Assembly (NCBI GenBank): GCA_944324725.1
Contig: CALUXJ010000002.1
Coordinates: 1 to 47,551, forward strand
From: an uncultured Acholeplasmatales bacterium
GTDB taxonomy: Bacteria; Bacillota_I; Bacilli_A; Acholeplasmatales; Anaeroplasmataceae
Reading direction: 5' to 3'
DNA length: 47,551 nt
Of the stretch, positions 1-47,551 are shown in pieces; positions within the stretch are counted from its first letter, which is position 1; each line of letters begins with the position of its first letter. The notes beneath the pieces were generated by a model that saw nothing but the letters and a program-made list of their open reading frames with translations, did not search any database and was not told where the DNA came from. A program made the translations under genes and the position numbers.

Positions 1-141
1 ATCATATTTAATTTTATGAAAACGAATGTTTTTTGTAAAAATAGCAAAAAAAGTTAGAAAAGACAAAAGAAAATTTTCTCAAATCAAACGCAAAAATTTA
101 AAAAACATCAAACAAATTTATATCGATGTTGAGTAAAATAA

Positions 142-167
142 AATAATCGGACTAAATTCCGACTATT
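142..167 (-). terminator. Intrinsic terminator after ppk
   Basis: A stem of about ten pairs with one mismatch (142-151 against 158-167, core TCGGA/TCCGA) overlaps the ppk stop codon. On the minus strand it is followed by a T-rich tract (TTATTTTATTTTA). It ends the ppx-ppk transcript. The remaining 1-141 is A/T-rich and shows no gene. Confidence 0.65.
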
Positions 168-2541
168 CTACTAGTTCCTTAATTAAATTTGCTATATTAT
201 TTTTATTAAATGCCTTAATACCTAATCTAGCAAATTGATTAATATAGGTAGCCTTATCATTATTTTTAATGAGTAAATACATCTTATCATTATTACTCTC
301 TAAAACCTTACCTATATATAAATATTTAGCTAAAGTATGTTGATTTGTTTTTTCATTAGAAGAAATATTAATAACATCAATATATTTATTGCCAATTTGA
401 TAATTAAAATTGACATTATAAGCTAACTCTTCTTTTTCATAGTTAACATTTTTGACAAAATCTATATTGTTTTCCTTTAAAAGTTTGTTAAAGTCTAGAA
501 TAAAAGTGTTCTTTTGTTTAATTTCCGGTTGAGATACGTTAGTTAAAAAATATTTATGTGAATCTAAAAGCATCTCATTTTGCTTAAATTGATAGTAATT
601 GCCATCATTAGCTAATATACGACCATTGACATTGTCAGACCACATAATAGAAATGTCATCTAAAATATCTTGCTTAATTCTATCATCTAAAATAGGCACT
701 GCTACTTCAACCCGTCTAACCGTGTTTCTCGTCATCCAATCAGCGGAGGAAATATACATTTTCGCTTTTAAACCATGACCAAATTGATAGATGCGTGAAT
801 GCTCTAAAAAACGCCCGATTATACTATGAATAGTAATATTGTCAGTGTAACCAGCAATTCCAGGAATTAAACAACAAATTCCTCTTATTATCATATTAAT
901 AGTTACCCCTGCTTGAGAAGCCTCAGCGAGTTTGTTAATTAGCTTAATATCGGTAATTGAATTAAGTTTAAGAAAAATATAACCATCTTTGCCTTTAGTC
1001 ATTTCTTCTTCAATTAAGTCAAGTAGTTCATTTCGCATATGATGGGGTGAAACTAAAAAGTAATCATATTTATAATCTAAATCAGCAAGTAACATGTTAG
1101 AGAAAAACATTGCAGCATCGTGACCAATTTCCTCATTAGCCGTAATAAGGCTGTAATCTGTATAAATATTAACAGTGGTTTCGTTGTAATTACCAGTTCC
1201 AATTTGAGTAATATAATTAACTTTGCCTTCCACATTTTCGGTAATTAAGCATAATTTAGAATGTACTTTATACCAATCAAAGCCATACATTACCTTACAG
1301 CCTGAATATTCTAAACGTTCAGAATAATCAATATTATTGGCTTCATCAAAACGAGCGCGTAATTCAATTAAAACTGTAACATCCTTCCCCATTTCCGCAG
1401 CCTGACATAAATAATCAACTAATTTTGATTTATCTGCTAAACGATAAATGGTAATTTTAATTGATTGAACCGTTTTAGAGTAGGCTGCTTCTTTAATTAG
1501 TTTAATAAAAGGCTCCATGCTATTAAATGGATAAAATAACAAGGCATCATGATCCTTGACCTGCGCAATAATACTATCATCCATGTTTAAATATTTAGCT
1601 GGCACATGCTCTAGTTTAGGGTATAAATAGCTCTTATATTGTGTATTTTTACGCAAAGAACTTAGAAAAGCTAGATTAAAAGGAGCTTTGGAAATAAAAA
1701 CTTCTTTTTCTGTTAAATCCAATTTAGCTAACAAAAATTCCTTTAATTTATCATCAAGCTTCTTATGACATTCCAATCTAACTGGAGTTAGGGTTTTACG
1801 TTTTTTTAAAAGTTGCTTCATCAACTTACGAAAATCCTCATGTTCTTCTAAAACACTATCTTCAACGTTTAAATCACCATTACGAGTAATACGAATAATA
1901 TTTTTGGTTTTAATTTTATAGCCTTTAAAAATTAAATCAATATAATCATAAAGTAGTTTTTCTACAAAAACATACTTATCTCCAATATTAAGCATCTTTA
2001 CTAGCTTAGGACCAACCTCTAAAATACCAAATAAGTCCTTATTTTCCTTAAAATCTAGAGTAACTATAATGTAGCTGACTTTATTTTCTAGATTGGGAAA
2101 TGGATGATTAAAATCAATTAACTGAGGTGACAAAAATGGCATTAAATCAGTCTTTATTATTTTTTTAATCTTTTTATTTTCTTCAGTCGATAGATTTTTA
2201 CTTTGAGCAAAAATTATACCGACCTCTTCTAAATCCTTAACTAAGTTTTTGTAAGTTTCTTCCCGCTTAGCATAAAGTTTGCTTACACACTCATAAATCT
2301 TATTTAATTGTTCATAAGGATTCAATCCAGTTTTAGTATCAATAACCACTTCATTTAAAAGATATAGATCCTTTAATGAACCAACCCTAATCATAAAAAA
2401 TTCATCTAAATTTGAATTAAAGATTTGAAAGAAATTTAGTCTTTCTAAAACGGGAATATTTTTATTGCTGGCTTCATCAAGACAGCGCTCATTAAATTTT
2501 AGCCAAGACAATTCTCGGTTTTGGGTAAACATATAATCCAT
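163..2541 (-). CDS. ppk: Polyphosphate kinase 1 with C-terminal extension
   Basis: PPK1 reversibly transfers the gamma phosphate of ATP onto inorganic polyphosphate through a phosphohistidine. The N-terminus NRELSWLKFNER is the family's opening signature. The catalytic histidine lies in YKVHSKLCLI near residue 427 and the second conserved histidine in FLEHSRIYQFG near residue 580. The ATG at 2541 is chosen over an in-frame TTG at 2550 because AGG at 2551-2553 sits about nine bases before it and only just touches the TTG. That gives 792 residues, against roughly 690-720 usually. The extra length is a C-terminal block of about 120 residues that I do not recognise. The gene lies ten bases after ppx, so the polymer-making and polymer-degrading enzymes share one transcript. 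Confidence 0.95.
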   Translation of the reverse strand: MDYMFTQNRELSWLKFNERCLDEASNKNIPVLERLNFFQIFNSNLDEFFMIRVGSLKDLYLLNEVVIDTKTGLNPYEQLNKIYECVSKLYAKREETYKNLVKDLEEVGIIFAQSKNLSTEENKKIKKIIKTDLMPFLSPQLIDFNHPFPNLENKVSYIIVTLDFKENKDLFGILEVGPKLVKMLNIGDKYVFVEKLLYDYIDLIFKGYKIKTKNIIRITRNGDLNVEDSVLEEHEDFRKLMKQLLKKRKTLTPVRLECHKKLDDKLKEFLLAKLDLTEKEVFISKAPFNLAFLSSLRKNTQYKSYLYPKLEHVPAKYLNMDDSIIAQVKDHDALLFYPFNSMEPFIKLIKEAAYSKTVQSIKITIYRLADKSKLVDYLCQAAEMGKDVTVLIELRARFDEANNIDYSERLEYSGCKVMYGFDWYKVHSKLCLITENVEGKVNYITQIGTGNYNETTVNIYTDYSLITANEEIGHDAAMFFSNMLLADLDYKYDYFLVSPHHMRNELLDLIEEEMTKGKDGYIFLKLNSITDIKLINKLAEASQAGVTINMIIRGICCLIPGIAGYTDNITIHSIIGRFLEHSRIYQFGHGLKAKMYISSADWMTRNTVRRVEVAVPILDDRIKQDILDDISIMWSDNVNGRILANDGNYYQFKQNEMLLDSHKYFLTNVSQPEIKQKNTFILDFNKLLKENNIDFVKNVNYEKEELAYNVNFNYQIGNKYIDVINISSNEKTNQHTLAKYLYIGKVLESNNDKMYLLIKNNDKATYINQFARLGIKAFNKNNIANLIKELVE

Positions 2542-2551
2542 AATATCCAAC

Positions 2552-3436
2552 CTATAAATTTGCTAATAAATAGCCCTCTCTTACACCATATTTAGAAACA
2601 TATACCTGTTCTGAATCAAAGTACTTCATAATCGTTTTTAAAATCATTAATCCTGGTGTAAAGGTAAAGACACGCTCTGGAACTACTTTTAATATAGCCA
2701 GCTGCCAACTATAAGAATCATCTTTAGCAGTTTCTAACATTTTAGCAATTTCTTCATACGTTAGAACTAGCTTATCTGTATCAGGATATAAATAATTTTT
2801 CATTTTTAAGGCTGCTCGAATAGTACCACCAATTCCACAAACATTAGGATACTTATCATCTAACTTTGGAATTTCCTTTAAATAAGGTTTGACTAAATCT
2901 TTAATAGCCTCAAGTTCTTTTTTGGACGGTAATATTTCGTCAATACATTTAGTATAAACATTAAGACTACCAATTGGCATTGAAGTTTTATATAAAATGT
3001 GATTATCTTTAAAAAATAATAATTCTGAGCTACCACCACCAATATCAACCATCAAACCATCCTTAAGGTTATATTTCATCTTAGCTCCCTTAAAGTCATA
3101 AATAGCTTCTTCACTACCAGATAAAACAACAACATCTAAACCCAACTCTTCCTTTATTCTAGCAACCACTTCTTTGGTATTGTTGACATTGCGAATAGAG
3201 GCCGTAGCAAAGATTAAAAGCTTATCAATGATAACATTTGCTAAACATTTCTTATATTCTCCTAAAACTTCTAGACATTTAGTAATTCCTTCTTCTGATA
3301 AATTGCCAAATTTATCAACATAACTAGCTAAACCGGCAAACTCCTTTTTATCAAAAATATTTATTAAATTACCATCCTTATATTCATAGGTTTTAAGTCT
3401 TATGGTATTAGAACCAATATCGATAACAGCATACAT
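2552..3436 (-). CDS. ppx: Exopolyphosphatase, Ppx/GppA family
   Basis: This 294-residue protein of the ASKHA ATPase fold hydrolyses terminal phosphates of polyphosphate, or pppGpp in GppA relatives. The N-terminal phosphate-binding motif is YAVIDIGSNTIRLKTY and the second is GLMVDIGGGSSELLFF. FATASIRNVNN is the usual motif between them. It is a short form without the extra C-terminal HD domain of E. coli Ppx. The second ATG is chosen (MYAVIDIG) because AAAGG lies seven bases before it and only one base before the first ATG at 3442. A TATAAT box sits at 3461-3466, with only a weak -35. The gene is followed directly by ppk. Polyphosphatase is preferred over pppGpp hydrolase because of ppk, but the sequence does not settle it. 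Confidence 0.9.
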   Translation of the reverse strand: MYAVIDIGSNTIRLKTYEYKDGNLINIFDKKEFAGLASYVDKFGNLSEEGITKCLEVLGEYKKCLANVIIDKLLIFATASIRNVNNTKEVVARIKEELGLDVVVLSGSEEAIYDFKGAKMKYNLKDGLMVDIGGGSSELLFFKDNHILYKTSMPIGSLNVYTKCIDEILPSKKELEAIKDLVKPYLKEIPKLDDKYPNVCGIGGTIRAALKMKNYLYPDTDKLVLTYEEIAKMLETAKDDSYSWQLAILKVVPERVFTFTPGLMILKTIMKYFDSEQVYVSKYGVREGYLLANL

Positions 3437-3512
3437 AGACATACCTTCTTTCTTAACTTCATTATATAAAAAAAGTTAGGGAAAAACTATAGTAAAATTG
3501 TAAAAAAGAGGT

Positions 3513-3537
3513 AAAAAAAGAGACCCCTAAGGGCCTC
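3513..3537 (-). terminator. Intrinsic terminator after gapA
   Basis: The minus strand reads GAGGCCC, loop TTAG, GGGTCTC, then seven T residues. It lies 12 bases past the gapA stop and separates gapA from the ppx-ppk unit. Confidence 0.85.
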
Positions 3538-3548
3538 AATTAATCAAA

Positions 3549-4580
3549 TTAGCAATGTGCGAAATATTTGATTGTTCTAACCATTTGGCTAGTGTATGAA
3601 TTTTCATTATCATACCAAGCAACAACTTGAACTTGATAATGAGTGTCATCAATCTTAGCAACCATAGTTTGAGTTGCATCGAATAATGAACCTTGAGTGA
3701 TACCAATAATATCTGAAGATACTAATGGTTCTTCTGTATAACCAAATGATGGAGATTGAGCTGCTTTCATTGCTTCGTTAATTGCAGCTGGAGTAACTTC
3801 TTTTGAAGTTTCAATAACTGCAACTAAGATAGTTGTAGAACCTGTGCAAACAGGAACACGTTGAGCTGAACCGATTAATTTACCATTTAATTCAGGAATT
3901 ACTAAACCAATAGCCTTTGCAGCACCAGTTGAATTTGGAACGATGTTGATAGCTGCTGCTCTAGCACGACGTAAGTCACCTTTTCTATGTGGACCATCAA
4001 GAACCATTTGGTCACCAGTATAAGCGTGAACTGTAGTCATAATACCACTTACGATTGGAGCAAATTGATTTAATGTGTTAGCCATAGGAGCTAAACAGTT
4101 AGTTGTACAAGAAGCTGCTGAAATAATTTGATCATCGCTAGTTAAAGTCTTTTCATTAACGCTATAAACGATAGTCTTAACATCATTACCAGCTGGAGCT
4201 GAAATAACAACTTTCTTAGCACCGGCATTAATATGAGCCATTGCTTTTTCTTTCTTAGTGTAGAAACCAGTACATTCTAATACTACATCTACATCTAATT
4301 CTTTCCAAGGTAAGTTAGCTGCATCTTTTTCAGCATAAATTTTAATAGTCTTACCATCAACAGTAATTGTGCTGTTTTCTTCATCACAAGAAACCTTATC
4401 AGCTAATGCATAACGACCTTGAGCTGAATCATATTTTAATAGGTGAGCTAACATTTTAGGATTAGTTAAATCGTTGATTGCAACAACTTCATATCCTTCT
4501 GCACCAAACATTTGTCTAAAAGCTAGACGACCGATACGACCAAAACCATTGATCGCAACTCTAACAGATTTATCTGCCAT
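3549..4580 (-). CDS. gapA: Glyceraldehyde-3-phosphate dehydrogenase, type I
   Basis: This 343-residue cytosolic glycolytic enzyme converts glyceraldehyde-3-phosphate, NAD+ and inorganic phosphate to 1,3-bisphosphoglycerate and NADH. The Rossmann motif is [16 protein letters not shown]. Asp37 in VAINDLTN favours NAD over NADP. The catalytic cysteine is Cys158 in [12 protein letters not shown]. The C-terminal [14 protein letters not shown] is also canonical. TTAGGAGGAA precedes the ATG by about ten bases. The gene is monocistronic, with its own extended -10 promoter upstream and a terminator downstream. A cre-like box lies ahead of the promoter. It is the only glycolytic gene in the window, so it is not in a gap-pgk-tpi cluster. 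Confidence 0.98.
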
Positions 4581-4616
4581 AATTTTTAATTCCTCCTAAG
4601 TATTTTTTACGCTTAT

Positions 4617-4644
4617 ATTTTAGCACAAATATTTTGCATTTCAA
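4617..4644 (-). promoter_or_regulatory. gapA sigma-A promoter
   Basis: -35 TTGAAA (4639-4644) and -10 TAAAAT (4617-4622) are separated by 16 bases. TG at the extended -10 position reads TGCTAAAAT. It lies about 37 bases before gapA and nothing else lies between. Confidence 0.75.
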
Positions 4645-4671
4645 GTTATTAATACTAGATATATGCAAAAA

Positions 4672-4685
4672 TGAAAACGCTTTTT
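4672..4685 (-). promoter_or_regulatory. cre-like box upstream of gapA
   Basis: The minus strand reads AAAAAGCGTTTTCA. It matches the CcpA operator consensus TGWAARCGYTWNCW at all but the first two positions. It lies about 30 bases upstream of the -35, a position compatible with activation. No ccpA gene is visible in the window. Confidence 0.5.
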
Positions 4686-4711
4686 TTATTTTGACATTAC
4701 AATAATAAAAA

Positions 4712-5485
4712 TTATTCAGCTTCGAAAAAAGACCTTTTTATGCGGTTAATAAAATTGAGATTTCCATTTGTTCCCACTTTAACAAAATAATTGCCCATAT
4801 ATGCCTTAAGCCTTTTAAAGGCCTTTAATTCCAAGGCTAAGTTATCCACCGTCAAAAATATGTTGCTATATTTACCAGCTGCCCTCAATTCTAAGACATA
4901 GCCTTTACCTAATATTAGTGGTGAATTAATTGTTTCATAGCTACTAGAATTAATACCCGCAATCTCGGTTAATTGCATGACTTTTAAATTGTGATCAATT
5001 ACCGCCCCGCCTAAAGACTTATTATAGGCCGTTGAGCCTGTTGGTGTAGAAATGCACATTCCTGTTCCTCGGAAATGTTCAAAAAAATCATCATTAATAA
5101 AAACATCAAGTTTTAAGGTCCTTGGCGGACTTATTAAAGTAATTTCATTGATAGCAGAATAATTATAAATACGATCAGCAAAAACCTGCACGGAAAGTAA
5201 AGGAATTCTCTCAATTTGATAAGTTCCGTTATTAATGTTGTTAATTAGCTCGGGCAACTGTTCTAAACTATAGTTAGAATAAAACCCTAAATGTCCCGTA
5301 TGAATACCAAAAAAGGTTGCGGTGGGATACCGATGACAAGCCCTAATAAAGGTTCCATCACCGCCAATAGTAAAGACAATGTTCGGACTTTCCTCACTAT
5401 AGTCTAATTTGATTTGTTTTTTAATAGTTTCACAAACATTTAACGATACATCATCGTATTTATGCATAATGGCATATGTAGACAA
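4712..5485 (-). CDS. nadK: NAD kinase
   Basis: The enzyme phosphorylates NAD to NADP, using ATP or, in some Gram-positive homologues, polyphosphate. The diagnostic GGDGT motif is in FTIGGDGTFIRACH near residue 45. The NAD-binding segment STPTGSTAYNKSLGG follows near residue 150. About 257 residues is the normal length for Firmicute enzymes. I place the start at TTG 5485 (MSTYAIMHK) because AAAGTGGTGAT precedes it with the GTGG core eight bases away. The two in-frame GTG codons further upstream are part of that ribosome site. It is divergent from the CYTH gene. In Bacillus subtilis the equivalent pair (yjbN, yjbK) are also neighbours, so the association is conserved. Confidence 0.93.
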   Translation of the reverse strand: MSTYAIMHKYDDVSLNVCETIKKQIKLDYSEESPNIVFTIGGDGTFIRACHRYPTATFFGIHTGHLGFYSNYSLEQLPELINNINNGTYQIERIPLLSVQVFADRIYNYSAINEITLISPPRTLKLDVFINDDFFEHFRGTGMCISTPTGSTAYNKSLGGAVIDHNLKVMQLTEIAGINSSSYETINSPLILGKGYVLELRAAGKYSNIFLTVDNLALELKAFKRLKAYMGNYFVKVGTNGNLNFINRIKRSFFEAE

Positions 5486-5599
5486 TTTTATCACCACTTT
5501 CTATTAAAATTATAGCATTATTCCCATCTTTTTAATATAAATAACTAGTAAAAAACTAAAAAAAATGTTAAGATATAACTTACCAAGGAGTTGATTGTG

Positions 5600-6154
5600 A
5601 TGCAAACAAATATTGAACTAGAATTTAAAACCAAAATCACTGCTGAACAATATAATACATTAATTGAGGAATTCGGCTTAGAAAATAATATTTTCCCCCA
5701 AACAAATTTTTATTTTGATACCGATGATTTAAAGCTATTTAAAATGCATACTGTCCTAAGAATTAGGCAAAAAGGGGAAAACTTCAAATTAACAAAAAAA
5801 GAACGCGGTGAAGCTGCTAATGAAGCATGCGAATCACATGTTTTTTTACAAGAAGAAAAGGCTCTTGATTTCTTAAAAAATGGTTTTGATGCAAACATCA
5901 TTGAAATAAATGCTAAGGTTCATAATGTCTGCGAATTAACTACCTACCGTGCTAAAACAACTTTTAAAGATGGAATTCTCTTCTTTGATAAAAGTGAATA
6001 TTATGGACATACTGACTATGAAATTGAATATGAAGTTGATTCTGTTGAACAAGGTAAAAAAGACTTCTTTCAATTCCTAGAAGACCATGGAATTACTTAT
6101 GAAGAACCAGAAAGAAAAAGCACACGAGCTTACAATGCAATATTAAAAAAATAG
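5600..6154 (+). CDS. CYTH-domain triphosphate tunnel protein (YjbK-like)
   Basis: This is a 184-residue protein of the CYTH / triphosphate tunnel metalloenzyme family, whose members bind triphosphate-containing ligands in an eight-stranded barrel with metal ions. The signature ExExK is NIELEFKTKIT at the N-terminus. A second basic strand is TVLRIRQKGENFKLTKK. Acidic strands EYEIEYEVD and FFQFLEDHGI follow, as in YjbK. The ATG at 5600 is chosen because AAGGAG at 5585-5590 is nine bases before it, whereas the TTG at 5591 touches it. Activity in this branch is not established; relatives include tripolyphosphatases and thiamine triphosphatases. The final G of its TAG stop is the first base of the insertion sequence, so the native 3' end has been altered. 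Confidence 0.85.
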   Translation: MQTNIELEFKTKITAEQYNTLIEEFGLENNIFPQTNFYFDTDDLKLFKMHTVLRIRQKGENFKLTKKERGEAANEACESHVFLQEEKALDFLKNGFDANIIEINAKVHNVCELTTYRAKTTFKDGILFFDKSEYYGHTDYEIEYEVDSVEQGKKDFFQFLEDHGITYEEPERKSTRAYNAILKK

Positions 6155-6180
6155 GGGCTGTAAAGAAACCCGGGTTTTGA
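6154..6180 (+). repeat. IS left terminal inverted repeat
   Basis: The 27-bp left end begins GGGGCTGTAAAGAAACC and then CGGGTTTTGA. It differs from the right end only at two central positions (CCCGGG here, CCTAGG on the right). Its first G completes the stop codon of the CYTH gene. Confidence 0.93.
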
Positions 6181-6195
6181 AAAAATAAACCTATA

Positions 6196-6219
6196 GGTGC
6201 TTTACGCCTCTTTTTTTTA
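6196..6219 (+). terminator. First hairpin in the IS left end
   Basis: AGGTG, loop CTTTA, CGCCT, followed by C and a run of T residues. The five-pair stem is weak. It would stop transcripts entering from the CYTH gene and so keep the transposase from being driven by its neighbour. Confidence 0.55.
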
Positions 6220-6227
6220 TAAAAAAT

Positions 6228-6257
6228 GCCTTGGGAATCGAACCCAAGGGCTTTTTT
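6228..6257 (+). terminator. Second IS hairpin, shaped like a tRNA T-arm
   Basis: CCTTGGG, loop AATCGAA, CCCAAGG, then GC and six T residues. It is a sound intrinsic terminator on the plus strand, 33 bases before the transposase start. On the minus strand the same bases read GGGTTCGATTCCC, a textbook tRNA T-arm with its seven-base loop. No other tRNA arm is present, so this is not a tRNA gene. Confidence 0.7.
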
Positions 6258-6290
6258 ACGGTAAAATAAGTCTGGACCACATTATTTACC

Positions 6291-7955
6291 ATGAGAAATT
6301 ATAACATAAGAAAATCATTTTTGGTAGACTGCTACGCTTTGAACATGAACAAAGCGAAGCAAATAGACAAATTTATTAATTTTTTAGATAAATCAGGTGT
6401 TTGTGAACTATTAAATGAATATGACAAAACGGTGAATAATGCAAAAAATTTAGGAGGTAGACCATCATATAATCTATACGATATGTTAGCATTAGTTCTC
6501 TATAATTTTGCCTTCCATAAAGGCTCACTTAGAGATATTGAGGAAAAGTGTAGGAGCGATTTAAATAGCATATATATTATGCAAAATGATTACCCTACTC
6601 ATACTACCATTTCATCATTTATAAATAAATATATAGTACCAAACTGTGATAAGATATTTTCAATTATTACTAAACGAATATATGAAACCTTAAATTTAGA
6701 TATGGATAACATATATATCGATGGTTCTAAGTTTGAAGCTAATGCCAATAAATATAAGTTTGTATGGAAGCCAGTAAAATTTCATTTTAATCTTAGTGGA
6801 AAAATACGAGAATTACTAAATAAACATAACTTGAGCAAAGATGTTCCACAAAACGAAAATATTCAATCAGCTATTGTAGCAAAAAAAATTGTAGAGTTTT
6901 ATAACTTATATAAAGATATTGATTTTAAATCAAAAGAGAATAAACACATCAAAAAAGATTATGATTCTTTATTAGGATATCTAAGTAAGAGTTTAGAATA
7001 TGAAGAGAAAGAGAGAATATGTGGTCCAAACAGAAAATCTTACTATAAAACTGATAAAGACGCTACAGCGATGTGTTTAAAGGATGATTACTACTCAGGT
7101 TTAGGTAGTAATATGCACGCTGCATACAATGTACAAATAGGTGTAATAAATGGCTTAATATCAATGTATTTAGTAAGTCAATCAAGAACTGATATAAATG
7201 ATTTTATTCCATTATTAGACAAATACTATTTGTATTATAATGAGTATCCAGCTAAAGCGTGTGCTGATTCCGGTTATGGTTCTTTAGAAAATTATGAATA
7301 CTTAGAGAAGCATGAAATAAGAAATTTTGTTAAGTATTTTACTTGGCAAGGTAATGTTTCCGGCACAAATCCATCAACATATATTTATAATAAAAATGAT
7401 AATACTATAACTTGTTTAAATGGAAATACAGGTAGTTTAATTAATAATATTTCGCGTAGGCCCAAATATTCAAATTCTAATTTTTTTAAGATTGAAGGAT
7501 GTTTAAACTGCCCTTTTAGTGCTTACTGTAAAAGATACATGAATAAAAAGGATGATAATTTTAAAATATTCGAAGTGCGTCCTAAGCTGCAAAGTTATAT
7601 TCAAGAAGCGGAACAAAATCTTCTGTCAGTTGAAGGAATAGAATTAAGAGTTAATAGGTCTATACAAGTTGAAGGAGCTTTCGGTATAATTAAGCAAGAT
7701 TTATCATATACTCGCTTCAGGCGTCGAAGTCTTAAAAAAGTATCAGCTGAATTTATGTTAGTGTGCTTAGGGTTTAATATTAAAAAATTATTTAAATATT
7801 TTAACAATGAATCCCAACCTAAATATTGGAAAGCACCTAAAAATATAGAGCCAGAAAAGTTTAAAAAGCCAAGTGCTAAAAGATTATCCAACAAAGTTTC
7901 AAAAAAGAAAAACAAGTCGATAAATCAAAAAGCAAAAGATAATTATAAGTACTAA
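6291..7955 (+). CDS. DDE transposase, IS1182 family
   Basis: This 554-residue transposase probably excises and inserts the surrounding element. The N-terminal half carries the DNA-binding region with YNLYDMLALVLYNFAFHKGSLRDIE. The likely DDE triad is Asp in NIYIDGSKFEANANKY, Asp in KACADSGYGSLENYEYLE and Glu in SIQVEGAFGIIKQDLSYTRF. A cysteine cluster, GCLNCPFSAYCKRY, precedes the third acid, as in other IS1182 proteins. The frame is uninterrupted and the length is normal. The lysine-rich tail (KPSAKRLSNKVSKKKNKS) is typical. No good Shine-Dalgarno precedes the ATG, consistent with low expression behind two terminators. Confidence 0.92.
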   Translation: MRNYNIRKSFLVDCYALNMNKAKQIDKFINFLDKSGVCELLNEYDKTVNNAKNLGGRPSYNLYDMLALVLYNFAFHKGSLRDIEEKCRSDLNSIYIMQNDYPTHTTISSFINKYIVPNCDKIFSIITKRIYETLNLDMDNIYIDGSKFEANANKYKFVWKPVKFHFNLSGKIRELLNKHNLSKDVPQNENIQSAIVAKKIVEFYNLYKDIDFKSKENKHIKKDYDSLLGYLSKSLEYEEKERICGPNRKSYYKTDKDATAMCLKDDYYSGLGSNMHAAYNVQIGVINGLISMYLVSQSRTDINDFIPLLDKYYLYYNEYPAKACADSGYGSLENYEYLEKHEIRNFVKYFTWQGNVSGTNPSTYIYNKNDNTITCLNGNTGSLINNISRRPKYSNSNFFKIEGCLNCPFSAYCKRYMNKKDDNFKIFEVRPKLQSYIQEAEQNLLSVEGIELRVNRSIQVEGAFGIIKQDLSYTRFRRRSLKKVSAEFMLVCLGFNIKKLFKYFNNESQPKYWKAPKNIEPEKFKKPSAKRLSNKVSKKKNKSINQKAKDNYKY

Positions 7956-7958
7956 AAA

Positions 7959-8022
7959 GGGACTGTAAAGTCAACCTAATTGTAGGTTTATCAAAACCTA
8001 GGTTTCTTTACAGCCCCTTTTA
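7959..8022. terminator. Bidirectional hairpin at the IS right end
   Basis: GGGACTGTAAAG (7959-7970) pairs with CTTTACAGCCCC (8006-8017) with one mismatch. Smaller AACCTA/TAGGTT pairings lie inside. T residues follow on the plus strand and on the minus strand (TTTTTAG). It can end both the transposase and the spx transcripts. The inner arm is a subterminal inverted copy of the IS end. Confidence 0.7.
7991..8017 (-). repeat. IS right terminal inverted repeat
   Basis: Reverse-complement partner of the left repeat, 25 of 27 identical. Read on the minus strand it is translated as the last residues of the spx frame and supplies its TAG stop. Confidence 0.93.
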
Positions 8023-8456
8023 TTATCCTTATTCAAAATATATTTTAATTCTTTTGTATAAGCACATTCATCATAATCTTGATTGCAAACCCATTGACGC
8101 CGTAATTCACGCGGAATAAAGGTTCTAATTTCTTCATCATTATAGCCAACTTGCATTTTATGATCATCAATAATAATTGGTCTTTTTAAAACACTTGGAT
8201 TCTTAATGATGAAATCAACTAATTCATTAAATTTCATATCCTCTAAATTGAGCTTAGACTCAGCAAAAACTTTAGAACGAGTGGAAATAATATCTTCAAA
8301 TCCTTCTTCTGTATTTTCTAGCATTTGCATTATATCTTCCCTAGTAATAGGGGTATTAAAAAAATTAACTTCACGATAAGGAATATTATGCTCCTTAAAC
8401 CATTTAATGGCCTTCCGACAAGAAGCACAACTATTTGTTGTATATATTTTAACCAC
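7998..8456 (-). CDS. spx: Spx/ArsC-family regulator, C-terminus rewritten by the IS
   Basis: Spx binds the RNA polymerase alpha C-terminal domain and redirects transcription during thiol stress. The N-terminus KIYTTNSCASCRKAIKWF carries the CxxC redox switch, and VLKRPIIIDDHKMQVGYNDEEIRTFIPR is the conserved C-terminal half. I start at GTG 8456 (MVKIYTTN), because AAGTGGTGAT lies eight bases before it; the GTG codons at 8468 and 8465 are in or before that site. The protein is 152 residues, against about 131 in B. subtilis. The tail after IPRELRR is long, and the final GCKET and stop are encoded by the IS inverted repeat. The native end is unknown. An arsenate reductase-like role is less likely given the CxxC. 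Confidence 0.85.
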   Translation of the reverse strand: MVKIYTTNSCASCRKAIKWFKEHNIPYREVNFFNTPITREDIMQMLENTEEGFEDIISTRSKVFAESKLNLEDMKFNELVDFIIKNPSVLKRPIIIDDHKMQVGYNDEEIRTFIPRELRRQWVCNQDYDECAYTKELKYILNKDNKRGCKET

Positions 8457-8532
8457 TTTAATCACCACTTCTTTATTATAGCATGTTTCAAAAAAGTTTA
8501 CTATAAGTATTTAATAATTAAAATATTTATGC

Positions 8533-8538
8533 TATAAT
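8533..8538 (+). promoter_or_regulatory. -10 box of the trpS leader promoter
   Basis: TATAAT preceded by TGC gives an extended -10 element. The -35 is poor, as often with extended -10 promoters. The T-box RNA begins a few bases downstream. Confidence 0.6.
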
Positions 8539-8544
8539 TTTCCT

Positions 8545-8738
8545 GTCGATGAAAGATGAAATAGTTTAGAGGATTTGCTTATAGAGAATGATTGGTTGGT
8601 GCAAAATCATACTATCTTTTAAATGAATTGGACATCCGGAGATAAGTTGACTACATTATAGTCATAAGTGCTAGTATGTTTATACTAGAATAAAGGTGGT
8701 ACCACGCGGCAGCGTCCTTCGGAGGCGCCGCTTTTTTT
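8545..8738 (+). promoter_or_regulatory. T-box riboswitch (tRNA-Trp specific) of trpS
   Basis: The leader has the T-box parts in order: stem I with AGAGAATG and GGTTGGTGCAAAATC, a specifier region GAATTGGACATCC with TGG at 8629-8631, the T-box AAAGGTGGTACCACGCG at 8693-8709, and a terminator. The terminator pairs GCGGC (8706-8710) with GCCGC (8727-8731) around an imperfect inner stem and ends in seven T residues. Uncharged tRNA-Trp should pair with the TGG specifier and the antiterminator bulge and allow read-through into trpS. The specifier agrees with the gene it controls. Confidence 0.95.
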
Positions 8739-8758
8739 ATTTTAAGGAGGTTTTCATC

Positions 8759-9751
8759 ATGAAACGTATTTTAACTGGTATTCAACCATCAGGACATATC
8801 ACTCTTGGTAATTATTTAGGGGCTATTCGTCCACTACTCGCCTTACAAAACGAAGAGGACGTTGAATTATTAGTATTTATTGCCGATTTACATGCTATTA
8901 CAGTCCCTCAAGATAGAGTAGCATTAAGACATAACATTAAGGAGTTAGCCGCTTTATTTTTAGCATGTGGCCTTGATTTAAATAAAGCACACATGTTTAT
9001 TCAATCTGAAGTTCCTTGTCACAATCAATTAGGTTGGGTTATGGAATGTAATTCTTACATTGGTGAGTTAGAAAGAATGACTCAATTCAAAGATAAAAAA
9101 CAAAAACAAACAGATGGTGTTTCAGCCGGACTCTTAACCTACCCACCATTGATGGCTGCTGATATTTTGCTTTATGACACTGATTTAGTGCCAGTTGGTG
9201 AAGATCAAAAACAACATCTAGAAATAACCCGTAATCTAGCTAGTCGTTTTAATAATAAGTATGGGGAAACCTTTAAGCTACCTGAACCATATATTTTAAA
9301 AACTGGTGCTAGAGTTATGTCTTTAGTTGATCCAAGCAAAAAAATGAGTAAATCTGACTCTAATCCTAAAGCTTTTATCTCTATTTTGGATGATATTAAT
9401 GTAGCTAAAAAGAAAATCAAAAGCGCCATCACTGATAGTGAAGGTTCTATTAGATACGATGTAGAAAACAAACCTGGTGTTTCTAATTTATTAACTATTT
9501 ATAGTTCTTTAACAAATGAAAGCATTGCTGATTTAGAGACTAAATATGCTAATAGTAACTACCAAGTATTTAAAGAAGATTTAGCTAATATTGTTGGTGA
9601 TTTCCTAAGTAAGATTCAAGAAAAATATAATTATTATATTAACTCTAGCGATCTAGATTTAATTTTAAATTCCGGCCGTGACCTAGCTTATCACTATGCT
9701 TCCCGCAAACTGCAAAAAGTTTATCATAAAATGGGTATTGGTCGCTATTAA
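8759..9751 (+). CDS. trpS: Tryptophanyl-tRNA synthetase
   Basis: A 330-residue class I synthetase that charges tRNA-Trp. The HIGH-type motif is PSGHITLGNYLGAI at residues 10-23 and the KMSKS loop is SKKMSKSDSNP. GEDQKQHLEITR is the usual mid-region motif. The start is ATG 8759 with AAGGAGG nine bases before it. The same frame is open upstream to 8696, but that part is T-box terminator. No tryptophan biosynthesis genes lie near it. A terminator follows directly. Confidence 0.97.
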   Translation: MKRILTGIQPSGHITLGNYLGAIRPLLALQNEEDVELLVFIADLHAITVPQDRVALRHNIKELAALFLACGLDLNKAHMFIQSEVPCHNQLGWVMECNSYIGELERMTQFKDKKQKQTDGVSAGLLTYPPLMAADILLYDTDLVPVGEDQKQHLEITRNLASRFNNKYGETFKLPEPYILKTGARVMSLVDPSKKMSKSDSNPKAFISILDDINVAKKKIKSAITDSEGSIRYDVENKPGVSNLLTIYSSLTNESIADLETKYANSNYQVFKEDLANIVGDFLSKIQEKYNYYINSSDLDLILNSGRDLAYHYASRKLQKVYHKMGIGRY

Positions 9752-9772
9752 TAGCTAATTAAATTTTAATTT

Positions 9773-9804
9773 ACTCCTAATTCTAAAAGATTAGGGGTTT
9801 TTTT
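9773..9804 (+). terminator. Intrinsic terminator after trpS
   Basis: ACTCCTAAT and ATTAGGGGT pair around TCTAAAAG-type loop bases, followed by seven T residues. Confidence 0.8.
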
Positions 9805-9811
9805 ATAGAAT

Positions 9812-9860
9812 AAAAGAGTACTACTCGACAGAACTCAGTTCAAATGGTAGTACTCTTTTT
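9812..9860. terminator. Long bidirectional hairpin between trpS and the opp operon
   Basis: A perfect 13-bp stem (9812-9824 against 9847-9859, AAAAGAGTACTAC) has a 22-base loop that itself contains GAAC-TCA-GTTC. T residues on both sides make it a terminator for the minus-strand opp operon and a backup for trpS. Confidence 0.8.
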
Positions 9861-9889
9861 GACTATTTAATTACTATTAGTCTAAAGCT

Positions 9890-10261
9890 TTAAACAAAAC
9901 AAAGCATAATTATACCAACTACTAAAAATGATATTCCGACAAGGATATATGGCATAAAAACATACCCCTTATTTTGTCTTTCTTCCCGCATAACTTCACT
10001 ATATTCAGCTAATGTTAATTTTTTACCATTGTTATTACGTTTGGTACCCAAATAACTAAAAATATCAAATGCTCCTTGAGAGGTCACAAATGATAGACCA
10101 CCTAATAAAATCAATACAACCCCGGCTAATAAAAAGCCATCTGTATAATAGATATAAATGGTCCAAGCATCATGAGTAGCAACACTAATAATAATTAATA
10201 AAACTCCAACAATAGTTAAGATTAAATACTTATACCAGGGACTTTTAATTTTGGCAAACAT
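9890..10261 (-). CDS. Small membrane protein at the end of the opp operon
   Basis: A 123-residue protein with three predicted membrane segments: YLILTIVGVLLIIISVAT near the N-terminus, GFLLAGVVLILLGGLSFV in the middle and a C-terminal YILVGISFLVVGIIMLCFV. Between the second and third lies a charged cytoplasmic loop (TKRNNNGKKLTLAEYSEVMREER). The layout resembles the DUF3899 family of Firmicutes, but I make that match from memory. Its ATG shares bases with the oppF stop (TAATG), so it is translationally coupled to the transporter and may be an accessory subunit. Function unknown. Confidence 0.75.
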   Translation of the reverse strand: MFAKIKSPWYKYLILTIVGVLLIIISVATHDAWTIYIYYTDGFLLAGVVLILLGGLSFVTSQGAFDIFSYLGTKRNNNGKKLTLAEYSEVMREERQNKGYVFMPYILVGISFLVVGIIMLCFV

Positions 10262-12153
10262 TAATCGACTAATTCCTTCTTATACTTAGCAAATTCGGAA
10301 GGGCTGCAATAAATGAAGTGACCTTTTTTAATTTCACGTAATTCTGGTTTTTCAACAGAGTAATCATGAGCCTCTGCTGGATTATAAATAATTCTTTCCC
10401 GCGTTTTTTCTGTAATTGGGTTTGGCTTTGGTATTGCTGATAACAATGATTTTGTATATGGATGAAGTGGGTTTTTGAATAATTCATCACTATCTGCTAG
10501 CTCTACTAGTTTACCAAAATACATAACAGCAATTCGATTACAGAAATATTTAACTACTGATAGGTCATGAGCAATAAAGATAATTGTTAAGCCTAATTCA
10601 TCCTTTAAATCATTTAAAAGGTTAATAATTTGAGCTCTAATAGAAACATCTAGTGCACTAATAGGTTCATCACAAATTAGTAATTGAGGATTCATAACCA
10701 AAGCTCTAGCAATACCTATACGTTGACGTTGACCACCACTAAATTCATGTGGATAACGAGAGGCATGGTCCTCCACTAAACCAACCTTCTCAAGCATCTC
10801 AACAACCTTTTTATGATTTTCCACTTTATTGTGATGACCTTGAATTCTTAAACCTTCTTGAATAATATCTTCAACTGTCATACGTGGATCTAGTGAATCT
10901 ACTGGATCTTGGAAAATCATTTGAATCTCATTAACCAATTTGCGTGGGCAATGAGAATTATCATATTTAATCTGTTTGATTTTCTCTTTTTGCACATAAT
11001 AAATGTTCTTTGCAAAGTTAATGGCTTTATAACGCTCATTTTTATATGTTTGTTTAAGCTTGTTTAGTTTGGCATCATAATCACTAGCATTTTTATCTAA
11101 TGCCTTAAGATTATTAGTATATTCTAAACGTAATTCTTTTAACTTAGCTTTTTTACGGATGTTAGTAAATTTAATTTCTTTTCTATTCCATCTATTACCA
11201 GCGGAGATCCGATAACCTTTGTAATAAATAGAACCTGATGTAATATCATATAGTTTAATGATAGAACGACCAGTTGTAGTCTTACCACAACCAGATTCAC
11301 CAACTATACCAAAACATTCACCCTTATGAACATCAAATGAAACGTTACTAACAGCCTTTAATTTAGTCCTACTAGGACCTTTACCAAAGAAGAAAAATTG
11401 CTTTAAATTTCTAACTGATAATAATACATCACTATTAATTAATTCAGGACGTCTTTTCAACTTAGAAGAAATTCCATATTTTATTTCTTCTTCTGTTAAT
11501 TTATAAGTTTTAACCTTTTTTCTAGCATCTTTGATTGCTGATTTGATTTGAGCTTTGATTTCATCAATCTTAACTTGGCGTTCACTCTTTGAATCAATCT
11601 TAGCCTTTTGGCAATCCGTATCATACTCATACTTAAGTTGAGCAAGTTGCTTTTCAACGTTATAAACTTTACCATCCTTAATATCATTAGCTAAAACAGA
11701 TTGTTTTATCTTTTTAATTTCAGCTAAATAAGTTTGCTTTTGGCTATCATACTTACTCTTTAAACTAGCAAGTTTTTCCTTATAAGCAGCTATTCTTTTA
11801 TTTTTGCTTTCAGAATCTTCAACAACCTTTTTAGCAGCATCTAATTCTTTCTTTAAAACAGCTAATTTAGCATCTAATTCTTTGTAAACTCGTTCAGCAT
11901 GTTCCTTAGCATCCCGTTTGTTCTCTAAAATTTGACGTTTTTTCTCAGCCATTCTTCTAGCTCTAAGTTTTTTTGCATCTAGCTCTAAATCAGCTGATGT
12001 ACCTTGTTCAGATATATCCTCTTGAAGTTTTTCTTCAACTATTTTTTCATCTTCATGATCATCAGAAATAGGTGTTCCTTCTTCATTGGCAGCAATATTA
12101 CTTCTTAACTCTTCATCAAGATTAAAATCCCCTGATTTTGATTTATTACTCAT
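10261..12153 (-). CDS. oppF: Oligopeptide ABC transporter ATPase OppF, with long charged additions
   Basis: One of two ATPases driving peptide import. The ABC core has Walker A GESGCGKTT (residues 285-293), Q-loop IFQDP (about 412), signature FSGGQRQ (471-477), Walker B LLICDEP (491-497) and the OppF tail NPLHPYTKSLLSAIP. Usual OppF is about 310-330 residues; this is 630. Residues 1-240 precede the ABC domain and are highly charged, Lys/Glu/Ala-rich, probable coiled coil. About 90 further charged residues (315-405) are inserted between Walker A and the Q-loop. All catalytic motifs are intact. It overlaps oppD by eight bases with AAGGTGGTGA before its ATG. Enlarged OppF proteins are known in mycoplasmas. 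Confidence 0.92.
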   Translation of the reverse strand: MSNKSKSGDFNLDEELRSNIAANEEGTPISDDHEDEKIVEEKLQEDISEQGTSADLELDAKKLRARRMAEKKRQILENKRDAKEHAERVYKELDAKLAVLKKELDAAKKVVEDSESKNKRIAAYKEKLASLKSKYDSQKQTYLAEIKKIKQSVLANDIKDGKVYNVEKQLAQLKYEYDTDCQKAKIDSKSERQVKIDEIKAQIKSAIKDARKKVKTYKLTEEEIKYGISSKLKRRPELINSDVLLSVRNLKQFFFFGKGPSRTKLKAVSNVSFDVHKGECFGIVGESGCGKTTTGRSIIKLYDITSGSIYYKGYRISAGNRWNRKEIKFTNIRKKAKLKELRLEYTNNLKALDKNASDYDAKLNKLKQTYKNERYKAINFAKNIYYVQKEKIKQIKYDNSHCPRKLVNEIQMIFQDPVDSLDPRMTVEDIIQEGLRIQGHHNKVENHKKVVEMLEKVGLVEDHASRYPHEFSGGQRQRIGIARALVMNPQLLICDEPISALDVSIRAQIINLLNDLKDELGLTIIFIAHDLSVVKYFCNRIAVMYFGKLVELADSDELFKNPLHPYTKSLLSAIPKPNPITEKTRERIIYNPAEAHDYSVEKPELREIKKGHFIYCSPSEFAKYKKELVD

Positions 12154-13795
12154 TTGCTGTCACCACCTTTTTATTTTTATTACGATACTCTTTATCATAT
12201 TTAGCTTGAATAGCTGGACTCAACTTAACATAGTCGCTTTCTGTTACCTTAGACAAGGCAATATCAATACGATCACGTACAATTGATGGCATATCTACCT
12301 TAGGTGCATCCTTATGTAAAAGCCAAGTTGCTGCATAGTGCGTATCACTAACTTTGAAGAATGGTGGTTCATATTCAAAATCAATCTTCATAGCATACTT
12401 ACTTCTTAATGCAAAGGCATCACCTTTAGGTGGATAAATCATATTAGGTGGAGTACCAGGAATAGCATCTAGACGTTCCTTACTATCAATATCTGGAATA
12501 GATGATAATAAAGCCCAAGTATATGGATGCTTTGGTTCAAAGAATATTTCATCAGCATTACCATATTCGACAATTTTTCCAGCATACATTACTGCTACTC
12601 TATCAGCTAAGTTAGCCACAACACCTAAATCGTGTGTAATGAAAATACAAGCGATATTCCGCTCTTTTTGAATCTTTTTAATCAATTCCAAAATTTGAGC
12701 TTGAATTGTAACATCTAATGCTGTAGTAGGCTCATCACATATTAATATTTCTGGCGTAGCTGTTAAAGCAATAGCTATTACAATTCTTTGTCTCATACCA
12801 CCAGAAAATTCAAACGGATATTGTTTAAATCTTTTTTCTGGTAATGGGATACCTACTTCCTTCATTATTTCTAAAGCTCTACGTTTAGCTTCTTTATGAG
12901 TTATTTTTAGACTATCAATATATTCAGATTTACGATTTGCAATTCTATCTTTTTGTTCTCGTACTTTAGCCTTATATTCACTTTTAAGCTTTTTTAGACT
13001 TTCTTCATCACTGGCACCAGCAATTAATTTTGAATATTGAGCATCTAATTCCTTGATTTGTGCTAAAACATCAGCATTTAATTTAACGATGTCTTCCTTA
13101 TAAGCTTTTTGAACCTTATTCTTATAATCTTTAACAACTACTCTAGCCTTACTCTTAGATACTTTTAAATCAGATTTTAAAGTAGGTAATTTAGCTTTAA
13201 ATTCTGTTTTAGCAGTCTTAATACTAGCCTTAGCAACACTTTTGGCTTTAGCGATTTGTTCTTTGCGCTTATCAGCTGGTAAAGACTCATTGGCTTTGAT
13301 GGCCGTTAGCTCCTTTTCTAAATCACGTTTAGTCTTTGTAATAGCATTATCTTTTTTAGTAATAGCATTCTTGTAAGCAATTAATTCTTGAGAAATATTA
13401 TCACTATAAAGACGTTTTAATTTATTACCATTTAAAATAGTAGCTTCTGTGATTTGTTTACCAATTCTCATAATTGGGTTCAAACTAGATAATGGGTCTT
13501 GGAAAATCATACCAATTCTATGACCCCTAATCTTATGGAATTCTTCTTCGGAAATCTCTAACAAATCCTCACCATTATACATGATACTACCATTATCTAC
13601 CACTGCATTATTGGCAAGTATACCCATAATAGCTTTAGAAGTAACTGATTTACCTGAACCTGATTCACCAACTATACAAAGTGTTTCTCCTTTGTGAAGA
13701 TCGAATGACACCCCCCTAACAGCTCTAACCAAACCATTATCCGTTTTGAAAGAAATTTCTAGATTTTTAACATCTAAAATCTTTTCATTTGCCAT
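12146..13795 (-). CDS. oppD: Oligopeptide ABC transporter ATPase OppD, with coiled-coil insertion
   Basis: Second ATPase of the peptide importer. Walker A GESGSGKSVT is near residue 44, Q-loop MIFQDPLSSLNP near 97, signature FSGGMRQRI near 330 and Walker B ILICDEPTTALD near 352. It is 549 residues from ATG 13795, against about 330-350 usually. The excess is a Lys/Glu/Ala-rich segment of about 175 residues (roughly 122-299) between the Q-loop and the signature helix, a different place from the OppF insertion. ATG 13795 follows AAAGGA by ten bases and is preferred to GTG 13804. It begins one base after the oppC stop. Confidence 0.93.
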   Translation of the reverse strand: MANEKILDVKNLEISFKTDNGLVRAVRGVSFDLHKGETLCIVGESGSGKSVTSKAIMGILANNAVVDNGSIMYNGEDLLEISEEEFHKIRGHRIGMIFQDPLSSLNPIMRIGKQITEATILNGNKLKRLYSDNISQELIAYKNAITKKDNAITKTKRDLEKELTAIKANESLPADKRKEQIAKAKSVAKASIKTAKTEFKAKLPTLKSDLKVSKSKARVVVKDYKNKVQKAYKEDIVKLNADVLAQIKELDAQYSKLIAGASDEESLKKLKSEYKAKVREQKDRIANRKSEYIDSLKITHKEAKRRALEIMKEVGIPLPEKRFKQYPFEFSGGMRQRIVIAIALTATPEILICDEPTTALDVTIQAQILELIKKIQKERNIACIFITHDLGVVANLADRVAVMYAGKIVEYGNADEIFFEPKHPYTWALLSSIPDIDSKERLDAIPGTPPNMIYPPKGDAFALRSKYAMKIDFEYEPPFFKVSDTHYAATWLLHKDAPKVDMPSIVRDRIDIALSKVTESDYVKLSPAIQAKYDKEYRNKNKKVVTANE

Positions 13796-13796
13796 T

Positions 13797-15740
13797 CTAT
13801 TCACTTCCTTTCAATGATGGATTTAAGGCATCACGTAAACCATTACCAAATAAGTTAAATGATATCATTAGTAAAGATACAATTATAGCTGGGAAAACAA
13901 CAAGCATTGGAGATGTAGCTAAATATTGTTGGTTTTTAGATAATACTAAACCAAATGAATCTACACCTTGTAAACCTAAGTTCAAATATGACAATGTTGC
14001 TTCACTAAAGATTACACTTGGAATCATTAAAATTGATGAAGTAACAATAGTTCCTAAAGAGTTTGGTAAAATGTGTCTAAAGATTAGACGTTTATTACTT
14101 GCACCTAAGGTTCTACTTGCTAAGACATATTCACGGCCCTTAAACCGGTAAAATTGGGTTCTCGTTCTACCTGCTACGCCTATCCAACCAGTTAAACAAA
14201 GTGCTAAACCAAACGTGATAATGTTATTTCCTAATAACAAAATAGTAAGTGTCATAACAACAATCCAAGGTACACCACTAATGATTTCACAGAAACGCTC
14301 CATAATTAAATCCACGTTTCCACCAAAATAACCAGAGATAGAACCCCAACATACACCAAAAATCATACAAATTGCACTAGAAACAATTGCTAAAATTAAA
14401 GATGTACGCAGACCATTGAAAGCATAAGTAAACATATCATAACCTTCATTAGTTGAGCCGAAAATATATTTTGGCATACTGCTATAGCCTAAATACTTGT
14501 AATTAGTTACTTTACAATCAAGAGTATATGATGTGTTACCACCAACATTGACACTTTGTTGAGAATAAACTTCAAGAACTGGACATTTTTCAGAATCTAA
14601 GACCTTGAAAGATGATGGGCCAACTGTGTAGTCATATTCACACCAACCATTAAGGATATAGGTATCCATTCTAGTCTTACCAACTTGTCTATCAAGATCA
14701 CCTAAAGTTGCTTTATACACATCATAGACAAAATCAACATAAGTTATAGCTGCTTGATAAATACGTTTATCACCTGTAGATTGCCAGTATCCAACTGGGA
14801 AAGAGCCATCTGTTAAACGACCTAAAGCAACACTATAGTTAGCATCCGTAATACTATAATTTTCAAATGCTTCTTGAGCTGTACCAGTAGCATCAGTCTC
14901 AAAAACTAAACTTTCAAAGCCAAAATATGTAGTTTGTCCACTAATAGGTTTAAGTTGAATTCTAAAACGAGCATCATTTAACGTATTACCCATTAAATTA
15001 GCTTGACTCTTAATAGCTTCTGTAATATTAATTGCGACTTCGCCATAATCCTTAGACCAATCTTTTAAAATCACAATTTGTTCATTATCATAAATATCTT
15101 TATATGTAAGAATAATTCTATATTCACCTAATTTTGAACTATAGACATTATCTTCAGACATAAAATTAATTTTAACAGAATAATTTTGATTAGTATTAAA
15201 ATCAAATAAAACATATGGTTGGAAATAAATAAGATTGTCATCGGCGCTACCAGTCATATTTAAGCCCTTATTATTTTGAATAATATAATAGCCACCATGC
15301 GCACTGGCATTGGTTACGTTAATATATTCTTCTACACTATTAGTGTATTTAATTACTGAATCACCCTTAAAACCTGAAGGTGCTTCTGTAGCTACATCAT
15401 AAGGAATATGAGTATAGCTCTTAGTTCCATCCCACCAACCTGTACCAGCCTCAAATAATTTTGGTGGCAATAAAGACTCTTCTACTGAGGTTGTCTTAAT
15501 ATCATATGGTGAAAAAATTGGAACAAAAATAGCCATTATGATTAAAAAGCCAATGATAAAAGTTGCCACAACAGAAGATTTGTTTTTTCTAAATCTTTTT
15601 AAGGCATCCTTGAAAAAGGTAGTTGGGCGAGTTTCGAATTTGACATCATGAATTTTAACATCTGATTGACATAATTTGAAATCATCTTGAGTAACTTTTA
15701 TTTCATTACCTTTAGCATCAAATATTTTGTTATCTTGCAT
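13797..15740 (-). CDS. oppC: Oligopeptide ABC transporter permease OppC with large external domain
   Basis: A 647-residue permease, about twice the usual 300. The first membrane helix is near residues 57-76, ending IFVPIFSPYD. The permease resumes at KYIFGSTNEGYDMFTYAFNGLRTSLI (about 424-449), which is the family's FGTDelGRDxFsR segment. The link between these is normally a few tens of residues; here it is about 345, and by topology lies outside the cell. Part of it (about 175-285) reads as alternating beta strands, which I infer to be a jelly-roll-like domain. The EAA-type loop SRTLGASNKRLIFRHILPNSLG is intact. Its ATG overlaps the oppB stop (TAATG). Confidence 0.9.
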   Translation of the reverse strand: MQDNKIFDAKGNEIKVTQDDFKLCQSDVKIHDVKFETRPTTFFKDALKRFRKNKSSVVATFIIGFLIIMAIFVPIFSPYDIKTTSVEESLLPPKLFEAGTGWWDGTKSYTHIPYDVATEAPSGFKGDSVIKYTNSVEEYINVTNASAHGGYYIIQNNKGLNMTGSADDNLIYFQPYVLFDFNTNQNYSVKINFMSEDNVYSSKLGEYRIILTYKDIYDNEQIVILKDWSKDYGEVAINITEAIKSQANLMGNTLNDARFRIQLKPISGQTTYFGFESLVFETDATGTAQEAFENYSITDANYSVALGRLTDGSFPVGYWQSTGDKRIYQAAITYVDFVYDVYKATLGDLDRQVGKTRMDTYILNGWCEYDYTVGPSSFKVLDSEKCPVLEVYSQQSVNVGGNTSYTLDCKVTNYKYLGYSSMPKYIFGSTNEGYDMFTYAFNGLRTSLILAIVSSAICMIFGVCWGSISGYFGGNVDLIMERFCEIISGVPWIVVMTLTILLLGNNIITFGLALCLTGWIGVAGRTRTQFYRFKGREYVLASRTLGASNKRLIFRHILPNSLGTIVTSSILMIPSVIFSEATLSYLNLGLQGVDSFGLVLSKNQQYLATSPMLVVFPAIIVSLLMISFNLFGNGLRDALNPSLKGSE

Positions 15741-16777
15741 TATTTTTTCGCCCCCATTCTAATTCTAGGATCGATAAATCCGTATGAAATATCTAATATA
15801 ACACTAGCTAATAAACCCATAGTTGTAAATATAGCCATATCGACAAATAGTACGTTATAATCTTTAGCTGAAATAGCTGTTACGAATAAGCTACCAATTC
15901 CTGGTATACCATACAATTGTTCTAGGATCATAGAACCACCAAAAATACCAATAAATTCTGCTAAAATAGATGGAACAATTGGAACCATGGCATTACGTAA
16001 AGCGTGACGTAAAATTGATTGACTCTTAGTCAAACCCTTAGTTCTAGCTAATAATAGGTATTCACTAGACATAACTTCACAAAGTTCAGCTCTTGTAAAT
16101 CTACAATAACCACATATTGAACCAAAAGACAAACAAAATACTGGAACAATATAACCTAAAATTCGTTGAGTAACGTTAGCAGAATTGGTTGGCCATTGTG
16201 TTGGTAACCAAGATAAATTATAGCAAAAAATCAACATAATAAATGTAATCAATACGAAACTTGGAACAGATATAAAAATCATAACTGATGTTGAAATTAT
16301 ATGATCTGTTGGCTTATTTTTCTTTAAAGCAGCCCATACACCAAAAGCAATACCAATAGGAACAGCAATTATAACCGAAATAATATTTACACTTACAGAT
16401 ATCCATAATCTTTGGTTAATAATAGTTGATGCTGATAGTTCTGGAGCAATAGAAACGGAAGCACCCCAATCCCACTTAGTTACGATATTTCCTAACCATC
16501 TAACATATTGTGTCATTACTGGAACCTCATAAAAATAGTGATTAACTTTTGTGGAGTCCTCATAATGCCATAATAATTCGCCTAAGGCAGGCGTTTCGAT
16601 TCTTCTATCGTAAACATAACCTAGAGCAACTTGTTTCATATAGTATGAAAATTGCGCATTATCATTTCCGACTGGTTTAGTAAAAGGCAATAAATGCATT
16701 AAAATAAAAGTCAAAGAAAGAATGATAAAAGCCGTGACAAGTGCTAAAATAACTCTCTTTAAAACGTACTTTCCCAT
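15740..16777 (-). CDS. oppB: Oligopeptide ABC transporter permease OppB
   Basis: A 345-residue membrane permease with an N-terminal helix (LALVTAFIILSLTFILMHLLPF), an extended external region of about 90 residues, and five later helices. The coupling loop ARTKGLTKSQSILRHALRNA matches the EAA motif of OppB. It is only slightly longer than the usual 306-320. AAAGGAGTGA lies ten bases before the ATG. Two hairpins separate it from oppA, so it should be made in smaller amounts than the binding protein. Confidence 0.95.
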   Translation of the reverse strand: MGKYVLKRVILALVTAFIILSLTFILMHLLPFTKPVGNDNAQFSYYMKQVALGYVYDRRIETPALGELLWHYEDSTKVNHYFYEVPVMTQYVRWLGNIVTKWDWGASVSIAPELSASTIINQRLWISVSVNIISVIIAVPIGIAFGVWAALKKNKPTDHIISTSVMIFISVPSFVLITFIMLIFCYNLSWLPTQWPTNSANVTQRILGYIVPVFCLSFGSICGYCRFTRAELCEVMSSEYLLLARTKGLTKSQSILRHALRNAMVPIVPSILAEFIGIFGGSMILEQLYGIPGIGSLFVTAISAKDYNVLFVDMAIFTTMGLLASVILDISYGFIDPRIRMGAKK

Positions 16778-16814
16778 TTAGTACTCACTCCTTTATATAT
16801 TTAACATTATCTTA

Positions 16815-16865
16815 CAAAAAATAGAAGAACAAATCAAGACATTTAGTCTCATCTTCTACTTTTTG
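16815..16865 (-). terminator. First intercistronic hairpin, oppA-oppB
   Basis: TAGAAGA pairs with TCTTCTA, extended by A/T pairs on both sides with one bulge, around a loop holding GAC-TTTAGTC-type pairing. On the minus strand it ends in TTTTTTG. With the next hairpin it forms a tandem attenuator ahead of oppB. Confidence 0.6.
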
Positions 16866-16872
16866 TAAAAAA

Positions 16873-16913
16873 GAAAATTAAGATTCGAGCGTAAAAGTCG
16901 AATCTTAATTTTC
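16873..16913 (-). terminator. Second intercistronic hairpin, oppA-oppB
   Basis: A perfect 16-bp stem (16873-16888 against 16898-16913, core AAGATTCGA) has a nine-base loop. It lies 28 bases past the oppA stop, with a T-rich run on its minus-strand 3' side. It would partly end transcription or protect the oppA 3' end. Confidence 0.8.
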
Positions 16914-16941
16914 AATAATTCACTGAGCTAAGTATTATCTA

Positions 16942-19488
16942 TTAGTTTAAGCCAACATATAAACTTGTTAAATCAGATGCTGAAATACCAAATACTACTG
17001 TATTGAAATAGAAATCAATACCAATAGCAGTTACTTCACCATTTTGATCATAACCTAGTGGAGTTCCACAAGCTTTATATTTATCAACTAATTCTTTACT
17101 TAACGTTACTACAATTGTTTTCTTATCTTCACTTAATACAGCTGAAGTTACTTGTTCTTCTTGATATTCTTGACCAGCAGCATCAGCATAGCCGAAGATT
17201 ACAGCCTTGTCAAATGAAACTTCAACGTTTTCAACACCTGAAACCATTGATACATCAACTGTAATAGTTGCTGAACCATCCGCATTCATAACTACTGAGT
17301 TTGGATTTAAAGATACTGTGTAAGAATCAGTATAAACACCATTTTCGAAATAACCACCAGTTTCAGCAGCTTGCCATAATGCATCAAATGACCAATAGCA
17401 ACCATCATATTCTATTTCTGTTGATACTTCATTAGTATTAGGACCCCAGTTTAAAGTGAAGCCAGAAGAATTATCACTCTTTAATACTTCTAGGAAGTTC
17501 AATGGATTCAAAGGATTACCATTAATACCACCGTAACCGAGGTCAAATCTACCTCTCATCATATATTCGTAATAAGCATCTTGCCAATCATTTGGAACAA
17601 TATCATTGAACTCTAACTTTAAACCTGTACCAGCAGCATCCCAAGCCTTCTTCCAGAAGTCTTGAACTTGCTTACCAGTTTGGTCAACGTTAGTTTGAGA
17701 TTGCCATACAATATCTAGAGTAATAGTATCGCCAACTTTATAAGCACCTGATGCGATTAAATCAGCAGCTGCCTTCTTGAATGATTGAATAGCTAATTCT
17801 TCACTATAACCATATCCATCAGTACCAGCAACTAAATCAGCAATTGCGTTCTTATGAGCTTCTGTGTTGTTATAAATGATACCATTTTCTGGATCTGACA
17901 TATATGAAGAACCAAAGTAGTTAATTGAAGGAGTAATACCCATTGTTGCAGCATAGCTTACACGATCAATTGCATAACTTAAACCTCTTACGAAATCTTC
18001 GTTAGACATAGCAGGTTCTACTTTGTAGTAATCACTTTCTTGATTTTGTTCAATTGTACCGTTCTTACCAAATAAGTATGCCCATTCTTCTGGTGTACAA
18101 GTATTAACATTTAATTTAGTAGTTGTACTACCTATTGTTGTAGTTGTACGAGGATCACTCTTATATTCAGATAATTTATCTTTTGGAATACCTACGCTTG
18201 ATAACTTATTTGCAAGGAATTCATTAAATGCAGCATTAGGGTCAGATGTAGCAGAAGGTAAAATTGCAAAGTGTAAACCTTGAATATTAAATCTTCCACT
18301 TTCAAAATAATATGTATTTTTCTTCATTACAATTTCTTGAGCATTCCAAGCTTCCAGTACATATGGACCAGTAGATAAGAAAGTATCAACTGGAGTTAAA
18401 CCATTATTTGTCATGTTACCATATGCTTTAGCAAAAGTTGTACCACTTACAGCTTCTAAATCAGGCATAAATGAACTTGGAATTGGAGCATATAATGAAC
18501 TTGCTAAATAATACATAGCATAGAATTGAGATGTAGGTAAGTTGAATTCTACAGTCATGTAAGTATCACCGTTTTCTTCACTTAACTTGATTCCAACATT
18601 TTGCCATGCTGTTTCATTATAGCCATTAGCACTAGAGTTATAGTATTGTTGTGTACCTTTGATTGAACCAGCACCATCTAGTTGTTCAGCACCACGAGCC
18701 ATACCATTAGCTTGTGTTAATAATAATTTAAAGCCATTTAGGTAATCTTCTGCTTGAACAGGCATACCATTATATTTTGCTAAAACTGAATTAGTAGATA
18801 ATGTTGAATATTTGAAACCATCTTTACCAGTCTTTAAAGCAAACTTATAAGTTGTAGCTAAACCATTACTATCAGCATTAACAGCGATAGGTTTAGTTTT
18901 TGCTAACATATTATACCATTCATAACCATCTTTTGTTTCATTCATTCTAGTTGACCAGAATGAACCACTTACATAGCCTATAATATCGCCAACAACACTA
19001 CCTTTATCATTCATGTAGTTGATAGTGTTAGGGTTAGATGATTGATAAGTGTGGTAATAATATTGATATGCAGAATTTGTTTCGCCTTTTAATGGTGCAT
19101 TGATAGAACCTTCCTCAATTACACCAAAGCCGTAACCTGGAATATAACTATTTGTACCCTTTACGATATTGTCAGCGTACATTACGTAGCCTCCATCTTC
19201 GTATAAAGTAATACCAGTCAATTGATTATCTACAGCATATTTTTCTAGAACACCCAAAATTTCAGTTCTATCCTCATAGCTAGAAGCAACATAAGAATAT
19301 GCACCAGTAGCTGGAGTAACAGGTTTTGGTTCTGGTTCTGGATCCGGAGTTGGTTCTGGATTTGGTGTTGGAGTTGGAGTTGGATCTGGATTTGGTGTTG
19401 GAGTCGAATTATCTTTACAAGCGACGATACCAGTTAGAGAAACCGCAACTAATCCAACTAAAGCTAATTTTTTTAACAGTTCTTTCAT
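16942..19488 (-). CDS. oppA: Peptide-binding lipoprotein OppA, enlarged
   Basis: Extracellular solute-binding protein (SBP_bac_5 type) that feeds the importer. A lipoprotein signal ends at the lipobox GIVAC with Cys24 as the anchor. A proline-rich tether of about 35 residues (TPTPNPDPTPTP...) follows. The binding domain shows NEDFVRGLSYAIDRVSYAATMG, typical of the family. At 848 residues it is far longer than the usual 540-600. The tail from about residue 710 (VSLNPNSVVMNADGSATITV) looks like an added beta domain. AAAGGAG precedes the ATG. First gene of the operon, behind a near-consensus promoter and a cre box. Confidence 0.93.
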   Translation of the reverse strand: MKELLKKLALVGLVAVSLTGIVACKDNSTPTPNPDPTPTPTPNPEPTPDPEPEPKPVTPATGAYSYVASSYEDRTEILGVLEKYAVDNQLTGITLYEDGGYVMYADNIVKGTNSYIPGYGFGVIEEGSINAPLKGETNSAYQYYYHTYQSSNPNTINYMNDKGSVVGDIIGYVSGSFWSTRMNETKDGYEWYNMLAKTKPIAVNADSNGLATTYKFALKTGKDGFKYSTLSTNSVLAKYNGMPVQAEDYLNGFKLLLTQANGMARGAEQLDGAGSIKGTQQYYNSSANGYNETAWQNVGIKLSEENGDTYMTVEFNLPTSQFYAMYYLASSLYAPIPSSFMPDLEAVSGTTFAKAYGNMTNNGLTPVDTFLSTGPYVLEAWNAQEIVMKKNTYYFESGRFNIQGLHFAILPSATSDPNAAFNEFLANKLSSVGIPKDKLSEYKSDPRTTTTIGSTTTKLNVNTCTPEEWAYLFGKNGTIEQNQESDYYKVEPAMSNEDFVRGLSYAIDRVSYAATMGITPSINYFGSSYMSDPENGIIYNNTEAHKNAIADLVAGTDGYGYSEELAIQSFKKAAADLIASGAYKVGDTITLDIVWQSQTNVDQTGKQVQDFWKKAWDAAGTGLKLEFNDIVPNDWQDAYYEYMMRGRFDLGYGGINGNPLNPLNFLEVLKSDNSSGFTLNWGPNTNEVSTEIEYDGCYWSFDALWQAAETGGYFENGVYTDSYTVSLNPNSVVMNADGSATITVDVSMVSGVENVEVSFDKAVIFGYADAAGQEYQEEQVTSAVLSEDKKTIVVTLSKELVDKYKACGTPLGYDQNGEVTAIGIDFYFNTVVFGISASDLTSLYVGLN
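19351..19405 (-). repeat. 30-bp tandem repeat in the oppA tether
   Basis: Two adjacent 30-base units (19351-19380 and 19381-19405, the second partly diverged) sharing TCTGGATTTGGTGTTGGAGT encode the Pro-Thr-rich linker. Each unit is a multiple of three, so slippage would change tether length without breaking the frame. Confidence 0.7.
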
Positions 19489-19509
19489 AATTTCTCCTTT
19501 CTAATAATC

Positions 19510-19532
19510 CTCTCATATTAAATTGCTGAGAG
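19510..19532 (-). other. oppA leader hairpin
   Basis: CTCTCA and TGAGAG pair around an 11-base loop in the 5' untranslated region, just before the AAAGGAG ribosome site. A stabilising 5' stem is the simplest reading. It does not look like a known riboswitch. Confidence 0.5.
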
Positions 19533-19587
19533 ATAGCAAAATTTAAACAATAAAATCACTTGTTTATCATTTTAAAGTTTAACATTT

Positions 19588-19616
19588 ATTATATAGACCG
19601 TTTTCATTTTTTTCAA
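19588..19616 (-). promoter_or_regulatory. Strong oppA promoter
   Basis: -35 TTGAAA (19611-19616) and -10 TATAAT (19588-19593) are 17 bases apart, a near-consensus sigma-A promoter about 95 bases before the oppA ATG. The spacer contains TGAAAACGGTCTAT, a weaker cre-like sequence. Confidence 0.85.
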
Positions 19617-19640
19617 TATATTTTTTTGCTTTTTCTACAA

Positions 19641-19654
19641 AGAAAGCGTTTTCT
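19641..19654 (-). promoter_or_regulatory. cre site upstream of the opp operon
   Basis: AGAAAGCGTTTTCT on the plus strand fits TGWAARCGYTWNCW at 13 of 14 positions and is close to palindromic, so it also fits on the minus strand. It sits about 25 bases upstream of the -35. CcpA control of peptide uptake by carbon status is inferred. Confidence 0.7.
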
Positions 19655-19896
19655 TACACAAATTATTAAGGCGTTTAAGGTGCTATTTCTTGTATAATAT
19701 TTCGATTTTTTTGTATTTATACGAATTATATTCTATTTTAGCTAATTTTAATCAAAAAAATGAATTAAATTTTATAAAAGATAAATTTCAACAAATTTTA
19801 TTTTTTTATTATTAAGTTTACTTTATTTTGTCACCTTTAGTAAATTACTTTTTTATTTAGGCTTATGTAATTAAACTATGAAATTAGCTAAATATG

Positions 19897-19939
19897 AAAA
19901 GAGAAGATTAAAGCCTCTTGTGCATTTAATCTCCCTTTT
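19897..19939 (-). terminator. Terminator after the GH105 gene
   Basis: AAAAGAGAAGATTAAA pairs with TTTAATCTCCCTTTT with a bulge, ending just past the GH105 stop. The minus-strand tail (CTTTTCATATTTA) is only moderately T-rich. Confidence 0.6.
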
Positions 19940-19941
19940 AA

Positions 19942-21075
19942 TTAATTTCTAATTCTTATTACCTCGGTATAGGCCATAATAAATGGTCCAACACCTTTAG
20001 CATCATTTTCTACTACAGGTTCAGAAATATAATACTTAAAAGTTCCATCTCTTCTTCTATTATTTTCTGGGCCTAACCCGGCTACAAGACAAATACCACC
20101 TAAATTTAGGTCGCCATTCTTATCCGTTAAATACTTAGCACAAATACCATCAAATATCTTTAAGCCTATTTCTTGGTAGCGTTCTGGTAAAGCTCTTAGT
20201 CTTACACCTTTTAAAATAGTATAAGCTACCATAGCTGAACCACTAGTCTCAAGATAGTTACCCTCTTTACTGCCCTTATCAATTACTTGGTAGAACATAT
20301 TATTATCTTTATCTAAATACTGCAAGATACCATCAACTGTTTCTTTTAATAAAGCTTTATAAAAAGCATAATCTTCATAGATTTGTTCATCCATATAGCC
20401 TAAAATATCAACTAGGCTTACCATATGCCAACCACAGGCTCTTAACCAGAAGTTTTTAGATAAGCCCGTTTCTTTATCACACCAGAATGATTCTCTTGAA
20501 GAATCGTAGCCATGATAGTGAAGGCCTTTTTTAGAATTAAACATAATATCATGCACGTTTTTATATTGTTTTTTGATATCAGCATAATTTTTATAGCCAT
20601 TAAATGTCGTTTCATAACGCATATAAAAAACTTGCATCATATATAAACCATCGAGCCAAACTTGATTAGGGTATATCTTTTTATGCCAAAAGTTACCTTC
20701 CTTAGTCCGTGGATGAGTTAAGATTTGGGAGTAGGTTAGGTCAATGGCGTTTTTATATTTTTCCTCACCAAAATACTTATACAAATCAAATAAAATGCGT
20801 GATTCTGCCACATCATCGGTCGAATAATTTTCTTTATTGTAACCCAAAATGGATGTACCATCTTCACTTACATAATAATCAACATAATTTTTAACAAAAT
20901 TTAAATACTTCTTATCCCCTGTAACCTCGTACAAAGCCATTAAAGAATTCATCATACAACCATCTATATAATTCCAATGTGGTTTTTTACCTTGTCTAAT
21001 TTGTTCAATATTCCATAATGGTTCGTTTGGTTTTGAAGTCATCAACTTTTCAATATAATTATCAACAATTTGCAT
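19942..21075 (-). CDS. Glycoside hydrolase family 105, unsaturated rhamnogalacturonyl hydrolase
   Basis: Enzymes of this (alpha/alpha)6-barrel family release the unsaturated uronic acid that polysaccharide lyases leave on pectin fragments. At 377 residues it has the normal length. The YteR-like catalytic region is YPNQVWLDGLYMMQVFYMRY, whose Asp is the expected general acid. The C-terminal RRRDGTFKYYISEPVVENDAKG is a family hallmark. There is no signal peptide, so it should act in the cytoplasm on imported oligosaccharides. Its ATG overlaps the end of tsaC by 14 bases with AGGAGGG just ahead, so it is the last cistron of a prfA-prmC-tsaC transcript. No lyase or sugar transporter is visible nearby. 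Confidence 0.92.
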   Translation of the reverse strand: MQIVDNYIEKLMTSKPNEPLWNIEQIRQGKKPHWNYIDGCMMNSLMALYEVTGDKKYLNFVKNYVDYYVSEDGTSILGYNKENYSTDDVAESRILFDLYKYFGEEKYKNAIDLTYSQILTHPRTKEGNFWHKKIYPNQVWLDGLYMMQVFYMRYETTFNGYKNYADIKKQYKNVHDIMFNSKKGLHYHGYDSSRESFWCDKETGLSKNFWLRACGWHMVSLVDILGYMDEQIYEDYAFYKALLKETVDGILQYLDKDNNMFYQVIDKGSKEGNYLETSGSAMVAYTILKGVRLRALPERYQEIGLKIFDGICAKYLTDKNGDLNLGGICLVAGLGPENNRRRDGTFKYYISEPVVENDAKGVGPFIMAYTEVIRIRN

Positions 21076-21625
21076 AAGTCCCTCCTAAACATTGTTTGAT
21101 TTCTTCTAAAGTAATCGCGCCTTGCCGTAAAATTTTAATTTCTGGGCTAGTAAAATCAACAACTGATGATGGTAAATGGCTAGAAACATTATCTTTAGGA
21201 TAAATTTTTTTAACCTTGTCACCATATTGTTTAACTATAGTTGCATAATCATCTAAGCTCGTTTCGCCACTTTCATTAACACTAGTAACAAACATCGGTC
21301 CTTCACTAGCTAAAATACTAAGGGCTAAATCAGCCTTAGGAATACGTACCCCTATAGTTTTTAACCCCGTTTCATTAGTAAAATTAGGTTTAGCCTTTAA
21401 AATTAAGGTTAGTGGTCCTGGCAAAAAAGTCTCAATCAACTTTTTAGCTGCTAAATTAACTTCCGCAATGCTTTCAATTTGCGCTAAAGAAGCACATAAA
21501 ACCGCTAAAGGCTTATTGCGATCGCGATGCTTAATTGCATAAATCTCTTCAACACCGGCTTGATCAGTAATCCGACAGCCAATGCCATAAACTGTATCTG
21601 TAGGAAAAATTAAAATATTATTCAT
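21062..21625 (-). CDS. tsaC: Threonylcarbamoyl-AMP synthase, Sua5/YrdC/TsaC family
   Basis: Makes threonylcarbamoyl-AMP from threonine, bicarbonate and ATP for the t6A37 modification of ANN-reading tRNAs. The YrdC core shows ILIFPTDTVYGIGCRI at the start, the basic cluster IKHRDRNKPLAVLC and the phosphate-binding region GPLTLILKAK. VGVRIPKA and TSVNESGE follow. At 187 residues it is the short TsaC form without the C-terminal Sua5 domain. ATG 21625 is chosen over GTG 21634 because AGGTGA lies eight bases before it. It overlaps the prmC stop. The prfA-prmC-tsaC order is common in Firmicutes. Confidence 0.93.
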   Translation of the reverse strand: MNNILIFPTDTVYGIGCRITDQAGVEEIYAIKHRDRNKPLAVLCASLAQIESIAEVNLAAKKLIETFLPGPLTLILKAKPNFTNETGLKTIGVRIPKADLALSILASEGPMFVTSVNESGETSLDDYATIVKQYGDKVKKIYPKDNVSSHLPSSVVDFTSPEIKILRQGAITLEEIKQCLGGTYANC

Positions 21626-22469
21626 TAAATTCACCTATATAGATAAAGCTCATCCGGTCCTTTCCCTCTAAATCCTTTAGTGTTTCTACCCTAGCGGTTG
21701 GAAAATACTTATGGGCTAAATCCTCAATTTCCTTTTTCTTATCATAGCCATGTTCAAAACAAATCATAGCTCTATCTTTAAGATATTTATGAGCCTCACT
21801 TAAAATAATTTGATAAAATTTTAATCCGTCATTACCGCCAAACAAAGCGATATTTGGCTCATTATCAACTACAAGCGTATCAACCTTTTCCACGCTTGGA
21901 ATATAAGGGGGATTAGAGACGATGATATCATATTTTTTAGTTAGAGGTGCTAACATATCACCTTCTAAAAATACTACGTTCGCCTTCAACTTTTGGGCAT
22001 TTTCTTGAGCCACTGCCAAAGCTTTGGCCGAAATGTCGGTAGCTGTTAATTTTAGATGAGGTTCTTCTAGGGCTAGACTAATCGCAATACAACCTGAACC
22101 TGTCCCAATATCTACAACATCTAAATTCTGACCCTTAAAATATTTATCATAACGATATAATATATTTTCTACTAGTTCCTCTGTTTCAAAGCGAGGAATT
22201 AGAACATCACTATTAACAATAAACTCATAGCCATAAAAAGTAGTTTTACCAACTAAATATTGAATGGGCTTATTGTGATATAAGTAAAGATTAAATAATT
22301 CATCAAATTTAGCTACATCATCTTCTTTAATTTCTGAGAATAGTTGATTAAACATCTCAGTAGCTGATAGACCTAGTACATATTCTAGTAAAAAGATAAC
22401 TGCACTATCTTCTTTATTACATTTTAAAGCTTCTTCTTGTTTTTGCTTAATAAATTTATTTAAAATCAT
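21618..22469 (-). CDS. prmC: Release-factor glutamine methyltransferase PrmC
   Basis: SAM-dependent methylation of the GGQ glutamine of release factors. Motif I is NLDVVDIGTGSGCIAISLA and the catalytic substrate motif NPPY is in YDIIVSNPPYIPSVEKV. The N-terminal helical recognition domain includes LLEYVLGLSATEM. Usual length, 283 residues. Its ATG overlaps the prfA stop by four bases (ATGA), so the methylase and its substrate are coupled in translation. Confidence 0.97.
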   Translation of the reverse strand: MILNKFIKQKQEEALKCNKEDSAVIFLLEYVLGLSATEMFNQLFSEIKEDDVAKFDELFNLYLYHNKPIQYLVGKTTFYGYEFIVNSDVLIPRFETEELVENILYRYDKYFKGQNLDVVDIGTGSGCIAISLALEEPHLKLTATDISAKALAVAQENAQKLKANVVFLEGDMLAPLTKKYDIIVSNPPYIPSVEKVDTLVVDNEPNIALFGGNDGLKFYQIILSEAHKYLKDRAMICFEHGYDKKKEIEDLAHKYFPTARVETLKDLEGKDRMSFIYIGEFNE

Positions 22470-23533
22470 TGCATTTCGGCCTCAAGCTTAGCCTTTTGAT
22501 CAGCATTAATTAATTCATTAATTACTAAATCTAACTTGCCTTCCATTATGACATCAAGGCGGTTAATAGTAAAGCCGATTCTATGATCTGTAACCCGGTT
22601 TTGTGGGTAGTTATAGGTTCTAATTTTTTCACTACGCTCACCATGACCAACTAGAGATTTACGTGTGTTACCTTCTTTTTCTTCTTTTTCAGCCAACATT
22701 TGGTTATAAATTCTTGTCTTTAATAGTTGAATAGCCGCTGCTTTATTTTCATGCTGAGAACGATGAATTTGACAAGCAACCGCAATACCAGTTGGAATGT
22801 GGGTAACTCTAACTGCACTATAAGTTGTGTTTACCCCTTGTCCACCTGGACCTGAAGAACAGAAAGTATCAATTCTACAATCATTCATATCAAGCTCAAA
22901 ATCAATTTCTTCAGCCTCTGGCATAACTAAAACCGTAGCAACTGATGTATGAATACGACCCTGGGACTCGGTTTGCGGAACTCTTTGAACTCTATGTCCG
23001 CCAGACTCATATTTTAAGAAGGAATAAGCACCTTCACCCTTAACCATAAATTGAATGGAGGAATAGCCACCCATTTCAGAATAGACAGCATCTAAAACCT
23101 CAATTTTCCAACCCTTAGATTCGGCGTATTTAGAATACATTCTATATAAGTCACCAGCAAATATATTAGCTTCATCGCCACCAACTGCTCCTCTAATTTC
23201 CATAATAACGTTTTTCTCGTCATTAGGGTCTTTAGGTAGTAATAAAACTTTTATTTCCTCTTCTATTTCGGCAATCCTTTTAACAGCATTGTCATACTCT
23301 TCTTCTGCCATTGCTACAATTTCAGGATCGCTTTCTTTTTTCATTTCTTTTAAATCAGCTAAACTATCATTTAGCTTTTTTTCTTCACGATATAATTTGA
23401 CTACATCTTCAAGACCCCTTGCCTCTTTAGCATAACTAGTAACCAGTTTAACATTCATTACTACTTCTGGATCTTGCATTAATTCTTGTAGTTCTTCATA
23501 TCTTTTTTCCATTAATTCTAAACGATCATTCAT
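22466..23533 (-). CDS. prfA: Peptide chain release factor 1
   Basis: RF1 recognises UAA and UAG and triggers peptide release. The catalytic GGQ is in SSGPGGQGVNTTYSAVRVTH near residue 230. QRVPQTESQGRIHTSVATV lies ahead of it and the C-terminal RSQHENKAAAIQLLKTRIYNQ is typical. 355 residues, normal. GAGG precedes the start by about ten bases. TAG is used as a stop by several genes in the window, which fits a working RF1. It is first in a four-gene overlapping unit, downstream of dnaB by 15 bases. Confidence 0.97.
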   Translation of the reverse strand: MNDRLELMEKRYEELQELMQDPEVVMNVKLVTSYAKEARGLEDVVKLYREEKKLNDSLADLKEMKKESDPEIVAMAEEEYDNAVKRIAEIEEEIKVLLLPKDPNDEKNVIMEIRGAVGGDEANIFAGDLYRMYSKYAESKGWKIEVLDAVYSEMGGYSSIQFMVKGEGAYSFLKYESGGHRVQRVPQTESQGRIHTSVATVLVMPEAEEIDFELDMNDCRIDTFCSSGPGGQGVNTTYSAVRVTHIPTGIAVACQIHRSQHENKAAAIQLLKTRIYNQMLAEKEEKEGNTRKSLVGHGERSEKIRTYNYPQNRVTDHRIGFTINRLDVIMEGKLDLVINELINADQKAKLEAEMQ

Positions 23534-23548
23534 AAATAAACCTCATTT

Positions 23549-24880
23549 TTATTCTGTTTTTTCGGAAAAATTAGAGAAAGCACCATTAAACATTAATGGA
23601 ATACCATCTTCTTCTGTAGTTTGTCCACTACGGTTTTTAGCAATTATTAGGTCTGCCTCACCCTTACGGGTAGAATTTTTATTATAGTAATCATCACGAT
23701 ATAAAAACATGACAATATCAGCATCCTGCTCGATACTACCTGAATCACGCAAGTCTGCCATCATTGGGTGCTTATCATCTCTTTTTTCTACCGCTCTTGA
23801 TAATTGTGATAAGGCCATAACTGGAATATTTAATTCTTGGGCCATTAGTTTTAAGGAACGAGATATACGTGAGACTTCCTCAACAGTTGATCTCCCACCA
23901 TCAGAGCTAATAAGCTGTAAGTAATCAATAACCACAAAATCTAAGCCGTTAAGTTCCTTTAATTGTCGACAAACAGATTTAATTTTTGCTACTGTTAAAT
24001 CCGTTTCATCACTAAAATATATATTTAAGCTATTTAAACGTGTACAAGCTGTTTGAATACGAATCCACTCTGGATCCTTTAAGAAACCCGTTTTAATGCT
24101 TTTTAAGCTAATTTTGCTGTCAGACGCAATCATTCTTTCTACCAATTGTTCTTGTGGCATTTCTAAAGAGAAAATAGCACAGGTCGCTTTACCTTTTAAA
24201 TTTTTGCTGGCAACATTGCAAGCTAAATTAATTGCCATCGCTGATTTACCCATTGCTGGTCTGGCAGCTAGTATTATCAATTGACCTGGTTGAAAGCCTA
24301 AGGTGTATTTGTCTAATTCATGAAAGCCTGTTTTTAAGCCAACCACATTTTCCTTTTGCCTTGATTGAGCTTCCGCATTAGCTAAAACTGTACCGGTAAT
24401 ATCTTTAATACTTGTAAAGGTACCAATCTTACGTCTTTTAGAAAGATCGAAAACACTGCGTTCCATATCCTCTAAGAAAGACTGTGTAGTATTATCTGAA
24501 CGATAGCCCCGTTCCGTTAGAGTTTGTAATAATTTTAAGGCATCTCTTCTTAAACTAGCATCTTCAATAAATTGAATATAGGTATCAGCATTACTAGTAG
24601 AATAGCCAATATCAGCTAAGCTAGAAATATATTCATATCCACCAGCTTTAGTTAGGTTACCCTTAGTTTCTAAATCACTAATTAAACTCGTAATATCAAT
24701 ATTCTTACCATCACGGAAAAGGTCTAACATAGAGTTAAAGATAACCTTATTACGTGGTTCATAAAAATCCCTATCGTATAGTCTACCCTCAACCTTATTC
24801 AAAATTGTATAATCTAGTAAGATAGCTCCTAGTAAACTCCGCTCAGCTTCAACATTAGCTGGAACAACTATATTTTGCAT
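23549..24880 (-). CDS. dnaB: Replicative DNA helicase DnaB
   Basis: Hexameric helicase of the replication fork (called DnaC in Bacillus). The N-terminal primase-interacting domain begins PANVEAERSLLGAILLD. Walker A is AARPAMGKSAMAINLA near residue 207 and Walker B is LDFVVIDYLQLISS near 316. SRSLKLMAQELNIPVMALSQLSR is the family signature. 443 residues, no intein, no insertion. It lies 12 bases downstream of the gdpP-rplI fusion, in the same order as in Bacillus (gdpP, rplI, dnaC). Confidence 0.98.
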   Translation of the reverse strand: MQNIVVPANVEAERSLLGAILLDYTILNKVEGRLYDRDFYEPRNKVIFNSMLDLFRDGKNIDITSLISDLETKGNLTKAGGYEYISSLADIGYSTSNADTYIQFIEDASLRRDALKLLQTLTERGYRSDNTTQSFLEDMERSVFDLSKRRKIGTFTSIKDITGTVLANAEAQSRQKENVVGLKTGFHELDKYTLGFQPGQLIILAARPAMGKSAMAINLACNVASKNLKGKATCAIFSLEMPQEQLVERMIASDSKISLKSIKTGFLKDPEWIRIQTACTRLNSLNIYFSDETDLTVAKIKSVCRQLKELNGLDFVVIDYLQLISSDGGRSTVEEVSRISRSLKLMAQELNIPVMALSQLSRAVEKRDDKHPMMADLRDSGSIEQDADIVMFLYRDDYYNKNSTRKGEADLIIAKNRSGQTTEEDGIPLMFNGAFSNFSEKTE

Positions 24881-24891
24881 AGCCCTACTCC

Positions 24892-27318
24892 CTAGCAGCC
24901 AACAACGTTGATTTGGAAGGTAGCTTGGATATCCTTATCTAAATTCACACTAGCTTGATAAATACCAATAGCGTTAATGTCAGCTGGTAATTCTAGTTTT
25001 CTTTTATCTAAGCGAATACCATTTTGAGCATCAAACTCATCAACTATTTGTTTAGAAGTTACATGACCAAATAGCTTGCCATCTGCTCCTTGTTTAATAT
25101 AAATAGTTACCGTTTTGGCTTCTATTTCATCTTTTAATTTTAATAAAACATTTCTTCTATTTTCTTTATCAATAGCTTCTTGCTTCTTGTTTTCCTCTAA
25201 TTGTTTTAAATTAGCATCATTACATAAAATGGCATCTCCGTTGTTAATTAAGAAATTACCATAGCCATTATTAACTTCAAGAATTTCATCTTTCTTACCT
25301 TTACCTTTAACATCCTTTAAAAGAATAACCTTCATTTTTTCTTCACCTTCTACATCATAATCCCGTTTTAATATTTGTAATAAAAGTTCTTTAACTTCAT
25401 TAATATTTTTATCCTTAATTTGACAAGCAGCTGCTTGTAAGTGACCACCGCCACCCATTTCTTCCATGATAATTTGAACATTGACACTATCTAAGCTCCG
25501 AGCTGAAATAGCCACCTCATCTTCTGCAAGATAAGCTAAGGTAAAGCTAGCATCTACTCCTTCTATTGTAAGTAAACGATCAGATATTTTAGCTAATATT
25601 GTTCTATCATCATAAATCTTATCAATTAAAGCAACCGCAAAATGATTAAAGACAATTTCGCTCTTAACCACCGCTTCAGATATTTCTTTTTCTGAATTAT
25701 ATGAATCACGTAAGACACGTCTAACTTTTACCATATCGGCGCCATTTTCCTTTAATGTGGAAGCAACTTCAAAGGTTCGATATCCCGCCCGATAAGTGAA
25801 GTAATTAGTATCAACAACCATACCACAAAGCATTAGTGTTGCCTCAATAGCTGAGATTTTTGGGCTAGGAGCAAACATAAACATTTCACTAATAAGTTCT
25901 ACTGTTGAAGAGGAGTAAGTTTCAACATAACTCATTTCAACATTAGTAAAATCAACATCACCAACCCGGTGGTGATCAATAACTGCCACATGCATAGCTT
26001 TACTAATAATTGATTTAAACATAACTAAGTTAGGTGATTGCGTATCACAAACAACCAATAAAGTATTAGAATTGAGGTAATTTAACGCCCTAGCTTCATC
26101 TAAAATATTATCCACAAAATCAGGTTGCTCAGCAATTAATAAATCGTAAGCTTTTTTAGCTGTAACATCTAAATTGTCATACTCTAAAGCAATCTTAGCA
26201 TTAGCACCAAAACTACCAACTAACCGCAAGGCCCCAATAGTAGAACCAAAAGCATCACAATCTGCCTTATCATGAGCCATAATCAAAACTTTTTCATAAG
26301 AATCAGCTAGTTCTCTTAGAGAATTGGTTTGCATTCTAACCGCTACCAAAGTATTTTTTTCTAAGGCATTAACCTGTCCACCAATATATTGAATTTTGGC
26401 ACCTTGAATGTTAACAACCGCTTGGTCGCCACCCCGTTTTTCGGCCAATTCAACCGCATTTAAGGCTAAATCACCAACTTCATTTGGCTTTAAATCATAA
26501 GAAGCAATACCAACACTAATCGTAGTTTTTAATCGACTAGCTTTAGATAAATCTCTAATGCGATCTAAAATTACAAATTTATCATCTATCATCTTAGTTA
26601 GTTCTTCCCGGTCTGTAATAATTAAAATGCGATCATCATCTATACTTTGGAAAAAACAATTGTAGGACTGCGCCCAATTAGAAATTTCACCTAAAATTTG
26701 CCCACTAATAGTAGTCTTATCTTGAACATCATAACGTTTTAAACTTTCTTCTAAGTTATCAACAACAATAATACCAATCGCAATATTACGATTTAAATAC
26801 CTGGTTTTTAATTCCGTTTCTTTCGTTGTATCAAAGAAATATAAAATTTTATTATCTTTCTTTAAACTAAATTCATAGGTTTGTCCACCGTCTTTTAAAA
26901 CAAAACTTTTTTCATTTCCTAAAACGAATTCCTTTAAATCCGGACTAATCTCACTTAAAGGTACGTCCTTTAAGCTTTTCTTTAAACATTTTTGGGCATA
27001 ATCATTAAACCATTTAATATTATAATCCTTATCATAGATCATAATACCAATAGGTAGCGTTTGAAAGGCCATATCACCAGCCGCATTAATATGATACGTG
27101 GTATCTGACCAAATTTCGATTTGCTCCCTTAATTTTTTTACCTCTTTTTTCTTCAAACTATAAAGATAGATGAAAATAACAATAAGAGCTAAAACTAAGG
27201 TCACAACTCCTAATATTAAATAAGTAGTCTTTAATAGTGGTTGAACATCAGTTGAATAAAAATACCAAAATATTCCTGAACCACCTAAAGCTATTACTGC
27301 GAATAATAGATACGTCAA
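24892..27318 (-). CDS. gdpP-rplI: GdpP c-di-AMP phosphodiesterase fused to ribosomal protein L9
   Basis: One frame of 808 codons joins two proteins that are normally adjacent. Residues 1-661 are GdpP: two membrane helices (to about residue 53), a PAS-like domain, a degenerate GGDEF domain (SIDDDRIL in place of GGDEF) and a DHH/DHHA1 phosphodiesterase ([25 protein letters not shown] near 448, [12 protein letters not shown] near 620), which hydrolyses c-di-AMP. Residues 662-808 are a complete L9 beginning [17 protein letters not shown]. The lengths match separate homologues. AAGGTGA lies seven bases before the internal ATG at 25335, so free L9 could be made as well. The start is TTG 27318 behind GAGGTGAT. 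A promoter lies at 27339-27367. Confidence 0.95.
25343..25349 (-). promoter_or_regulatory. Internal Shine-Dalgarno for L9 inside the fusion
   Basis: AAGGTGA, seven bases before ATG 25335. That ATG is exactly where L9 homologues begin (MKVILLKDV). Initiation there would yield a 147-residue stand-alone L9 from 25335 to 24892. Confidence 0.6.
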
Positions 27319-27338
27319 ATTATCACCTCATCTAGTAA

Positions 27339-27367
27339 ATTATACCAATTAATCAGTTATTTTACAA
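27339..27367 (-). promoter_or_regulatory. gdpP-rplI promoter
   Basis: -35 TTGTAA (27362-27367) and -10 TATAAT (27339-27344) with a 17-base spacer, about 20 bases before the TTG start. It follows the rpsR terminator, so this unit is transcribed on its own. Confidence 0.75.
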
Positions 27368-27401
27368 TGAAAGTGGCAAAAAAGCTTAGGATTGGGCAAT
27401 A

Positions 27402-27429
27402 AAAAATCACAAGTTGCCTTGTGATTTTT
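27402..27429 (-). terminator. Intrinsic terminator after rpsR
   Basis: A perfect 12-bp stem (27402-27413 against 27418-27429, AAAAATCACAAG) with a four-base loop, followed on the minus strand by T residues. It separates the rpsF-ssb-rpsR operon from gdpP-rplI. Confidence 0.88.
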
Positions 27430-27433
27430 ATAA

Positions 27434-27679
27434 CTATTCTTTTACGAATGGTAATAATGCCATATGACGTGCTCTTTTAATAGCGATAGCTAATTTTCTT
27501 TGATATTTAGCACATGTACCAGTAACACGACGAGGAAGAATTTTACCTCTTTCAGTAATAAATTTCTTTAATAATTCAACATCCTTGAAATCAATGTGTT
27601 CAATTTTGTTCTTTGTAAAGTAACATTCTTTTTTTCTGCTACGACGTACGAAATCGCGTTTTTCACCTTTATTTTGCAT
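27434..27679 (-). CDS. rpsR: 30S ribosomal protein S18
   Basis: 81 residues, binding 16S rRNA together with S6 on the platform of the small subunit. [28 protein letters not shown] and [21 protein letters not shown] are the family core. AGAAAGGAGA precedes the ATG. It is third in rpsF-ssb-rpsR, the widespread bacterial order. Confidence 0.98.
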
Positions 27680-27693
27680 AATTATTCTCCTTT

Positions 27694-28191
27694 CTAAAAT
27701 GGTAAATCATCATCATCAACATTCATTGTGTCTATATCTTGATTGTTGGCATAACTAGGTTTTTGATAGGTGTTTGGGAAATTTTGTGGACTAACTTGGC
27801 TAGGTTCTGGGTTATTATTATAACTTGGTTGATTATAGCCAACTTGACCATTATTGTTGTAATCATTATTTTGTTGACGTGGAGTTAAATTCTCTACTTG
27901 ATTACAGATGATATCTGTAACATAACGCATTGAACCATCTTGAGCTTGATAGGAACGAGTTTGTAACTGTCCTTCAATAGCTAGCATATAACCCTTCTTA
28001 ACATAACGAGAAATAAATTCAGCTTGATTTCTAAAAGCTGTGCAATTAAAGAAATCCGCTTGTCTAGCTCCACTAGCATCACGAGTAGTTCTATCTACTG
28101 CTAAAGAAAATGATAGCATAGCAATCCCGGTATTAGAATATCTAATTTCTGGGTCTTTAGTAATACGACCCGTTAAAAACACCTTATTCAT
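27694..28191 (-). CDS. ssb: Single-stranded DNA-binding protein
   Basis: Tetrameric OB-fold protein that coats single-stranded DNA. The OB core runs from [19 protein letters not shown] to about residue 105. A Gln/Asn/Pro-rich linker follows, and the acidic tip DDDDLPF recruits partner proteins. 165 residues. Its ATG is immediately downstream of the rpsF stop with GGTGA inside the rpsF end, so the two are coupled. Confidence 0.98.
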
Positions 28192-28193
28192 TA

Positions 28194-28481
28194 TTATTCA
28201 CCATCTTTTACAATGATATGACGAATGATGTTTTCGTTATAACCGATTACACGGTTAAATTCTTCTACTGCCTTAGGTGTAGCATCAACTAACATCCAAA
28301 CATAATAGCCTTTACGCATTTTTTGGATTTCGTATGCTAATTCTCTAAGACCCCATTCCTTAGTTTCTAGAACTTTAGAATCATTGTTAGTGAAAATCTT
28401 TTCAACATTAGCAATTTCACCTTTGATTACGTCTTGTTCTAAATTTGAACGAAGAATAAACATAACTTCATATTTTTTCAT
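28194..28481 (-). CDS. rpsF: 30S ribosomal protein S6
   Basis: 95 residues with MKKYEVMFILRSNLEQDV at the start and YYVWMLVDATPKAVEEFNRVIGYNENIIRH at the C-terminal half. It pairs with S18. AAGGAGGTATATTAA precedes the ATG. First gene of the operon, behind a structured leader. Confidence 0.98.
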   Translation of the reverse strand: MKKYEVMFILRSNLEQDVIKGEIANVEKIFTNNDSKVLETKEWGLRELAYEIQKMRKGYYVWMLVDATPKAVEEFNRVIGYNENIIRHIIVKDGE

Positions 28482-28507
28482 TTAATATACCTCCTTATGG
28501 TCTTTTG

Positions 28508-28546
28508 GCCTAATCGGAATTAGGCAAGGACGCTTTTCAAGCGCTT
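28508..28546 (-). promoter_or_regulatory. rpsF leader, probable S6:S18 autoregulatory RNA
   Basis: Two hairpins lie between the promoter and rpsF: CGCTT-GAA-AAGCG (28532-28546 region) and a 7-bp stem GCCTAAT/ATTAGGC (28508-28525) with loop TCCG. Known S6:S18-binding leaders ahead of rpsF display a CCG in a loop or bulge, which this loop has. The position fits. The structure has not been tested against the covariance model. Confidence 0.55.
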
Positions 28547-28550
28547 TGTT

Positions 28551-28579
28551 ATTATACTATATAAATAATTGTAAAACAA
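28551..28579 (-). promoter_or_regulatory. rpsF operon promoter
   Basis: -35 TTGTTT (28574-28579), 17-base spacer, -10 TATAAT (28551-28556). It lies just past the end of the upstream membrane-protein gene. Confidence 0.65.
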
Positions 28580-28587
28580 GTAAAATT

Positions 28588-29304
28588 TTAATTTATTTCA
28601 TTTAAATATGGCACTATTTTATTTAATACTTGACCAACATCATTACCTAAAGTTATACTTTTGAAATCTTTCAGCTTAATTTGAGTCGTTATAGAGGGTT
28701 TAATCTCCAACAAAACTAAATCTAATAGAGTATTATTAGTTACTTCCTTTGGCGCCTTAGCAATAAAGGAAACAATATCATTTAGCTTAATAGTGATTGG
28801 TTCTTTATTCAAGCTACTCCAATCAGGATATTTAAAAAGCTTTTTTCCAAACCATTCAGCTTTAAGCAAATCTTCAATGATAATAAAATAATAGTCATCA
28901 TAAAAGAAATAAACACTATTTTTATTAATATCGTAACTACTATGTATTAAATAATAAGTATATAATAAATTCATATGGATATATTTTTCTAATTTATGCT
29001 CTAAAAACTTAAGTAAAGCCTTTTGATAAGCCTTCCTATTCCAAGCGTAGGTAATAGGAGTAAAATAAAGCATATCAATAAGGGCAATTATAATAAAAAC
29101 CAAACCAATGAGATAACTATTAATTAGTAGAAAAACAATACCTAATAATAACAAAATAGTATTAACCGCTAAAGGAATAGCAATTCGGTAATTAAATTCA
29201 TACGCCAAATAAGCCTTAATAATAACAAGGTCACCCTCCTCTAAAGGATAACCTCGACTAAGCTTTTTTAACGTCCAAAGAAAACTAATCAAGATATTCA
29301 CCAT
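28588..29304 (-). CDS. Membrane protein of unknown function
   Basis: About 238 residues with two adjacent membrane helices (about 43-63 and 65-83: RIAIPLAVNTILLLLGIVFL and YLIGLVFIIIALIDMLYF). A mostly cytoplasmic C-terminal part follows, which reads as a PH-like or beta-rich domain (NSVYFFYDDYYFIIIEDLL, EPITIKLNDIVSFIAK). I do not recognise the family. It overlaps the end of the CDF transporter gene by about 20 bases. The start is uncertain among TTG 29307, ATG 29304 and a later TTG, since none has a good ribosome site. Confidence 0.7.
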   Translation of the reverse strand: MVNILISFLWTLKKLSRGYPLEEGDLVIIKAYLAYEFNYRIAIPLAVNTILLLLGIVFLLINSYLIGLVFIIIALIDMLYFTPITYAWNRKAYQKALLKFLEHKLEKYIHMNLLYTYYLIHSSYDINKNSVYFFYDDYYFIIIEDLLKAEWFGKKLFKYPDWSSLNKEPITIKLNDIVSFIAKAPKEVTNNTLLDLVLLEIKPSITTQIKLKDFKSITLGNDVGQVLNKIVPYLNEIN

Positions 29305-30451
29305 CAAAATTGATGACGAAGAAAAAGTTACGCCCCTTAAAGTGTTCTTCTAACTCTTTAATTATTTCTTCATTAGTCTTTTTAGCATCACGAGGAACTA
29401 CCACATCAAAAACTAAATTAGTATGGGTGTCACCCTTAACTACTCTAAAATCATGTATTTTATAACCTTTTGGATTTAAAAAATCACTAACCTCTTGTTT
29501 AAGAGAATTAACATATTCATTGTCGTTTTCAATTGGATCCATATGAATGGTTAATTCAATTCCGTATTTTTCATTAATGTCTCGTTCAATATTATCTATT
29601 TGATCATGAGCCTTCATAATATCTTCTTTAGCTGGTACTTCAACATGGATAGTCATAAAACTTTTAGTTGGACCATACATGTGGCATCTTACATCATGAA
29701 CACCTAAAACACAATGATAGCTTAAAATATCACTAATAATATTTTGGATAAATTCATGACTAGGATTGATACCAATTAGTGGGTCTGATGTTTCCTTAAT
29801 CATTTTAATACCAGAAATTAAAACAAAGATAGCTATAATTAAACCTAAAACACCATCTAAAGAAAATGGCATATTAGGCACGAAATACATAACCAAGCTA
29901 CCAATAAAAATAGCTGAAGTTGATAAAACATCGTTAATAGAGTCTTGACTTGAAGCAATTAAAGAAACTGAATTAATAGTCTTACCCATTTTCCGGTAAA
30001 AATAACCTTGCCAAAGTTTAACCAAAATGGCAACGCCTAAAATTACTAAAGTTAAAATATTAATTTGCGTTGATTCGTTGGTTATTAAGGCGGAAATAGA
30101 GTCTTTAAAAACCTGAATACCAAAAACAATAATGATAACACTAACAATCAAACCAGCTACATATTCAAAACGGGCATGACCATAAGGGTGTTCTTTGTCA
30201 GCTGGCTTAGATGCAATCTTAAAGCCTAATAAATTGATACTAGAAGATGCGGCATCAGATAAGTTATTAAAGCTATCACCCATAATAGCTACTGATTTAG
30301 CAATAAAACCAACAATTAGCTTTGCTAAAAATAAAACAACATTAGATACGATACCTACAATACTAGCTAACGTACCATGTTTAGTTCTAACCTTAGGATC
30401 TTCCAAATTTTTATAATCTTTTATAAATAGTTTTCTTAATAACGTAACCAT
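29285..30451 (-). CDS. Cation diffusion facilitator metal exporter
   Basis: Proton-coupled efflux of Zn2+, Fe2+, Mn2+ or similar from the cytoplasm. Six helices; metal-site region SVAIMGDSFNNLSDAASSSI in helix 2 and a conserved HPYGHARFEYVAGL loop; an equivalent segment SSQDSINDVLSTSAIF in helix 5. The C-terminal dimerisation domain spans about residues 215-300 (HDVRCHMYGPTKSFMTIHVE), and a further 80 residues follow it. 388 residues. Substrate cannot be told. It is seven bases after the HtrA-like protease, with no clear ribosome site, so it is probably coupled. Confidence 0.92.
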   Translation of the reverse strand: MVTLLRKLFIKDYKNLEDPKVRTKHGTLASIVGIVSNVVLFLAKLIVGFIAKSVAIMGDSFNNLSDAASSSINLLGFKIASKPADKEHPYGHARFEYVAGLIVSVIIIVFGIQVFKDSISALITNESTQINILTLVILGVAILVKLWQGYFYRKMGKTINSVSLIASSQDSINDVLSTSAIFIGSLVMYFVPNMPFSLDGVLGLIIAIFVLISGIKMIKETSDPLIGINPSHEFIQNIISDILSYHCVLGVHDVRCHMYGPTKSFMTIHVEVPAKEDIMKAHDQIDNIERDINEKYGIELTIHMDPIENDNEYVNSLKQEVSDFLNPKGYKIHDFRVVKGDTHTNLVFDVVVPRDAKKTNEEIIKELEEHFKGRNFFFVINFDGEYLD

Positions 30452-30458
30452 AATAATA

Positions 30459-31655
30459 CTAAGCTAAAGTAACCGTGTAATTGTATGCTTGCCATTTATC
30501 AGCCACATTACGCAAAATTACTAAAGTCATTACCTCCCCAGATAACATTAAATTTAATTCATATGATAAATCCGTATTACGTGTTATATATCTATCATTA
30601 GCCATAAAAATGACATCACCTTTTTGTAAGCCAACTACACTTGTCTCCCTTGAAGTTGCTTGACTAGCATTGCTATTAGCTGAAACCTCCTCAACCACAA
30701 CCCCTTGATAAAAATCTTTACCTCTATCTTCTTCTGGAATTAATTCATTAGGTAAAGTATTAGGTAGTTTAGAACTATCATCTGGATTGAGAGTTGTGTT
30801 GATAGTTACAACTGTAACTCCTAATTTAGGTCTTTCGATTGCTTTATAAGTTGATTCAATATCAGAAACAACCTGTTTAACTGTCCAAATTGGAATAGCA
30901 TATCCCATACCATCAATTGGAACTAAATCACCAGATTCATCAATAATAGTATTTTTCATATAATTAATACCAATTAATTTACCAGAAACCGAGAATAGAG
31001 CCCCACCACTATTACCGGGATTAATAGCTGCTGTATGCATAATATTAGATAACGTAACTTTAGAAATATTACCAACCGAAACATAATTAAAATTAGCTAA
31101 ATCAAGCGGGCAACCAATTGCGATACAATAATTGCCTTGAACAGCTAAATTATCTTCTTCCGCTGCTAAATCAACCATTCCTAAATTGTATTTATCTAAA
31201 TTAGCTTCAAAAGTCAAAACGGCTAAATCATTACTAGAATCACTACCAACTGGTGAAGCACTAATATAAACATCATTACCAATATAGACACTATAGCTGG
31301 CATTTTTTCCATTATCTATATTGATAACATGCTCATTAGTTATGACATAGCAAGTAACATTTTTATCTTCAGCTGTGGCAGGCTTACCATCTACTAGCAT
31401 TTTATAAATAACTCCACTACCAATAGAACCGACCTTATTACCCGTTTTATCTTCATACTGAACGTATATACCTACACAAGCATTTTTAACTTCTTCTACT
31501 GTTTTAGTAATATTAGTTTGAATAATTTCATAGGTTGTATCATCAGTTAAAACTGTCGATAGCGGTGCCTCTGGATTAGTAAATGTCAAATTACAAGCTG
31601 ACAAACTAAATAATATAAGCATAGCTGAAAATAGTGTTAATATTTTTTTCTTCAT
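30459..31655 (-). CDS. HtrA/DegP-type serine protease, lipoprotein with PDZ domain
   Basis: An envelope protein quality-control protease, 398 residues. The signal ends in a lipobox LSAC, with the anchoring Cys at about 21. The S1C triad is His in CYVITNEHVI, Asp in SSNDLAVLTF and Ser in AAINPGNSGGALFS. One PDZ domain occupies the C-terminal third (YQGVVVEEVSANSNAS, GLQKGDVIFMANDRYIT). Most HtrA proteins are anchored by a membrane helix; a lipid anchor is less usual. GGAGGA lies in the end of tatD, so the genes are coupled. Confidence 0.92.
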   Translation of the reverse strand: MKKKILTLFSAMLILFSLSACNLTFTNPEAPLSTVLTDDTTYEIIQTNITKTVEEVKNACVGIYVQYEDKTGNKVGSIGSGVIYKMLVDGKPATAEDKNVTCYVITNEHVINIDNGKNASYSVYIGNDVYISASPVGSDSSNDLAVLTFEANLDKYNLGMVDLAAEEDNLAVQGNYCIAIGCPLDLANFNYVSVGNISKVTLSNIMHTAAINPGNSGGALFSVSGKLIGINYMKNTIIDESGDLVPIDGMGYAIPIWTVKQVVSDIESTYKAIERPKLGVTVVTINTTLNPDDSSKLPNTLPNELIPEEDRGKDFYQGVVVEEVSANSNASQATSRETSVVGLQKGDVIFMANDRYITRNTDLSYELNLMLSGEVMTLVILRNVADKWQAYNYTVTLA

Positions 31656-31658
31656 TGA

Positions 31659-32423
31659 TTAATCCTCCAATCTAAACAACTTAATAGTATTAGCATCTAA
31701 TTGTCTTTCTAAAACGAGACTATCCATCTGTCTCAGACCAGCAATTTCTGCTAAAACATATTTTATATAGCTAGATTCATTTGTTTGTCCCCGATGAGGA
31801 ACTGGGGCCAAATAAGGTGAATCTGTTTCAATAACTAATTTATCTAATGGTACCATTGTTGCTACCTCTTTCGGAACGCGGGCATTCTTAAAGGTAACCG
31901 GACCACCAAGACCAATATAATAGCCTAATTTTAAGAATTTTTCGGCCATTTCCTTACTGCCACTATAACAATGCATTACTCCGTAAGCTTCAGGATAACG
32001 TTTAAGTAATTCGTAAGTATCATTTATTGCATCACGTGAATGAATAATTAAGGGCAAATTATATTTAATACTAAGAATAATTTGTTTTTCAAATAGAGCA
32101 AGTTGATATTCTTTAGTTTCAAGACCATAATGATAATCAAGTCCACATTCACCTAAAGCATAAACCTGATGTTTTTGTAAGAAATCTTCTAATGAATTTA
32201 AATCTAATTCATAATTACTAGAAGCTTCACTTGGGTGAATTCCAGCTGTTAGATAAAAATAATGGGGATATTTTTTTGCTAGTTCTAAAGCTTTCTCATT
32301 AGTTTCTTTAGAAAAACCAACTGCCATAATTTTATTAACTCCTGCTTCTTTAGCACGGCTAACAACCTCATCTAAATTATTAACAAATTCGTCAGCAAAT
32401 AGATGAGCATGTGAGTCTATCAT
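31659..32423 (-). CDS. tatD: TatD-family metal-dependent deoxyribonuclease
   Basis: 254 residues of TIM-barrel hydrolase. Metal ligands are in MIDSHAHLF at the start, GECGLDYHYG near residue 90, PLIIHSRDA and VMHCYSG in the middle, and VIETDSPYLAPVPHRG near the C-terminus. ATG 32423 is chosen because AAAGGGGTGGGAT lies just ahead and the protein starts with the canonical motif; the frame stays open 18 codons further upstream. It heads a tatD-htrA-CDF-membrane-protein unit. Confidence 0.95.
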   Translation of the reverse strand: MIDSHAHLFADEFVNNLDEVVSRAKEAGVNKIMAVGFSKETNEKALELAKKYPHYFYLTAGIHPSEASSNYELDLNSLEDFLQKHQVYALGECGLDYHYGLETKEYQLALFEKQIILSIKYNLPLIIHSRDAINDTYELLKRYPEAYGVMHCYSGSKEMAEKFLKLGYYIGLGGPVTFKNARVPKEVATMVPLDKLVIETDSPYLAPVPHRGQTNESSYIKYVLAEIAGLRQMDSLVLERQLDANTIKLFRLED

Positions 32424-32521
32424 TATCCCACCCCTTTCTATTCTTATAATTATACCTTTATATAACAAAAAAATCATTACTTTTCCTTAAATTCATAGTA
32501 TAATTTATTTGGTGATTAAAT

Positions 32522-32824
32522 ATGTACTACGTTAAAATAACCATCATTAAGAAAGTTTTACACGCAGATTTAGCCAAAGAATATGAAAACCCCTTACTGA
32601 ATCCCTGTCCATACGAGGTTGGTCAAACCTTTCTTTATGATGGAACAACTAAGCCTGAAGGCCTTTGTGAAAGTGCCTGGCTCAGTATATATCCTTATGC
32701 CTTTGCTCTAAGTAATGGGGCAACTAGATTACATAACAATTGGCTCAAAAATGAAAGACAGGCCTTAGTTGCCTGTAATGATGGCATAAGGCCTGTAACC
32801 TTTTTATTAGAAACCGTGCTTTAA
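32522..32824 (+). CDS. TIGR04076-type small protein
   Basis: 100 residues of unknown function. It matches the TIGR04076 pattern as I know it: a CPYEVGQTFLYDG segment, PEGLCESAWLSIYPYAFALSNG in the middle, and a final CNDGIRPVTFLLE. Three conserved cysteines suggest a redox or metal role, which is not established. GGTGAT precedes the ATG, and TATAAT lies at 32499-32504. One of only four plus-strand genes here. Its TAA stop overlaps the stop of the convergent membrane gene. Confidence 0.82.
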   Translation: MYYVKITIIKKVLHADLAKEYENPLLNPCPYEVGQTFLYDGTTKPEGLCESAWLSIYPYAFALSNGATRLHNNWLKNERQALVACNDGIRPVTFLLETVL

Positions 32825-33570
32825 TCGGTTTCTTTTTGTTCTTTATAGAGAAGATAGTCAATCGACTCATCATTATTAAAGCGATACGCTAAAATCAAAC
32901 CAAAAGTTGTTAAAATAGTTCCGGCTAAGCAAACTATCATATCATACATCGTGTCAATTAGAGCATAACGGTAGCCACTAGGTTGAACGAAGAAATTATA
33001 AATTGTGTCTTTATCGCCAACTAAATTAAGTTCGGAATTACCACCATTATAAATACCCTCTATTTCAGGAATAAACCTTTGCGCATTGCCATGAAAAAGC
33101 GAATCACAAACAAATTCAAAGATTTCCCATAAATTGGCAATTGTACAGGAAACTAAAACCGCCACAATAATTGATAATGTATAGGTCTTCTTGCGTGGTA
33201 AATCGTGGAGAAATAAATTTCTAACAATTACAAAAGCTACAAAGGTAAAAATGATACCGGATGTAAAATGTAAGATAATATCCCAAGCTGGAATTAAGCT
33301 ATAAAAATCAAACATACCACCCAAATAGAGCGCACAATAAGCAAAGCTTAAAATAAGAATGCGCAAAAAAGAACCTATTTCTATTTTAAATACTTTTTCC
33401 GCTAGAGGAAAACAAAAAATAATTAAAATTGCGCCTAAGCCTTGTAATGAGCTTGCCAAAATTATTCCTATTTTATAACCAAGCAAAGCATTATAAACAA
33501 TACCAATTATTAAAGTTAAAACATAAGCGCCTAAAAACAAATTAGTCACCAATTGCTTTTTGCTAACCAT
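32821..33570 (-). CDS. Polytopic membrane protein, DUF2238-like
   Basis: 249 residues with about seven helices. Polar motifs sit in the membrane parts: AWDIILHFTSGIIFTFVAF, NLWEIFEFVCDSLFHG and YALIDTMYDMIVCLAGT. These W-D-x-x-x-H, W-E-x-x-E and D-x-x-x-D patterns recall the DUF2238/YjdF group, a match made from memory. Function unknown. A GAGGTGGGAGT ribosome site precedes the ATG. It is 63 bases past the M16 protease gene. Confidence 0.75.
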   Translation of the reverse strand: MVSKKQLVTNLFLGAYVLTLIIGIVYNALLGYKIGIILASSLQGLGAILIIFCFPLAEKVFKIEIGSFLRILILSFAYCALYLGGMFDFYSLIPAWDIILHFTSGIIFTFVAFVIVRNLFLHDLPRKKTYTLSIIVAVLVSCTIANLWEIFEFVCDSLFHGNAQRFIPEIEGIYNGGNSELNLVGDKDTIYNFFVQPSGYRYALIDTMYDMIVCLAGTILTTFGLILAYRFNNDESIDYLLYKEQKETD

Positions 33571-33633
33571 ACTCCCACCTCAGACGTATTGTAGCTTATT
33601 TTTTATTTAAAAATGTGAAAAAAATTTGAATTA

Positions 33634-36483
33634 TTATATTAGATCTTTAATCTTCTTAAACAAATTCTTCTCTTGTTCAAGCATCTCTTTCGGACCGATA
33701 ACACAGCGAATAGGTAGGGCTAAAGCTTCTTTAAAATAAGTTGCTAATTTGACTAAATCCGCATTAGTAGTTGCTAAAAGCTCTTGTCTTTTTTGCACCA
33801 TATCCATATAAGTATAGCCTTTAAGATAGTTAAAAAGAGCTTTTTCACCCTTATTCTTATTATGAAGTGGTGAATCAAGGGCTCCAATTGTTCCAATCTT
33901 ATATTGAAGTAAATCCTCAGGACTCAAGTTAAGTTTAGCAACATAATCAGCTAAATTAGCAAAAATAGTATCTGTTTTAGCTAAATTAGGATCACGATAG
34001 CTGCTAAGAGCAATTAAATTGTCCCGTGCTGTACTGATATTAACCCCATAAGCTCCACCTAACACACGAACCTCCTGCCATAAATAATCCAGGTTTAAAA
34101 TACTATTTAATATTGCCATAGAACCAGAAGCTTTACCAGAATACCTACCACAACGAGCTACAAAGTTAACATCACAGTTTGCCACTAAACCTTCATTTAA
34201 AATAGCTGGTTTAAAGCTAAACCTTCCTTGGTTGTTAGTCACAATAAGTCCTTGATAAAAAGCATCTACAGCTTCTTTTACTAAACTATAATTTTCCTTT
34301 TGTCCTGTATAGGAAGCCATAAAGTTATTTTTGTTCCATAATAAACTTTGAAGACGCTTTAAATTGGCAATAATTACATCTTGCTTAGATAAAAAGTTAG
34401 TTACTAAATCTTTAACAAAATAATAAAAGTTTAGACCACTAATACAATCCGAATAATAATATGCTTCATCAATATAGCTAAGAGCTCTTGTTAGGGCTAC
34501 TCCGTTGGCATCATTTAAAAGCTTGGCTTCAAAATCTAATTTAATTTCCTTTAAACGCGCCAGTAATCTATTAGAATCTGCAAAATTTGTCTCATTGATA
34601 ATCTCTTTAATCAGTTCGTTGGCTAACTCTAGCTTGTCTTTTAAAACACTTGTTCTAATTATAAAATTACTGATGTAGCCACCATCCTTTTTACTGCTTA
34701 AGGCTACACTAAAACTCAAACCACCTGTATTTTTTAGTATTTGCTGATTAAGGGTGGCATAATTAGTTTTAGCTGTTGACATATTTTTATATAAACGGCT
34801 TAATAAAGCTATATAATAGACGTCTTCATTAGAAAAGTTTTTCAAGTCAAACAAATAATTAACATAACAAATATCATTTGTAAAATATTCACTAAAAGCC
34901 AGTTTATAGTCACCTTCATTAACCTCTAAATGAAGCTTTTCTATATTAGGATTTAAATCGGCTAAACTAAGCTTTGGTAAGCTCGCTAAAACTGCAGCTG
35001 CTGGTTTTTGCGCTTGATAAAGTCTAAGTCTTTGATTGTTTGCCAAAATAATCTCTTTAGTTAAATTAGGCGTTGTTACTTCTAACTCGGAGACTGGTTT
35101 TGGCTCGTAAACTGGGGTTAAAGTAACATAGCTTTTATGTGGATTAGTAATAATATATTCCTTTAAAACTTGTTCAAAATAACCATTAGCTAAATCTTTT
35201 CTTAAACTATCATAATGCTCTAATAGCTCTAGACGGGAATACGGGTCGCTACTATCATATAAAAATGAACTAAGGCTAGTTAAAATAATATTAAGCCCCC
35301 GGGGCATTGAACCAAAGCCACCCTCTCTAATTTTAAATTCATTATAATTAATTAGATTAAGTAAGGCTTCATGATCTAAACCTTGAGCATAACGCAGCCA
35401 TTCTTCCTCTAAGGTTTTGATAAATTTTTCTTCTTGGGCTTCTTCGGTGTTATATAAAACTACGCTAATAGTAGGTTGCAATAAATCATCCTCTAAGCCA
35501 GCTAAAACATCATCACCAAGTCCTAAATCAACTATTTTTTTTGTTAAAGGAGCACCTAAGGTTTGAAATAAAACGGCAATGATTAAATCAAGGGCTATTA
35601 ACGCTTTAATATCTTTATTAGTCGGTAAAGCAATATTATAAGCAAGATAAGTTTTTTTAATCGTATCCTCTAGTTTATAAACTTGATAGGTTTCTTTAAC
35701 TCGTACCGGACTTAATATACTCTTTTCAAATTGAAGTTTAGTATCAAAAGCTAAATAGGTATAATTATTTAAATAATTGGTCGCCAAATAGTCTAAACGT
35801 TCGGCCATATCACAATTACCATAAAGATAAATATAGGAGTTACTCGGATGGTAATATTTTTGATGAAAGCTTAAAAACTCTTCATAGCTTAAATTGGGGA
35901 TTTTGTTTGGATCTCCACCCGAATCAAGGCCATAAGCTGTATGCGGGAATAAACTTTTAAAAATGGTTCTTAATAATATCTGTTGCGGGTCAGAATAATC
36001 ACCCTTCATTTCGTTATAAACAACGCCGTTATAACTTATTTTACCTTCTGAATTTACTTCATAATGCCAACCTTCTTGCCAAAATATTTCCTCATGCTCA
36101 TAAATTAAAGGATTAAAGACAGCATCTAAATAAACATCCATTAAATTGGCAAAATCTTTGTTATTTTGACTAGCAATCGGATACAAAGTTTTATCTGGAT
36201 AAGTAAAAGCATTGGCAAAGGTAGCAAGTGAGCTTTTTAATAAATAAGCAAATGGATCAGGTACTGGATATTTTTTTGAACCACATAATACACTATGCTC
36301 TAATATATGAGTCAAACCCGTATCATCCTTAGGTGGAGTTCTAAACCCAATACAAAACACTTTATTATTATCATCATTTTCAATCGTACAAACATGAGCT
36401 TTAGTTTTGGTATGCTCATAAAGTGTAACTTGCGCATTAATTTCTTTAATAAACTTTGAACTTATTTTTGTATAATAACGCAT
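33634..36483 (-). CDS. M16C zinc metallopeptidase (presequence-protease type)
   Basis: A large clam-shaped peptidase degrading peptides inside a closed chamber. The inverted zinc motif HxxEH is in GLTHILEHSVLCGSKKYP near residue 58, and the downstream zinc glutamate lies around EEIFWQEGWHYE / YNGVVYNEMKGDYSD. 949 residues comprise both halves of the clamshell, matching the PreP/Cym1 length. No signal peptide, so probably cytoplasmic. ATG 36483 is preferred over 36495 because TGAGGA lies six bases before it. It may process peptides brought in by the Opp system, which is inference only. Confidence 0.93.
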   Translation of the reverse strand: MRYYTKISSKFIKEINAQVTLYEHTKTKAHVCTIENDDNNKVFCIGFRTPPKDDTGLTHILEHSVLCGSKKYPVPDPFAYLLKSSLATFANAFTYPDKTLYPIASQNNKDFANLMDVYLDAVFNPLIYEHEEIFWQEGWHYEVNSEGKISYNGVVYNEMKGDYSDPQQILLRTIFKSLFPHTAYGLDSGGDPNKIPNLSYEEFLSFHQKYYHPSNSYIYLYGNCDMAERLDYLATNYLNNYTYLAFDTKLQFEKSILSPVRVKETYQVYKLEDTIKKTYLAYNIALPTNKDIKALIALDLIIAVLFQTLGAPLTKKIVDLGLGDDVLAGLEDDLLQPTISVVLYNTEEAQEEKFIKTLEEEWLRYAQGLDHEALLNLINYNEFKIREGGFGSMPRGLNIILTSLSSFLYDSSDPYSRLELLEHYDSLRKDLANGYFEQVLKEYIITNPHKSYVTLTPVYEPKPVSELEVTTPNLTKEIILANNQRLRLYQAQKPAAAVLASLPKLSLADLNPNIEKLHLEVNEGDYKLAFSEYFTNDICYVNYLFDLKNFSNEDVYYIALLSRLYKNMSTAKTNYATLNQQILKNTGGLSFSVALSSKKDGGYISNFIIRTSVLKDKLELANELIKEIINETNFADSNRLLARLKEIKLDFEAKLLNDANGVALTRALSYIDEAYYYSDCISGLNFYYFVKDLVTNFLSKQDVIIANLKRLQSLLWNKNNFMASYTGQKENYSLVKEAVDAFYQGLIVTNNQGRFSFKPAILNEGLVANCDVNFVARCGRYSGKASGSMAILNSILNLDYLWQEVRVLGGAYGVNISTARDNLIALSSYRDPNLAKTDTIFANLADYVAKLNLSPEDLLQYKIGTIGALDSPLHNKNKGEKALFNYLKGYTYMDMVQKRQELLATTNADLVKLATYFKEALALPIRCVIGPKEMLEQEKNLFKKIKDLI

Positions 36484-36542
36484 ATTATTCCTCATTTCTA
36501 TAGAGGTAATTTTAGCACAAAAATATTTTTTAGCAAAGAAAA

Positions 36543-36561
36543 AGGTTACAATTTGTAACCT
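36543..36561 (-). terminator. Terminator after the BofA-like gene
   Basis: AGGTTACA, a three-base loop, TGTAACCT, then TTTTTC on the minus strand. It overlaps the stop codon of the gene. Confidence 0.8.
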
Positions 36562-36808
36562 AAATCAAAAAACTAACTATTAACATAATGATGGCTCCTG
36601 GTACACCTAAAAAACCAACTATTAATCCACTCCACCATTCAAAGGGAATGTCAACACCAGGGATATAATTTAATAGCCAAATTACTAGTAAACCAATTAA
36701 AATGTTCAACACTAATTTAATAATGGTTTTTAAAGTAAATTTGAAAATCTTAGCTAAAATAATTAAAACTAAAAAAATAACCAAAAAACAAATAAAGAAA
36801 TATAACAT
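36560..36808 (-). CDS. BofA-family small membrane protein
   Basis: 82 residues with two or three helices. The C-terminal half, IPFEWWSGLIVGFLGVPGAIIMLI, matches the BofA pattern of a second helix ending in GxPG. BofA inhibits the SpoIVFB protease in sporulating Bacillus, but homologues occur in bacteria that do not sporulate, and nothing else here indicates sporulation. ATG 36808 is chosen because GGAGG is eight bases before it; the frame stays open to 36892. A promoter (36881-36908) and a terminator make it monocistronic. Confidence 0.78.
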   Translation of the reverse strand: MLYFFICFLVIFLVLIILAKIFKFTLKTIIKLVLNILIGLLVIWLLNYIPGVDIPFEWWSGLIVGFLGVPGAIIMLIVSFLI

Positions 36809-36880
36809 ACTCATAACCTCCAAACTGCTTATGCTTATCACAAAGTCGATATTTCCTATGATAAACAAGTAACTACCTAT

Positions 36881-36908
36881 ATGATAGCACAAACAAAATG
36901 AAAGTTAA
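36881..36908 (-). promoter_or_regulatory. Promoter of the BofA-like gene
   Basis: -35 TTAACT (36903-36908), 16 bases, -10 TATCAT (36881-36886) preceded by TGTGC, giving an extended -10. The leader is about 70 bases. Confidence 0.5.
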
Positions 36909-36923
36909 AACCAATTATCGTTT

Positions 36924-38120
36924 TTAATCAATTTCCTTTTCTAAAAAGAACTTATAGGTCAAATTCATAAGTATCGCCCCTAAAGGAGCTGTAATTAAAA
37001 TACCAAGCACTGCCACCGTTAATATTAATTCGCCACACGCTAAACCACTAGCTAAAGGTATTCCCCCAATAGCCGCTTGCACGGTCGCTTTAGGTAAATA
37101 GGAAATGATACAAAATAATCTTTCTTTATAGTTAAGTTTAGTCTTTATTAAACAAAGGAAAACACCAAAAGCTCTAAAAATAAGAGCTAAGAATATTAAA
37201 GCAACTACCATTAAGCCTGAATTTAAGACGTAAGTAATATTTACTTCTGCCCCAATTAAGACAAAAAGTAAAATTTCCGCCAAAAGCCAAATTTGTCCAA
37301 ACATATTAGCTAATTTAGGGCTATTTTCTTTATCTTTTATTTTAATAACGCAGGCCATACTAATAGTAGCTAATAGACCAGATACAGCTACATAAGGTTC
37401 TAAAATATCCTCGAGACCTAACAATAAGAATGCTAAGCCAAGCATAATAATAACCTTATAGGCATTATTAATTTTATGACTTTTATTAGCAAAATTAAAT
37501 AAGAGTCCTAAAAGGAAACCGACTATAACGCCCAACAAGATCCCTAAAATAATTGAACTAGGTATGTCTAAAAAGGCGAGATAATTCACTTCATTGCCAC
37601 TAGCCATTCCTAAAAAGGTTGTAAATAGCACGATGACATATATGTCATCACAAGAAGCGCCAGCCAAGATGAGTTCTGGTATACTCTTATTTGTACCATA
37701 TTTTTTGTCCATTAATTCCACCATTTTAGGCACAACAACCGCCGGAGATACCGCTCCCATTACCGTTCCCATTAAAGCAGCTTCCACATAACTAATATTA
37801 AAGAAAATGGGAGCAAAAATGGTATAGCCAATTATTTCCATACTAGCTGGAAGAAAGCACATCAAGATAGCTGGCCTACCCACTCTTTTTAAATCAGCTA
37901 AATTAATTGTTAAACCAGCCTTAACAAGAATAATAACTAAAGCAATACTTCTTAATTCGCTCGAAATATTTAATAGGCTCGGATCTAATAGATCTAGCAC
38001 ATAGGGGCCTAACACAACTCCCACAATTAACATTCCCAAAAGCTTTGGTAGTTTAATCCGTTCGACAATAAAGCCTGCCGCATAGCCAACAATAAAAATA
38101 AGTCCTAAAGATACTAACAT
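36924..38120 (-). CDS. Cation/proton antiporter, CPA (KefB/NhaA-like) family
   Basis: A 398-residue membrane protein with about 12 helices. The core opens LGLIFIVGYAAGFIVERIKLPKLLG, and the unwound helix has MGTVMGAVSPAVVVPKM. The ion site is GASCDDIYVIVLF, whose paired Asp residues mark the CPA2 type that exchanges Na+ for two H+. There is no C-terminal regulatory domain. ATG 38120 follows GGAGGAATTTT, and this ribosome site abuts the poly-U of a fluoride riboswitch terminator. Regulation by fluoride suggests a role in coping with fluoride entry or the acid load that comes with HF. Confidence 0.92.
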   Translation of the reverse strand: MLVSLGLIFIVGYAAGFIVERIKLPKLLGMLIVGVVLGPYVLDLLDPSLLNISSELRSIALVIILVKAGLTINLADLKRVGRPAILMCFLPASMEIIGYTIFAPIFFNISYVEAALMGTVMGAVSPAVVVPKMVELMDKKYGTNKSIPELILAGASCDDIYVIVLFTTFLGMASGNEVNYLAFLDIPSSIILGILLGVIVGFLLGLLFNFANKSHKINNAYKVIIMLGLAFLLLGLEDILEPYVAVSGLLATISMACVIKIKDKENSPKLANMFGQIWLLAEILLFVLIGAEVNITYVLNSGLMVVALIFLALIFRAFGVFLCLIKTKLNYKERLFCIISYLPKATVQAAIGGIPLASGLACGELILTVAVLGILITAPLGAILMNLTYKFFLEKEID

Positions 38121-38131
38121 AAAATTCCTCC

Positions 38132-38230
38132 AAAAAAAAACTGATGATTTCCACAAGCCAAAAAAAGCTTGTAGAAGTCATCAGCATAATAAGCAGTTTT
38201 GGATTTTCCAAGGAAGACCTCATTTCCACC
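38132..38230 (-). promoter_or_regulatory. Fluoride (crcB-motif) riboswitch with terminator
   Basis: On the minus strand the leader begins about 38230. It shows a P1 stem GGAA/TTCC enclosing ATGAGGTC, then AAAACTGC, then GCTGATGACTTCTAC. This parallels the Thermotoga fluoride aptamer (AUGAGGCC, AAACUGC, GCUGAUGGCCUCUAC). The pseudoknot GAGGTC with GACTTC pairs at all six positions, one as G-U, while the bases differ from Thermotoga. The 3' part of the aptamer (CTGATGA, 38178-38184) also pairs with TCATCAG (38141-38147) in a terminator followed by nine T residues (38132-38140). Fluoride should prevent termination and turn the antiporter on. Confidence 0.88.
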
Positions 38231-38234
38231 TAGT

Positions 38235-38262
38235 ATTATAATTGATTTTTTTTATTTGTAAA
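38235..38262 (-). promoter_or_regulatory. Promoter of the fluoride-riboswitch transcript
   Basis: -35 TTTACA (38257-38262), 16 bases, -10 TATAAT (38235-38240). The predicted start is within a few bases of the aptamer's 5' end. Confidence 0.75.
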
Positions 38263-38269
38263 GAAAAAA

Positions 38270-39325
38270 TTAATAACTTATTTTTTTAAATTTTGGTTCA
38301 AACTCTAAAGGAATGACAATTAAATCCTGTTTAAAATCAGCAAAGCCTATTGTTTTAGTTAAACTATTTTGATAAGTCTTATAATAGATATTTCCCTTAT
38401 CTAAGCTATAAACTACACTATAGATTGTATAGTCATAAGGAACAATATTTTCATCTTTTTCAGTTGGAGTACCTGGTTCACTTACTTCAACTAGGCCTAA
38501 AGGGAAGGTAACATTAGCTAAGTAATGAAATACATACTCTACTCCTAAAGCCTCGTTATCACCTTTAACGCCATATTTTTTTAAGAAGGCTAGCCGGCAA
38601 AAACGCGACGGGCTAGAAAAGTCTCCTGGTAGACCATGAAGACCATTGCCAGAAAAGCTTTGTTTTAATGTTACATCACTAAAACTAATATTATCAAAAT
38701 CGTGGTTAGTCAAATTCATATAATTGGCAAGATTAGTCGTTTGCCAACTATAACTTGGGCTATTAGTTAAAATACCCAATTGATTAGGATAAATTTTTAG
38801 ACCATCAGCGTCTAGTTCAATCACAACGCTTTGACCACTCTTATCCGTAAAAATAAAGTGGATTGTTGGTATGCTACCTAATAATGGCTTGGCGATTAGA
38901 GTTATTTTATTTTGTACTAAATCAATAACTTCGGCAACATTTTGACATTGACTTAAGGCATGAACCAAAAAATATGGTGGTTGAACAGCGTAGGTACCGG
39001 GTTTAACCGCACTTGTGAAATGAGCATATTCCCGGTAGTAAAGCTGGGCTCCCGCTAGGCCTTTTTCATTTTGCCCATCATATAATGCCATGGTCGGAGC
39101 TAAAACATTAGTTCCAATACCTAAAACGGCATATTTACTTAAATAACTATTTTCTTCTACTAATGTATTATCGTATTTTGAACCTATTACATAATACTTA
39201 TAATTAGCCGGTACATAAATGATACCTGTTCCTGCTGATAAACGATTAAAATCTAAATTTCTCCCAAATAAATGATTATTATCTTTGGTTACTTCACTTA
39301 TGGCACTACATCCAAATTCAAACAC
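38270..39325 (-). CDS. Choloylglycine hydrolase / penicillin V acylase family Ntn hydrolase
   Basis: 351 residues of the linear-amide C-N hydrolase family, which includes bile salt hydrolases, penicillin V acylases and N-acyl homoserine lactone acylases. The nucleophile is Cys6 in EFGCSAISEVTKDN, exposed after removal of five residues, as in B. sphaericus penicillin acylase rather than at position 2. HLFGRNLDF supplies Arg22 and Asp25, LTNSPSYSW the conserved Asn and SSPSRFCRLAFL the Arg. The start is GTG 39325 behind AAGGAGGG. Bile salt versus acyl-amide substrate cannot be decided. It follows the helicase gene by 14 bases. Confidence 0.92.
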   Translation of the reverse strand: MFEFGCSAISEVTKDNNHLFGRNLDFNRLSAGTGIIYVPANYKYYVIGSKYDNTLVEENSYLSKYAVLGIGTNVLAPTMALYDGQNEKGLAGAQLYYREYAHFTSAVKPGTYAVQPPYFLVHALSQCQNVAEVIDLVQNKITLIAKPLLGSIPTIHFIFTDKSGQSVVIELDADGLKIYPNQLGILTNSPSYSWQTTNLANYMNLTNHDFDNISFSDVTLKQSFSGNGLHGLPGDFSSPSRFCRLAFLKKYGVKGDNEALGVEYVFHYLANVTFPLGLVEVSEPGTPTEKDENIVPYDYTIYSVVYSLDKGNIYYKTYQNSLTKTIGFADFKQDLIVIPLEFEPKFKKISY

Positions 39326-39339
39326 TCTAATCCCTCCTT

Positions 39340-42300
39340 TTATTCTTCTATTAAATAAGTGTTATTTTGACACAAGGCTGCTAAAGTTTTACAAATATTA
39401 TCAACCTCTGCATCCTTGTTACGCCACCAATTCATGACCCAAATCCGGTAAATATGCCAACCCCGGCTTTCCATATATTTACGACGTGAATAATCTCTTT
39501 CTCTTTCGTTGCTTATCTTATTAAATAACAAAGTATCAAATTCGATTCCTAATAAATATTTATCATCCTGTTTAATAGCTAAAGCAATACTATATTTACC
39601 AATGCCGACATTTGCTAAAACGGTAAAACCACGTCTTCTAATCTCTTGATAAACTTCTGCCACTAAAGCTTGTTCTTTCGTTTTTGGTAGCATTTGACTT
39701 TCTCTTAAAGAGTAAAGGGTTGCCTTAGCTGCTACCGTATCATTTTTAGCTACTGCAAAACAATACTCTAAATACTTCTTCAAATAACGTGGACCGCTAT
39801 TAGTTGTTTGTTCAATCTTTAAATCATATGGGTAAATTGATGTCACTACTATAACCTTTTGTTTAGCCCGGGTAATGGCCACGTTTAAACGATTTTCTCC
39901 ACCCTTTTGGTTTAACCAACCAAAATTATGAACTAGTTTACCATATTCATTTTTGGCATAGCCAATGGAAAAGATGATAATATCTCTTTCATCACCTTGA
40001 ACATTTTCAATATTTTTAACAAAAAGACCAATATCTTCGCCGTTATCTTCTCTAGCATATTCCTTTTTTACGAGGGTAGCAAAATTGCTATCATTGTTAC
40101 ATTCTAAATCAATTAAATCCTCAATTAAATCACGTTGCTGACTATTAAAGGTAATAATACCAATTGTCTCCTCATTTTCCCGTTTTAGAAGAATGTTTTT
40201 TAAAACCTCAACCACCTTTAAGGCCTCTGGGCGATTAGCCCGGTTAAGCCATAAGCCATTATCAATTTTATAAACACTAATCGCATTATAAGCCTTATCT
40301 GTAGTATTAGGGGAAATATATAAATCATCATCGTAAAAGGCGTAATTAGAAAATGATATTAGCTCCTGATATTTACTCCGGTAGTGGAAATTTAAAACCA
40401 GTGGTGGTAGAACTTTGTATTTAGCTAGTTCTAATAAGCTTTCTTCCTCAAGGGCAATATTATCCTCGTCATATTCATCAACGTCATATTCTAGACGACC
40501 TGAACCAAGGCTACTTGGTCTTAATTGCTTACTATCCCCAGCTACGACAAGCTTTTTCGCTCTAAAGATAGTTGGAATACTCTTTTCAATATAAAGCTGA
40601 CTGGCCTCATCAAAGATGACTAAATCAAAACTCTTTTGATAAAGTGGGAAGACTTCTGAAACAACTTCAGGTGTCATTAACCAAATTTTGATATTTTGAT
40701 CAAATAGTTCATAATAGCGACTTAAAAAGCGAGCTAAATTATACTTTCTTTTAGCTGAAACAATATTGTGATTAATTTCATCCCACTTTTCACTTTGTTT
40801 GATATTTTTAACTCCTTGTAAAAGTTTATTATAAACTATATTAAGTACAACTTCTTTTTTAGCTTGATACAAGTTATCTAAAGCATTATAAATTTCATTA
40901 TAATTATGGATATCTGCTAAAGCATTAGCTTCCTTTTGTTCTAAATTAGATAAGTAGCTATATAAAATGTAATTTAGCAATTTAGCATTAGCTAAACTTA
41001 AATCATGTTCAACCTCTTTAATAACAGCTCTTAAAGCATCAAGATAATATTTATTAGCTACACTTAAAGCCTCATACATCTTTTTCCCATCAACAAAGCT
41101 CTGATAGTCATCTAAATCGTTAATATCAATACCAACCTCTAAGAGATGCTTACGAATGTGCTTATTAATAGTTATAAAATAAGTAGCTGCATAACTATTT
41201 AAATCCTTTTTAAGGGAGCCCTTAAACATTTTAGCCAAACCACTTTTTTCCTTATAAGCCTTAATCTTTCTTCCTAAATCCCGGCCTAGGCTACGGGCAT
41301 CTATTAAATCATAATCAGATAAATCCTCTTTTAAATAGGCCAGGTAAGTGTCTTCGTATTTTTTATAAAGTAAAACCTTACTCAAAAAGCCAGCATCACT
41401 AAACTTATTGTAACTATCCTTAATATCTGGATAGGAATAAGTGAAATTGAAATTAGCAAGGGCTTGACTTAAGGCATTGTAGGTAATCTTATCCCCAGGC
41501 TTATCTAAATTAAAGGCTCTAGTTTCTAGGTATAATTCGCTAGGACTTGCCTTAAAATCATTAGGCTTATAAAATGTATCAGCAATGTTTTTAAACCGCG
41601 TCAAATAGCCATTTATTTGTTTATCAATAGTTGCTAATTTGGTCTCGTCACTCACTAAATTTTTAATATCTTCATCACTAAATAATCTAACTAGCTTTTG
41701 ATAGAAGGTATCTTTGTCGTTAATATCATCAATTTGAATCGCAAACTTATTTAAAATACCTAAACGCGAGTAAACAACATCTAAAGCAGCTTTTTTTTCT
41801 GATACTAGTAAAACATTTTTACCATTTAAAACAAAATTAGTAACTAAACTCGTAATCGTTTGACTTTTACCAGTACCTGGAGGCCCCTCAACAACTACGG
41901 CATCCTTCAAGGCGATTTGTCTAATAACTTCTTCTTGCGAGCTATTGAGCTCGCCAACATAATCTAAATTAGTTATTACCTTATTTTTAGCTTCAAAGTT
42001 AGCACTAGCACTGCCAAGTAGCTTAGCCAAATTATTTGTGATAATCCCATTAGTTAAAATATGTTCAAAGTCCTTCTGTAAAACTGTGGAGTAAGAGGAG
42101 AAACGAGCTAAAACAGCATATGATTCTATTGAAAAATCTCCAACCCGGTAATACTTTAAATCATCCGCTTTAACAGGAATAAAGGGTGACATTTCTTTGT
42201 GTACTGCATAAAAATGAATTCCTTCTTCCCCGTAAAAATCAATTAAATCAGGTAAAAAAGTAGCTAAATTCAAATCCTCAATAGTCGTATTAGGTAAGGT

Positions 42301-42990
42301 TTTATTGACCTCATTAAACTTATAACTAGCTAGTAATAAATGCGAATTGTAAGTTACTTCTCTAGTTGTATCAAGCTTTAAGCGAATATAGTCAATACCC
42401 TTTTCAATACTAATCGGAAATAAAGCTAGAGGGGCATGGATATAAAAATCCTCAGCAATTTTACCCTTCACAAAAGGATAACCTACATATAAATCCATAA
42501 TACCTTTATCCCGGTAATTTTTAGAGGCATCCCGATAAACCGCATTAAATAGTTTATAGGTATCACCACTCGTATTTGTAATTTTAAAGGTTTTTCTCCT
42601 AAATAATAAATCTAGTGGATCATTTAAGGAAGTATTTAAATCATAGCTAGCTAAAGGTAATTTAGGTACATATAGCATCCGGTTACGTTTATTGATTTCG
42701 ACAAGCTTTTTTTCTAGTTCGCGTAAGGTGTTTTTTACCTCACCATTTAAATCGCAAAAGTTTTCTTCGTTATTACAAATAGCATTAATAATATCTAATA
42801 TTTCCTGTTGATAACGATAGTCAATCTTGACTAGTTGGTTAAGTTCTTCCTTAGTCCGAGGTTTTTTGCTAACTAAAGTAGCTAAATCCGTATCACTAAA
42901 AACTAAGGGTTTTTCCTTTTGTCTACTCTCATCTCGCAATCGACTGCGCTTTCTTTGGAGTTCTTCTTTTAATAAACTGTTAGTATCCAT
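39340..42990 (-). CDS. Large SF1 helicase (COG1112/DUF4011 type) with C-terminal nuclease-like domain
   Basis: 1216 residues. An N-terminal DUF4011-like region (LRELEKKLVEINKRNRML) precedes Walker A VVEGPPGTGKSQTITS near residue 368. Walker B is LVIFDEASQLYIEKS near 793. Motif III is VAGDSKQLRPSS, and VAITRAKQKVIVVTS is motif VI. A helical region of about 300 residues splits the two RecA halves. Residues 1110-1200 resemble the REase_MTES_1575 (Vsr-like) endonuclease, with LLGIEFD, RERDYSRRKYMESRGWHIYRIWVMNWW. The expected catalytic Asp of the IDLA strand reads IALA here. Related helicase-nucleases occur in phage defence. ATG 42990 follows AGGAGG. Confidence 0.85.
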   Translation of the reverse strand: MDTNSLLKEELQRKRSRLRDESRQKEKPLVFSDTDLATLVSKKPRTKEELNQLVKIDYRYQQEILDIINAICNNEENFCDLNGEVKNTLRELEKKLVEINKRNRMLYVPKLPLASYDLNTSLNDPLDLLFRRKTFKITNTSGDTYKLFNAVYRDASKNYRDKGIMDLYVGYPFVKGKIAEDFYIHAPLALFPISIEKGIDYIRLKLDTTREVTYNSHLLLASYKFNEVNKTLPNTTIEDLNLATFLPDLIDFYGEEGIHFYAVHKEMSPFIPVKADDLKYYRVGDFSIESYAVLARFSSYSTVLQKDFEHILTNGIITNNLAKLLGSASANFEAKNKVITNLDYVGELNSSQEEVIRQIALKDAVVVEGPPGTGKSQTITSLVTNFVLNGKNVLLVSEKKAALDVVYSRLGILNKFAIQIDDINDKDTFYQKLVRLFSDEDIKNLVSDETKLATIDKQINGYLTRFKNIADTFYKPNDFKASPSELYLETRAFNLDKPGDKITYNALSQALANFNFTYSYPDIKDSYNKFSDAGFLSKVLLYKKYEDTYLAYLKEDLSDYDLIDARSLGRDLGRKIKAYKEKSGLAKMFKGSLKKDLNSYAATYFITINKHIRKHLLEVGIDINDLDDYQSFVDGKKMYEALSVANKYYLDALRAVIKEVEHDLSLANAKLLNYILYSYLSNLEQKEANALADIHNYNEIYNALDNLYQAKKEVVLNIVYNKLLQGVKNIKQSEKWDEINHNIVSAKRKYNLARFLSRYYELFDQNIKIWLMTPEVVSEVFPLYQKSFDLVIFDEASQLYIEKSIPTIFRAKKLVVAGDSKQLRPSSLGSGRLEYDVDEYDEDNIALEEESLLELAKYKVLPPLVLNFHYRSKYQELISFSNYAFYDDDLYISPNTTDKAYNAISVYKIDNGLWLNRANRPEALKVVEVLKNILLKRENEETIGIITFNSQQRDLIEDLIDLECNNDSNFATLVKKEYAREDNGEDIGLFVKNIENVQGDERDIIIFSIGYAKNEYGKLVHNFGWLNQKGGENRLNVAITRAKQKVIVVTSIYPYDLKIEQTTNSGPRYLKKYLEYCFAVAKNDTVAAKATLYSLRESQMLPKTKEQALVAEVYQEIRRRGFTVLANVGIGKYSIALAIKQDDKYLLGIEFDTLLFNKISNERERDYSRRKYMESRGWHIYRIWVMNWWRNKDAEVDNICKTLAALCQNNTYLIEE

Positions 42991-43002
42991 AGCTCCTCCT
43001 GA

Positions 43003-43029
43003 CAAAAAAGCACAACCTAGGGTTGTGCT
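43003..43029 (-). terminator. Terminator after the PHP phosphatase gene
   Basis: A perfect 9-bp stem AGCACAACC / GGTTGTGCT (43009-43017, 43021-43029) with a three-base loop, followed on the minus strand by six T residues. It lies between the PHP gene and the helicase, so helicase expression needs read-through or a promoter I cannot see. Confidence 0.85.
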
Positions 43030-43852
43030 AAATTTTCATAAATGGACTAATATTTAGTCCTAATTCCTGACAAAATTTTTCAATCGCTTTTGTATCTTCA
43101 GAATAAAGATTGTTGATCAAATGAGCATCACAACCAATAATGATTTTCAAATTAGGATAGGTCTTAGCTATTTCCCAAAATTCCTTACGTGGATATAGCC
43201 ATTCGTTCTTAAGACCATATTTACGTGAATTAGCTAGACCATTACAATTAACCTCTAAATATATGCCAAGTTCACTCGCCGTTTGACAAATGCGGTGTGT
43301 AACCTCTACACAATGCTTATCAAAGACTTGTTTACCTTCTTCGTTTTTATAACCAAAGTAAAATAAATCGGGGTGAACCAAACAATTATATATACCTGTC
43401 TTCATGCCATTAACGGCAATGTCACAGTAGTCATAAATGCTTTTATAGTCAACATCATCATAGCTGTTTTTTTCAATACCTTCTGATAAGAAATAATGAA
43501 CGCCAAAATTAAGATAATCCAAATTAGCCTTAAGACCAAGATAGTATTCCTCGTGTCCGGGAATATATTCTACTTCAAGCCCTTTATAGATCTTAATCTT
43601 ATCACCGTATTTGGCAATCGCTTCATCTAAAGCAGGTAAATAAATAGTATAATATTCCTCTAACGTCATATTTCTTTGAATCCAGTTATTAATATATTCT
43701 TTTTCTGACATAAATTCATGAGGTACTGGACCATGGTCAGACATACCTAATTCAACAAAGCCAAGTTCAATGGCTTTTTTTACGTAATCCTTTGGCATAC
43801 CTTCCGCATGATTGCATAATTTTGTATGTGTATGATAATTTGCTTTTAACAT
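43028..43852 (-). CDS. PHP-domain phosphatase, HisK-type histidinol-phosphatase
   Basis: 274 residues of the trinuclear-metal PHP fold. Metal ligands are NYHTHTKLCNHAEG at the start, LGMSDHGPVP, YKGLEVEYIPGHEEYY, CLVHPDLFYFG, YLEVNCNGLA and IIGCDAHLI near the end. The set fits the HisJ/HisK group of histidinol-phosphatases. No other histidine gene is near, so its true substrate may be another phosphomonoester. The terminator overlaps its stop codon. Confidence 0.87.
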   Translation of the reverse strand: MLKANYHTHTKLCNHAEGMPKDYVKKAIELGFVELGMSDHGPVPHEFMSEKEYINNWIQRNMTLEEYYTIYLPALDEAIAKYGDKIKIYKGLEVEYIPGHEEYYLGLKANLDYLNFGVHYFLSEGIEKNSYDDVDYKSIYDYCDIAVNGMKTGIYNCLVHPDLFYFGYKNEEGKQVFDKHCVEVTHRICQTASELGIYLEVNCNGLANSRKYGLKNEWLYPRKEFWEIAKTYPNLKIIIGCDAHLINNLYSEDTKAIEKFCQELGLNISPFMKI

Positions 43853-43918
43853 ATAATCTTCCCTTCTAACTAAGTCTAATTATAAGCTAAATTTAATTTT
43901 ATTGCAATTTAATTATCA

Positions 43919-46528
43919 TTACATATCATATTTAGCCACTAATTCGGCTGGCGTTTTACGAAGATAAAGATAAGCTGGTAGAACACTCATTAAAATATTA
44001 ATTAGATAAATAACTGCTAAACCGCTTAGGAAAGAAACTAAATCAACCCGGAAGAATTTAACAAGTCCTAAAACATCATAGGTTAGAGAATTGAAGAGTT
44101 GATAGAAAATAAAACAAATGATATAGCCAATCGTACTCGTGAAGAGCGTCATAACTAAGCATTCCTTAATAAACTTGCTATAAAAGGATTTTTTAGTTGC
44201 TCCTAGACTCCTAAATAACGCAATATCATAGGAATCATTAATTACCTTAGTTCGCATTACAAAGAAGATAAATACGACATAAATCACAAATAAAACAGCG
44301 GCTAAACTGCCATATATTAAAATTTGAAGCTCTTGATCTATACGCGCCCGCTTTGAATAATACTCACTTACTTCTAAAACTTGATAGTCACTATAATGTT
44401 CAGCTAAGTAGGCTTTTAGACCGGCGAGATCTGTTGGTTCAAACCAAATGTTAGTCGTTTTACCATAATACGTAAAAACGTAAGTTTGTTCATTAACTAA
44501 TGGCTTATCCTGAGCTATTGCATAATCAGCTAAATAAAAGCCTACCACCTTTTGTCCTAAATAAGTATCATTAATGGAATAATCGTCATAAATTGAATTA
44601 GCTGGAAGAATTACCTCTTGATAGTTAAGTGGGGCTCTTCCTTCGACAATTTTATAATCTATGTCATTGGCAATTAAACATCCAAATACTTGGTAATCTT
44701 TTTGTTTGAAACTAGCAATATCAGCTTTATTTAAGAAGAAAAGCATTTGATCACGTTCACTTTGAGTTGCTGTTTTAAAGGGCTCAATTGTTCCTTCAAG
44801 CTTAACAAAACCTACAACTTGTAAATTATTGTTGATAATTTGCTTTAAACTGTAACTACTTCCTTCTAAGACATAGACCTGATAAATATCTACAGAACTA
44901 CCTAAATCTATCGTATCTGTAAGTACTAACTGATTAGCATAATCTTCGTAAGCTAGTGTATTAAACGGAGCTTCTATCTCATCTGACCAAATGCTAATAT
45001 AAAGCATATTTATTAAAGCAATACTATCTAAATAAATAGCTCTACCCGTATCTTCTTTAATACCTGCAATCTCAAAAAATGGTACACCAAAATCATCGGA
45101 AACTAAAATTTTTTTACCAATCAAGCTATTATAGTCCGTTGTATTAAAAAAGTATTGCGCAAGGGCAGTTGTAATAACACAATTGTCAATACTTCCAGCT
45201 ACTAAATCAGCCTCCGTGATATCACCTAAATATAAAACATTAGAATAGTTATACTCTATTCTTGTTTGGTTGGTGTAGTCTGGCAAAACCATAAGACTTA
45301 AATGATTATAGTTAGCAAATTTATCTACATAAGGCATAATTGCTTCGTAATCTGAAAAATTGGATTGATAGCTTTCTAAATCCGCCGGATAAATGCCGTA
45401 TTTACCTTTAAGGGCAGTTGAGTTACTTGTATCTAAGAAAACTGAATTAAAAAATAAGGCACAGCATATAGCTAAAATACAGCCAAGAGCAAAGAAACAA
45501 AATCTTAAAAATTTATCTCTTTTGCGACTTTGTTTAAAGAATTCAATTAGTATTTCTTTAAAGGTGGCAAGTGTTCGATGCGATCTTTTACTATCATCGT
45601 ACCACGAAGCATCATAATCGGTTTGACTTAATTCTTGAGTTGTGATAACTTCTCGTTTTTCTTTAACATTAGTTGGTTTAATTAAAGTAATATTTTGATT
45701 ACTTACTAAGTAAAGTTTCTTGTCTTTGGCAATAATTTTAATTTCTAAATTAGCTACTTCACCATATAGACTAATATTAAAGCTTTCACTCTTAACTTCC
45801 TCTTTAGAATAATCCTCTAAATAAATAGTATCATCTGTCACATTAGTTAAGGCGGTAACGGCTTCAAAATTTTCACCACTAATTGTTCCGTCTTTAATAA
45901 CAAGAATCTCATCACTATAAATATTAGCCATTTCTCTATTATGAGTTACAAGTAAAACAAGCGTGGTCTTACTAATAGCCTTTAAAACGTTCATAATCTC
46001 AATCGTGTTTTTCCGATCAAGATTTCCTGTTGGCTCATCAGCTAGTAGTATCTTAGTTTTTTTAAGCAAGGCCCTAGCAATTGCTACTCTTTGTTGTTGA
46101 CCACCAGATAAGTTTTTAGCTGGTTTTTTCCGTTGTTTAAACATGCCAACCTGTTTAAGAACGTACTCAATTCGCTTATCCACTTCTTCCTTGTCCTTGA
46201 TACCAATAATTCTTAAGGCTAAAGCTAAATTCTCATAAACAGATAATTCTTCAAATAATAAATAGTTTTGAAAAATAACCCCAATATTTTCTTGGCGGTA
46301 AATATCTAAAGTTTCCCCATGGTAACTCTTACCATTATAAAGGATTTCGCCTTCATATCTATCTAAGCCACCAATCGCATGTAAAAGCGTAGTTTTACCC
46401 GAACCAGATTCACCGACAATACTAATTAACCCTTTATCTGGCAAGTCAATGTTAATATCCTTTAAAACCTGTAATTTATTATGGGAACTCTTATTATAAT
46501 ATTTGTTTAAGTTCGTTATTTTTAACAT
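43919..46528 (-). CDS. ABC transporter with fused ATPase and FtsX-type permease (MacB-like)
   Basis: 869 residues. The ATPase (1-225) has Walker A GESGSGKTT near 38, IFQNYLLF Q-loop, signature NLSGGQQQRVAIARALL and Walker B ILLADEPTGNLD. A linker domain of about 110 residues leads to a first helix (FCFFALGCILAICCALFF, about 345). A large external domain follows, then three C-terminal helices with RSLGATKKSFYSKFIKE. These LolD/MacB-like systems move lipids, peptides or signals from the membrane and often give resistance to antimicrobial peptides. AAAGGAGGCGAG, overlapping the end of the partner gene, precedes the ATG. No two-component system is in view. Confidence 0.92.
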   Translation of the reverse strand: MLKITNLNKYYNKSSHNKLQVLKDINIDLPDKGLISIVGESGSGKTTLLHAIGGLDRYEGEILYNGKSYHGETLDIYRQENIGVIFQNYLLFEELSVYENLALALRIIGIKDKEEVDKRIEYVLKQVGMFKQRKKPAKNLSGGQQQRVAIARALLKKTKILLADEPTGNLDRKNTIEIMNVLKAISKTTLVLLVTHNREMANIYSDEILVIKDGTISGENFEAVTALTNVTDDTIYLEDYSKEEVKSESFNISLYGEVANLEIKIIAKDKKLYLVSNQNITLIKPTNVKEKREVITTQELSQTDYDASWYDDSKRSHRTLATFKEILIEFFKQSRKRDKFLRFCFFALGCILAICCALFFNSVFLDTSNSTALKGKYGIYPADLESYQSNFSDYEAIMPYVDKFANYNHLSLMVLPDYTNQTRIEYNYSNVLYLGDITEADLVAGSIDNCVITTALAQYFFNTTDYNSLIGKKILVSDDFGVPFFEIAGIKEDTGRAIYLDSIALINMLYISIWSDEIEAPFNTLAYEDYANQLVLTDTIDLGSSVDIYQVYVLEGSSYSLKQIINNNLQVVGFVKLEGTIEPFKTATQSERDQMLFFLNKADIASFKQKDYQVFGCLIANDIDYKIVEGRAPLNYQEVILPANSIYDDYSINDTYLGQKVVGFYLADYAIAQDKPLVNEQTYVFTYYGKTTNIWFEPTDLAGLKAYLAEHYSDYQVLEVSEYYSKRARIDQELQILIYGSLAAVLFVIYVVFIFFVMRTKVINDSYDIALFRSLGATKKSFYSKFIKECLVMTLFTSTIGYIICFIFYQLFNSLTYDVLGLVKFFRVDLVSFLSGLAVIYLINILMSVLPAYLYLRKTPAELVAKYDM

Positions 46529-46529
46529 T

Positions 46530-47551
46530 TTACTCGCCTCCTTTTAGCATCTTCGCTGTTGATTTAGCAAATAATCTATTATTAGTCTTAAAGGCTAAAA
46601 CCACACTAAATAGTAAGGCCAAGATAACAAAGATTACGCTAATATAGGCATTAATTACACTATAAAGCTTAATACCAAAGCCTAAGCCTAAAACAAGACC
46701 AAAAAGGAATGTAATTAAAGCTGAAAAAATTGTTGTGACAAAAATTTCTAAAATTATCATCTTGCTCATATTCTTTTTATTAATACCAATAATCCGCATA
46801 ATAGTATATTCTTTAAACTTAGAGCTAAAGATAGTCCTATAAATTAGATAACTAATTAAATACAAGAAGAAAGTTGGAATAACACATAATATAGTTAAAA
46901 AGATTAAAGTTAGGAAGCTACCTGATTGAATTTCCCGCATTTCATAAGGGTAGTAGGTAACATAACCTAAATTTTCTAAGGTCTTAATGACACTACTTGC
47001 ATCATCTGTATAAACACCTGCCTCAAACACAGGAATATCAGCAAAGGTAAAATTCGAAGCTAATTCAAAATAAGGCTCATAATCACCATAGATAATCTCA
47101 TATTGTGGAGTAAAAAAACACTTATTTCCAAAAGATAATGTGACCTCTGTATCCTGATAACCATAAGGTAAATAAAGGGCGTTATACACAAGTCCACTAT
47201 CGACTTTAATATCTAATTTCATATTATTAGTGCCTAAATAAGCCGTTAAATCCCTATTAGAAAAGCTAGACTCTAGGAGAGAAAAAGAATAATTATTCTT
47301 TGTACAAATACAAGATGAAGTAATATTTTCACCCTGGGCTATGCCAACAATTTTAAATTTAAGATTACTAAAACCCATTTGAATTTCCGTATTTAAAAAA
47401 GAGGCATAATAATTATTATAATAAGGTAACAATAATAAACATTCATTTTCTTTTACAGGTTGTCTTCCTAATAAATTCGTGAAATTAGGTATATAAGGCA
47501 TATAATAGTTTTGTACAATATTATTTGGAATTAACTTGGTAGTTGCATAAT
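46530..47551 (-). CDS. FtsX-type ABC permease, 5' end outside the window
   Basis: The frame stays open from the first in-window ATG at 47501 to the window edge at 47551, with no ribosome site at that ATG, so the gene is 5'-truncated by the window. The visible 340 or so residues are an external domain followed by an FtsX module: a helix TLIFLTILCVIPTFFLYLISY, the coupling segment FKEYTIMRIIGINKKNMSKM, and two C-terminal helices. It is the partner permease of the adjacent fused ATPase-permease, separated by one base. Confidence 0.88.
   Translation of the reverse strand, partial: YATTKLIPNNIVQNYYMPYIPNFTNLLGRQPVKENECLLLLPYYNNYYASFLNTEIQMGFSNLKFKIVGIAQGENITSSCICTKNNYSFSLLESSFSNRDLTAYLGTNNMKLDIKVDSGLVYNALYLPYGYQDTEVTLSFGNKCFFTPQYEIIYGDYEPYFELASNFTFADIPVFEAGVYTDDASSVIKTLENLGYVTYYPYEMREIQSGSFLTLIFLTILCVIPTFFLYLISYLIYRTIFSSKFKEYTIMRIIGINKKNMSKMIILEIFVTTIFSALITFLFGLVLGLGFGIKLYSVINAYISVIFVILALLFSVVLAFKTNNRLFAKSTAKMLKGGE

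Follow-up and report, generated by a model that had tools for sequence, protein, structure and literature searches.

What does a bacterial gene produce when the c-di-AMP phosphodiesterase GdpP and ribosomal protein L9 (bL9) are encoded in one open reading frame? Such a gene lies in the 47,551-nucleotide stretch of DNA analyzed here (the window; contig CALUXJ010000002.1 of assembly GCA_944324725.1), which comes from an uncultured Acholeplasmatales bacterium of the family Anaeroplasmataceae. On the minus strand, positions 24892-27318 form a single uninterrupted frame of 808 amino acids that encodes a complete GdpP followed by a complete L9, and there is no stop codon between them. Its features, in the direction of reading, are these:

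27329-27323, minus strand: GAGGTGA ahead of the TTG start of the fused gene
24892..27318, minus strand: fused gdpP-rplI frame, 808 aa, with its TTG start at 27318 (NCBIfam NF011110, 759 bits, cut-off 707)
27169..27315, minus strand: putative GdpP membrane anchor, two long hydrophobic N-terminal helices, residues 2 to ~50 (from sequence and predicted helices)
26830..27090, minus strand: PAS domain of the GdpP type (PAS_GdpP, PF21370), residues 77-163
26401..26769, minus strand: GGDEF domain of the GdpP type (GGDEF_GdpP, PF24898), residues 184-306
25819..26292, minus strand: DHH catalytic domain (PF01368), residues 343-500
25366..25614, minus strand: DHHA1 domain (PF02272), residues 569-651, with a GGGH motif at 623-626
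25336..25365, minus strand: linker, residues 652-661, variable and flexible, containing the internal ribosome site
25343..25349, minus strand: internal Shine-Dalgarno (SD) sequence AAGGTGA, followed by 7 bases and then ATG
25333..25335, minus strand: internal ATG, which is M662 and codon 1 of L9
24892..25335, minus strand: complete ribosomal protein L9 (TIGR00158, 111 bits, cut-off 58.6; also Pfam and a structure match to 1div)

The first part of the protein has the domain order of GdpP (membrane helices, PAS, degenerate GGDEF, DHH and DHHA1), and the second part consists of Ribosomal_L9_N (residues 662-707), a connecting helix (701-733) and Ribosomal_L9_C (727-806). All six Pfam domains exceed their family cut-offs. 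Structure prediction places helices at residues 2-21 and 27-80 at the N-terminus, and by homology with GdpP this helix pair is presumably inserted in the membrane. The predicted model is of an ordinary L9 (TM-score 0.84 to 1div, by target length) attached through a flexible linker (pLDDT under 50 at residues 656-660) to a phosphodiesterase whose catalytic domain matches GdpP structure 5xsi (TM-score 0.89 by target length). The basic, glycine-containing loop and the Gly-Tyr motif of the L9 N-domain are intact in the window (KGKGKK and NGYGN). Residues H349, D353, D355, D425, D448-H449-H450 and D503 are intact in all 146 aligned fusions; from its domains and these catalytic residues, the GdpP part is predicted to hydrolyze c-di-AMP. 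A diadenylate (c-di-AMP) cyclase is present in 35 of the 36 genomes checked, including phytoplasmas and the window's own genome, which has one such gene. In genome G218 (family f23), where locus L081 keeps the fused GdpP-L9, we did not find a diadenylate cyclase. A preliminary description of this DNA had read a full GdpP and a full L9 in one frame and had placed AAGGTGA seven bases ahead of the ATG of L9. The frame, the Pfam matches and related genomes all agree with the first statement, and the second is correct (25349-25343, then ATG at 25335).

The GdpP-L9 fusion itself is not new, because it is already a named NCBIfam family. The window protein is a member of NF011110/PRK14538, 'putative bifunctional signaling protein/50S ribosomal protein L9', which it matches end-to-end (52-833 of 838) with 759.2 bits against a threshold of 707. 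The window gene and NF011110 share both domain order and the full-length match. The title of NF011110 implies a single bifunctional protein and does not mention an internal start or two products, and the family is silent on a single ancient origin and on the lineages, described below, whose tail is freed of L9 duty. We found no publication describing the fusion; a paper on minimal translation (PMC4014445) marks 'fusion' genes only in its supplement. A search of viral contigs for the fusion gave no match.

The fusion is widespread among relatives. Our comparison set comprised about 150 genomes, in which junctions were aligned for 150 fused loci, 146 of them with a single L9. The window's family is represented by 55 genomes, of which 53 have a detectable L9; in 51 of these the fused copy is the only one. 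A search of related genomes for the same fusion, as proposed in the preliminary description, found the fused frame in 53 of 53 L9-bearing members of the family, with no stop between the domains in any sister genome. Fusions are present in ten family-level groups (f1-f5, f9, f16, f19, f23 and f24) and include those of Onion yellows phytoplasma OY-M, Ca. Phytoplasma pruni, Haploplasma modicum ATCC 29102, an Anaeroplasmataceae bacterium and a Ca. Izimaplasma bacterium. The remaining sampled families of the class have separate L9 frames of ~150 residues; for example, the genes are separate in Bacillus, Lactobacillus, Paenibacillus, Turicibacter, a Haloplasmataceae bacterium and Ca. Bathyoplasma.

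This distribution bears on two simpler accounts of the locus. The window's genome is a 96-contig assembly, and 4-base overlaps between the two genes are frequent in separate relatives, so an assembly or sequencing error might have fused two overlapping genes. We regard this as having practically no chance of being correct, because the frame is uninterrupted in every genome of the family that has an L9 and across ten family groups, and because the fusion occurs in isolate and complete genomes (OY-M phytoplasma, H. modicum ATCC 29102); the relatives and isolates carrying the same open frame refute it. The preliminary description had proposed that the two genes were joined when the gdpP stop codon was lost. 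We reject a recent stop loss in this genome, because the fusion is ancient, being shared family-wide and clade-wide and already known as a named family.

In a careful GdpP tree every fusion falls on the same side of one branch, with modest support (75/74), and in a first, quick tree the separate f7 genomes (Ca. Bathyoplasma) were nested within the fused group. We favor a single origin as the simplest reading of the spread, short of proof; the fused arrangement would then have been retained from the ancestor of a large bacterial group whose members are associated with gut, soil and plants. The two f7 loci with separate gdpP and rplI (L103 and L104) are either the nearest unfused outgroup or a possible reversal.

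The preliminary description had stated that gdpP and rplI are separate in Bacillus, and in Bacillus and its relatives they are indeed a separate, commonly overlapping pair. The commonest junction in separate relatives (29 of 79 loci) is a 4-base ATGA overlap, in which the gdpP stop overlaps the rplI start in another frame and the rplI ribosome site lies inside the 3' end of gdpP. More than twenty distinct junction spacings occur in these relatives. The Bacillus-type gdpP (yybT)-rplI pair thus shares with the window its genes, their order and an L9 ribosome site inside gdpP, but it consists of two frames with their own stops, and its GdpP ends without an L9 module. As the two frames are out of register where they overlap, the fusion is better explained by a small indel there than by simple loss of the stop: a small net insertion or deletion in the overlapping spacer would have brought the frames into register and preserved the ribosome site. 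The fusion would have arisen once, long ago, with the L9 ribosome site already inside gdpP at the overlapping junction.

If L9 is still made as a free protein, the signals for its initiation should be visible inside the fused frame. The first codon of L9 in the 146 fusions that have no second copy is ATG in 137 cases and GTG in the other 9, so that wherever Met was replaced (9/9) it was by another start codon; within those nine genes, which are loci from few lineages, GTG accounts for just 13% of the Val codons. The mean anti-SD pairing energy, from a simple duplex calculation, is −9.1 kcal/mol at the internal L9 start versus −9.2 kcal/mol at separate L9 genes, and it averages −1.3 kcal/mol at other codons of the same fused genes. 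The internal L9 site is within the best 5% of its own gene in 92% of cases. Three other columns of the alignment that are frequently Met (80-98%) have pairing energies of −1.6, +0.2 and 0.0 kcal/mol. The GGAGG-like site occupies different codon phases (107/36/3), which differ across families; because the phases differ and the peptide varies, it is the DNA signal and not one peptide that has been kept. The internal start codon and ribosome site are therefore conserved beyond what the peptide requires, as is characteristic of a two-start gene. The exceptions are in phytoplasmas, where loci L192, L199 and L201 keep the ATG almost without an SD, and L197 has a weak SD. With these exceptions, conservation of the internal AAGGTGA-ATG in relatives, anticipated in the preliminary description, is borne out (ATG or GTG in 146/146, with a strong SD), although the genomes are related, many are metagenome assemblies, and the counts are therefore non-independent trials. 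An SD and an ATG within a gene are by themselves no proof of use.

It is also conceivable that the internal site is unused, and that L9 enters ribosomes as GdpP-L9 or after proteolysis of the linker. The predicted flexibility of the linker and the weak internal sites in three phytoplasma loci would suit this explanation, but we consider it very unlikely, because the internal signal matches separate L9 genes in strength and has disappeared precisely in those loci that have a separate L9 (see below), because every Met substitution at codon 1 retains a start codon, and because, as a matter of general knowledge about copy number, it is implausible that every ribosome should carry a membrane anchor. 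A domain search found no second L9 in the window's genome, whose assembly is 89% complete; a separate rplI elsewhere is what the preliminary description had said would weaken its proposal of two products. That proposal is supported as likely by our comparison of the internal start and of the joined frame.

Second in-frame starts that give a shorter C-terminal product are known in bacterial genes such as clpB, infB and cheA. The gene proposed here resembles them in having two in-frame starts, one stop and a short C-terminal product. It differs from them in that its shorter product is an entire ribosomal protein, its longer product is a membrane-anchored second-messenger enzyme, and use of its internal start is predicted by sequence comparison.

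The joined frame is maintained as well. None of the 150 linkers contains an in-frame stop, and in the other two frames stops occur in 117 and 120 of them. The widely varying junction spacings of separate relatives stand in contrast to these stop-free fused linkers. A fusion that is merely tolerated, as the preliminary description had allowed, would have the internal start alone matter, with the L9 tail of GdpP a harmless by-product that was never removed. The strong conservation of the internal start signals is compatible with this, since free L9 alone could explain the L9 part, and L9 is dispensable in laboratory strains of Escherichia coli (PMC4399890, a delta-rplI strain), which suggests that an unusual L9 could be tolerated. 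We nevertheless think it improbable. Linkers never have a stop despite single-base routes to one and stop-rich alternative frames, separate relatives alter the junction freely, and in two lineages the tails that have been relieved of L9 duty, beside a separate L9, are still open and under purifying selection.

Those two lineages are natural experiments on the purpose of the tail. Both have a second, free L9 gene just downstream of the fusion, one lineage being in family f1 (genomes G011 and G044) and the other in f9 (G406, G412 and G502, and also locus L223). In a tree of L9 sequences the tail and free copies pair within each lineage, with support of 93 and 88, which is moderately firm evidence, given the short alignment, for two independent tandem L9 duplications in unrelated lineages. 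In both, the free copies have the conserved loop and begin with an ATG behind a ribosome site. At the fused copies the ribosome site is gone (+0.5 to −2.4 kcal/mol), and in f9 the fused copy also lacks a start codon, having ACT or AAG instead. Loss of the start signals only from the fused copy is what is expected if the internal start served only free L9.

The Gly-Tyr motif has been lost from the tails of the duplicated loci (L067, L068, L129, L130 and L223). In the other fusions G24 is present in 145 of 146 and Y, F or H at position 25 in all 146, and tails without Gly-Tyr probably no longer bind rRNA normally. They remain in frame and under purifying selection. By pairwise Nei-Gojobori estimates, dN/dS in the tail is 0.115 between L129 and L130 (95% interval 0.06-0.20), a constraint as strong as that on GdpP (0.148). 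Between L068 and L223 the tail has a dN/dS of 0.322 (95% interval 0.19-0.52), a weaker constraint than that on GdpP (0.152), which could reflect slow decay; the L068 tail is still predicted to have the L9 fold (mean pLDDT 90). Since these tails lack Gly-Tyr and yet are constrained, the tail seems to serve GdpP without the ribosomal signature. In the same f9 genus (g89), L9 was not found in G236 (97% complete) or G503 (65% complete), and GdpP was not found in G236, whose c-di-AMP cyclase is present; the whole gdpP-rplI locus has possibly been lost in this L9-duplicating genus.

We consider it likely that the gene has two starts and yields two products, both under selection, and that it derives from a single ancient fusion. 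Initiation at the TTG at 27318 would give a membrane-anchored c-di-AMP phosphodiesterase with a C-terminal L9 module, and initiation at the ATG at 25335, behind AAGGTGA, would give ordinary free L9 for ribosomes. The age of the fusion and the conservation of its internal start, ribosome site and joined frame are established by comparison among genomes, and we infer that both proteins accumulate; free L9 and the GdpP tail appear to be two separately selected products. For the tail, ribosome docking or enzyme control would be candidate functions. A tentative suggestion, which we hold to be possible but not probable, is that the L9 tail enables the full-length protein to dock on or sense ribosomes, where it would compete with the free L9 that the same gene encodes, and so couples c-di-AMP turnover to translation at the membrane. 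In genomes with a single L9, where the N-domain motifs of the tail are kept, GdpP-L9 would dock on ribosomes or on assembling 50S subunits, and in lineages with a second L9 the tail would have become a domain of GdpP only. An alternative, also speculative, is that the L9 tail serves GdpP as a folding, oligomerization, structural or regulatory domain.

Production of both proteins would mean that the cell obtains a component of its ribosomes and a membrane enzyme for an essential second messenger from a single gene, and that free L9 is probably overlooked in the organisms with the fusion when annotation pipelines report one 'bifunctional' protein. The two parts have stayed joined in ten family-level groups, even in phytoplasmas with their strongly reduced genomes. 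Because selection is seen separately on free L9 and on the joined tail, a link between ribosomes and c-di-AMP is directly testable.

The genes around the fused gene, named from their translations, are the usual ones for this locus: rpsF, ssb and rpsR upstream, and dnaB (dnaC) and prfA downstream. Two possible transcription signals lie between rpsR and the fused gene:

27401..27429, minus strand: terminator-like hairpin AAATCACAAG-GCAA-CTTGTGATTT followed by a T run
27339..27367, minus strand: promoter-like TTGTAA-17-TATAAT with TG (extended -10), just before the fused gene

The hairpin was seen directly in the sequence and is missing from the list given by our promoter and terminator scan, and the promoter is a consensus match only; together they weakly suggest that the fused gene is transcribed separately. 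A scan for an internal promoter specific to L9 gave matches near chance level. Co-transcription of gdpP and rplI has been reported in Streptococcus pyogenes (PMC3711813).
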